A stretch of DNA of 48,176 bases from the NCBI GenBank assembly GCA_016181145.1, contig JACOZW010000022.1, positions 1-48,176 on the forward strand. The letters run 5' to 3'. Numbering within the stretch: position 1 is the first letter of the stretch; each line of letters begins with the position of its first letter. The translations under genes and the position numbers were made by a program. The notes beneath the pieces were generated by a model. It saw nothing but the letters and a program-made list of their open reading frames with translations, did no database searches and had not been told where the DNA came from. Source of the stretch: Candidatus Yanofskyibacteriota bacterium (lineage in GTDB: Bacteria; Patescibacteriota; Minisyncoccia; 2-02-FULL-40-12; GWA2-44-9). Below are positions 1 to 48,176 of the stretch, in pieces.

Positions 1-118
1 CTTACCACTAGTCCGACATGGCGAAAATTCTTTATTACATTTTGATTTTCCAATTGCTATCTCCAAGCTGGAAAAGAACTTCGCCATATACTACAACTTA
101 AAACATTTTCTGTCAAAG

Positions 119-1840
119 CTATGGTGATTTTCTTATCTTTGTATTTTTTCTGATATATATAAGAGCCCCCTTGCGATATAAATCAGGATTCAGCGGATAA
201 AAATTTTCTCCCTTTACGGTTTTTTGCAATTTGAAATTCTTCGATAAATAGTTTTCGGTTATTTTATAAATTTCATTATTAAGATTACCGCCAGCCCAGT
301 CTGTATTAGGATAATCCGGCAAGATAACGGCCGTATCAACTTTTTCGAGATTTTGTTTAAATGAATTTATGAAGTTATCTCCATATAACCTGGGCATTAT
401 AATATAGTTGAAAACGTCACTATTCAGACCCATAAAAGGTTTATAATCTACCAGGCGGGCTACAGTAGAATATCCGCCCAAAATTAAGACCTCATTGCTT
501 CTTTCTTTTAATGTTTCGGATAGTGCGTCAGCAAGTTCGTAAGTAAATAGTTTCGTCCCTTCTTGTTTTCTCGAGGCGGCGTAGCTTTGCTTTTCGCCGT
601 AACGATAAAAATTATAAGTTTGAGGGAAGATAAATATAATAATTATTAAAATAAAAATCGGATTTTTCACTGTATCCTTATTAAATTTGAGCTTACCCAG
701 GGTATAAGACAGTAAAATTGCATGAAGAGAGATGATAGGGGCCAAGTGTCTCGGACTGCCATAGGCCGTACCAATAAGCGAGGTGACAACAATTATTGTG
801 CTGAAAAGTATTAATAAAATTTGTGGGAAGTCTTTTCGAAAAAAATCAACCAGATCAGCTGCTGAATATCTATTTTTTAAGAATAATAATTTACCTAAAT
901 AGGTTAGGGCTGCTATGAAATTTATCCAAAAAATCGGATAAATATGATTTTCGAATTGAGGCAGGCCCAAAAGTATAATTTGCTTCACCCTCCTTAGCAA
1001 CACATCATAAAGAGGATCAGTCCCATTAACATATCCTATGCGGGGGACATCAATTAGCCATTTTTTAAGATCAATAAAGAAGTTGGGTGAGCCATTATAA
1101 GAAATACTGATTATAGAGGCTGACCCCAGTATAAAAGCAGAAATAAAAGAAAAGGAAAAAATAAGATTGTGTTTTATCGGTAAGCGGAATTGTTTCGGCA
1201 ATAAATTAGTAGCCAGAAAAAGGCCCATCATAAAAAAAGGAAAGATATGAACTTGGCGTCCCCAAAAAGCCAAGCTAAAAATAAATCCGGATAAAGCCGA
1301 AAGATATATTTTTTTCTTGACTGAATAGACGGTATCAATTTTATTTGCCTGTCTATACCGCTCTTGTGCATGAAGGAGGCAGGCGAATACGGGAATAAAT
1401 AAGAACACGCTTAGCAATTCCAGGCTATGGTAAAAAAGAGGCACGGCGATATTTCTACCGGCATCGAATTGACGGGCAGTAATAGTAACAAGCGTAATTA
1501 ACGAGGTTAGTAGGGATATTTTCTTGGATTTAGTTAGGAAAATAGAGATAGCATAGATTAAAATAGCGTAGAAAGAGTAAATAAAAAAATGCATTATGAA
1601 GCGATTGGTAAAATCGGAAAAACTCAGACCATAAACAAACGAGAAAATATAAGGGAATACGGGCAGGCGATAATCATAATAATCTATAAATAAGAGACCG
1701 CCCCTGTGGATAATATACGACAGATCCATATAGGTCGTGGTATCAGATCCGATTATCATCCCCTTGTCCAAATAAAAAATCAGAGCAACAATGCTTATAA
1801 TTATAATAATATAGATTATCTTTTTTATAGTATTTAGCAT
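119..1840 (-). CDS. polytopic membrane protein, probable ArnT/PMT-like glycosyltransferase (family 39-like)
   Basis: 573-aa ORF with many TM segments; N-terminal 'GSDTTTYMDLSYIIHRGG' loop after TM1 typical of lipid-linked sugar transferases; glycan locus context. Confidence 0.6.
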   Translation of the reverse strand: MLNTIKKIIYIIIIISIVALIFYLDKGMIIGSDTTTYMDLSYIIHRGGLLFIDYYDYRLPVFPYIFSFVYGLSFSDFTNRFIMHFFIYSFYAILIYAISIFLTKSKKISLLTSLITLVTITARQFDAGRNIAVPLFYHSLELLSVFLFIPVFACLLHAQERYRQANKIDTVYSVKKKIYLSALSGFIFSLAFWGRQVHIFPFFMMGLFLATNLLPKQFRLPIKHNLIFSFSFISAFILGSASIISISYNGSPNFFIDLKKWLIDVPRIGYVNGTDPLYDVLLRRVKQIILLGLPQFENHIYPIFWINFIAALTYLGKLLFLKNRYSAADLVDFFRKDFPQILLILFSTIIVVTSLIGTAYGSPRHLAPIISLHAILLSYTLGKLKFNKDTVKNPIFILIIIIFIFPQTYNFYRYGEKQSYAASRKQEGTKLFTYELADALSETLKERSNEVLILGGYSTVARLVDYKPFMGLNSDVFNYIIMPRLYGDNFINSFKQNLEKVDTAVILPDYPNTDWAGGNLNNEIYKITENYLSKNFKLQKTVKGENFYPLNPDLYRKGALIYIRKNTKIRKSP

Positions 1841-1860
1841 TTAGCGATATTTTGAATTGA

Positions 1861-2580
1861 TTATTTACGAGCCGATATGAAGATTGATTGAGAGACCATT
1901 CTCAGGAGCGGAACCTTCTCCAATAGTTGACCTAGTACGATGGAGGGACGGATTAGAAAGGCGGGTATATTAGGAAGTAAAAAATCTTTGTATTCTACCT
2001 CTGGATCTATAAATCCAGACGAGATAAGTTTCGCCGTTATAAATTTTTTACTAAAAGCCATTTCTCCTGGTTCTAGCCTGGCAATTTTTCTAAGGTAGGC
2101 CAGCTTGAATATAGAGAAGCAATAGGGATTGAATATATTGGGTTCTAAAAAAATTATTTTGCCGTCCTCATTTAGCAGTGTGTGGATTTTTTTCAACACA
2201 TCATCAAGATTATAAAAAAAATGATGTAAAACTCCATTTCCGACTATATAATCAAATTTTTTATCTTGGAAAAACTGACCGAATGATTTATCGTCATTAA
2301 AATCTAAAACATCATAAGATAGATTTGGTCTGCGGTAATCTTCTTTAGCTTGATCTATGAATGTTCGACATATATCAATTCCAAGAACTTGTTGTTCTGT
2401 TTTCTGGGCAAGCAGGTTTGCTAATTCTCCGGTACCACAGCCTATCTCCATGATTTTGATTTTCTGATCTAATCTCATTTTGCCGATCATATAGGCGCAC
2501 CGCCTTTCGGTTCTGATTGTAAGGGCTTTTGATGGCCTAAATCCTTGATTATATCCTTTGTCGTCCCTAATGCTGGTCAT
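1861..2580 (-). CDS. class I SAM-dependent methyltransferase
   Basis: Motif I 'IMEIGCGTGELANLLA', 'VLGIDIC', 'DYIVGNGVLHHF'. Confidence 0.85.
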   Translation of the reverse strand: MTSIRDDKGYNQGFRPSKALTIRTERRCAYMIGKMRLDQKIKIMEIGCGTGELANLLAQKTEQQVLGIDICRTFIDQAKEDYRRPNLSYDVLDFNDDKSFGQFFQDKKFDYIVGNGVLHHFFYNLDDVLKKIHTLLNEDGKIIFLEPNIFNPYCFSIFKLAYLRKIARLEPGEMAFSKKFITAKLISSGFIDPEVEYKDFLLPNIPAFLIRPSIVLGQLLEKVPLLRMVSQSIFISARK

Positions 2581-3539
2581 GGTCGGTTATTTTTTATTTT
2601 TCGGTGATCATTTAAAATTTCCTGGGTAATATATTGCGGTCTTTGTTTTGACTCTTCAAATATGCGAGCCAGATATTCTCCAATTATGGCGAGCGAAAGC
2701 AGCTGGATTGAGCCTAGGAACAATACTACGATAATAAGGGTGGCGAATCCCTGGGGCGCTCCCTTTATAAAATAAAAGATCAAATAATAAAATATTGCTA
2801 TCATCGCCGTAGTCATCGTGAAAAAAGCGATTCGAGAGACCAATTCCATAGGAGCATAAGAGAAAGAGAAGATTGCCTTTCGTGCCCATTTTGTGTTTGC
2901 GACTATGCTGTTAGTCGACTTTCCCGAAAAACGTTCCGGTCTGGTGTAGGGAACGCCTATCTGCTTGAATCCTGCCCAAGCGCGGAGTCCTCTGATAAAT
3001 CTGTCCCGCTCTGGCATGGCGGTAATGATATCGACTATTTTTCGATCCATAATCGAAAAATCACCTACATCACGAGGTATACGCACATAAGATAGTCGGT
3101 CGAATATAACGTAAAAAAGATGATAGATCTGCTCCTTAATTTTACCCATGCTTAGTTCTCGTTTCCTGCGTATACCATAGACGACATCATATCCAAGCCT
3201 CCATTTAGCTATAAATTCAGGGATTAACTCCGGTGGATCCTGAAGATCTCCATCCATTATGACTACGGCTTGGCCGATTGCCTGTTTCATGCCGGCGGTA
3301 AAAGCATTCTGAGCGCCGAAGTTACGTGATTGCGTCATAACAGTTACGCTTTTGTCTTTGGATGCTATGTCTTTTAAGATATCGCCCGCTTTATCGGGGC
3401 TCGCATCATTCACAAAAATAATCTCATATTCAATATCAATCTTAGACAGAACAGAGGTCAGGCGCCTATGCATTTCCGTAATATTTCCTTCATCGCGATA
3501 GCATGTCACTACAACTGAAATAAGTGGCTTTGTTTCCAT
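2577..3539 (-). CDS. family 2 glycosyltransferase, DPM1/ArnC/GtrB-like with C-terminal TM helices
   Basis: 'ISVVVTCYRDEGNI', 'IIFVNDASPDKAGDIL', 'MDGDLQDPPELIP' and two C-terminal TM segments. Confidence 0.92.
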   Translation of the reverse strand: METKPLISVVVTCYRDEGNITEMHRRLTSVLSKIDIEYEIIFVNDASPDKAGDILKDIASKDKSVTVMTQSRNFGAQNAFTAGMKQAIGQAVVIMDGDLQDPPELIPEFIAKWRLGYDVVYGIRRKRELSMGKIKEQIYHLFYVIFDRLSYVRIPRDVGDFSIMDRKIVDIITAMPERDRFIRGLRAWAGFKQIGVPYTRPERFSGKSTNSIVANTKWARKAIFSFSYAPMELVSRIAFFTMTTAMIAIFYYLIFYFIKGAPQGFATLIIVVLFLGSIQLLSLAIIGEYLARIFEESKQRPQYITQEILNDHRKIKNNRP

Positions 3540-3549
3540 TTTGGTTATG

Positions 3550-4293
3550 TTAATCTTTTTTCAATAAATGTGCCAGCAGGCTAAAAAATGAATCTGGTAG
3601 AATTAGGGATAATCGCATAAACATAGTGGTTGGAGCGGGAAAGAAATAAGAGCCCGATTTTTTCTTAAAAACAGACTCGATAAATATTGCAGCTTTCTCC
3701 GCCGATGGCGTAAGAAAATTTTCTTTGCCTTCCCACATCTCCGTAGCCACCGGCCCAAAATGAATAGTTGAGAAACGGACACCGGAGGAGGGGTAATTTA
3801 GTCGTAGACCCCTAAAGGCCATTGAAAGAGCGGCTTTGGTTGCGCCGTATGTCACATGATTTTTAGATGGGCGATAGGCAGCCGTCGAAGATATACCGAT
3901 AAAAATTCCGGAATGGCGCCGCATAAAATCAGGCATAAATTCGGCCACCCAGAAAAGTCCGCCCTCAATATTAACCCTGCTCATTAATTGAACTTTCTCA
4001 AATGACAATCCGGATAATGGATGAGCATCTTCAGACCTGACTCCCGCACATAATACAACTATATCCGGTATAAATTCGTTTGCTCTCATATCTTGGATAA
4101 TTTTTTTGGAGGTGTCTATATCCTGGACGTCGCAAACAGAAATATGCAGGTTATCGCTCCCGATTTTTTCTTTGAGGCTATGGAGTAATTCTTTACGGCG
4201 GGCTAATCCCCATACTTCATGCCCCCTTTTTATGAGTCGTATGGCTAAAGCCTTTCCTATGCCCGATGATATCCCGCTGATAAAAATTTTCAT
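3550..4293 (-). CDS. SDR-family NAD(P)-dependent oxidoreductase
   Basis: 'FISGISSGIGKALA' nucleotide-binding motif; 'YGATKAAL' YxxxK. Confidence 0.88.
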   Translation of the reverse strand: MKIFISGISSGIGKALAIRLIKRGHEVWGLARRKELLHSLKEKIGSDNLHISVCDVQDIDTSKKIIQDMRANEFIPDIVVLCAGVRSEDAHPLSGLSFEKVQLMSRVNIEGGLFWVAEFMPDFMRRHSGIFIGISSTAAYRPSKNHVTYGATKAALSMAFRGLRLNYPSSGVRFSTIHFGPVATEMWEGKENFLTPSAEKAAIFIESVFKKKSGSYFFPAPTTMFMRLSLILPDSFFSLLAHLLKKD

Positions 4294-5198
4294 TTCATTA
4301 ATTTTGTAATTTCTTTAGCTATGGAATTTGGATCCAGGCCACTGATTTTTTGATGATATGCCTGGCTCCCATAGAGTCCATTAGGATAACCTTTGGCGCA
4401 AAGGCTAGTTAATTTGCAGAGAACATTATTTTTCAATAGAAGTAAAGACAGGTTTTCAGCAAGCCCCCCGCGGCTTACATGCTCTTCTAGTACGATAACT
4501 TTTCGCGTTCGTCGAATACTCTTTATCAATTCTAGCGGCAATTTATCCAAAGGCATCTCTGAGATAGCAAATATATCGACTGGGTTAGAAATTTTTATCA
4601 GTTCTAGCGATTTTAATGCATTTAGGATTATTGGTCCCATAGCAATGATCGTGGCATATTTACCGCCAACTAGTTTCTGCGCGGGGAAGTATCTTTTTAG
4701 CTTTAACCAATGAGGGGCAGCTCCTGCACCAAGCCTCAAATAAGAAGGTCCCTTTTGCCTAACCATTGTTTTAACTATATCGCTAACACTTTCGTTGCAA
4801 AAAGGAATGTAGCATTTCATGTTCTGTATTGAGGACATTAGCGCTATATCTTCAATTGCGTGATGAGTTGCTCCCATAATGCCATATCCGTATCCGCCGC
4901 CGTTGCCCACTATCTTTACATTCATATTATGGAGACCAACATCGATTTTAATCTGCTCAGCTGGTCTAAAGACTGCGAATGGAGCAATACTGTAACATAT
5001 TGGCGTGAAACCCTGTGAGGCCAGGCCAGCGGCCATAGATATCATGTTTTGTTCGGAAACCCCGGCATTAATAAATCTGTTCCCGATAGCCTTCTTTATG
5101 TTTTCAAGTGCCAAAAAACCGAGATCGCCAGTTAAAAAAATTATTTTTTTATCTATTATCGCAAGATCCTCAATAGTTTTTGAAAATTCCTTACGCAT
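4290..5198 (-). CDS. transketolase C-terminal (Pyr/TPP-binding) subunit
   Basis: 'NAGVSEQNMISMAAGLASQGFTPICYSIAPFAVFRPAEQI'; start likely the internal ATG at 5198 rather than the ORF limit 5243. Confidence 0.85.
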   Translation of the reverse strand: MRKEFSKTIEDLAIIDKKIIFLTGDLGFLALENIKKAIGNRFINAGVSEQNMISMAAGLASQGFTPICYSIAPFAVFRPAEQIKIDVGLHNMNVKIVGNGGGYGYGIMGATHHAIEDIALMSSIQNMKCYIPFCNESVSDIVKTMVRQKGPSYLRLGAGAAPHWLKLKRYFPAQKLVGGKYATIIAMGPIILNALKSLELIKISNPVDIFAISEMPLDKLPLELIKSIRRTRKVIVLEEHVSRGGLAENLSLLLLKNNVLCKLTSLCAKGYPNGLYGSQAYHQKISGLDPNSIAKEITKLMK

Positions 5199-6018
5199 TT
5201 TTAGTGAAATTTTCTTTTTTCGATTTCTCGTACTGCTCATCATTCATAGACAGGTAGTGCCACTCCATGCGGTCCTGCATAAAAGAAACACCGTTTCCCT
5301 TGATAGTTTTTGCAATAATGCACTTAGGTTTTTTAGAATTTATCTGATCTAAAACGGAGAAGGCGCTTTTCAGGTTATTAAAATCATTTCCGTTTTTTGC
5401 CACAACTACATCGAAGTTGAAAGATTTCCACTTATTTTCCAAAGATTCCATATTTAATACCTCGCTTGTTTTTCCAAATCCCTGGATTCCATTGTTATCT
5501 ATTATGACCAATAAGTTATTCAAATTATGGTGGGCAGCAAACATTGCCGCTTCCCAGGTCGAGCCCTCATTGCAGTCTCCGTCAGACAATATGCAATAAA
5601 TATTCATTTTTCTTTCAGTAAACTTTGTTGATAGTGCAAGTCCGGCGGACAGGGACAGGCCATGACCAAGACTGCCTGTGCCGAATATTATACCGCCTAT
5701 TTTATTTAATCCACAGGGCGGGTGGGCGGCTAGATAAGTGCCGTCCTTATAGTGGGTGCTCATTATCTTCGGAGATATTTTACCCATTTCAGCCAGTACT
5801 GAATAAAGAGCGGAGGAACCATGTCCTTTTGAAAGAATAAATTTATCCTCAGGATTCATTCTGAAGAAATGTAGGTATATCAATAATTCTGCGCACGACA
5901 AAGACGAACCGATATGACCGGCATTTGCCGCTTTATGCAAATCTAGAATTCTATTCACGCAGCTAAACCTAAGTCTATTGAATTCTAGCTGATCCTTGTA
6001 TGTTTTTGCTCGCATCAC
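5191..6018 (-). CDS. transketolase N-terminal subunit
   Basis: 'FILSKGHGSSALYSVLAEMG', 'LGHGLSLSAGLALS', 'LSDGDCNEGSTWEAAMFAAHHNLNNLLVIIDNNGIQG'. Confidence 0.9.
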   Translation of the reverse strand: MMRAKTYKDQLEFNRLRFSCVNRILDLHKAANAGHIGSSLSCAELLIYLHFFRMNPEDKFILSKGHGSSALYSVLAEMGKISPKIMSTHYKDGTYLAAHPPCGLNKIGGIIFGTGSLGHGLSLSAGLALSTKFTERKMNIYCILSDGDCNEGSTWEAAMFAAHHNLNNLLVIIDNNGIQGFGKTSEVLNMESLENKWKSFNFDVVVAKNGNDFNNLKSAFSVLDQINSKKPKCIIAKTIKGNGVSFMQDRMEWHYLSMNDEQYEKSKKENFTKNA

Positions 6019-6030
6019 TTTTTAACCCGT

Positions 6031-7842
6031 TTATTTATCTTTAACGTGATAGCTCTTATATAGATACGAGTCAGCATTCTTTATTAATTCATCGGGAGTA
6101 CCCGTCTCAATAAGTTTTCCGCCGTCAAGAACAATAAGTCTGTCAGAGTTCATTACGGTAGATAGGCGGTGGGCGATTGCCAAAACAGTGATCTTCCCTT
6201 TAAGGCCATTTATTGCTTCTTGGATTAGTGACTCTGACTCATTATCTAAAGAACTGGTTGCCTCGTCGAGAATTAAGAGTGATGGCTTCTTAGCTAAAAC
6301 TCTGGCTAAAGAAATACGCTGTCTTTGGCCCCCAGATAGCTTAACTCCGCGTTCACCGACCTGCGTCTCAAATTTATTTGGCAGATCTTGTATAAAGTCA
6401 TAGATATTAGCCATTTTAGCGGCAGTTATAATGTCTTCGTGGCGTATAGAATCATCATAAAAACGTATATTAGTTTCGACTGTGTCATTAAGCAGAAAGA
6501 TATCTTGGGATACGTAACCGATATTCTTCCTCCAGCCTTTTAAATCTATTGAATCAATATCAATATTATCAACGGCGATAGCCCCTTCCTGGGGCTTTAA
6601 GAGGCGCAAGAAGAGATCAACGAGGGTTGTCTTGCCAGATCCGGATGGTCCGATTAAGCCGATCATCTCACCTTTTTTGATTGAGAAATCTATATTCGAG
6701 AGCGTATTTATATCTGTACCCGGATAGGCAAAGGTAATTTCTTTAACACTCATGACCTCCTCGAATTTAAATGATTTATTGCCAGATGATTTTTCTTGGT
6801 TTTTATCTACGCTATTTTGATATTCGAGCATCGTATTCAGATAAGTGAATGAAGAGTTAATGGTATTGAGTTTTGTTTGGATAGCTTGTATGAATGAATA
6901 CATCTTCTGGATTAGGTAAACAATTACCGCAAAAGAAGCTATGTTAAAATCAGGAGATTTATAATGATAAATAAATAACCCCGAAACGAATAGAAGAGAA
7001 ACCGGTTCGAACATTGCGTTTTGGATATTACCTATCAGTGAAATTTTAAGCTGGGTTTTTCTTAAGTTCTCCAGGTACTGAGAACTTTTTTTAACTACAG
7101 CTGATTCAACGGCAAAGGCTTTTAGGGTTTTGGCTCCAATTAAACTCTCATTGAAAATATGGCTTAGCTCCTTATTGCCCACATTCAAATATCTGGAAAG
7201 TTTGCGCGCTTTATATAGGAGAGGCTTTAAGGATATAAAAATAAGCGCCCCTCCTATCATAGATATGGCAGTAACCGTCGAGGATATTCTAAAAGCAATA
7301 AATGCGTAAGCTATTAAACTTGCAATACGGACCAGGACATCGCTTATAGCCATGATAATGGCTCCGCTCGAGGAGACGTCACCGGTAATAATTCGATCAA
7401 GATACCCGACTTTTTGATTCATTAGGAATGACCAATCTGATCCCAGGGTTTTTTTAAAAAGCATGGAACTATTGTCGCGCACATAATTTCCGTCAATTGA
7501 TTCATTAATATAATTAGCCAAGATAATAATTCCGGCCTTAGCGACGAAAAGCGAAACCATCAATCCCAAAATAAGCGGCAGATTGTAACCTAAGTGGAAG
7601 AAGGCTAAAGTTTTACTTACGAAGTGATGAAAAGTGCTGCCGGCACCTCCATCTTGCTGTGTTACAAAAGCGAAAAGAGGAATGAGCATGCCGATACCTA
7701 GGCCGCCTAACATACCACCAAGGAATCCTAATCCTGTCATAACCAAAAACTGGAGCCTGTATTTCCAGAAGGCATATTTTAAAACCTTTAGTGCCCTGTA
7801 GACTTTAACTGTACCAGAGAAAAATGTTGCTATCTTCTCCAT
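6031..7842 (-). CDS. ABC transporter, fused permease-ATPase (MsbA-like exporter)
   Basis: Walker A 'GPSGSGKTTLVDLFL', signature 'LSGGQRQRISLARVL', Walker B 'LLILDEATSSLD', H-loop 'AIAHRLST', N-terminal TM domain. Confidence 0.93.
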   Translation of the reverse strand: MEKIATFFSGTVKVYRALKVLKYAFWKYRLQFLVMTGLGFLGGMLGGLGIGMLIPLFAFVTQQDGGAGSTFHHFVSKTLAFFHLGYNLPLILGLMVSLFVAKAGIIILANYINESIDGNYVRDNSSMLFKKTLGSDWSFLMNQKVGYLDRIITGDVSSSGAIIMAISDVLVRIASLIAYAFIAFRISSTVTAISMIGGALIFISLKPLLYKARKLSRYLNVGNKELSHIFNESLIGAKTLKAFAVESAVVKKSSQYLENLRKTQLKISLIGNIQNAMFEPVSLLFVSGLFIYHYKSPDFNIASFAVIVYLIQKMYSFIQAIQTKLNTINSSFTYLNTMLEYQNSVDKNQEKSSGNKSFKFEEVMSVKEITFAYPGTDINTLSNIDFSIKKGEMIGLIGPSGSGKTTLVDLFLRLLKPQEGAIAVDNIDIDSIDLKGWRKNIGYVSQDIFLLNDTVETNIRFYDDSIRHEDIITAAKMANIYDFIQDLPNKFETQVGERGVKLSGGQRQRISLARVLAKKPSLLILDEATSSLDNESESLIQEAINGLKGKITVLAIAHRLSTVMNSDRLIVLDGGKLIETGTPDELIKNADSYLYKSYHVKDK

Positions 7843-8093
7843 ACTGATTTTTTATTATTATTCAATCCTCCGCAAGATATAAGAAATCTATCAGTTTTTG
7901 AAAGAAAACTCAAGGAAATATGGGCTAAAAACTTAGCCGATTGGAGGGGGATAATAATCGATTATTCTATGAATAGGCCTATGGGCGGCTTGAGATTAGT
8001 AATCTAGCGAGTTGGGGGCTATATAGGTTTGGCGGTTTTCAGGATATCAAATGTGTTTCTGAGTATAAAATCAAGATTGTTTGAAGATGCGTT

Positions 8094-10610
<2,517 letters not shown>

Positions 10611-10675
10611 AATTAGGATATAATAGTTGATTATTTTAATTTTTACAACCCCTAGTTTTTGTTGTATGATTTTTA

Positions 10676-12013
10676 TTGTCAATGCATAAGCTAAAAGAAA
10701 AAATAGATTATTATCGCCAGCACTGGTTTGTTAGGAGCGTGGCTACTCTTCAGGCCGGAAGTTTTGCCGGGACCTTGGTTCAGGCTCTTGCCGGCGTGTT
10801 TTTAGCACGATTGCTCCAGCCGGAGCTGTTTGGTGTTTATTCGCTCGCTTTTGGTTTGGCTAGTCTTGGTGGTTTGCTTTTAGGAGCAGGAACGCAGGAA
10901 GCTGTCTCGACTCTTTTAGGATCGGCCTATGCAAAACAAAACAGCGAAGAAGTGAAAGAGGCACTGGCATTTTTAATAAAGCTCACTCTTTACGCCGGAT
11001 TGATAACGATATTTCTTCTTTTATTTTTTCCGATGGTATCAAATTACTTCTATGGCGATCCGGCGATCGGGTGGTATGCTGGCATAGTTGTTCTGGCGGT
11101 ATTTTTGTCTAGCTCTTTCAGTGCAGTTGTCCAACTGGCCCTTCAGGTTTCCGGCCGGATAAAAATATTGACCTTAATTATTTTTGGTGACCAATTTTTA
11201 CGTTTTAGCATCTCACTACTGTTTGTCTTTTTAGGCCTGGGAGTTCTGGGTGCTGTAGCAGGTCAGTTTGTGGGGGCGGCAGTTATATTCGTTATATCGC
11301 TTTTTATCTGGGAGCGTTTACGGAGACAACATCCGATATTTCCATCGCTAAGAGGCCTAATAAGCGACATTAGGGAGGTCTCGGTACAAAAATATTTTGG
11401 TTTCAGTTTTTGGGTGGCTGTGGATAGAAATATAGGCAATCTATACATGGCTTTGCCTGTGGTTCTAACCGGTATTTATGTTTCTACCGGCGAGGTGTCT
11501 TTTTTTAAACTGGCCTTTGGCTTTGTTAACTTAGCATTAAGTCTTCTTGGTCCGATTTCAATGTTGCTTAATATTGAATTTCCGAAAATGCAGATTGAAG
11601 ATTCGGCAAAGTTTGCCAGGAATTTTGTTAGAGTTTCGGTTTACGGAGTTTTTCTTTCTTTGGGATTGACTTTGGCTGCTGTTATTGCCGCTCCTTTTGT
11701 TTTCAGGATTTTATATGGTGATAGTTTCTTGCCCAGCATAAAGTATATATTCGGACTATTTATTTACGGGGCTTTGTACGGGATAGGGGTCGGATTAGGA
11801 CCGATGTGGCGGGCCATTAATAAAGTTAAAGTTTCCATAGCCATCAATCTGATTATTTTGGGAGTAGGTATCCCGCTAGGCCTTTTGTTGATAAAGGGCT
11901 TTGGTTCGTGGGGCTCGGTAATAATGGTGACCTTATTGTTTACCGTGTCTCATTTTATATCGTTCATTTATCTGATGAGAGATTTAAAATTGAAATATCA
12001 AAATGGAAAATGA
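10676..12013 (+). CDS. oligosaccharide flippase / polysaccharide biosynthesis membrane protein (Wzx-like)
   Basis: ~12-14 TM protein; '[34 protein letters not shown]'. Confidence 0.8.
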
Positions 12014-12108
12014 CACTGTAAAATTATAAAATTTTAGGATTTTAGATTGTAATTTTAAACTTTGATTTTTGCATTTTAAACTAAATCCCTGTAATATAGA
12101 TAATTGCC

Positions 12109-14358
12109 ATGAGTATAAATAAAGACCCCATATTAGCAGTGATATTACGATACTTCATCTATGCGGCTGCTTTTGTGCCGCTTATTATATTTAATGATTA
12201 CGTCTCGCCGTTTCATTTCGGCAAGGTCATTATTCTCCGTAGTTTGGTTGAGGTTATGCTCGTGCTATTTATTCTGCTTATCTGGAAAGACAGGTCCTAC
12301 ATGCCCAAAATGAATAGTGTTGGTTGGTCATTTTTGCTCTTTGCAGCTGTTTTTTCCATCACCACAATAACTAGCGTAATTCCATATTCAAGCTTTTGGG
12401 GTTCGCTTGAGAGAATGGGAGGGGTTTTTACTTTTTGGCATTACTTTATCTACTTTATTATTTTAACCGCCGTCTTTCGAAAGGAATCAGACTGGATTAA
12501 TCTTTTCAGGTTAGTGATGGTTGTCGGTGTCATGTCAGCATTTTACGGCTTTGGCCAGAGAACCAACATTGCATGGATAGTCGGTTCGGGAGGGCGCGAA
12601 AGAATTTTTGGAACTATTGGAAACCCCGCCTTATTTGCAGGCTATCAAATCCTTTGTGCCTTTCTGGGCCTAACCCTCTTTTTCCGTAAGGGTAATTCCA
12701 TGAATTGGAAATTATTTTATGGAATTTTTTCGTTAATAACGGTTATTGCCGTTTTAATGACGGCTGTTCGAGGTTCTTTAGTCGGCGTAGGAGTTGGTTT
12801 TCTTTCTTTTGCTCTTTTATATACGGCGGCCTATAAATCAAAAAAGGCGAAAAAAATATTGCTCGGATTAATAACTCTTGCATTCCTATTCATTATCTCG
12901 GCTCTGCTTTTAAAAAATTCATCTTTAGTTCAGGGCTCTGGCTATCTGAAGCGCGTTACTGATTTTTCCCTAACAAGCTATACCGTTCAAACTCGATTCT
13001 GGGCTTGGGAGTCGGGCATAAAAGGCTGGAAAGAAACCCCAAAAACTATTATTTTCGGCTGGGGTCCTGAGAATTTTAATATTCCTTTCTCAAAATACTT
13101 TAATCCAAAGTTTTTTGGCGGTCCTGGCTCTGAAACGCTTTTTGACAGGGCCCACAATATGTTTGTTGAGGTTTTAGTTACTATGGGCCTTCTGGGTCTT
13201 GCGTCATATCTATATATATTTGCTTCAAGCCTCAGGGTTTTATGGAAAAAGATTCATGATGAGAATATGATTTTGTATGGTGTTGGCCTTATCCCTCTTC
13301 TGATAGCTTATGCCATCCATAATTCTTTTATTTTTGATACTTCGGCTAATTTCCTGGTTTTCTTCACTATTCTAGGATTTGTATCGCGTCTTGCGCAAGC
13401 TAAACCATTCGAAGTCAAGGCAGCTGAGACAAGGCCACGCAAAATTAATGAAGTCGCATGGTCTTTTTCGGCCATTATTTTGTTCATTTTTACTGGCGTG
13501 ATGATTTATCAGGTAAATATTCTTCCGGCAATAGCCAACTATGCCACCACTAGGGCGATTGTTGCTGGGTGGAATAAAGATTTTCCGGGTGCAATTGCAA
13601 AATATAAAGAGGTTATTGAGTATGATGTTCCCGGAAAATACGAGTACAGGCACAGGTTTGCACAGTATGTTCTCGAGCAGGCTCAGTCTAAAAAATTAAC
13701 CCCTGAATTAACAGATATAATATGGCTGGCGATTGGGGAGACGAAAAAGAATATTCAAGAAAACCCAGTTGATTATCTGCCGTATCTTTATACTGCCCGG
13801 CTCTATATAAATCTAGGCAAGGAAGATCCAAAATCTGAATATAATGATATTTCTTTAGAATTCTCACTTAAGGCGCTTGACCTGGCTCCTACTTTTATCA
13901 GGACTTATTACGAAGTTGCCCAGGCGTACCTAAATAAAAAGGATTATGAAAAAGCGATCGAATATTTTAAGGCAGCGGCCGAGCTTAACCCGGAAGCCGA
14001 AGTATCGTACTGGTATTGGGGTATTACGGAGATAGAGCGTGGTAATACAAACGAGGGTCTGGCTATAGTCGAGAGTATAGTTAGGACGGGCAAGTACATG
14101 GCATCAGAAAATGATCTTCGTCGGTTAGTCAACATTTATGTCAAGCAAAATAATTTACCGGGTGTAGTGTGGGTTTTCGAGCTTTTAGTACAGATTAGTC
14201 CTAGTGATCCTCAGTATCATGCGTCTTTGGCCTCTGCATACTCGCAAGTAGGTAAGATAGAGGAAGCCGTTGCTGAAGCTAAAACGGCTGCGAAGCTCGA
14301 TATAAAATTTGAAGCTGAGGCTAGGATGTTTGTTAACAATATTGGTGGACAGTGGTAA
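12109..14358 (+). CDS. O-antigen ligase-family membrane protein with C-terminal TPR repeats
   Basis: 'RIFGTIGNPALFAGYQ', 'HNMFVEVLVTMGLLGL', C-terminal 'AQAYLNKKDYEKAIEYFKAAAELNPEAEVSYW' TPR. Confidence 0.85.
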   Translation: MSINKDPILAVILRYFIYAAAFVPLIIFNDYVSPFHFGKVIILRSLVEVMLVLFILLIWKDRSYMPKMNSVGWSFLLFAAVFSITTITSVIPYSSFWGSLERMGGVFTFWHYFIYFIILTAVFRKESDWINLFRLVMVVGVMSAFYGFGQRTNIAWIVGSGGRERIFGTIGNPALFAGYQILCAFLGLTLFFRKGNSMNWKLFYGIFSLITVIAVLMTAVRGSLVGVGVGFLSFALLYTAAYKSKKAKKILLGLITLAFLFIISALLLKNSSLVQGSGYLKRVTDFSLTSYTVQTRFWAWESGIKGWKETPKTIIFGWGPENFNIPFSKYFNPKFFGGPGSETLFDRAHNMFVEVLVTMGLLGLASYLYIFASSLRVLWKKIHDENMILYGVGLIPLLIAYAIHNSFIFDTSANFLVFFTILGFVSRLAQAKPFEVKAAETRPRKINEVAWSFSAIILFIFTGVMIYQVNILPAIANYATTRAIVAGWNKDFPGAIAKYKEVIEYDVPGKYEYRHRFAQYVLEQAQSKKLTPELTDIIWLAIGETKKNIQENPVDYLPYLYTARLYINLGKEDPKSEYNDISLEFSLKALDLAPTFIRTYYEVAQAYLNKKDYEKAIEYFKAAAELNPEAEVSYWYWGITEIERGNTNEGLAIVESIVRTGKYMASENDLRRLVNIYVKQNNLPGVVWVFELLVQISPSDPQYHASLASAYSQVGKIEEAVAEAKTAAKLDIKFEAEARMFVNNIGGQW

Positions 14359-14374
14359 ATGTCTTAGATTCAAA

Positions 14375-14402
14375 AACCCCGCCGAATAAGCGGGGTTTTT
14401 AT
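14375..14402. terminator. intrinsic terminator shared by the convergent 12109(+) and 14403(-) genes
   Basis: aaaaaCCCCGccgaataagCGGGGttttta. Confidence 0.8.
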
Positions 14403-15719
14403 TTATCTTCCTCCCTGTCTTAGCGCTATATTTATTGTCTTGAGGATTACTCCCAGGTCCAGTATTAACGACCGATTTTTGATATAATAGAGATCGTACT
14501 GAAGTTTTTCTGCGGCATCGGCGACGGAAGAACCATAGCGGTAATTTATTTGGGCCCAGCCGGTTAATCCCGGTTTAATGATATATCTTTCTTCATAGAA
14601 TGGAACGCCGACCCTTAATTCATCATGAAATTCGGGTCGTTCGGCTCTGGGTCCGACAAAAGACATTTCTCCCCGCAAGATATTTGAAAGCTGAGGCAGT
14701 TCATCTATTCTTGTTTTACGCATTATTTTACCAATCCAAGTTGTGCGCGGATCATTTTCTTGAGCCCAGATGGCGCCAGTTTCTTTCTCGGCATCATTTC
14801 TCATTGTTCTGAATTTGATTATCTCAAAATTTTTTCCGTTTTGCCCTACCCTTTTCTGGCGATAAAACACCGGTCCCGGCGAGCTTATTTTTATTGCCAG
14901 GGCAATAAATGGTACGAAGGGCATAATGAGCACTTCCAAAATAATTGCAAAGACTACATCTAGAAATCTTTTTACTTCCTCATATGTTTTTTTGCTGCCC
15001 TCGCTCAAATTTTCTAAAAACCAGACTTGATTTATGGCTCCGAGAGGAACTTTGTTTGTGATCTGCTCGTAAAATGACGAGAGGTTTCTGAAGGTAACAT
15101 GATTCTCCAGGGAACGATAAAAAGTATCAATTATCTGCGGAACCTGATATGTCTCCGGAGATATGACAACAGTATTTATTCTGTCGTTTTTTATTACTTC
15201 ATCTATATTTTTCACTCCTTCTTTAGCCAGATCCATTATGTACTTTAGTTCATATCCAAGCTGGGGGTTTTCTTCAATATATTTGGCTAACTCAAGAGAT
15301 TGGGTGTTGACCCCGACTATAAGAAGGGGTTTCTTGAATCCGCTGGCATTGGCTTTGTTGAAAAGCGTTCGATCAATAGTAATAATTCCCGAGAAGACCA
15401 ATATAAAAATCATTAAATTCGTCTTTGGGGTGATATCGAATATAGGTATCAGATAGAAGAAGGCGATCGATATTGCCGAGGCAAAGACGATGGCCTTAAA
15501 TAGGCTGGAGTAAAAATCCAGGTTATTCCTCAAGAATCCTAAATCATACAGGTTCGAGATATAAAGAATCAGAAGCCAGAGACTGAAAATAAATAAAAAG
15601 GGAAGCAGGTGGATTGCATGTTGTTCGCTAAAGTTCTCCCTGTATCGGATTAAAAGAGTAATAGCCAAAGCACTATATAGTGAGGCGATATCTAAGATAA
15701 ATAACCCAGTCTTTTTCAT
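14403..15719 (-). CDS. undecaprenyl-phosphate sugar phosphotransferase (polyprenyl glycosylphosphotransferase)
   Basis: 'KISSPGPVFYRQKRVGQNGKNFEIIKFRTMRNDAE', 'TRIDELPQLSNILRGEMSFVGPRAERPEF', 'KPGLTGWAQINYRYG'. Confidence 0.93.
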   Translation of the reverse strand: MKKTGLFILDIASLYSALAITLLIRYRENFSEQHAIHLLPFLFIFSLWLLILYISNLYDLGFLRNNLDFYSSLFKAIVFASAISIAFFYLIPIFDITPKTNLMIFILVFSGIITIDRTLFNKANASGFKKPLLIVGVNTQSLELAKYIEENPQLGYELKYIMDLAKEGVKNIDEVIKNDRINTVVISPETYQVPQIIDTFYRSLENHVTFRNLSSFYEQITNKVPLGAINQVWFLENLSEGSKKTYEEVKRFLDVVFAIILEVLIMPFVPFIALAIKISSPGPVFYRQKRVGQNGKNFEIIKFRTMRNDAEKETGAIWAQENDPRTTWIGKIMRKTRIDELPQLSNILRGEMSFVGPRAERPEFHDELRVGVPFYEERYIIKPGLTGWAQINYRYGSSVADAAEKLQYDLYYIKNRSLILDLGVILKTINIALRQGGR

Positions 15720-15798
15720 ATAATCTATCTATAATACATCATTTTTCTCTTTATGTCCACATTGAAAGGTTATTGCCGGGTGGTATGTTTATAATGCT

Positions 15799-16794
15799 AT
15801 GGCCACTAAAAATGCAAGACTAAAAATAGGAATTGTTGGGTTGGGAATGGTGGGAGACCCAGTCAGGAGATGGTTTGAAGAGATTAACGGGTATAAGCGC
15901 GGTAAGGATCTGTTTTGCTATGATGCTGATCCCAAAAAAGGGTATACCGATGATGTTAATCGGGCAGATATTATTTTTGTTTCTGTGCCAACTCCTTCAA
16001 ATCCCGACGGAAGCTGCAACGCATCTATAGTTGAGTTGGCGGTGTCCAAGATTAAGGATGGTAAGATTGTGGTTGTTAAATCCACCGTTTCTCCCGGAAC
16101 GGTAGAGGCGCTGCAAAAAAAATATCCCAGAAAAAGGATGATTTTTAATCCTGAATTTTTGACCGAGACTCAGGCGTGGGAAGATTTTCTTTCTCCTGAC
16201 AGGCAGATTATCGGAACCACCACTAAAAGCATTACTGATTCAGTTGAGGTGTTGAATCTTTTACCTAAGAAAAATTTTATCCGACCATGGACATCAGATT
16301 ATTCCAGAAAATCAGTCAATGTAACTGAGGCAGAGCTTGGCAAGTATGCTTCCAATGTTTTTGGCTATATTAAAGTTATATATGGTAATATTTTGGCTGA
16401 TCTTTGTTACGCCATGAATAAGAAATACAAGCATGACAAAGTACGGTCTGAAGTTAACTACGATAATTTAAAAGAAATTATCGGGGCGGATCTTAGAATA
16501 GGTCCGGCTTGGCTGAATGTTGAGCATGGTAATTATTGCGGGGCAGGGGGTTATTGTTTTCCTAAAGACATGAATGCATTTATAGCTTTTGCGGAAGCTC
16601 TTGAGAAGAATGCCTCGAAAAATAATTTAATCGACAGGCAGCACCTAAAAGTTTTAGAGGCAGGGGTTGCCGTACTCAAATCAGTTAAGAATTATAATGA
16701 GACTCTCATTGTTTCTCAGGGACTTACTATGGAAGATATATCGAGGCATAACAAAGAGATAATTACCCAGAAAAGAAAGAAAATCCGGCAGTAG
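15799..16794 (+). CDS. UDP-glucose/GDP-mannose dehydrogenase-family protein
   Basis: 'IGIVGLGMVGDPV', 'VKSTVSPGTVEALQ', 'NPEFLTETQAWEDFLSPDRQIIG', 'GAGGYCFPKDMNAFI'. Confidence 0.88.
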   Translation: MATKNARLKIGIVGLGMVGDPVRRWFEEINGYKRGKDLFCYDADPKKGYTDDVNRADIIFVSVPTPSNPDGSCNASIVELAVSKIKDGKIVVVKSTVSPGTVEALQKKYPRKRMIFNPEFLTETQAWEDFLSPDRQIIGTTTKSITDSVEVLNLLPKKNFIRPWTSDYSRKSVNVTEAELGKYASNVFGYIKVIYGNILADLCYAMNKKYKHDKVRSEVNYDNLKEIIGADLRIGPAWLNVEHGNYCGAGGYCFPKDMNAFIAFAEALEKNASKNNLIDRQHLKVLEAGVAVLKSVKNYNETLIVSQGLTMEDISRHNKEIITQKRKKIRQ

Positions 16795-16811
16795 GTGGTA
16801 TAATAGATAGT

Positions 16812-18518
16812 ATGAATAAGAAATATCCGTCTTTTCTGATAGCCATAGTTACTGTTTCGTTTTTTCTCATCCCTAATCCTGGTAGGGCCGATGTACTCGG
16901 ACAAAAGGAATCATTTTTTGTTGATCCTGATTTTGATAAGTATAACCGGAGTCAGTTATCGGCTACTCTTCACCATGTCAGCGATAAGCTTTATTTTTAT
17001 GTCGAGGACAGTTATTGGAACGGCCTCGATACGTTTCATCAGAACTCGCTAGTCGCCAATATAACCGTCCTCGCCGAAGAGTTTGATGAGCGCATCTATC
17101 TTAAAGAGGTTCAGTTTTGGGGTTCAGAGGCCAATCCCGGAGTAGATAGTGACCCCAGAATTACGATTTTAGTGGAGCAGCTGGCCTCAAGTAATGGCGG
17201 TTATTTCAATACGGCCAACGGATATACTAAGAGTCAAATTCCAGATTCGAATAGCCGTGAGATGATATTTTTAAGTGCTGAGTCGGTAAATTCCGGATCC
17301 GAACTCACCAAAGTATTTTTGGCTCATGAGTTTCAGCATCTCATTTCGTTTAATCAGAAAGATTTAATCAATAGAATTAACGAGGATGTCTGGTTGAATG
17401 AGCTGCGTTCAGAATATTCAACATCACTCGTAGGTTATAATGATATTTATCGCAGTTCGAACTTAAACCGCCGAGTTATTTCTTTTTTAGAAAATTCATC
17501 AGATAGTCTTACTGAATGGCCGAACAAAAGCTCTGATTATGGTATTGTTTCGGTTTTTGCTGAATATCTGGCCGAACAATACGGCAAAAATATTCTGAGC
17601 GAAACTCTCCGGCTGCCCTTAAGCGGTATTGATTCTTTTAATAATTTTTTACAGGCTGGCGGTTATTATGAAAGATTCAGCGACATCTTTCTTGAATGGA
17701 TGGCCGCAGTTTATCTTAATAATATAAATTTAGGCAGTAGCTATGGTTATATCCGCCCTGAGCTTCGAGATATAAAAGTCAGGCCTCAGTCTTCGGCTTA
17801 TATGTCCGGTAGCCTGAACGAGCTCACCTCCTCCTATTCGATAAAGAACTGGCAGCCTCTCTGGCTGGAATATAATTTTGACACAGCGCTCAATAAAAGT
17901 CCGAAGATTGAAGTAGGCGGACAATCGGATCAGAATTTTATCGTCTCGTATATAACATTTTTTAACGATGGACGTGTTCGGCTGGATCGTTTGCCCATGA
18001 CTTCAGGAAAGGGCGTGGGATACGCTTCGAACCTTAACTCGGGAGTGAAGAAGATAGCGCTTTTAGCAACTAACGGAACCAAGCTATCTAAATTTTATAC
18101 CGAAGAAACTCCCTATAATTTATCGCTTAAAGTTTCGTTGGTTGATCCGTCGCTTGTTGAGAAGGCGTTATTAAAAGACGGAGCTTTGGTCAGAAAAAAT
18201 AATGAGAAGGAAATCTATGTAATCTGGGGGAAATATAAAAGATATCTAGCTCCGGGAGTTATGAATCTTTATGGTCACTTAGATCCAGCCAGTGCCATCG
18301 AGGTTTCTCCGGAGGTTTTCGATTTTTATACAACATCCAACTATGTTAAATATGCGGGTGATGAAAAAGTATATGCGGTCTGGTCCGATATCACAAAGCA
18401 TTGGCTGAATATTACGCCTCAACAATGGGATGCTTCCGGCCGTGACTGGGGAGCGATATTTACGATAAATGATTTGGAGTTGAATTATTATAAGACTGAG
18501 GCGGATATAACCAGATAA
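16812..18518 (+). CDS. secreted metallopeptidase, M30/hyicolysin-like
   Basis: Signal-like N-terminus; HExxH in 'FLAHEFQHLISFNQKD' followed by 'WLNELRSEYST'. Confidence 0.6.
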   Translation: MNKKYPSFLIAIVTVSFFLIPNPGRADVLGQKESFFVDPDFDKYNRSQLSATLHHVSDKLYFYVEDSYWNGLDTFHQNSLVANITVLAEEFDERIYLKEVQFWGSEANPGVDSDPRITILVEQLASSNGGYFNTANGYTKSQIPDSNSREMIFLSAESVNSGSELTKVFLAHEFQHLISFNQKDLINRINEDVWLNELRSEYSTSLVGYNDIYRSSNLNRRVISFLENSSDSLTEWPNKSSDYGIVSVFAEYLAEQYGKNILSETLRLPLSGIDSFNNFLQAGGYYERFSDIFLEWMAAVYLNNINLGSSYGYIRPELRDIKVRPQSSAYMSGSLNELTSSYSIKNWQPLWLEYNFDTALNKSPKIEVGGQSDQNFIVSYITFFNDGRVRLDRLPMTSGKGVGYASNLNSGVKKIALLATNGTKLSKFYTEETPYNLSLKVSLVDPSLVEKALLKDGALVRKNNEKEIYVIWGKYKRYLAPGVMNLYGHLDPASAIEVSPEVFDFYTTSNYVKYAGDEKVYAVWSDITKHWLNITPQQWDASGRDWGAIFTINDLELNYYKTEADITR

Positions 18519-18617
18519 ATTTAAAGTTAAAAAATCAAAAATCAAAATTACAATGTAAAATTTAAAATTTTAAGATTTTGAATTGTCATTTTCCATTTTG
18601 ATATTTACATTTTTCAT

Positions 18618-19526
18618 TTGTTTAGGTTTTACGAAAATATAGAAGCTGAACGCGATAGAATACAAAAATGTATTCAAAAATTCGGGTGGACATCGGATCA
18701 TAATCTGGATTGGTTTTGCGACAGTGTTATTAATGAGGACGGCAAGCCTGTCTTTGTTGAATTCTCGGATGGAACCGGTTTGCTGACCCACAAATATCCG
18801 GACAAATGGCGTATTTGGTCTGACCCTCTGTGCGACAGGGCTTCGGCGCCCTACAAAATCTCAGAATTTTGCGATCAGGTGCTTGCCGATAGAATAAAAG
18901 AAGTCTGGTGCGATGATATATCAGATGGCATATACCCCGAGCTTCAAAAAAATAAAAGTTTAAAATTAGATGATATTTATTACTCACTCTATTGGCCTGT
19001 TTTGGAAATGGAAGAATATAACCCCGCTCTGCCCGGAGGACACTTTAAAGATATAAGAACTGCCAAGAGTAAGTTCTATCGGGAACATAAAGTAGAAGTT
19101 ATTAAAACCTCTGATTTAGATCAAGACAAACTATTGAAAGTAGTTGATAGTTGGCTGGAAGTTATGATCAAAAAAGAGAAAGAGGATGTTTATGGTTTAA
19201 AATATCGTATGGGCATTAAGAATAATTTTAGGGGATTTACTACCGCCAGAGCTATGGTTGTTGACGGCCGGCCGGTCGGTTTTAATGCCGGTTATGAAGT
19301 TCCAAATCATTCCGGAAGATTTACTAGCGTGATCGGTCTGCACGACTATTCAGTAAAGGATTTAGGCGTTGCTTTATATCTTGAAGATTTGGACTGGGTT
19401 AAGAATGCCGGCTATAAAGAATTTGATCTGCAGGGATCGGAGTATGGGAAAGAGCTGAGAGTCAAGGAACAGTATGGAGCTAAAATTGAGAGAAAAACTG
19501 ACACTTTCTCTATTGTGAAAAAATAA
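18618..19526 (+). CDS. GNAT-like / DUF2156-type acyltransferase domain protein
   Basis: 'MVVDGRPVGFNAGYEVPNHSGRFTSVIGLHDYSVKDLGVALYLEDLDWVKNAGYKEFDLQGSEYG'; probable TTG start. Confidence 0.5.
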   Translation: MFRFYENIEAERDRIQKCIQKFGWTSDHNLDWFCDSVINEDGKPVFVEFSDGTGLLTHKYPDKWRIWSDPLCDRASAPYKISEFCDQVLADRIKEVWCDDISDGIYPELQKNKSLKLDDIYYSLYWPVLEMEEYNPALPGGHFKDIRTAKSKFYREHKVEVIKTSDLDQDKLLKVVDSWLEVMIKKEKEDVYGLKYRMGIKNNFRGFTTARAMVVDGRPVGFNAGYEVPNHSGRFTSVIGLHDYSVKDLGVALYLEDLDWVKNAGYKEFDLQGSEYGKELRVKEQYGAKIERKTDTFSIVKK

Positions 19527-19527
19527 G

Positions 19528-19555
19528 AAGCGCCCCCGAAAGGGCGCCTCACAGT
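19528..19555. terminator. hairpin terminator between convergent genes
   Basis: gaagcGCCCccgaaaGGGCgcctc. Confidence 0.5.
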
Positions 19556-20214
19556 CTGACGGAGCTGAAGAACGAGAGGATCTTATCCTGACTCGCTCCC
19601 CGGAGAGAGAATCCGAAGTGGATTCGGAAGATCTGCTGGAGATCTTTCTGTAGATTCTTAAGTTCATCACTCCAGCGGAAACCATCCTCGAATAGATCCT
19701 CTATGCCCATCATCAGGTAGGCGTTGGCTTCATCCAGCCAAACGGAAGGATGATAACCGGCCTTTTTCAGTGCCTGGGCGATTGATTCTGTTTGATTTTT
19801 CTCTAATTTCCGTAAAACCTCTTCTCTGTAATCGGGGACCGTGTAGTAGAGCCCGTGAACGAGCTCGTGTTTCACGGTGGGCAGGTCGATCCTGCTCCCG
19901 TATGTACCGATTAAGTAAAACGGTTCGGGCATGTCGGCGAGCAGCTCGAGCAGGCGTCGCTCTTTGATAGAAAGGGGATCAAACTTGCCTTCACGGAAAG
20001 GCTGAAGAATGGAAGATGGAATGTTGAATCCAGCCCAGTCTTCGTAGTAGGTGAACTCCCCTTCGTTTTCAGCAGTATACCAATCCATAAATTCCTCAAG
20101 TGAGAAGATCTCACCGCGGAATTTCGGACTTTCATAATGCTCTTGAAAACGCAGGAAAGTGGAGGTCAGCTGATACTGACTCTCCGTTCTGACGAGAACG
20201 AGATTGCCAGACAT
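19549..20214 (-). CDS. uncharacterised HExxH (putative zinc metallopeptidase) protein, paralog A
   Basis: 'KHELVHGLYYTVPDYREEVL' plus conserved 'DEANAYL'; homologous to 20314-21015. Confidence 0.65.
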   Translation of the reverse strand: MSGNLVLVRTESQYQLTSTFLRFQEHYESPKFRGEIFSLEEFMDWYTAENEGEFTYYEDWAGFNIPSSILQPFREGKFDPLSIKERRLLELLADMPEPFYLIGTYGSRIDLPTVKHELVHGLYYTVPDYREEVLRKLEKNQTESIAQALKKAGYHPSVWLDEANAYLMMGIEDLFEDGFRWSDELKNLQKDLQQIFRIHFGFSLRGASQDKILSFFSSVRL

Positions 20215-20313
20215 CGAACACCTCCAAGATATCCGAGATATTGTTTACGTGCCGTCTTTAATTATACCATATATTGACAAAATAATCAAGTAAACACTTG
20301 TTTTTGTCAAGAC

Positions 20314-21015
20314 TTGCAATCCTATTCGGGTCTGCCAAGATGGGTCATGCAGAACTCCAAAGCCAATATTTATCTAATAGAATCTAAGAGTCGTCAAGAT
20401 TTGGCCGGGATGTTTATGCGCTTCCAGGAGCATTATGAGTCGCCCCAGTTCAAGGGCAAGGCTTTTACCATTGAGGAATTTGCTCACTGGTATGCTTCTA
20501 AATACGGGTCCTTTAGCTATGCTAAGGATTGGTATGGTTTTAATATACCCGGCACCGTCTTAGCTCCTTTTCGTTCCGGTAATTTTAATCCCTTAACTGA
20601 TAAAGAAAAAAAGCTGATGGAGCTATGTAAAAATGCCGGTGAGAATTCATATATAATCGGCGTGACTCCGTCCGCCGAATATTTTAAAGAGACGGTTCGG
20701 CATGAATTTGTCCACGGTGCTTTCTATATAAATTCAGATTATCGTAAAGAAGTTGAAGCTTGTGTTAAAAGCCAAAGAATCAGACCGATTGATACCGGAT
20801 TGAAGAAGATGGGTTATTGCGACGAAGTGGCGATCGATGAGACTAATGCTTACGTTCTGGTTGAGCCGGACACTGTGCAGGAATACGTATCCATCCGAAA
20901 CACCCAGAAACTTAGAGAGAGTTTGGATATGATTTTTCAAAAACATTTCGGATTCTCTCTTCTAGGAGTCGAGATTCCGGCATTGATGGCTAAGACTGAG
21001 CACGTATTAATATAG
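20314..21015 (+). CDS. uncharacterised HExxH protein, paralog B (start may be ATG at 20347)
   Basis: Shares 'MRFQEHYESPQFKGKAFTIEEFAHWYA', 'RHEFVHGAFYINSDYRKEVE', 'DETNAYV' with paralog A. Confidence 0.65.
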   Translation: MQSYSGLPRWVMQNSKANIYLIESKSRQDLAGMFMRFQEHYESPQFKGKAFTIEEFAHWYASKYGSFSYAKDWYGFNIPGTVLAPFRSGNFNPLTDKEKKLMELCKNAGENSYIIGVTPSAEYFKETVRHEFVHGAFYINSDYRKEVEACVKSQRIRPIDTGLKKMGYCDEVAIDETNAYVLVEPDTVQEYVSIRNTQKLRESLDMIFQKHFGFSLLGVEIPALMAKTEHVLI

Positions 21016-22332
21016 GTATCCCCATGTTTGGAGCTTGTCGCTGTCATCTCCCCAGGTAGCGCCAATATCGGTGCGATAGAACATATTAATAAGTATGACA
21101 TTATCTATTCTGGAGTAAGCCTGTTTTCGCGCTTCTTCCATGGTTACTCCGGAGCCGGTGATTATAAGATGATAACTGCAATTACCGGCTGTCCGCCAAA
21201 TGCCATCGATTATCTTTACATCACCAAGGTGGATACCTTCAAGATTCGGTTTTTTAAATAAAATTGATAAGTCCCGGTAAATTTCGACTTCTTCTTTATC
21301 TTCATAGGGAAATGGCGGAACTACGCACACCACTCCAACCTGAAATCCTCTCTTGGTTCTCAGGTCGTAGTGCTGGCCGTTAGCGATGGCGTGTAAAAAT
21401 TCTCCCCACTCGCTCATCACGCCTTCCTGCTGAATGTTGATGGTCGGATAGCCGAATCTGCAGGTAAATTCGAGTGGATAGATTCCACGTCCGTTAACTA
21501 TGCAGTTTATATCAATATATCCAACATATTTTGCTTTGCGGAGATCTTCCTCCATTTTGCCGGTTGTTTCTCTGAATAGTTTGTTTGGTTCGCACCAAAA
21601 CATTGATGTCCCCATTTCTCCGGTCATCAATCCAAGCTCTCCCGGGAAAAGTCTTTTGTGTTCAAAGGCGACGAGTATGGGAGTAATAAATTTATCTCCG
21701 TTAAAAAAGGCGGACGCCCCCACCTCGACACCGTTAACGAATTTTTGCAGCTGGAAATGTTTTATTTTTTTACTGAAAACTTTTTTATTCTGTTCGAGTA
21801 TCTCGTATAGATCTTTCCCATCCTCTTCTTTGCCGGCAAACAGCAAGCTTTTGAGGTCGCTTGGAATAAATCCTGACGGTTTATAAACGTAGCGTCCCGG
21901 ATTTTCTTTTATGAACTGAAGGGCTTTATCGTAATCATCAAAGTCCCAAGAGGGGAGAGTTAACATTCCAAGGCGTTTCATTTCTGCCTGTCCGAATTCT
22001 CGGTTATCCTCCAGCGAGTCCGTATATTCACTACCGCCTATAACCGGCTTGCCTGCTTTGCGCAGTTTATCAGCTTCTTTACCAAAACCGATATCGTCAA
22101 AGACAACAACATCGGCCCAATCTACCAGAGATTTCCAGTCGGTAACTTTTTCCAGCATGCCGTCATATTCATCGGTTACATTTTTTATATAGCACTTAAC
22201 TTCATGTCCCTCGTTTTTTATCTTCCAAGCTAAATCTCCCGAGAGCGCCTCCCAGGATACAAATAAAAATTTATATTTATTTTTTTCTGGATGGCTTCCA
22301 TTCCCATCCCCATTTTTATTTTGATCGTTCAT
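21007..22332 (-). CDS. ATP-grasp enzyme, phosphoribosylamine-glycine ligase (GARS/PurD)-like
   Basis: ATP-grasp features 'VDINCIVNGRGIYPLEFTCRFGYPTINIQQEGV' and 'GVEVGASAFFNGDKFI'. Confidence 0.6.
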   Translation of the reverse strand: MNDQNKNGDGNGSHPEKNKYKFLFVSWEALSGDLAWKIKNEGHEVKCYIKNVTDEYDGMLEKVTDWKSLVDWADVVVFDDIGFGKEADKLRKAGKPVIGGSEYTDSLEDNREFGQAEMKRLGMLTLPSWDFDDYDKALQFIKENPGRYVYKPSGFIPSDLKSLLFAGKEEDGKDLYEILEQNKKVFSKKIKHFQLQKFVNGVEVGASAFFNGDKFITPILVAFEHKRLFPGELGLMTGEMGTSMFWCEPNKLFRETTGKMEEDLRKAKYVGYIDINCIVNGRGIYPLEFTCRFGYPTINIQQEGVMSEWGEFLHAIANGQHYDLRTKRGFQVGVVCVVPPFPYEDKEEVEIYRDLSILFKKPNLEGIHLGDVKIIDGIWRTAGNCSYHLIITGSGVTMEEARKQAYSRIDNVILINMFYRTDIGATWGDDSDKLQTWGYLY

Positions 22333-22434
22333 ATTTTTTTATTTCTAATTTAAATTTACGCTTATTCAGGATTCTCTACAAGAAATTCTGTGCATAACCT
22401 TGAAAAATCTATTTATTTTTTATAGAATTAACTT

Positions 22435-22755
22435 ATGAAAATAATATTATCTGGAAAAAATATGCAGCTCGACGAGCCATTAAAAGTTTTTGTCGAGGAT
22501 AGAATCGGTAGCTTAGAAAAATTTTTGGGTGATGGACCGGTTGAGGCGAGAGTTGAGATCGGCTTGCCCTCAAAACATCACCGTTCGGGCAGAATATATT
22601 ATGCCGAGGTTAATTTAAAAATGGGAAGTAAATTACTGCGCGCGACTTGCCAGCACGAGGACATGCGTAATGCGATAGTTGATGCCAAGAATGAACTTCA
22701 AAGACAGATAAAGAAGTTTAAGGGAAAGATTAGTGATTCTCGAAGATTAAGTTAA
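22435..22755 (+). CDS. hpf: ribosome hibernation promoting factor (HPF/RaiA family)
   Basis: 'MKIILSGKNMQLDEPLKVFVEDRIGSLEKFL', 'YYAEVNLKMGSKLLRATCQHEDMRNAIVDAKNELQRQIKKFKGK'. Confidence 0.92.
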   Translation: MKIILSGKNMQLDEPLKVFVEDRIGSLEKFLGDGPVEARVEIGLPSKHHRSGRIYYAEVNLKMGSKLLRATCQHEDMRNAIVDAKNELQRQIKKFKGKISDSRRLS

Positions 22756-22802
22756 TAAATAAAACCACTAGCGCTTCATAGTCACCATACCCTATAGATT
22801 AT

Positions 22803-22830
22803 TGACAAATTGCCAGTATATTATATACTC
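22803..22830 (+). promoter_or_regulatory. sigma70-type promoter upstream of 22866
   Basis: TTGACA-16 bp-TATACT. Confidence 0.7.
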
Positions 22831-22865
22831 CCGGAGATGTTTCTTGACAAAACAAGGAGTCAGCT

Positions 22866-23360
22866 GTGGGTACGGCGTTTACAATCCGGCAATTAAGCAG
22901 TGAAAAATCTGTCAGTTCAGCAGATGACCAATCGCTTATTCTGCCAACCAGACGCGATGCCGTGTTGGTAAAAATTAATAAATTTAGGACAGAAAATCTA
23001 AAAGTTCGGCAATCAGATGAGAGTCAATACTTGGCTAAAAAAGTAGACTCACTATTTTTAAAGCTTTGCTTATCTAAGTTAGGCCTTTCGAGAGGACAAT
23101 TAGCTCAACTGGAACCGCAGGAACTTGAGGAGGTGGCCGCGGTCGTGTATCAGCAGTCTAGGCCGGTAGCCATTTCTCATGCATGTATTTTAGCATGCAT
23201 TCCCATAGCCGGTTGGATCATCTTGACAGCATCATTGTTGAATAGCAGACAGCCGGACTTAGATTTTTGGGTTAATATGCGGTACTACTTTTGGTATAGA
23301 AGAATGAAAAATAAATATGGTCAAGATTTTAAGCCTCAACCGGTCAACCAATATTACTAA
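22866..23360 (+). CDS. hypothetical protein with a hydrophobic segment and basic C-terminal tail (GTG start)
   Basis: ORF after aaggag RBS and promoter; 'MRYYFWYRRMKNKYGQDFKPQ' tail. Confidence 0.6.
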   Translation: MGTAFTIRQLSSEKSVSSADDQSLILPTRRDAVLVKINKFRTENLKVRQSDESQYLAKKVDSLFLKLCLSKLGLSRGQLAQLEPQELEEVAAVVYQQSRPVAISHACILACIPIAGWIILTASLLNSRQPDLDFWVNMRYYFWYRRMKNKYGQDFKPQPVNQYY

Positions 23361-23469
23361 GATGATATCTAGGCTTGCATCTAGCCCTCCAAGTTCGTTT
23401 TATTTCGGATGTTTTTCTTAGTCTTCCCGGCACTTAAATTTTCTCTTAATTTTTTTTTAGCCACTACCG

Positions 23470-23496
23470 CCGAGTCAATCTCGGCTTTTTTATTAC
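23470..23496 (+). terminator. intrinsic terminator upstream of secA
   Basis: GCCGAGtcaatCTCGGCtttttta. Confidence 0.8.
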
Positions 23497-23613
23497 AAAT
23501 AAAAACCAGAAAGTTCGGGTAGTGCTTCTTTTGATTATTGAAGTTATGCAATGCCATGGAGTTGGGCTTGATTTTTGTAAAAAGCCTTGTTTCTGCTATA
23601 CTAATGTAGCTTT

Positions 23614-26412
23614 ATGTCTATATTGGGTAAAATCTTCGGCGATGCTAATGAGCGGTATATCAAGTCGCTTGAGCCTTTGGTTGCCCAGATCGACGAACTC
23701 GAACAAGAATATGGGAAGCTTTCGGATGGGCAGTTAAAATCTAAAACAGTTGAATTTAAAAAACTATTGGCTAGTGGCTATTCGCTAGACGCTATCTTAC
23801 CCGAAGCTTTTGCTGCGGTCCGCGAAGCTTCCAAAAGAACGCTTGGCCAGCGGCATTTTGATGTCCAGCTGATGGGAGGAATTGTTCTGCATCAGGGCAA
23901 GATCGCGGAAATGAGAACCGGAGAAGGCAAGACCCTTGTTGCCACATTGCCGGCATACTTAAATGCTTTAACCGGCGAAGGTGTACATATAGTTTCAGTT
24001 AACGATTATTTGGTTAGGCGCGATACTGCTTGGATGGGCCAGATTTACAACGCTCTTGGATTAAGCGTCGGATGTATCAACCATGACGGCAGTTATCTTT
24101 ATGATGCCGCTCATTCCTCCTCCGCTAAAGCTTCGGAGGACAAGCAGAAAAATGATGATGAGCTTGATAAAACAAGAGATTCTACCGGAGCGTTCCATGT
24201 TGTTTATGAATTTTTGCGTCCTGTAGATAAAAAAGAAGCCTACTCTGCCGACATTACCTACGGTACTAATAATGAGTATGGTTTTGATTATTTGCGTGAC
24301 AATATGGCCTATCAGGCTGAGAGTATGTCCCAAAGACCTAACCACGCATACGCCATAGTAGACGAAGTCGACTCTATTTTAATAGATGAAGCCCGTACTC
24401 CGCTTATTATTTCCGCTCCCGATACTGATTCCGGTAAGCTCTATGATACTTTTTCTAAACTGGTGCCGCGACTTAGTGAAAATGAAGACTACAATGTTGA
24501 TGAAAAATTGAAGGCCGTCAGTATCACCGAGGCCGGCATTGAGAAAGTAGAAAAAATGCTCGGCCTCTCTAATATATATGATGAGGGAGGGGTAAGGCAT
24601 GTTCATCATCTGGAGCAGGCGCTTAAGGCCAATATCTTATTCAAGCGTGACCGTGATTATGTTGTTAAGGACGGTGAAGTTATTATCGTCGATGAATTTA
24701 CGGGACGCTTAATGCCCGGCCGGCGCTGGTCGGAGGGTCTCCATCAGGCCGTTGAGGCAAAAGAAGGCGTCAGTATCCAGAAAGAATCACGCACTCTTGC
24801 CACGATTACCTTTCAGAATTATTTCCGTTTATACAAAAAAATCTCAGGTATGACCGGAACCGCCAGAACATCAGCCGAGGAGCTTCACAAGGTTTATAAT
24901 GTTGATGTAATTTCTGTTCCCACCAATAAGCCCGCTATCCGCCAAGACATAGCTGACAGAATATACAAAAACGAGGTAGGGAAGCTGAGGGCGGTTGCGA
25001 GGGAAGTTAAGGAGCGGAATGAAAAAGGTCAGCCGGTACTGGTCGGTACCGTATCTATAGAAAAGAACGAACTTTTATCAAAACTTTTAGAAAGAGAGGG
25101 GGTCAGGCATAATATTTTAAATGCCAAGAACCACGAGAAAGAAGCAGAGATAATCTCACAGGCGGGGCGTCTTGGCGCAGTAACAATAGCGACCAATATG
25201 GCCGGACGAGGCGTTGATATTCTGCTTGGCGGTAACCCGCCTGATTCAGATGAGGCTGAAAAGGTTCGCGGGCTGGGCGGTTTGCATGTAATCGGCACTG
25301 AACGTCACGAAGCCAGGAGAATAGATGACCAGCTTCGTGGACGAGCCGGAAGGCAGGGTGATCCTGGATCCTCTCAGTTTTTTGTTTCGACTGAGGATGA
25401 TGTTATTAGGGTTTTTGGTGGTGATCGCCTCAAGAATTTAATGGAACGGCTCGGAATAGGTGAAGATGATATGATAGAAAACCGCTTTGTTTCAAATGCT
25501 ATTGAGCAAGCCCAGTCTAGAATTGAAGGCCATAATTTCGATATTCGCAAATATGTTCTTGAATATGACGATGTAATGAATAAACATCGCGACGGGATAT
25601 ATCGTCTGCGAAAAGAAACTTTATTTTCAGAGAGTATCAAGGAGACGGTCTTGGGATATGTTATGGATGTTGTTAAGCAGATAGTTAATCTTCATGCTCC
25701 GGAAGATGAAATGATTGAATGGAATACCGAAGAAATAGCTGAATCAATCAAGGCACTTATTGGCAAAGATAATAACTTACATACCGAACTTATAGAAATG
25801 GCTGGTAACCGTGACCACCATAAAGTATTAGAATTTGTTTTTGATTATATCGTTAAAGCTTACGAAGCTAAGGAGGGGGAAGTGGGTCCGTCTCCAATGC
25901 GTCCCGTTAGAAGTCTCGCTCGCACCGAAGGCGCGAGTCCGGAGGACCTCGGCGAGGCTACTTCTAACGGGATGCGGCAATTAGAAAAGTATGTTTTATT
26001 GAGAACGATAGATGAGCTATGGATGGATCACATCGAATCAATGGAACAGCTTCGCGACTCGGTTCGGCTTCGTGCCTACGGCCAGAGGGACCCGTTGGTT
26101 GAGTATAAAATAGAGGGACAGAAAATGTTTGAGCAGTTACAAAATTCGGTTAAGGGCCAAGTGGCAAGCACGATATTCAAGGTCTCATTTATGCAACAGC
26201 CAAAGGAAGTTAAGATGGAGGAACGCCGGCCCGATATTATTCAGGATGAACATAGTCACCAAGCCCAGATAAGCGAACCCCTTCATCGCCAAGGCTATGA
26301 AGGGCAGGCGGCTCATCGGCCTCCAGCTCAAAATGAGCATCCTGATGTCGGAAGAAATGACCCCTGCTGGTGCGGAAGCGGTAAGAAGTATAAAAAGTGT
26401 CATGGTGCCTAG
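23614..26412 (+). CDS. secA: preprotein translocase subunit SecA (with two apparent in-frame insertions)
   Basis: '[20 protein letters not shown]', '[18 protein letters not shown]', '[35 protein letters not shown]', C-terminal zinc-binding '[19 protein letters not shown]'. Confidence 0.98.
25897..25976 (+). mobile_element. putative 75-bp in-frame palindromic insertion element inside secA
   Basis: ATGCG flank at 25897-25901 and 25972-25976; arms TCCCGTTAGAAGT (25902-25914) and ACTTCTAACGGGA (25960-25972); interrupts conserved SecA '[14 protein letters not shown]'. Confidence 0.65.
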
Positions 26413-27110
26413 TTTTTCCAGATAAGCTCGAAAATAGACTTGGCCATTTTTGAGAAAGATTGATTTTCAATAACAAAACCAAGGCCATTTTTTTCGAATA
26501 ATATTATGCAAACTTTTTTGTCATAAATTAAAATATATCCGGGGAAATCCATACTCTTAACAAACTTTGCTTGATTTAAGCGGGGATTGCTTACGGATTC
26601 ATCGCCTTCAAAACGAATTGAGCGGGCAAGTATATTTTTCATTCTTCTCCGATGGCCGTAACCAAACTTTCCTCCGATAAATTGCAGTAGTTCCCTGGAG
26701 GATCCTATAGATAAAATTATCCTTTCTTTCGTATCCAGTGCGTCTTCAATTAAACTCTTGATGGCTTCTTCGCCGTAATATGTTTTAATCTCTGAATTTG
26801 AAGATGTTTTACGCATCTCCTTTTGCAGTTCGGGAATAATCCTCTCGGTTAGTATCAATCTCTGCTCAAAGTGGGATTTAATCTTATTTGGATTTTCAGC
26901 TACGAATCTTTTAGTGCCTCGAGAAGTATAAGTACTAACAAGGCCCAAGCTTATTAAATGCTCTAACATATGGTAGACGCTGGTTCTGATAATTCCTGTT
27001 TCCTCGGCTATTCGGCTTACCGGGGCATCAGCTAAATAGAGGAGTGCTCGATATACTCTCTCAGTTTTCTCGTCTAATCCCAAAAAGCTCAGAATATTGT
27101 TTTTTGACAT
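26409..27110 (-). CDS. TrmB-family transcriptional regulator
   Basis: N-terminal wHTH '[49 protein letters not shown]' and C-terminal effector-type domain. Confidence 0.8.
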
Positions 27111-27130
27111 AATTTGGATTTTATTGATTT

Positions 27131-27150
27131 TTGACGATAATTTTCGTCAA
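27131..27150. promoter_or_regulatory. palindromic putative operator in the leader of the TrmB-like gene
   Basis: TTGACGA-taattt-TCGTCAA, just downstream of a minus-strand TTGATT-16-TATACT promoter. Confidence 0.5.
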
Positions 27151-27281
27151 CATTTTAAGTATAGCAAAAAGCCAGTAAAAATCAAGGTTTTAATTGACTA
27201 CTAAATCCATAATTAAAATTTTTCAGCAAAGATTCTTGTTTAGCATTATGCTTAGGTTGTTCTTTAAAAAGGAGGAACCAA

Positions 27282-27545
27282 GTGAAAAGACTAATGGATT
27301 ATTGGACTATGAAAGAATTATCTAAGTTGGAAATTGGTTCAGAGGTGGGCTATGGAGAACTATTAAGACATTTAGGCGAGTGGGGTGATGTTGAAGACAT
27401 TCTATGCACACTAAATCTATTAGTAGAAGAAGATTATATATCTATAACTAATCTGCGTTATAGAAGTCATGGTTTTTTACATTTCTACATAAAGAAGATT
27501 AAGAATATTCCAACAGATGATTTTAGATCCCTAAATAAAACCTAA
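27282..27545 (+). CDS. small hypothetical protein (87 aa)
   Basis: ORF with upstream aaggagg RBS; tandem with 27559. Confidence 0.6.
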   Translation: MKRLMDYWTMKELSKLEIGSEVGYGELLRHLGEWGDVEDILCTLNLLVEEDYISITNLRYRSHGFLHFYIKKIKNIPTDDFRSLNKT

Positions 27546-27558
27546 AAGGAGGAATGAA

Positions 27559-27810
27559 ATGGCAACGACACAAGCTGATATTCGCGGATGGCTTAACGAA
27601 GCTAAGAAGATGAAGGCAACTCATGTTATTGTGGTATGTGATACTTTTGACTGGGAAGACTATCCGGTCTATGTGGCTTCGAATGAAGATGTTAGAAAAA
27701 AGTACTCAGAATACAATGGCCCCAATATGCAGAAGGTCATGGAAGTTTATTCTTTGAAAATTGATATCGAGAGCCAGCTTAATGAACGCCGGGCTTTCCA
27801 TTTTGACTAG
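27559..27810 (+). CDS. small conserved-type hypothetical protein (83 aa)
   Basis: aaaggagg RBS; compact ORF 'THVIVVCDTFDWEDYPVYV'. Confidence 0.65.
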   Translation: MATTQADIRGWLNEAKKMKATHVIVVCDTFDWEDYPVYVASNEDVRKKYSEYNGPNMQKVMEVYSLKIDIESQLNERRAFHFD

Positions 27811-27844
27811 TTTTATAAGCCGCTCTATGCGGCTTTATTTTATA
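27807..27844 (+). terminator. intrinsic terminator
   Basis: AAGCCGCtctatGCGGCTTtatttta. Confidence 0.8.
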
Positions 27845-27917
27845 TCGGAATACTGTTATTTTGTAATTATGAAGATAGTTTCCTAATAATATAAAAATTC
27901 AAAAAATGTCATGGGAA

Positions 27918-28118
27918 ATAAAGAGGCCTGGCATCGAAAGATGTCAGGCCGATGAGAGGTTTTCCCGCTGACTACGACCGCTTTGGCTGGGCCCACACCC
28001 CGCTCGCCTTATGGGAATCGCATCCCATCCACGGTACTACCTCTCGTGGGAGTTGAACCCACCACCTACTTGATCTCAATGAATAAAAGCAAATAGGTGA
28101 TGAGTTCGAACTGTTTTC
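27918..28118 (-). ncRNA. candidate ~200-nt highly structured small RNA of unknown family
   Basis: No ORF; minus-strand promoter TTGACA (28152-28147)-16-TATACT (28130-28125); helices 28090-28099/28063-28072 (10 bp), 28046-28050/28058-28062 (T-arm-like), 28039-28045/27954-27960 (7 bp); terminator hairpin 27925-27950 followed by U-rich tract. Confidence 0.72.
27925..27950 (-). terminator. terminator hairpin of the ncRNA
   Basis: minus strand GGCCTGaCATCtttcGATGcCAGGCC then TCTTTATTT. Confidence 0.75.
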
Positions 28119-28124
28119 CACTGT

Positions 28125-28152
28125 AGTATAGCAAATCCACATAGTTTGTCAA
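28125..28152 (-). promoter_or_regulatory. sigma70-type promoter for the minus-strand ncRNA
   Basis: TTGACA, 16-bp spacer, TATACT on minus strand. Confidence 0.7.
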
Positions 28153-28226
28153 TAGCTGGAAAAAGGTCTTAGAATGAGGACAAATTAACCCCATAGGTTA
28201 GCATCTAGTAAATCTCAAGAAGTAAC

Positions 28227-28673
28227 GTGGGTGTCATAAGTAATAAAAATATGGACAATAATTTTATGGAAAATATTCAGAGAAGGGTCATGGGTTTATT
28301 GCTGACACGATCCGGTAATCTGCAAGTCGCGGCCAGAGATCAATGTAGCGAAGTGGCAAGAATAGTCGGTTGTTGGATACTGGATGAATATCCTGAGCAT
28401 GGAGTGCAAATTTGTAAGGGAACGTTTTCCGATGAATCGTCTCATGATATTTTGATCATTGATGACGGAAAATTATTATTTCTGGTAGATCCGACAATAT
28501 GGCAAAAGTTTCCAGAAAGTGAAAACATTTTTGTCGGGTCAGTTAATGATATGCCAGGGGCAGTCAGTTTTCTTGAAGAGAAATACGGCGGGACGTGGAA
28601 ATTATCAGAAATTATGCAGAAATGTGATGAAAACTATCAGCAAGAACTTCTAGATATTATCAAGAAAAATTAG
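28227..28673 (+). CDS. hypothetical protein (148 aa; start may be ATG at 28251)
   Basis: intact ORF, no recognised motif. Confidence 0.5.
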   Translation: MGVISNKNMDNNFMENIQRRVMGLLLTRSGNLQVAARDQCSEVARIVGCWILDEYPEHGVQICKGTFSDESSHDILIIDDGKLLFLVDPTIWQKFPESENIFVGSVNDMPGAVSFLEEKYGGTWKLSEIMQKCDENYQQELLDIIKKN

Positions 28674-28693
28674 CAATAATTATAAGGAATTTC

Positions 28694-28885
28694 ATGGGAA
28701 ATAGGCCAATAATTTGGGGGTTGATATTTTTCGGGATCGGGACGGTTGGCTGGGTTGTTTCTGTTGTTTTTAATGTTGTTACGCTTGGTGCTTTTGCCTG
28801 GATCAGTAATGTGCTGGGGATTATAGCTTTACTAAGTTTACCGATAGCGTTAATCTGTGAGTTGATAAGAAGAAAAAAGAAATGA
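28694..28885 (+). CDS. small two-TM membrane protein
   Basis: 63 aa, two hydrophobic segments, basic tail RRKKK. Confidence 0.5.
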   Translation: MGNRPIIWGLIFFGIGTVGWVVSVVFNVVTLGAFAWISNVLGIIALLSLPIALICELIRRKKK

Positions 28886-29871
28886 ATATTCTTTTCAAAA
28901 AATATGTTTATCAGTTGGGTATTATAATTATCCTTCTTTCTGGTGGTGTTGGTTTTTTGTTGGGTTTTCAGATTGAGTCCGATAAATCTTCCGGAGAATT
29001 AAATCCTGTCAGGGAGAAACAGGAGCACTATACTTTTATAAATCCACTTCTTTTTTATAATAACCCCAGTGACGCCGAAGAATACAGCAGGCTTATTCGA
29101 GAAATAAATAGAATTATAAGCGACTCTGAATCTGAAAAAATCTCTGTCTATTATCGTGACCTAAATAAAGGAAAATGGTTTGGTGTTAATGAAGATGAAG
29201 AATATAATCCTGCAAGTATGCTTAAGGTAGTTGTCATGATCGGGTACCTAAAAGAAGCAGAAAATAATCCAGCTATTCTAGCCAAGAGAATAAAATATTC
29301 TGTGGAGGCCGACAGTCTTATAGGTACCATCCCTTATGATCGGGGGACTAGTCTCGTCCTTAATAAAAGCTATGTCGCTCAGGATTTAATTGAAAAAATG
29401 ATTATAGAATCGGATAATGGTGCAACTTATGCTCTTCTTGCAAATATGAATACAGATTTGCTTAATAATATATATATCGATCTCGGCTTAGGTAATCCGG
29501 CAGAGAAGGGTCGTGATTACGCTATATCGTCTAAAAATTACATTTCTTTCTTTAGGTTACTTTATAATGCTACTTATATAAACAGAACAATGTCTGAAAA
29601 AGCACTGTCGATTTTGGCCAGGTCTGACTTTGCGGGTGGTTTAGTTGCGGGTGTTCCAGATTCTATTACAGTTGCCCATAAGTTTGGAGAGAGTGTTCTT
29701 ACTGATCAGGGCAATAATATAAATGCCATAGAGCTTCATGATTGTGGAATTATTTATGCCCCTCAAAAACCGTACATGCTGTGTATTATGACAAGAGGAA
29801 GAGATCTCGATGATTTGAGCCAAATTATTAAAAGCATATCCAAGGTTGTTTATGATAGTGATGTTCGCTAG
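28882..29871 (+). CDS. class A beta-lactamase-like serine hydrolase, membrane anchored
   Basis: SxxK 'NPASMLKVVVM', 'IESDNGATYALL' (SDN), 'VAHKFGES' (KTG-like). Confidence 0.75.
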   Translation: MNILFKKYVYQLGIIIILLSGGVGFLLGFQIESDKSSGELNPVREKQEHYTFINPLLFYNNPSDAEEYSRLIREINRIISDSESEKISVYYRDLNKGKWFGVNEDEEYNPASMLKVVVMIGYLKEAENNPAILAKRIKYSVEADSLIGTIPYDRGTSLVLNKSYVAQDLIEKMIIESDNGATYALLANMNTDLLNNIYIDLGLGNPAEKGRDYAISSKNYISFFRLLYNATYINRTMSEKALSILARSDFAGGLVAGVPDSITVAHKFGESVLTDQGNNINAIELHDCGIIYAPQKPYMLCIMTRGRDLDDLSQIIKSISKVVYDSDVR

Positions 29872-29893
29872 CGCATAATTTATTTATTAAAAG

Positions 29894-30463
29894 ATGAAAA
29901 TAATATTAGGTTCAGAATCAAGCGGACGAAAGAGAGTCTTGAAAAAGATGGGCTATGAATTTGAAGTTATGCCAGCCCGCATTAATGAGAAGTTAATCCG
30001 TTTTGATGACCCGACAGAGCTTACCCTTGCTCTGGCAAATGCTAAGGCCGATGCTTTATTGCCTAAAATAAAAGAACCGGCTATTCTAATTACTGCTGAT
30101 CAGGTTGTTGTCTGTAACGGCAAAATATTGGAAAAACCTTTGAAGGCAAATGAAGCCGAAGAATATCTAAAAATGTATGCGAAATATCCGGCCGAGACAG
30201 TTACCTCGGTGGTTGTAATAAATACTGCAACTGGCAGGCGGGCTGAGGGGACCGATAAGGCCGAAATTTGGTTTAATTCCATTCCGCCCCATATTATTAA
30301 ACACTACATAGAGGGTAAAGATCCTTTTTACCATGCCGGCGGTTTTGACCATGAACACCCCTTGCTCGTGGAATATGTAAAAGAAATAAAAGGCGAACCG
30401 GAAAGTATCTCGGGTTTGCCGTGGACTTTGACTGAAAATTTAATTAAAGAAGTTTCACTATAG
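29894..30463 (+). CDS. maf: Maf-family nucleotide pyrophosphatase
   Basis: 'MKIILGSESSGRKRVLKKMGYEFEVMPA', 'LITADQVVVCNGKILEKP'. Confidence 0.85.
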   Translation: MKIILGSESSGRKRVLKKMGYEFEVMPARINEKLIRFDDPTELTLALANAKADALLPKIKEPAILITADQVVVCNGKILEKPLKANEAEEYLKMYAKYPAETVTSVVVINTATGRRAEGTDKAEIWFNSIPPHIIKHYIEGKDPFYHAGGFDHEHPLLVEYVKEIKGEPESISGLPWTLTENLIKEVSL

Positions 30464-30464
30464 G

Positions 30465-30680
30465 ATGAGAATTAATGTAAAGGCAAAACCTAATGCGAGA
30501 GAAGAAATGGTCGAAGAAATTCAACCGGGTGAGTTTGTTGTCTCAGTTAAAGAACCGCCTATTCAGGGAAGGGCCAATACGGCTATTGTCAAGGCTCTTC
30601 AGGAATATTTTCATACTCCGAATATCAGGATAGTATCTGGTTATACATCAAGAAATAAGATCATCGAGGTGGGACAATAA
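30465..30680 (+). CDS. DUF167/YggU-family protein
   Basis: 'MRINVKAKPNAREEMVEEI', 'VKEPPIQGRANTAIVKALQEYF', 'IVSGYTSRNKIIEV'. Confidence 0.88.
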   Translation: MRINVKAKPNAREEMVEEIQPGEFVVSVKEPPIQGRANTAIVKALQEYFHTPNIRIVSGYTSRNKIIEVGQ

Positions 30681-30719
30681 AATTTGTGGATGATTGCTTA
30701 GTATGGTATAATTAAGGCA

Positions 30720-31130
30720 ATGAGGCAGATATGGACAATTGTAGTTATAGTAAGTTTTATCTCGGTGTTATCCGGTAGTTTTATCTCTATGGCCTATAGC
30801 GGTACTTATCGGGTTATCTGCTTAGCTACTCAGCTGAATGGTTCGGAAGCTCCTTGCCCCGAGGCAGACCCAATAGGATTTGCTAATTTTCACGGCGAAG
30901 CTCTTAGAAAGTTTTCCAATGTGCTTATAGTTGACGGCCCTGTTTTATTATATGCCATAGTCCTTTTAGCAATTTTAATGCTGGGAACTACTTTAATTGA
31001 TTGGTCCGGCAATAGATCAGCTAAATCGGTCGCAGTTTTATTTTCCAATCTAAGATCTAAAAACCAGCCTCTTTTTGCTGATAATTTAAACTGGTTTTCG
31101 CTTCACGAGAATAGCCCATCTTTGATATAG
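30720..31130 (+). CDS. hypothetical membrane protein
   Basis: 136 aa with two hydrophobic segments. Confidence 0.5.
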   Translation: MRQIWTIVVIVSFISVLSGSFISMAYSGTYRVICLATQLNGSEAPCPEADPIGFANFHGEALRKFSNVLIVDGPVLLYAIVLLAILMLGTTLIDWSGNRSAKSVAVLFSNLRSKNQPLFADNLNWFSLHENSPSLI

Positions 31131-31225
31131 GGCAGTCAGGGAGGATCGTGTGCTATCTGGCGGAAGTCGACGATAATTCCTTGTCTTGCCCAATCAGATC
31201 CCGTAAAAAGGGATTTTTTATTGTG
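31130..31225 (+). ncRNA. candidate small structured RNA or 3'-UTR element ending in a terminator
   Basis: GGGCA..TGCCC, CAGGGA..TCCTTG, ATCGT..ACGAT nested pairing, then ATCCCgtaaaaaGGGATtttttatt. Confidence 0.35.
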
Positions 31226-31242
31226 AAGGTTAAACTTTAGTA

Positions 31243-31465
31243 GGACTTACACATTTGGCCAAGTTCGAGGCAAAATCGAGCATTAATCCTCATCATACTA
31301 GGGTATGATGAGGATTAAGCGGAGGCGATTCCAAGAGGCGGCTAAAGCACGCCTCCTAAAACCTTCGCCTGGAAAGATTTTAACGAAGAAATTGGCCAAA
31401 CCCTTGTGGCTTGAGCCACGGTAAGCCTATGGATCCCGGGCTTCGTGGCTCAAGCGCGTAAGTTC
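31243..31465. repeat. large nested inverted-repeat element (MITE-like or structured RNA)
   Basis: GGACTTAC (31243)/GTAAGTTC (31458); TTTGGCCAA (31254)/TTGGCCAAA (31392); 16-bp perfect hairpin 31283-31318; CTTGAGCCACG (31410)/CGTGGCTCAAG (31444). Confidence 0.55.
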
Positions 31466-31475
31466 TATTTAAATT

Positions 31476-32117
31476 ATGAATTATAAAAATAAACAATTAT
31501 TATCACGAATATTATTTCTGGGGCTTTTTGCACTGATTATTGTCGGTATCTTTTGGATGGGGCGCAGTTTGCCCACAGCGCAGGATGGGGTATCGGTGGA
31601 GGCGACTGCTGCCGATTTTCTTCCGACAGGCAATGGCAAAGCTGTTTTAGTTGAGTTTTCTGATTTTCAGTGTCCGGCTTGCAGGGCATACTATCCGCTT
31701 GTTGCGGAGCTTAGAAAAGAATTTTCCGCTAATCTTACCGTTGTATATAAAAATTTTCCTCTGAAGAATATTCACAAGAATGCCGAATTGGCATCTAGGG
31801 CCGGAGAAGCAGCAAAATTACAGGGTAAATTCAATGAAATTGAGGAGATTTTGTTTGCAAAGCAGGATGAATGGGCAAATTCAGGCCAGGCCCTGTCGCT
31901 TTTTCGTAGTTATGCCGAGGATTTGGGACTGGATATGGAAAGATTTGCCCTAGATATCGATTCGAGCTCAGTTAAAGACAAGGTCAACGCAGATTATCAA
32001 GAAGGTATTAGTCTTGGTGTGAGCGGAACGCCGACGTTTTTCTTGAACGGTAAAAAAATAACTAACCCGCGAAGTTATGATGAATTCAAATCTATTATCG
32101 AGCAATCGATTAAGTAA
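31476..32117 (+). CDS. DsbA-family thioredoxin-fold protein
   Basis: N-terminal TM; 'VEFSDFQCPACRAYYPLV' CxxC; 'GVSGTPTFFLNGKKI' cis-Pro. Confidence 0.92.
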   Translation: MNYKNKQLLSRILFLGLFALIIVGIFWMGRSLPTAQDGVSVEATAADFLPTGNGKAVLVEFSDFQCPACRAYYPLVAELRKEFSANLTVVYKNFPLKNIHKNAELASRAGEAAKLQGKFNEIEEILFAKQDEWANSGQALSLFRSYAEDLGLDMERFALDIDSSSVKDKVNADYQEGISLGVSGTPTFFLNGKKITNPRSYDEFKSIIEQSIK

Positions 32118-32547
32118 CTCGGTTCTGTTAAGAGTAATGGTTGTCGCCGCTTTGATAGGTTTTGCTGATACGGCTTACCTGACATGGAATCATTATTTTG
32201 GTTCTGGTATCCAGTGTATTTTACTTGAGGGGTGCGAGGTGGTTCTGGCGAGCCCATATTCTGAGATATTCTCGATTCCTCTATCGGCGATGGGCCTGGC
32301 TTTTTACGTCGGAATATTTGTTCTGATAAATATTGTCGATATATACCAGGACCATCTTTCGCTGAAACTGCTGTTGTTGGGCAGTACTCTGGGTTTTATT
32401 TCCTCTCTTATATTATTGTATCTTCAACTATTCGTTATCGAGGCACTATGCTTTTATTGTTTGACATCGCTCGGAACGTCAACAGCAGTTTTTATCTTAA
32501 GCGTGGTATTATATAAGAGAAGGTCTAATCAGCCGTTAACTCAATAG
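32077..32547 (+). CDS. vitamin K epoxide reductase (VKOR)-family membrane protein
   Basis: 'GFADTAYLTWNHYF', 'ILLEGCEVVLASPYSEIFSIPLSAMGLAFYV', 'EALCFYCLTSLG'. Confidence 0.9.
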   Translation: MMNSNLLSSNRLSNSVLLRVMVVAALIGFADTAYLTWNHYFGSGIQCILLEGCEVVLASPYSEIFSIPLSAMGLAFYVGIFVLINIVDIYQDHLSLKLLLLGSTLGFISSLILLYLQLFVIEALCFYCLTSLGTSTAVFILSVVLYKRRSNQPLTQ

Positions 32548-32605
32548 ATTGGTACTTGGGTAGCCGCATTAAGCGTCTGCTTGTGTGCTGACTGTTGTTG
32601 TAAAA

Positions 32606-32995
32606 ATGAATAGTAAATTTTTCGAGTGGGTCTTGAGGATCGGTATTGCCGGCGAATTTATCGGCCATGGGGTTTTTGCCCTGCAGGGCAAAAAGGATTG
32701 GATAGGGTGGTTTGCTAATTTTGGCGTCAGTGATCCGGAAGTGGCTAAGACATTATTGCTTCTCGTGGGATTGATGGATCTGGCTGTAGCATTGATTGTT
32801 TTATTCAAGCCGATCAGGATTGCACTCCTTTGGGCGGTTGTCTGGGGATTTTGGACAGCATTATTAAGACCTCTTGTCGGGATGCCGATTTGGGATTTTA
32901 TCGAGAGGTGGGCTAACTGGAGTGCACCTTTGGCACTACTGGCTTTTTATGGCTGGCCTAAGAGTTTGGGCGGTTGGTTCAGGAAAAACAATTAG
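32606..32995 (+). CDS. DoxX-like small membrane protein
   Basis: 4-TM ORF 'LRIGIAGEFIGHGVFALQGKKDWIGWF'. Confidence 0.5.
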   Translation: MNSKFFEWVLRIGIAGEFIGHGVFALQGKKDWIGWFANFGVSDPEVAKTLLLLVGLMDLAVALIVLFKPIRIALLWAVVWGFWTALLRPLVGMPIWDFIERWANWSAPLALLAFYGWPKSLGGWFRKNN

Positions 32996-33004
32996 AAAAC
33001 AATA

Positions 33005-33925
33005 ATGGGGCTTCATAGATTTTCATCGGTATCGTATTTCAGAAATTTTATCTTCGGGGTCGAAGATAGTTTAGTCTCGACAGTCGGTCTTTTGTCCGGT
33101 GTGGCTATAGCTGGTGTGCCGAAGGCTACGATATTTCTTACGGGCATAGTGTTGTTATTAGTCGAGGGGTTAGCTATGGCAGCAGGAAGTTTTCTTACGG
33201 AATCATCGGTTGAGGAGTATACCCATAAGGCCAAAGGGTCGATAGGAGGTAACATAATATCAGGCACCATTATGTTCTTTTCCTATTTTCTCTCGGGGTT
33301 TATCCCGCTTTCACCATACATATTCTGGCCAGTTGATGTGGCTTTAAAATTATCAGTTTGTTTTTCAGTGATAGCCTTATTTTTTCTTGGTGTGGTCGGA
33401 GCTAAGATGTCAGATACTCGCATTTTAAAGGACGGATTAAGAATGGTATTTGTCGGCGGAATAGCAATTGCTGTGGGAATGTTCGCAGGCAGTATCCTAT
33501 CCAATCCTATAATCAAAAACAATATGAATGGATATGTAATAAATATAGAGAAAGCTTCGATAGAAAATGAAAACTTTCGGAAGGTTTTATATACGACCCA
33601 GAATAGCCAACTAGTTGTTATGAGTCTGAAGCCGGGTGAAGAGATAGGTTCCGAAGTTCATCAGCTAGACCAATTTATAAGGGTTGAGACTGGAAGCGGA
33701 AAGACAATATTAAATGGTTTTGAACATGAGTTAAAAGACGGTTCTGCCATAGTTGTACCGGCCGGAGTCGAACACAATATTATCAATACCTCCGATGTAG
33801 AGATGAAGCTTTATACGGTTTATTCTCCTCCTAATCATCGTGATCAAATAATACATAAAACGAAAGCGGATGCTTCTGCTGATGAAGAAGAACACTTCGA
33901 CGGCAAGACAACCGAGTCGCCATAA
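33005..33925 (+). CDS. VIT1/CCC1-family transporter domain fused to C-terminal cupin domain
   Basis: 'RNFIFGVEDSLVSTVGLLSGVAIAG' and 'LVEGLAMAAGSFLTESSVEEY' then 'VMSLKPGEEIGSEVHQLDQFIRVETGSGKTILNG...VVPAGVEHNIINTS'. Confidence 0.85.
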   Translation: MGLHRFSSVSYFRNFIFGVEDSLVSTVGLLSGVAIAGVPKATIFLTGIVLLLVEGLAMAAGSFLTESSVEEYTHKAKGSIGGNIISGTIMFFSYFLSGFIPLSPYIFWPVDVALKLSVCFSVIALFFLGVVGAKMSDTRILKDGLRMVFVGGIAIAVGMFAGSILSNPIIKNNMNGYVINIEKASIENENFRKVLYTTQNSQLVVMSLKPGEEIGSEVHQLDQFIRVETGSGKTILNGFEHELKDGSAIVVPAGVEHNIINTSDVEMKLYTVYSPPNHRDQIIHKTKADASADEEEHFDGKTTESP

Positions 33926-33931
33926 AATAAT

Positions 33932-34693
33932 ATGTTTGAACTAAAAGATAAGATAGCAATTGTCACCGGAGCCAGAAGGGGAATGGGACGGACTCATGCT
34001 TTGGCTCTAGCTACTCAAGGGGCTAAGTTGGTTGTAACTGACATTGATACAAATGAGTGTATGTCAGTCGTCGAAGAAATAAAGACAAGTGGAGGTGAGG
34101 CAATATGTTTTAAAATGGATGTTTCCAATCAGGCAGAGGTTAATCAGGTTTTTGATGAGGTGATTAAGCATTATGGCCGTCTGGATATATTAGTTAATAA
34201 TGCTGGCATCTATTCTCCTAAGCCGGCACTTGAGATAACTGAAGAAGAATGGGAGAGGACGATTCATATTAACTTGAAAGGACAATTTTTGTGCGCCCAA
34301 AGAGCAGCTAGGGAAATGGCTAAGAATAAATGGGGGAGGATTATCAATATTTCTTCTGTTGCTTCTGGCCAAGTCGGTGTTGGCATAGCCGGCGGAGCTC
34401 ACTATACGGCATCAAAGGGCGGAATTATTGGTATGACTGAGACATTAGCAATTGAATGGGCCCCGTTGGGTATAAATGTGAATGCTATAGGTCCTGGTGC
34501 AATTGATACACCTATGGTCTCGGCTTCTCAAATACCCAAAGATGCGATGGATGCTATGCTTGCGGCTGTGCCATTGAAACGCATCGGGCGTCCTGAAGAA
34601 GTTTCGGCTGCGGTTGTGTTTCTGGCGTCAGAAGAAGCAAGTTATATTACCGGAGCGACATTATATGTTGATGGCGGCTGGCTTGCCGCGTAG
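33932..34693 (+). CDS. SDR-family oxidoreductase (FabG-like)
   Basis: 'IVTGARRGMGRTHALAL', 'LVNNAGIY', 'YTASKGGIIGMTETLA'. Confidence 0.92.
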   Translation: MFELKDKIAIVTGARRGMGRTHALALATQGAKLVVTDIDTNECMSVVEEIKTSGGEAICFKMDVSNQAEVNQVFDEVIKHYGRLDILVNNAGIYSPKPALEITEEEWERTIHINLKGQFLCAQRAAREMAKNKWGRIINISSVASGQVGVGIAGGAHYTASKGGIIGMTETLAIEWAPLGINVNAIGPGAIDTPMVSASQIPKDAMDAMLAAVPLKRIGRPEEVSAAVVFLASEEASYITGATLYVDGGWLAA

Positions 34694-34696
34694 TGA

Positions 34697-34754
34697 AAGT
34701 TCGAGATATAATTTTTGTTTAACAAAAATTATCAGCTGAAAGCAGCTCGAACTT
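34697..34754. repeat. 58-bp cruciform / three-way-junction palindromic element
   Basis: AAGTTCGAG..CTCGAACTT outer arms; inner ATAATTTTTGTT/AACAAAAATTAT and AGCTGaaagCAGCT hairpins. Confidence 0.6.
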
Positions 34755-34776
34755 CTACTACCTGGTTGGCTTCTTA

Positions 34777-34889
34777 ATCCCGTTAGAGATACCCTGACGG
34801 GTTTATACGAAAAGTCATAAGTTTAGGTAACGCAGTAATTTCTATCACCGCATGGTGGTAGCAAGCGCTTGCGCTATCTCTAACGGGAT
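34777..34889. repeat. 113-bp element with 15-bp perfect inverted termini, related to the secA insert
   Basis: ATCCCGTTAGAGATA (34777-34791) and TATCTCTAACGGGAT (34875-34889); shares TCCCGTTAGA with the secA element. Confidence 0.55.
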
Positions 34890-35373
34890 GGATAAACAAA
34901 AACTCACAAAATTTTCCTTGGATTTTTTGAGAAAGCAGAAGATAGCTTTTGTATCCACTGTCTCCGCGCAGGGCGATCCGCAGGTAGCCATGATCTATTG
35001 TGCTGTTGATGATGATTTTACATTTAACTTTATCACTACTTCCGGGAGTAGAAAATTCCAGAACATAAAAAATAATCCCCATGTTGCTATTGCCGTAGGT
35101 TCTCCCGAGGATCTTATTACCATTCAGTGCGGAGGCCATGCCGTGTTAGTAGATTATGGCAATACAGATGTCAGGCGGGGCGGAGAGATAATACATAAAG
35201 TCATGTCTCAGGCTGGTTTAACGAACTCACCTGAATGGCCGGTTCTTCTGAGCTTTCCCAAAACCGAACTGGGACTTTTCACGGTAAAGCCCGATTGGAT
35301 GGTTTTGTTGGACCTTAATTACAAAAAAGATCCGGATAACTATGCGCATGAATATCAGGTCGTACTACCTTAG
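34888..35373 (+). CDS. pyridoxamine 5'-phosphate oxidase-like (PPOX/FMN-binding) protein
   Basis: 'FLRKQKIAFVSTVSAQGDPQVAMIYCAVDDDFTFNFITTSGSRKFQNIKNNPHVAIAV'. Confidence 0.75.
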   Translation: MDKQKLTKFSLDFLRKQKIAFVSTVSAQGDPQVAMIYCAVDDDFTFNFITTSGSRKFQNIKNNPHVAIAVGSPEDLITIQCGGHAVLVDYGNTDVRRGGEIIHKVMSQAGLTNSPEWPVLLSFPKTELGLFTVKPDWMVLLDLNYKKDPDNYAHEYQVVLP

Positions 35374-35466
35374 TTTCCCGGTGTTGGTAAATAAGCACTA
35401 TTTCGAATGTTTTCTGGTCGCATTAAAAACCGTCCGGAACGACATCTCGAAGTAATTATATCAGGC

Positions 35467-35949
35467 ATGAAAAAAATTCTTATGGTTACGTCGATACTGG
35501 CAATTGTTGCCGGAATCGTTATGGTCGGGGGAGGAGTATGGGGAATTATATTTACATATAAAAATGTAGCTCAGGAGAAAATTACAACGCCGGCAGATGC
35601 TTCAATACCGAAAGCTCCGGTACTAGGTCCGCTTACGCTCAAGGCTCAGGCGGATATTATCAGGAAGCATACGCTCGAGACCACTGATGGTAAGGTTTTT
35701 GCTGAAATGCCGCGCCAGATTCAGAAGTTGGATGTTGACGGAAAGCCCGTTTTAGATGCTGACGGCAAACCGGTGATGACAGCAAATACCGCTCGTGATA
35801 TGTGGATAACAGCTACAACTCTAAATAACGCACTTAATTTAGGAATTATGGCGTATGCATTATCTAGTTTCATATTATTCTTAGGATTGGTGTTTGTCTG
35901 GATCGGAGCAGTTTTTTGCGTTCTAGGTAAACAAAAACCCGCTCTTTAA
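35467..35949 (+). CDS. hypothetical membrane protein with two TM segments
   Basis: ATG at 35467; N- and C-terminal hydrophobic segments flanking a soluble loop. Confidence 0.55.
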   Translation: MKKILMVTSILAIVAGIVMVGGGVWGIIFTYKNVAQEKITTPADASIPKAPVLGPLTLKAQADIIRKHTLETTDGKVFAEMPRQIQKLDVDGKPVLDADGKPVMTANTARDMWITATTLNNALNLGIMAYALSSFILFLGLVFVWIGAVFCVLGKQKPAL

Positions 35950-35960
35950 TGAGCGGGTGA
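35937..35960. terminator. bidirectional terminator overlapping convergent gene ends
   Basis: aaaACCCGCTCtttaatGAGCGGGT; same motif near 36711 and 38745. Confidence 0.7.
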
Positions 35961-35964
35961 TGGG

Positions 35965-36603
35965 CTATATTCTCTCTTGTCCTGGTAGATAGGAATCCTC
36001 GTCACTGAATGTCGGGCCTCGCCAGGCGTCGATGATGGAGCCAAATTCGGACCATGCACCGCCCTTTATTATATCAACAGTAAGAAAACATATTACGCCA
36101 TCGTTGCCTAACTGGTAATTACCCGCATCATCAATTGTTTGGCTGGCATTTAAAAGAAGCCTCTCTTTTTTATCGGCACCGGCTGCTTCTAGTATATTGA
36201 CTATTTTTCTGAGGACTCTTGGGGGAATGGGCCCGCATTCTTTTAGGTTTCTCCATCTCCATGAAATATGGCCATATTTTCTAGATAGGTTTTCTGCCTG
36301 TTTGTTCAAAATAGTGTTGGTTGCTGTATGGTTATAACGACGACAACCTGTCCGTTTTAGGATTTGTAACATCCATAGCCCCGATAAAGATTTATTGCTG
36401 TGCCCTGATTGCTCGGCAAGTTTTATGTATTCATCAAGCTCCTGATCCGTTATTTTTAAGACTATGTCTTCTGGTTCTGGCACTACAAGCTCACCATCAT
36501 CCCTGATCAAATCCGCCGAGGGCGCCTGAACTGTTGCCAGGGCAGTTGTTTGCTTGCCCCGTAGTTTTGAAAGAACTCCCATCTTGGTTCCTCTCTTAAG
36601 CAT
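35965..36603 (-). CDS. six-member paralog array, gene 6 (single-gene unit)
   Basis: N-term 'LSKLRGKQTTALATVQAPSADLIRDD', C-term 'SIIDAWRGPTFSDEDSYLPGQERI'. Confidence 0.85.
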   Translation of the reverse strand: MLKRGTKMGVLSKLRGKQTTALATVQAPSADLIRDDGELVVPEPEDIVLKITDQELDEYIKLAEQSGHSNKSLSGLWMLQILKRTGCRRYNHTATNTILNKQAENLSRKYGHISWRWRNLKECGPIPPRVLRKIVNILEAAGADKKERLLLNASQTIDDAGNYQLGNDGVICFLTVDIIKGGAWSEFGSIIDAWRGPTFSDEDSYLPGQERI

Positions 36604-36605
36604 TC

Positions 36606-36645
36606 AATCTGGCCAGATTCTATAGTATAAATGCTGAATTGTCAA
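36606..36645 (-). promoter_or_regulatory. promoter plus palindromic operator-like site upstream of paralog 6
   Basis: minus strand TTGACA-17-TAGAAT overlapping AATCTGGCCAGATT (36606-36619). Confidence 0.7.
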
Positions 36646-36705
36646 GGTAGATATGACACACCCCGATTTCGCAGGAGGATAGCTATTAAACAGAGTTCAA
36701 AAAAC

Positions 36706-36728
36706 CCGCTCTTTAATAGGCGGGTGAT
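36706..36728 (-). terminator. terminator of the paralog 3-4-5 unit
   Basis: aaaacCCGCtctttaataGGCGGgt, same location relative to the gene end as the other units. Confidence 0.6.
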
Positions 36729-36731
36729 GGA

Positions 36732-37382
36732 CTATATTCTCTCTTGTCCTGGTAGATAGGACTCCTCGTCACTGAAGGTCGGACCACGCCAGGCGTCGAT
36801 GATGAATCCATCTCGATCACTTCTGCTATCCTGTGTAAGTCCTAATCCAAGAAGAAATGTTAATGTCTTATGGGCCGTATAGGCGCCGACTGATTTATCA
36901 TATTCCCTCTCCAATATCCCTGATATAGTAAATTGGAGATCATCTGGGTGGGTAAAGTTGCTTCTAATCTCGTTTATTTTGTTGACAATCCTTGGCGGGA
37001 TAGGAGGACCGTAAGATGTATAATCGCACGTATCAGTTCTGCATATATAAATAGATCTATTACGATTTTTTTTACGAAGGTATTTTTGGGTTTTATGTTC
37101 AAAATCTGAAAGTTTCTCTTTGCCATACTGCTTACAGCCCAGCTTTATTAAGAGGTGACGAAGCCTTTCTTTTTTTAGTCCAAAGCTTTGGTAGTCCGCA
37201 TTATTTATAAGCTCCATATATCTTGCCAGTTCTTCGGGACTATGTTGGCATTCTATTTCTACCATTTTTGGTAATTCTGGTTCTGTATCATCCCTGATCA
37301 AATCCGCCGACGGCGCTTTAACCAATGCCGAATCCTGTGTTTGCGACTGGCTTTTTCTTCGAAACAATGTCATTACACTCAT
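36732..37382 (-). CDS. six-member paralog array, gene 5
   Basis: 'MSVMTLFRRKSQSQTQDSALVKAPSADLIRDD' ... 'FIIDAWRGPTFSDEESYLPGQERI'. Confidence 0.85.
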   Translation of the reverse strand: MSVMTLFRRKSQSQTQDSALVKAPSADLIRDDTEPELPKMVEIECQHSPEELARYMELINNADYQSFGLKKERLRHLLIKLGCKQYGKEKLSDFEHKTQKYLRKKNRNRSIYICRTDTCDYTSYGPPIPPRIVNKINEIRSNFTHPDDLQFTISGILEREYDKSVGAYTAHKTLTFLLGLGLTQDSRSDRDGFIIDAWRGPTFSDEESYLPGQERI

Positions 37383-37990
37383 ATCTTCGCCTCCTCATCG
37401 CTGAAGGTCGGACCACGCCAGGCGTCGATGATGACCCTCCATGGCTTTGGAGGATAGCCACTATTCCCATCTAATTTCAGAAAGCAAATTTCTTGTCTTT
37501 CTTTCTTTTCTTTCTGCGGAACTTCTTGAATGTCGGTTATCCAGAAAAAGACTGTTTTTTCTTGGATGCCTTCAATATTGTCTTTTATTTTGTTTAGCTT
37601 TTTCAGCACACCGAGCGGAAGTGGCTTTTTATATTCATCGAGACGCCTCCAATCCCATATCAGATCTCTCCTGGTTGTTTTTCCTAAGCACATTGCCTGT
37701 CTATCCATAAAGGACCTAACCTCTTCTGGGTCATAATAACAAAAATTGCCCAGTTTTAACTTCCATAGCATTTCTTCTCTAAAGATTATGGGGGGAAAAT
37801 ATTCTAAATATTTTGCAAGGATAGTATATTCACTAAATTTATCCATCGGAATTTCACATTGTATTTCTCTTGGTTCGGGTATGACCAACTCATTATCTCC
37901 CCTTATCAAATCCGCCGAGGGCGCTTTAACCAATGCCGAATCCTGCGTTTGCAACCTGCTCTTTCTTCGAAACAATGTCATTACACTCAT
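37379..37990 (-). CDS. six-member paralog array, gene 4
   Basis: 'MSVMTLFRRKSRLQTQDSALVKAPSADLIRGD' ... 'VIIDAWRGPTFSDEEAKI'; ATGA overlap with gene 5. Confidence 0.85.
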   Translation of the reverse strand: MSVMTLFRRKSRLQTQDSALVKAPSADLIRGDNELVIPEPREIQCEIPMDKFSEYTILAKYLEYFPPIIFREEMLWKLKLGNFCYYDPEEVRSFMDRQAMCLGKTTRRDLIWDWRRLDEYKKPLPLGVLKKLNKIKDNIEGIQEKTVFFWITDIQEVPQKEKKERQEICFLKLDGNSGYPPKPWRVIIDAWRGPTFSDEEAKI

Positions 37991-38622
37991 ATCTTCGCCT
38001 CCTCATCACTGAAGGTCGGACCACGCCAGGCGTCGATGATGAGAGATTCTTCTTCGGGTGCGTCACTGCTTACGGCGACTTTCAGGAAACATATTTCGGT
38101 TCCGCGTTTCATGGGGATAACTCTTAATTTATTATTTCTATTTTCAGTATTTACTTTTCCATCATAGCGGTAAGTTACCCATACGATGTCTGAAACAAAA
38201 AATAGTAAATTTCTATCCATGGTAGCTACAGTCTTTACTACTCTATATGGCAGGGGATGTCGGTATTCTTTAATATCGACCCATTGCCACCAAAGATCAT
38301 CTCCGAGATGAAGGGTGCGGTGTGCGTACTCTATGTATCGCTTCATGAAACTGTCTACTTCTGATTTAGTATAAACCCTAAAATTCTCATATTTTAAGCG
38401 GTGTAGTAACTTTTCTCTACTGACAGCTACTTCGGGTAATCTATAACAGAAATTGGTTGTCTGGGTATAAGTGGTTAATTTTTTTGAATCCATCTCGGGT
38501 TCTATCTCTCTTGGTTCTGGGCACCATAACTCATTATCATCCCTGATCAAATCCGCCGAGGGTGCTTGAACTGTTGCCAGGGCAGTTGTTTGCTTGCCCC
38601 GTAGTTTTGAAAGAACTCCCAT
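37987..38622 (-). CDS. six-member paralog array, gene 3
   Basis: 'MGVLSKLRGKQTTALATVQAPSADLIRDD' ... 'LIIDAWRGPTFSDEEAKI'; ATGA overlap with gene 4. Confidence 0.85.
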   Translation of the reverse strand: MGVLSKLRGKQTTALATVQAPSADLIRDDNELWCPEPREIEPEMDSKKLTTYTQTTNFCYRLPEVAVSREKLLHRLKYENFRVYTKSEVDSFMKRYIEYAHRTLHLGDDLWWQWVDIKEYRHPLPYRVVKTVATMDRNLLFFVSDIVWVTYRYDGKVNTENRNNKLRVIPMKRGTEICFLKVAVSSDAPEEESLIIDAWRGPTFSDEEAKI

Positions 38623-38645
38623 CTCAGTTCCTCTCTAGAGTATTC

Positions 38646-38685
38646 AATCTGGCCAGATTTTATAGTATAAATGCTGAATTGTCAA
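38646..38685 (-). promoter_or_regulatory. promoter plus palindromic operator-like site upstream of paralog 3
   Basis: minus strand TTGACA-17-TAAAAT overlapping AATCTGGCCAGATT (38646-38659). Confidence 0.7.
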
Positions 38686-38742
38686 GGTAAGCGAACTGGT
38701 AGATATTGACACACCCCAATTCCGTTAAGCAGAGTTCAAAAA

Positions 38743-38766
38743 ACCCGCTCTTTAATGAGCGGGTGA
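38743..38766 (-). terminator. terminator of the paralog 1-2 unit
   Basis: aacCCGCTCtttaatGAGCGGgt. Confidence 0.65.
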
Positions 38767-38770
38767 TGGA

Positions 38771-39448
38771 CTATACTCTCTCTTGTCCTGGTAGATAGGA
38801 CTCCTCATCACTGAATGTCGGGCCTCGCCAGGCGTCGATGATGAGCGTCCAGCGCTTTTCATAACCAGCACAGCTACCATAAGTTGCAAATAACTCTATC
38901 CCCAAAAAGCAAATCAATGATTTATCATCAACGATTACACGATATACGCCTGGGTGGGATATATCTGAGATTGTAAATCTTCCATAAGGATCGCAGTTCC
39001 CCCCAAAGTAACAATAGTCAGATTCTCTTTGCAATTGTTTTACCAATTTCATAATTCGGGCCGGGATTGGCTCTTCGTATTTAGATATGCCGGTTATTGG
39101 CCGCCATAGCACTTGGAGATTGCCCCGTTGAGCGGTCTTTTCATAGTAACTCGTCTGTTTTTCGAGCAGGGTGTTAACTTTAGCACCTGGGTATAGACGA
39201 ATATTGTTATTCACTAGAATCCGAATAACGTCTTGATGTATAAAGCTGACGTTATCGAATTTTCCGCGGCCACCAATCAAGTCTTGATATGCATTAAATT
39301 CTTCCGTATCCATGTGTTTTGGAACATAGGTTTCGGGAAGGACCAACTCATTATCTCCCCTAATCAAATCCGCTGATGGCGCTTGAATCAAGGCTAAACT
39401 CTGTGATTGCGGCTGGCTCTTTCTTCGAAACAATGTCATCGCGCTCAT
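38771..39448 (-). CDS. six-member paralog array, gene 2
   Basis: 'MSAMTLFRRKSQPQSQSLALIQAPSADLIRGD' ... 'LIIDAWRGPTFSDEESYLPGQERV'. Confidence 0.85.
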   Translation of the reverse strand: MSAMTLFRRKSQPQSQSLALIQAPSADLIRGDNELVLPETYVPKHMDTEEFNAYQDLIGGRGKFDNVSFIHQDVIRILVNNNIRLYPGAKVNTLLEKQTSYYEKTAQRGNLQVLWRPITGISKYEEPIPARIMKLVKQLQRESDYCYFGGNCDPYGRFTISDISHPGVYRVIVDDKSLICFLGIELFATYGSCAGYEKRWTLIIDAWRGPTFSDEESYLPGQERV

Positions 39449-40113
39449 ATCTTCGCCTCCTCATCACTGAATGTCGGGCCTCGCCAGGCGTCGATGATGA
39501 GAGATTCTGCAATAGGTGTACTTTCATTTGCAGTAACCCTAAGAAAACATATTTCCGTTTTTCGTTTCATGGGAATAATTTGCCATTGCTGAATGCGCTG
39601 ACCCGTATTTTCACAGTTATAGTGTGTGCGGGAAGTTACCCAAACAATATCTGAAATAAAAAATCTAAAATAGTTTCGCGAATACCCTTCTGCATTAGCG
39701 TGGGATATTTTTTTTACATAGTCGATTACTCTGGGAGGAAGGGGATGGCTGTATTCTCGGAGATTGATCCATTCCCACCAAAGATCGTCACCCAGCTTAA
39801 GGGTTCTAGATGCATATTTTATACATTGTCGCATGCAATTAGCCACCCCTGAGTGATTATAAGTTCTTAGATTCAGGGTCTTTAGGAGATGCAATAATTT
39901 TTCTCTGGCTATGACTGAGGTTTGGGCGTCAAGTGCTAAGTCATCGATCGCTCGGACATATTCGGCTAACTTCTCCGGTGCAATCTCTAGCTCTATCTCT
40001 TTCGGTTCTGGGCACCATAACTCATTATCATCTCTGATCAAATCTGCTGACGGCGCCTGAACTGTTGCCAGGGCAGTTGTTTGCTTGCCCCGTAGTTTTG
40101 AAAGAACTCCCAT
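39445..40113 (-). CDS. six-member paralog array, gene 1
   Basis: 'MGVLSKLRGKQTTALATVQAPSADLIRDD' ... 'LIIDAWRGPTFSDEEAKI'; ATGA overlap with gene 2. Confidence 0.85.
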   Translation of the reverse strand: MGVLSKLRGKQTTALATVQAPSADLIRDDNELWCPEPKEIELEIAPEKLAEYVRAIDDLALDAQTSVIAREKLLHLLKTLNLRTYNHSGVANCMRQCIKYASRTLKLGDDLWWEWINLREYSHPLPPRVIDYVKKISHANAEGYSRNYFRFFISDIVWVTSRTHYNCENTGQRIQQWQIIPMKRKTEICFLRVTANESTPIAESLIIDAWRGPTFSDEEAKI

Positions 40114-40136
40114 CTCAGCTCCTCTCCAGAGTATTC

Positions 40137-40176
40137 AATCTGGCCAGATTTTATAGTATAAATGCTGAATTGTCAA
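40137..40176 (-). promoter_or_regulatory. promoter plus palindromic operator-like site upstream of paralog 1
   Basis: minus strand TTGACA-17-TAAAAT overlapping AATCTGGCCAGATT (40137-40150). Confidence 0.7.
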
Positions 40177-40184
40177 GGTGGGTA

Positions 40185-40213
40185 TTGACAAAATAAATTA
40201 AATATACTATTAT
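40185..40213 (+). promoter_or_regulatory. divergent sigma70-type promoter for the 40254 gene
   Basis: TTGACA-17-TATTAT; its -35 lies 8 bp from the -35 of the paralog-1 promoter. Confidence 0.7.
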
Positions 40214-40253
40214 CTTGTCGCGTGACCGAACATGTAGTTTCGAGGAGGAACAG

Positions 40254-40550
40254 ATGGCGGACAGAACTTTGACAAAAAAAGACGTACTTACCTTCCTGAA
40301 TCTGGGGAGGAAAATTGCTGTTTCTGGTGCCGGAGCAGTATTGGATACGGCAAAGTCAAAAATTGCCGATTTGATCGACTCGGACGAGGCTTTGCAGAGG
40401 CGGGTTGAAGCTCAGGTCCAAGCTCTACTTAGAGCCGGTTTTACTGAACTAGAAGCCCGCAAAGCTGTTTTTGACCGTATGAGGACTCGTATAGATAATG
40501 CCTTTCAAAAAAGCGCCAATCCTATCGGCGATAATATCGTAAAGAAGTAA
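40254..40550 (+). CDS. small hypothetical protein (98 aa) starting MADRTLTKKDV
   Basis: gaggagg RBS, ATG at 40254. Confidence 0.65.
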   Translation: MADRTLTKKDVLTFLNLGRKIAVSGAGAVLDTAKSKIADLIDSDEALQRRVEAQVQALLRAGFTELEARKAVFDRMRTRIDNAFQKSANPIGDNIVKK

Positions 40551-40567
40551 GGAAAAAAGGAGAAACC

Positions 40568-41548
40568 ATGGCCACTCAGAGTCTCACTCGTCGTGCGGGA
40601 GCAGGCAGTTCTATGTCGCGCCGCTCAGATATGAAGTTGTTTATCGATCGGGCGGTCCAGGATGGTGTCAGAGACATCAAGGAAAGTGCTGAAGCGCTGA
40701 AGAGCTTAGATGGCGACTTGCGTCGGGAGCTGGATGTCCCATTAGATAGAACTAAGAGCATGATGGCCAAGGTATTAAATATGGTTATTCCCAAGCGTTT
40801 TTATTCGGATTTGCCGAACAGCCTTGTTAGATACATGGGTGAAGCACAGGATGTTATTATTCAGATAGGCTCAGATAAGAGGCATCACTGTAATAATATA
40901 CAAATAGGCCTCCGAAATTTGTACGATGCCGCGAATGCCAAAAAGGAGCAATTGGCAGAATTAAGAGCTACAATAGAAACGGCTCAAAGAGAAAATTGGA
41001 ATGCGAGACAGCTTCAGGAATACATGACTAAAAGTGTCGGGATAGAGGTCTTTAGGGAGATAAGTGATCTTCTCGACGAAGAGTTTGGTATTCTTGGAGA
41101 AGAAGAGCAGGAGGCCAGAAAGCAGCAGCTTCTTGATCAGCTACATAATGCTACTGTTGGCGGCGAAAGATTTATGAAGTTGATGGCCGGTGTTGTATCA
41201 GCGGGCTTATCGGTTTTCTCAGCAGGGGTTGCAAGCTATTTCGAATACGAGCTATTTGAGCACGATACCATTCAATTGAGGGAAGCGGCCAAGGCATTTG
41301 TCGACGTTAATAAGGGGATATATGCCGGCCGGGCGGCTATTACTGGTACGATAACAACTTCTATTGATGGTATTCGCAAGGCTGTCAAAATGGCCGAATT
41401 GTACAATAAGTGCTCTCTTTTTTCAGATGATTTCTTGGAAGTTTTGGATGAGGCGGAAGAGCTGGTTAGCAAGGATATCAAGTCTCTTGACAACCCCTCG
41501 AGCAAACGGAAAGAATTACCCGTTATCGATGTTGTCCCTGTAAGTTAG
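40568..41548 (+). CDS. hypothetical helical/coiled-coil-rich protein with a hydrophobic segment
   Basis: aaaggag RBS; 326 aa; 'FMKLMAGVVSAGLSVFSAGVASYF'. Confidence 0.65.
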   Translation: MATQSLTRRAGAGSSMSRRSDMKLFIDRAVQDGVRDIKESAEALKSLDGDLRRELDVPLDRTKSMMAKVLNMVIPKRFYSDLPNSLVRYMGEAQDVIIQIGSDKRHHCNNIQIGLRNLYDAANAKKEQLAELRATIETAQRENWNARQLQEYMTKSVGIEVFREISDLLDEEFGILGEEEQEARKQQLLDQLHNATVGGERFMKLMAGVVSAGLSVFSAGVASYFEYELFEHDTIQLREAAKAFVDVNKGIYAGRAAITGTITTSIDGIRKAVKMAELYNKCSLFSDDFLEVLDEAEELVSKDIKSLDNPSSKRKELPVIDVVPVS

Positions 41549-41552
41549 TTTT

Positions 41553-41583
41553 CTAACCCCGCCATCGGCGGGGCTTTAATTTG
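41553..41583 (+). terminator. intrinsic terminator
   Basis: CCCCGCCatcGGCGGGGctttaattt. Confidence 0.8.
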
Positions 41584-41610
41584 ACATAATTATATAAATT
41601 ATATATAATA
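41582..41610 (+). promoter_or_regulatory. sigma70-type promoter for the rhomboid-like gene
   Basis: TTGACA-17-TATAAT. Confidence 0.75.
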
Positions 41611-41646
41611 TTAACCAGTTTTATTCACAATCAGGGAGATTGAGGC

Positions 41647-42228
41647 ATGGGGATTATCGGTCGGATCTTGAGGCAGACTAGGGTTAGTTACAATGCGCCG
41701 GTGATACTAACTTTTACGGTTATGGCATCAGCTGTTTTTGCTCTGTTTAGCATTACGGGAACTTCGTTTTATCATTTGTTTTCTGCTCCTACGGAGTTTA
41801 GGCTTTTTTCTCCGATCACATATTTCCGTTTTGTATCTCATATCTTGGGGCATCAAAGCATGCAGCATTTATCGGGGAATTTTATGATCATATTGTTGAT
41901 CGGACCGTTGGTAGAGGAAAAATACTCATCATTTTCACTGTTGTTGATGATAGTAATTACCGCTTTAGCGACAGGAATTCTTAATATAATACTATTTTCT
42001 ACCAGCTTAATGGGTGCAAGTGGTATCGTCTTTATGCTTATCATTTTGAGCTCACTAACTAATTTTAGAAGGAGAGAGATTCCATTGACATTTTTGCTGG
42101 TCATAACTATTTTCTTGGGTAATGAGGTGATAAGCAGTTTTAACAGCGACAATATATCGCAGTTTGCCCATATCTTGGGCGGTATATGCGGTGCTGGATT
42201 CGGATTATTTTTCGTGAATAAAAGATAA
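41647..42228 (+). CDS. rhomboid-family intramembrane serine protease
   Basis: 'HILGHQSMQHLSGNFMIILLIGPLVEE', catalytic 'GASGIVFML', C-terminal 'AHILGGICGAGFG'. Confidence 0.82.
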   Translation: MGIIGRILRQTRVSYNAPVILTFTVMASAVFALFSITGTSFYHLFSAPTEFRLFSPITYFRFVSHILGHQSMQHLSGNFMIILLIGPLVEEKYSSFSLLLMIVITALATGILNIILFSTSLMGASGIVFMLIILSSLTNFRRREIPLTFLLVITIFLGNEVISSFNSDNISQFAHILGGICGAGFGLFFVNKR

Positions 42229-42243
42229 AATGAACAGGCTCTT

Positions 42244-42275
42244 TCAAGTTCCTCAACGGAGGAACTTTTTGTTTG
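42244..42275 (+). terminator. intrinsic terminator
   Basis: AAGTTCCTCaacgGAGGAACTTtttgttt. Confidence 0.8.
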
Positions 42276-42278
42276 GGA

Positions 42279-42308
42279 TTGACTTTAGTGGTAAATTATA
42301 GTATGATA
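42279..42308 (+). promoter_or_regulatory. sigma70-type promoter for 42333
   Basis: TTGACT-17-TATGAT. Confidence 0.65.
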
Positions 42309-42332
42309 TTATCGGACTAGAAAGGAGACGCA

Positions 42333-42857
42333 ATGATGACCAGAACAGTTGCTAGAACTTCTTGGCAGTATGGTCTTTACAAATTTGCATACCCTGAGCT
42401 CAAAAGACTTGAGCGGGGGGTTACTGGAGAAAAAACCGTGACAGAATTACCCGATCGGTTACTTGCTTGCCATTATCGAGGAACGATTATTTTCGGCTTT
42501 TTTCTAAAGATGGTTACTGTATGGGATGACCTTAGGATAAGGTCTGAATCATTCTTGACAAGATACTTGTCAAGAAAACTCGCCAGGATATTGTCTATGC
42601 TACCTATCGCGGCGCTTTATGTTCTGGTGCTCTCTTTGATGATGGTAGCTGATAAAAATCCCTATTTAAATGAGCATCCCGTCACAGATCCAAGCTTGAT
42701 ACCAGTAATCTTTGCCATGCAGTCGTTGTTTGTCTTTATGATAATTGGCATACCTATTTTTGCAATCATAGCAATTAAGTGCAAATGGCCGCTAAAGCAT
42801 TGGATTGCCACTTTGGAAAAAAAGATTTGTGGCACAGAGATAGAATTTGTTGATTAA
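42333..42857 (+). CDS. hypothetical two-TM membrane protein
   Basis: aaaggag RBS; hydrophobic segments 'LSMLPIAALYVLVLSLMMV' and 'MQSLFVFMIIGIPIFAIIAI'. Confidence 0.6.
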   Translation: MMTRTVARTSWQYGLYKFAYPELKRLERGVTGEKTVTELPDRLLACHYRGTIIFGFFLKMVTVWDDLRIRSESFLTRYLSRKLARILSMLPIAALYVLVLSLMMVADKNPYLNEHPVTDPSLIPVIFAMQSLFVFMIIGIPIFAIIAIKCKWPLKHWIATLEKKICGTEIEFVD

Positions 42858-42869
42858 TCTGGGTCTCAG

Positions 42870-42895
42870 GCTCCGCCATCGCGGAGCTTTTTGTT
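42870..42895 (+). terminator. intrinsic terminator
   Basis: GCTCCGCcatcGCGGAGCtttttgttt. Confidence 0.8.
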
Positions 42896-42896
42896 T

Positions 42897-42984
42897 GGGG
42901 TTGACCCTGTAGTGAATTTTCCAATTGCCTTCGGCTTCTACCTGCCAAAAGGCAGGTATTTGAAAAATCTACTACGGGGTTGAC
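42897..42984. mobile_element. putative ~70-bp MITE-like palindromic insertion between copies of GGGGTTGAC
   Basis: GGGGTTGAC at 42897-42905 and 42976-42984; inverted GTAGT..ACTAC and ATTTTC..GAAAAAT arms; inner TACCTGCCaaaaGGCAGGTA hairpin. Confidence 0.5.
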
Positions 42985-43008
42985 GCCCCCTGATTTTTAT
43001 GTATAATA
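42980..43008 (+). promoter_or_regulatory. sigma70-type promoter for 43048
   Basis: TTGACG-16-TATAAT. Confidence 0.65.
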
Positions 43009-43047
43009 CTAGCAATTGAGCGGGTCTTTGAAAAAAGAGGAGAGAGT

Positions 43048-43719
43048 GTGTCTAGCAGAACTTTGACGAAAGAAAGAGTAAAAACCTCGGTATCGCTCGG
43101 AGATCTGGATATCAATTCAGGTACATCGAGTCTGGAGCTGATTGATGATGGGCCGAATGAGGCAGTTTGCCGGCTTGTCAGCAAATTTCAGCAAGCGAAT
43201 CAGCAAGCTAATCATAGGGAAGCATTAGAACGGCAAGCAAGGGGTCTAGCGATTAACGAGATGGCTTCCAAACAAAATCTTGCCAGCATGTTTATCGATG
43301 CATACACCTACGCATTCAATATTACAATAAATCAAATGGGAGTATTGGTGCAGGAGATTGGAGAGAATAATCTGCCATTTCTAGAGAATAAACTATTTGA
43401 AAGACTCAGGAAGAGAGCGGGGGTAATAGTTAGTGCGAGCATTATTTCTGGAGGAGCTTTTACGGTTGATCTAATAGACATCTTTTCGTCTGGGAGTCTT
43501 GTTTTGCTACCACTTCCGTTATTCATGGTATGTTTTTTGGGCTGGATACTACCATTTTTGGTTCTTGTTTCTTCGGGTACGGCGCGGTCAGAACCTTTCA
43601 GATCGGTTTCATACATAAGGGCTAGAAAGCGCCTCAAGAAAAAGTACGGCCCAGATTACTTTCCGTATCAGGAATTGAGGAAAGAATTGAGATTGGCAGA
43701 AAGTGTAAGCGGGGAGTAG
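43048..43719 (+). CDS. hypothetical protein with TM hairpin and basic C-terminal tail (GTG start)
   Basis: promoter, gaggagag RBS; 'MSSRTLTKERV' N-term, 'ARKRLKKKYGPDYFPYQ' tail. Confidence 0.6.
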   Translation: MSSRTLTKERVKTSVSLGDLDINSGTSSLELIDDGPNEAVCRLVSKFQQANQQANHREALERQARGLAINEMASKQNLASMFIDAYTYAFNITINQMGVLVQEIGENNLPFLENKLFERLRKRAGVIVSASIISGGAFTVDLIDIFSSGSLVLLPLPLFMVCFLGWILPFLVLVSSGTARSEPFRSVSYIRARKRLKKKYGPDYFPYQELRKELRLAESVSGE

Positions 43720-43721
43720 GC

Positions 43722-44453
43722 ATGCCTGGAAGCGTGGAAACTGTGGAAATTATTGATTATAAAGAAGCCCTGAAGAGAATAAGAATTCTAAAAACTGAAT
43801 TATTAAATAAACTAGCTGTTCTCGATAAGTCAAAGGGCGAGTCTTTCTGGCTCAGCCTCTATGTTCTGGCCATTTGTGCTCAGGAACGGCTGATTTCTTC
43901 GTTAAATGACGAGCTGATATCTTCCAGTATTCCTTGGGACATGGAATCTAACCTCCCATTAATTTCTGCTACGATTGGTGATGCTGTAAGCTATGCTGAA
44001 AGACTGAGAGATCCGAAAGATTATCTCCTTAAAGCACTGCTTTTGTCTCTCTCGGGATGGACATTATTGAGTACGGAGAAAAGAGAATGTGCCTGTAATA
44101 AAAATAAACTTCAGGAAATATCGGTTGATGTCTTGGCCCAGACTAATGTTCAGATAATGAAAATTTCCAAAGAGCAGCCGTTGGGTTGGCCATATATTGA
44201 TGTTAATTTTCTTATCGGTGTTCAGTCTGATAACCAAGATCATTTAGGACATCATTATAGTTTCAAGGAGCAAAGCATAAGGCATCAGGATCTGATTATT
44301 ATTTTTAGCTCTAAGGGGGCAATGTTCAGAGGTGCAAGCAGTAGGGAGATTATCCGGTATCAGAAAGGGGTTCGTCAGGCTGAGCAGTTTAGGACCGATA
44401 AAATGGCGGGAATCCTAAGCGGGCTAGTTAATTCTTTCAACAAAGCGGCATGA
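43722..44453 (+). CDS. hypothetical protein, likely translationally coupled to 43048
   Basis: ORF begins 3 nt after the upstream ORF end; 243 aa. Confidence 0.6.
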   Translation: MPGSVETVEIIDYKEALKRIRILKTELLNKLAVLDKSKGESFWLSLYVLAICAQERLISSLNDELISSSIPWDMESNLPLISATIGDAVSYAERLRDPKDYLLKALLLSLSGWTLLSTEKRECACNKNKLQEISVDVLAQTNVQIMKISKEQPLGWPYIDVNFLIGVQSDNQDHLGHHYSFKEQSIRHQDLIIIFSSKGAMFRGASSREIIRYQKGVRQAEQFRTDKMAGILSGLVNSFNKAA

Positions 44454-44472
44454 GATGCCGCTTTTAAATTTG
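44441..44472 (+). terminator. intrinsic terminator
   Basis: AAAGCGGCATgagATGCCGCTTTTaaattt. Confidence 0.8.
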
Positions 44473-44498
44473 GAATAAATAGACTATCCTTATTGCAT

Positions 44499-45518
44499 AT
44501 GCCTGATAAAAAGTCTACCTATGATGGAAAAAAAATAGTCGTTGTCTCTGGCGGGTTTGATCCGATCCACGTCGGCCATATTAAGATGCTTAGAGAGGCC
44601 AAAAAACTCGGCGATAAGTTAGTGGTTGTTCTTAATAACGACAATTGGCTCAAAAAAAAGAAGACTCACGTTTTTATGAATCAGAGAGAAAGAGAAGATA
44701 TTCTGAGATCTATAAAATGGGTTGACGATGTTGTCGTTACTAGCCACCCCAGAAATCCAAAAGATATCAGTATCAGTAAAGAGATTTTAAGGATTAAGCC
44801 GGATATATTTGCCAAAGGTGGCCGAAGAAATAAAGATGTTCCTGAGGCTGAGGCGTGCAAAAAGGTAGGCTGTAAAATTATTTTTAATGTCGGGCCTGGG
44901 GGCAACTTCAAATATAGCTCGAAGCTCTTGGACAAGTATGTTAATAAGGTCAAACCGGTCAGAAAGATCAACGTACCGAAAGTTCTGGGCGAGCTAAAGA
45001 TAGTCTTCGGTGAATCGAAAATAAAGTTCCCTGAAAAGCTAAGAATCAGAACTTCGGAGATCATTCTTAATCTGATGAATCGCAAGAAGGGTTTCGGTCT
45101 TTTTGTTGTTCTCGGCTGGAGGGGTAAATGGAATAAATATACCGACATGCCCGATATGAAGCAGGATATCTATAAAAAACATCACCAGAATTTACTAACA
45201 CATTACCACGGACACAAGCATGATATCGAGACTACTATTAATTTTGACGGCGCTATTTTAGTTGATCAGCATGGAGTTATTGTTCACTCCGGCATAATGA
45301 TAGAGGGATTGAGGCCGAAAGAAATTGCCCATAAAGTTAATCCCGGAAAATTTAATGACCTCTCTGAGCAGTTTGGCTTTAAGACAAAAGTCCATTTACG
45401 GCATCTGTCAGCTATTTCAGCCTCCTATGTTTTCAAAGGTACTACTGTTTTTACGGTTTCCGAGGAGAATAATATTTTCCATGTTTTCGAGAATGGAAAA
45501 ATAATCTATTCGCTGTAG
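44499..45518 (+). CDS. cytidylyltransferase-type nucleotidyltransferase fused to a DisA_N/DAC-like domain
   Basis: 'VVVSGGFDPIHVGHIKMLREAKKLGDKLVVVLNND' (HxGH); C-term 'FDGAILVDQHGVIVHSGIMIE...RHLSAISASYVFKGTTVFTVSEENNIFHVFENGKI' resembling DGA...RHR...VSEE of diadenylate cyclases. Confidence 0.75.
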   Translation: MPDKKSTYDGKKIVVVSGGFDPIHVGHIKMLREAKKLGDKLVVVLNNDNWLKKKKTHVFMNQREREDILRSIKWVDDVVVTSHPRNPKDISISKEILRIKPDIFAKGGRRNKDVPEAEACKKVGCKIIFNVGPGGNFKYSSKLLDKYVNKVKPVRKINVPKVLGELKIVFGESKIKFPEKLRIRTSEIILNLMNRKKGFGLFVVLGWRGKWNKYTDMPDMKQDIYKKHHQNLLTHYHGHKHDIETTINFDGAILVDQHGVIVHSGIMIEGLRPKEIAHKVNPGKFNDLSEQFGFKTKVHLRHLSAISASYVFKGTTVFTVSEENNIFHVFENGKIIYSL

Positions 45519-45627
45519 GATTAGTCGGAAGTAATTTTGGATAGCATAGCTCTTGTTGGGGTTCTTGATTGTTTGATTTTTTTATTGTATATTTTGGACA
45601 AGAATTTTAACAATAAGGAGTCCAATT

Positions 45628-47241
45628 ATGGCTCAGAGCGGCATAGAGTTGTTTTTTGCCTCTTTCGGATCGGTTAAGTTAAGCAGAGATGCTCCGGTTC
45701 TTGTTTTTGGTTTTGAGTGTCAGGATGATCCTAGTGTTGCCAAGTACTTTCCGGAGATGGAAGCCAGGCGGAAATCCATCGATAAGATTGCTTTCAAGGG
45801 CGATGAGATGGTTACGCTCCAGTCGATATTGCGAGATGGCAAGACTTATCATGCCGGACTCGTCTATATCCCATATCCATGGAGGCGAAAGAAAGAAATA
45901 AGGACTGCAAGCCTTAATTTTTTGAGAGAAGTCTTTTGTGGCGTCAATCTTGCAGTTCGAAGGCTGAAAGACGAGAAGTTTGAAAAGTTTTTTCTTGTTT
46001 TGCCGGATAGGTTTTCTCCACAAAATGTAAAAGACAAGGAACATCGCGAGTATTTGTATTATTTTGTCAGGATGGTGGTGGAGGCTATTATTTATAGTGA
46101 TAGTTCCTGCGATGATTATAAAAATAAAAATGACAAAGCGAGCAAGTTGAAGGAGGTAACTTTTCTTTTTTTCGGCAAGGAAGACAAGGCCGTTGACGGT
46201 TTCTTTAAGAAGGCAATTAATGACGGTGAGATTGCCGGTTCTTATCTGGCTAAGACCAGGCGACTGATTGAGGCTCCGCCCAATATACAAACACCGTTAA
46301 ATTTTGTCTTGTCTGTCTTGGGCGACGGAGTAAATATAAGGTCTTCTGATGAGTGGCAGGAAATAACTATGTCGCCAAACTTGACGGCGCATCTTCTTCT
46401 TGGAAAGAGTGCCCTGAAAAGCCATGGTTTTGAATTGATTAATGCCGTCAACCAGGGCAGTAGATCTGAACCGTGCCTATTAAGGATTCATTATAAGCCA
46501 AATACGGGCAGGCAGAAGAGAATAAGAAAAATTGTGTTGGTTGGTAAGGGCGTTGTTTTTGATACTGGCGGACATGATATTAAGGGTACCGGTTATTATG
46601 ATAATATGCATTTCGATATGGCCGGTGCTGCTACATCTATGGCTATTCCTTTTATGGCAGAAGAGTTCAATTTGCCCGTCGAAGTTATAACCATTACTCC
46701 AATAGTTCAAAATATGATTGGCTCGAATTCCATTCTGCCGGGGTCAATTCTAAGGGCCTATGGAGGCAAAACAGTTAAGATCGTTAATACTGATTGCGAG
46801 GGCAGGTTGATTCTGGCGGAGGCCATTGCTTTTGGAGAGCGGAAATTCAAGCCGGATGCCATAATTTCTGTTGGCACACTGAGCGATCTAAAAGATCTCG
46901 GGCCCGATTTCCTTAAGGTAGGTTATGTTGGTAGGGGAAATCGAAGAAAGATTGAGATATCCGAGAAAATGTCGTCTGAAAAAGTTTTTCTTATGCCGGA
47001 AATAGAGAATTTTAACCGGGTGGATATGATGCATATAAGTTCCGATTCCGATCTTCTCAATGATATTCCCAGCGCTTACCATACATCGCCCTTCGTCTTT
47101 TTGCATAATTTTTTTGAAAGGGAGACCAGTTGGTTCTTTGTCGATATTAGTGCGATATTCGAAGCTGATGCCAAAGAATATGGAGCCGGGCCGGGATTTG
47201 GCCAAAGATTTATTTGGCATTTAGTTCAGCAATATGTTTAA
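45628..47241 (+). CDS. M17 leucyl aminopeptidase-family protein
   Basis: 'VGKGVVFDTGGHDIKGTGYYDNMHFDMAGAA', 'GGKTVKIVNTDCEGRLILAEAIAFG'. Confidence 0.88.
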   Translation: MAQSGIELFFASFGSVKLSRDAPVLVFGFECQDDPSVAKYFPEMEARRKSIDKIAFKGDEMVTLQSILRDGKTYHAGLVYIPYPWRRKKEIRTASLNFLREVFCGVNLAVRRLKDEKFEKFFLVLPDRFSPQNVKDKEHREYLYYFVRMVVEAIIYSDSSCDDYKNKNDKASKLKEVTFLFFGKEDKAVDGFFKKAINDGEIAGSYLAKTRRLIEAPPNIQTPLNFVLSVLGDGVNIRSSDEWQEITMSPNLTAHLLLGKSALKSHGFELINAVNQGSRSEPCLLRIHYKPNTGRQKRIRKIVLVGKGVVFDTGGHDIKGTGYYDNMHFDMAGAATSMAIPFMAEEFNLPVEVITITPIVQNMIGSNSILPGSILRAYGGKTVKIVNTDCEGRLILAEAIAFGERKFKPDAIISVGTLSDLKDLGPDFLKVGYVGRGNRRKIEISEKMSSEKVFLMPEIENFNRVDMMHISSDSDLLNDIPSAYHTSPFVFLHNFFERETSWFFVDISAIFEADAKEYGAGPGFGQRFIWHLVQQYV

Positions 47242-47242
47242 C

Positions 47243-47273
47243 TCTGCTTCTCAGAAGCGGAGTTTTTATATAC
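47243..47273 (+). terminator. intrinsic terminator
   Basis: CTCtGCTTctcagAAGCgGAGttttta. Confidence 0.65.
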
Positions 47274-47282
47274 AATTATGTT

Positions 47283-48017
47283 ATGTCTAAATTCCCTAAT
47301 ACTCTCAAAATCTCCCGCAGCGGTTTAAAACTGTTTCTTGAGTGTCCGAGATGTTTCTGGCTGGATGTGCATCACAGGGTTAAGCGTCCTCCGGGCTATC
47401 CGTTTACTCTTTCCATCGCCGTCGATTACTTAGTTAAAAAAGAATTTGATACCTATCGCGAAAAAGGTACGTTACCGCCCGTTCTTAAAAAATACGGGAT
47501 TAAAAATGCAAAACTTTATAACGGCGAGGAGCTTTCTGAATGGAGAAATAATTTCAAGGGAATTGCCTATTTCGACGAGGATTTAAATGCGATTTTGTAC
47601 GGAGCGGTTGATGATGTTTTACAATTCGATGACGGCTCGTTGGGTGTTATTGACTACAAATCTTCCGGCGCTAAAGAAATAACTATATATGATGATTATC
47701 AAAAACAGATGGATGTCTATAATTATATATTGAGGCAGAAGGGCTTCGAAACCTATCCTGAGGCATTTTTTGTTTTTTATAAAGTAATGAAAGAAGGGGA
47801 GACCGGTTTTGCCAACGCCTTAAAATTTACCGAAGAAGTCAGGCCGGTTAAGGTCAACATGGATTGGGTCGGCCCGACATTTGAAAAAGCTGTTGAGCTT
47901 GCCCGTTCGGAAAATTCTCCCGCTTCTGGTATGACTGGTAAAAACGGTCATTGTGATCATTGTCATTATGTAAGCATGGTTAACCAGCATCCGTTCGGAG
48001 AAGATTTAAATATATAG
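47283..48017 (+). CDS. PD-(D/E)XK nuclease-superfamily protein
   Basis: 'RSGLKLFLECPRCFWLDVH', 'YGAVDDVLQFDDGSLGVIDYKSSG'; C-terminal 'CDHCHY'; ATG at 47283 preferred over 47214. Confidence 0.82.
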   Translation: MSKFPNTLKISRSGLKLFLECPRCFWLDVHHRVKRPPGYPFTLSIAVDYLVKKEFDTYREKGTLPPVLKKYGIKNAKLYNGEELSEWRNNFKGIAYFDEDLNAILYGAVDDVLQFDDGSLGVIDYKSSGAKEITIYDDYQKQMDVYNYILRQKGFETYPEAFFVFYKVMKEGETGFANALKFTEEVRPVKVNMDWVGPTFEKAVELARSENSPASGMTGKNGHCDHCHYVSMVNQHPFGEDLNI

Positions 48018-48062
48018 TTGTAGGGCGAAACCATTTATCACCATTTTCTCAGCCTGTGCTCC

Positions 48063-48167
48063 GGGATAGACAAACAATGATTGAAAACCTCCGGAAGCCT
48101 TCGTGAATTCCCTTCGGTCAGTTCCCGCTTTCCTGTCGGTTTATCAATCATTGTTTATACCTATCCC
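48063..48167. repeat. long interrupted inverted repeat near window end
   Basis: GGGATAG-ac-AAACAATGATTGA-AAACC ... GGTTT-a-TCAATCATTGTTT-atac-CTATCCC. Confidence 0.65.
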
Positions 48168-48176
48168 TCCCGCAAC

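Follow-up and report, generated by a model that had tools for sequence, protein, structure and literature searches.

The six adjacent genes at positions 35965-40113 of the window, i.e., the whole 48,176-nucleotide stretch of DNA that was analyzed, share end sequences whose type depends wholly on where a gene stands in its transcription unit and not on its core. We read them as a cassette array organized by slots, which is part of a hypervariable accessory island and probably encodes recognition or conflict proteins; we hold this explanation tentatively, at somewhat less than an even chance. The genetics of the array are well supported; a recognition or conflict role would be consistent with the hypervariability of the genes, their patchy distribution, and the island context, all of them read from sequence.

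All six ORFs are intact and lie on the minus strand, and are numbered g1 to g6 along transcription. In unit 1, g1 (39445..40113, 222 aa) comes first, with an N-type 1 start and a C-type 1 end (EEAKI, with ATGA into g2), and g2 (38771..39448, 225 aa) comes last, with N-type 2, C-type 2 (ESYLPGQERV), and a terminator after it. Unit 2 consists of g3 as its first gene (37987..38622, 211 aa; N-type 1, C-type 1), g4 in the middle (37379..37990, 203 aa; N-type 2, C-type 1), and g5 as its last (36732..37382, 216 aa; N-type 2, C-type 2, terminator after). The lone gene of unit 3, g6 (35965..36582), is first and last at once and combines N-type 1 with C-type 2; it is 205 aa long when counted from the conserved ATG, and the listed 212-aa ORF begins further upstream. 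N-type 1 is confined to unit-first genes and N-type 2 to downstream genes; likewise, C-type 1 is found solely in genes with another gene behind them, and C-type 2 solely ahead of a terminator. All six genes carry APSADLIR and IIDAWRGPTFSDE unchanged, and the C-block pattern occurs six times in the genome, every time inside the array. The preliminary description of this DNA had reported the six minus-strand ORFs with shared N- and C-terminal blocks, the two N-types and two C-types, the ATGA overlaps, the terminators, and a 2-3-1 division into units, and was correct on each of these points.

A blind repeat search recovered direct repeats of exactly three families (216, 177, and 120 nt), each with three copies, at 80-93% identity to the reference copy; all copies are on the minus strand. 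D1 (216 nt) comprises the promoter and the 5' end of a gene, and its copies are located at 39964..40179 (promoter, palindrome, and N-type-1 5' end), 38473..38688, and 36433..36648 (promoter and N-type-1 5' end in both). D2 (177 nt) comprises a 3' end, the ATGA, and the 5' end of the next gene, and was found by the search at the g1/g2 junction (39332..39508; C-type-1 3' end, ATGA, N-type-2 5' end), the g3/g4 junction (37874..38050), and the g4/g5 junction (37266..37442). D3 (120 nt) is a 3' end with its terminator, located after g2 (38725..38844; C-type-2 3' end and rho-independent terminator) and, also as C-type-2 3' end and terminator, after g5 (36686..36805) and g6 (35919..36038). The array carries three identical promoters and three terminators, and the promoter 25-mer has only three occurrences in the genome, each in a D1 copy. 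A perfect 14-bp palindrome, AATCTGGCCAGATT, overlaps or follows the -10 region and is a candidate operator; within the window, exact copies are found only at 40137-40150, 38646-38659, and 36606-36619.

The ends of the array genes are conserved and the cores diverged beyond chance, as had been described. Measured in 15-codon windows and averaged over gene pairs, nucleotide identity is 0.70-0.81 at the start; it falls to mostly 0.35-0.5 through the core and reaches 0.91 in the C-block. The cores share 17-48% protein identity pairwise. For same-slot ends, synonymous divergence (dS) is mostly 0.09-0.36, against 1.2-2.3 for the cores (P = 7e-7 to 2e-3, Fisher's exact test, six same-slot comparisons). 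Because dS in same-slot ends is far below that in cores, the ends are homogenized by recombination. Furthermore, the DNA haplotype of the C-block tracks physical position (g1, g2, and g6 vs. g3, g4, and g5), crossing both tail types. These two observations bear out the earlier proposal of gene conversion at the ends: recombination or conversion, and not protein constraint alone, keeps them uniform. At synonymous sites the ends do differ. The N-block differs between g1 and g3 by six synonymous and no amino-acid changes over 27 codons, and among g1, g3, and g6 there are 0 nonsynonymous vs. 2-6 synonymous differences; the conserved tags are under purifying selection. The family had also been called recently amplified, which holds for the ends but not for the cores; the latter are near synonymous saturation, being either old or imported by exchange. 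Diversification of the cores by positive selection was not borne out: core dN/dS is ~0.35 for g1-g3, the closest pair and the sole pair not near saturation. Purifying selection in the core, named in the preliminary description as contrary to its proposal, is in part what this pair displays, and a core dN/dS below 1 counts against our reading of the array.

According to profiles and moderate-confidence structure models, the array protein is soluble, ~200 aa long, and belongs to a class-restricted family, with a conserved, predicted-disordered N-terminal tag (pLDDT < 50 over the N-terminal 28 residues), a core that is predicted to be helical and then beta-stranded, and a conserved C-terminal strand and tail. 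A crude hydropathy scan found transmembrane segments in 0/6 proteins and no hydrophobic stretch at the N-terminus, and no export signal or membrane anchor of the kind found in variable surface antigens was predicted in the six. The genes matched no Pfam or NCBIfam family above cut-off and no PHROG, and neither the array proteins nor the products of neighboring genes A and B (below) matched PADLOC at E <= 0.1. There was no accepted match in the PDB, the sequence matches to Myosin-2 and DNA polymerase IV being discarded as chance together with all Foldseek matches (E > 0.05, TM < 0.25). No functional domain, catalytic motif, secretion signal, or solved or predicted structural relative was found for the array proteins, and no toxin, trafficking, or immunity domain in the six genes or the tested island genes, where Rhomboid is the sole match. 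As sources of variation, a diversity-generating retroelement was rejected on the lack of a reverse transcriptase (PF00078) in the genome (G000, 92% complete), and a dedicated local recombinase on the finding that the single tyrosine recombinase of the genome is sited on another contig. Silent cassettes feeding one expression site do not fit six complete ORFs served by three identical promoters and three terminators. Literature searches found no description of the array or the island.

The term orphan, previously applied to these genes, stands as far as Pfam, NCBIfam, PHROGs, PADLOC, and PDB are concerned; it does not stand within the class, where reciprocal profiles, matching along the body of the protein, found diverged homologs, usually single-copy, in five other genomes among 387 sampled (Paceibacteria by inference). 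A profile from the six window genes (A1) matched G175 (E = 4.6e-7), G287 (5.9e-5), and G157 (4e-4), and the reverse profile A3, from which window sequences were excluded, recovered four of the window genes, with E-values of 6.7e-7 to 7.3e-6. The W, P, FF[VI]SD, and W..P.F positions are conserved: across 10 sequences, P13, P23, L63, P131, and W180 are invariant and F151, F164, P183, and F185 are conserved at 90%. The homologs share the C-terminal block as [IV][IV]..xWxEPSF. Those in Portnoybacteria (L053/L046), Sungbacteria (L054/L035), G157, G287, and G195 belong to the same fold-level family by reciprocal profiles and share the motifs WxWR.LR..D, VP..VL, FFVSD, and [IV][IV]F..W.EPSF with the array; however, they occur as a single copy or an unhomogenized pair without slot-type ends, and carry a ~20-40-residue insert after W.WR that is absent from the window copies. 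Peptide scans of IMG/VR and genome collections with the six window proteins found no relatives, because the conserved ends of these proteins are local; profiles succeeded. The family is absent from the same-genus genomes G001-G003. In G082, G175, and G195 it occurs as one copy among neighbors that look like housekeeping genes, and A was not detected; such contexts suit an ordinary cellular role equally well.

The array adjoins a co-conserved accessory island with an unnamed gene pair, A and B, which is its main context and had been overlooked in the preliminary description. The island genes are on the plus strand. Back to back with unit 1, under a divergent promoter, lies a gene for a small helical protein (40254..40550; weak UBA-like match to PF22562, E = 5e-4, below cut-off), followed by A (40568..41548), a ~340-aa helical protein of an unnamed family; a Rhomboid-family intramembrane protease by Pfam (41647..42228); a two-TM orphan by hydropathy and Pfam scans (42333..42857); a C-like membrane-hairpin protein (43048..43719; E = 3.9e-9 to the C profile); and B (43722..44453), a ~245-aa unnamed family. 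The island units are each equipped with a strong promoter and a terminator of their own. A is present in 12/387 genomes, over several families, and B lies near it at 12/12 loci; in the distant genome G287 a 52%-identical rhomboid lies between them, and in G157 an array-family pair is co-directional with B and A. Among array-family genomes A is found in 3/6, vs. 12/387 overall (hypergeometric P = 4e-4; P = 7e-3 with the query genome left out), a comparison of six genomes whose phylogenetic histories are not independent. The island is stable within the genus g18 and g19 loci, and its chromosomal place differs between genera. A resemblance of A to TelA, noticed by eye, was dropped, as 0/8 A members match TelA. 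Many other island proteins carry a short N-terminal motif, V[KR]x[TS]xxE..L, modestly supported by leave-one-lineage-out training (four lineages at P = 3e-4 to 3e-7; no support in G157); the proposal that the APSADLIR block is this motif was not borne out, with no array match above the control maximum in an in-register search.

A second gene family, which fills the slot between A and B in another taxonomic family of the order, follows the same pattern. These "var8" genes are located between A and B and next to them in G030, G033, and G201. They resemble the array in their place in the island, in being tandem and overlapping, and in combining conserved 5' and 3' ends with replaced cores. Between the sister species G030 and G033, the A-B slot has 87% DNA identity over 302 nt at its 5' end and a shared 3' end, whereas the core is replaced and the copy number of var8 varies (1 vs. 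2). Homology of var8 and the array family was rejected, with no detectable sequence similarity (hhalign probability 0.3%). The recurrence of conserved ends and replaced cores in an apparently unrelated family suggests that the pattern is a property of the locus.

A cassette array could work as follows. The three kinds of socket, each repeated three times, would act as homology arms; recombination between sockets would keep the ends alike while whole cores are gained, lost, or replaced, and core swaps would leave promoter, translational coupling, and terminator unbroken. The sister species differ in core and copy number in this way at the equivalent slot of the same island, in a different gene family; at the array itself exchange is not seen directly because G001-G003 lack the family. 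Judging from their conserved disorder, the tags would most likely dock to a shared partner, plausibly A/B, and the variable cores may each meet a different outside target on a rival cell, host cell, or phage. The array would then give an epibiont-type bacterium a small repertoire of proteins for recognition or conflict. By extension, the A/B island with its exchangeable slots may constitute a previously undescribed system of conflict or cell interaction in Paceibacteria, in which a tag-bearing repertoire serves fixed island proteins (the small helical protein, A, B, membrane-hairpin C, and sometimes the rhomboid protease) and lineages use unrelated core families in the same slot; we regard this as possible, on balance doubtful.

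An ordinary array of six subfunctionalized cellular paralogs, with gene conversion at the ends only and no repertoire or conflict role, is rather unlikely. Cores would drift or adapt to internal partners, and conversion together with constraint on translation signals would keep the ends alike, as fits the core dN/dS of 0.35 in the closest pair, the single-copy homologs in ordinary contexts (G082, G175, G195), and the coincidence of the ends with promoter, coupling, and terminator functions. However, 17-48% core identity is extreme for six copies kept in one 0.95-Mb genome, conserved ends with replaced cores also occur in the apparently unrelated family that holds this place in the island, and no link to A/B would be expected, contrary to the co-occurrence of the array family with A. 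Small soluble proteins in tandem, strongly diverged, with coupled expression and a shared candidate operator, would also suit immunity or antidote proteins against toxins of neighbors, like orphan immunity arrays. Such a role is improbable: the array and its surroundings yielded neither a toxin gene nor a secretion component nor any known immunity domain, and immunity arrays are not known to share both ends.

Slightly less probable again are cores that sense different phage proteins, with A/B or the rhomboid acting downstream. The patchy distribution (A in 12/387), hypervariability, and co-directional small genes with their own strong promoters would agree with anti-phage recognition, but PADLOC is blank for the array, A, and B, its one weak match being to PDC-M02B in 43048-43719 (E = 1.5e-5, 49 residues), and the island contains no nuclease or NTPase by Pfam. 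A virus or mobile-element remnant with moron-like cassettes is very improbable and already disfavored: the island units with promoter and terminator, the patchy distribution, and the different chromosomal places across genera speak for it, and against it stand the stability of the island within the g18 and g19 loci and the lack of relatives in IMG/VR scans, phage records, or, for B, plasmids, and of any PHROG match.

Keeping the ends of arrayed genes while exchanging their middles is a known route to repertoires. The present array splits a whole gene, including promoter, translational coupling, and terminator, into three reusable sockets, and does so in a genome of < 1 Mb, where six diverged copies should be costly to keep. 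The A/B island is common to distant families of an uncultivated class and absent from most members, and, the rhomboid protease aside, nothing in it matches Pfam, NCBIfam, PHROGs, or PADLOC. If the slots trade cores, they mark where reduced, largely host-dependent bacteria put variable interaction genes.

In polymorphic toxins and Rhs C-terminal displacement, homologous recombination swaps a variable part beside a conserved part (PMC3482391, PMC2935791), and the array would share this modular replacement. Those systems have one conserved end, a varying C-terminal toxin, and an immunity gene (PMC3482391, PMC2935791). The array, in contrast, has both ends conserved and a variable middle, with no toxin or immunity domain found. 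Borrelia VlsE is an antigen cassette family with conserved flanks, a hypervariable center, and gene conversion. The same combination is found in Anaplasma Msp2 (PMC2789410). The array resembles both in these three features; however, in Msp2/VlsE-type families silent partial cassettes feed one expression site of a surface protein, whereas the array, with no predicted export signal, consists of six full-length ORFs equipped with expression signals.

The six paralogous genes at 35965-40113 on the minus strand, numbered g1 to g6 in transcription order and all intact, form three transcription units (g1-g2, g3-g4-g5 and g6). Their invariant residues fall mostly within ~35 positions of the start and ~15 of the end, and the identity of the cores between these ends ranges from 17% (g5-g6) to 48% (g1-g3). 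The ends go with the slot, i.e., the position in the transcription unit, and not with the gene. N-type 1 (MGVLSKLRGKQTT) is restricted to the first gene of each unit (g1, g3 and g6) and N-type 2 (MS[VA]MTLFRRKS) to the later ones (g2, g4 and g5). C-type 1 (EEAKI, with an ATGA overlap) occurs only in genes followed by another gene (g1, g3 and g4), and C-type 2 (ESYLPGQER[IV]) only in genes ahead of a terminator (g2, g5 and g6). As this rule predicts, g6, which is a unit by itself, combines N-type 1 with C-type 2. A search run blind to gene positions recovered direct repeats of exactly three families, each in three copies: 216 nt (promoter and 5' end), 177 nt (3' end, ATGA and 5' end of the following gene) and 120 nt (3' end with terminator). 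Together with the slot-bound end types, these repeats indicate that the array consists of three kinds of socket, i.e., repeated end-block DNA, separated by the cores.

The sockets are homogenized by recombination, which is needed because purifying selection at the protein level cannot reduce synonymous divergence. The dS (Nei-Gojobori) of the N-type 1 block is 0.33 for g1-g3, 0.20 for g1-g6 and 0.09 for g3-g6, and that of the N-type 2 block is 0.27 for g4-g5, against 1.3-1.9 in the cores of these same-slot pairs (P = 7×10−7 to 2×10−3, Fisher's exact tests on synonymous counts in six same-slot comparisons). The N-type 2 block of g2 is further diverged from those of g4 and g5 (dS 0.6-0.7), thus homogenization is incomplete. 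In the C-terminal block, three linked synonymous differences separate g1, g2 and g6 from g3, g4 and g5, a split by position that cuts across both tail types, as local conversion would produce. Copies of the N-type 1 block differ by 2-6 synonymous changes and no amino-acid change, so the conserved ends, or tags, are also constrained as protein. The dN/dS of the cores is ~0.35 for g1-g3. Most other pairs give values of 0.5-0.75, but their dS approaches saturation and is unreliable; pairwise dN/dS among g1-g6 did not demonstrate positive selection on the cores.

The same 25-mer promoter (TTGACA...TATACTATA) precedes all three units without a mismatch; the genome has three copies of it, and a search tolerating up to three mismatches finds it nowhere outside the array. 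An exact 14-bp palindrome, AATCTGGCCAGATT, overlaps the -10 region or sits just downstream in each unit, and these are its only three exact copies in the window. From promoter and palindrome, a repressor common to the three units is a reasonable inference.

Unit g1-g2 is divergent from a unit comprising a small gene and A (40568-41548), an unnamed gene adjoining the array, with the promoters back to back. Homologs of A were found in 12 of 387 sampled genomes of the class, and at all 12 A-bearing loci a second unnamed gene, B (43722-44453 in the window), is encoded within a few kilobases (window 40215-44453; L037 9997-12491; L063; L064; L065; L066; L067; L068; L085; L087; L088; L089). In G003, a partial contig has only a fragment of A. 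The small helical protein before A and membrane-hairpin proteins (family C) also recur, and a rhomboid protease lies between A and B both in the query and in the distant genome G287 (52% identity). Apart from the rhomboid, no island protein received a name from Pfam, NCBIfam or PADLOC. A is present in three of the six genomes with the array family (hypergeometric P = 4×10−4, or 7×10−3 without the query; small numbers, uncorrected for phylogeny), and in G157 a pair of array-family genes, co-directional with B and A, is found downstream of them.

Single island genes at 41581-43007 each have a strong promoter-like site (12/12 to consensus at 41581) and a terminator-like stem, and the genes after A thus appear to be transcribed separately. 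The A proteins of G043 (L065 687-1721) and G029 (L066 9571-10614), two genomes of one genus, share only 28% identity, with flanking genes at 64-94%, an apparent allele replacement. In G001 (L063 421-4781), of the query's genus, the A/B module adjoins homologs (65-70% identity) of window genes 10676-14358, which lie ~26 kb from the module in the window; thus either the island or its flanks moved. A stray family C member is found at 22866-23360 (+), 17 kb from the island, and a divergent paralog pair (19549-20214, minus strand; 20314-21015, plus strand; 43% identity) carries HELVHG and HEFVHG motifs, similar to the HExxH sites of zinc metallopeptidases. Outside the array, many island proteins have in common a short motif near the N-terminus that resembles V[KR]x[TS]xxE..L, e.g., LVKPTPFEEL and IVRQSRKEIVL (L085 3790-12768, L067, L068, L087, L063, L089). 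Its scores in held-out lineages are modestly above those of controls, and it may serve as a shared tag for docking or targeting.

In the sister species G030 and G033, the interval between A and B (L067 8263-8733 and L068 4353-5290) holds genes apparently unrelated to the array family, and profile comparison found no link between the two families. Over 302 nt spanning the promoter and the first ~110 coding bases, the two species share 87% identity, and conserved sequence at the 3' end runs on into B; the intervening core is not alignable, and copy number is one in G030 and two in G033. The sole G030 gene shares its N-terminus with the first G033 gene and its C-terminus with the second, obeying the same slot rule as g6. 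This pattern, our best evidence, suggests that slot-wise core replacement belongs to the island and not to one gene family.

The array family itself is class-restricted, being present in 6 of the 387 genomes, query included. Two of these are recorded as Portnoybacteria and Sungbacteria, from which we take the class to be Paceibacteria. A profile of the six window genes found weak but real relatives within the class, and one enlarged with the first relatives matched strongly in G082 and G195. A profile of the relatives alone in turn matches the window genes (E = 6.7×10−7), thus the family link is reciprocal. The relatives carry a C-terminal motif, IVFDVWDEPSF or similar, of which IIDAWRGPTFSDE is a local form, and a 20-40-residue stretch after W.WR that the window copies lack. 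The array proteins have no credible match in Pfam, PHROGs, NCBIfam, PADLOC or PDB sequences. Two AlphaFold models (pLDDT 70.6 and 67.0; pTM 0.68 and 0.63) show a disordered N-terminus, then helices followed by beta-strands, and no credible structural neighbor of either was found. Given the moderate confidence of the models and the shallow alignments, we do not claim a new fold.

The main rival explanation for the array is an ordinary cellular paralog family with conversion at the ends only, which would fit the single-copy relatives in ordinary contexts. In the reading that we favor, whole cores may be exchanged as cassettes; the tags would then dock to one shared partner, and different cores would meet different outside targets. 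Conflict or recognition genes typically form hypervariable, patchy, tandem repertoires. Because the array has these traits, and because Patescibacteria are known to live as epibionts of other bacteria (e.g., PMC12102498), a recognition or conflict repertoire is, with modest confidence, its most likely role.
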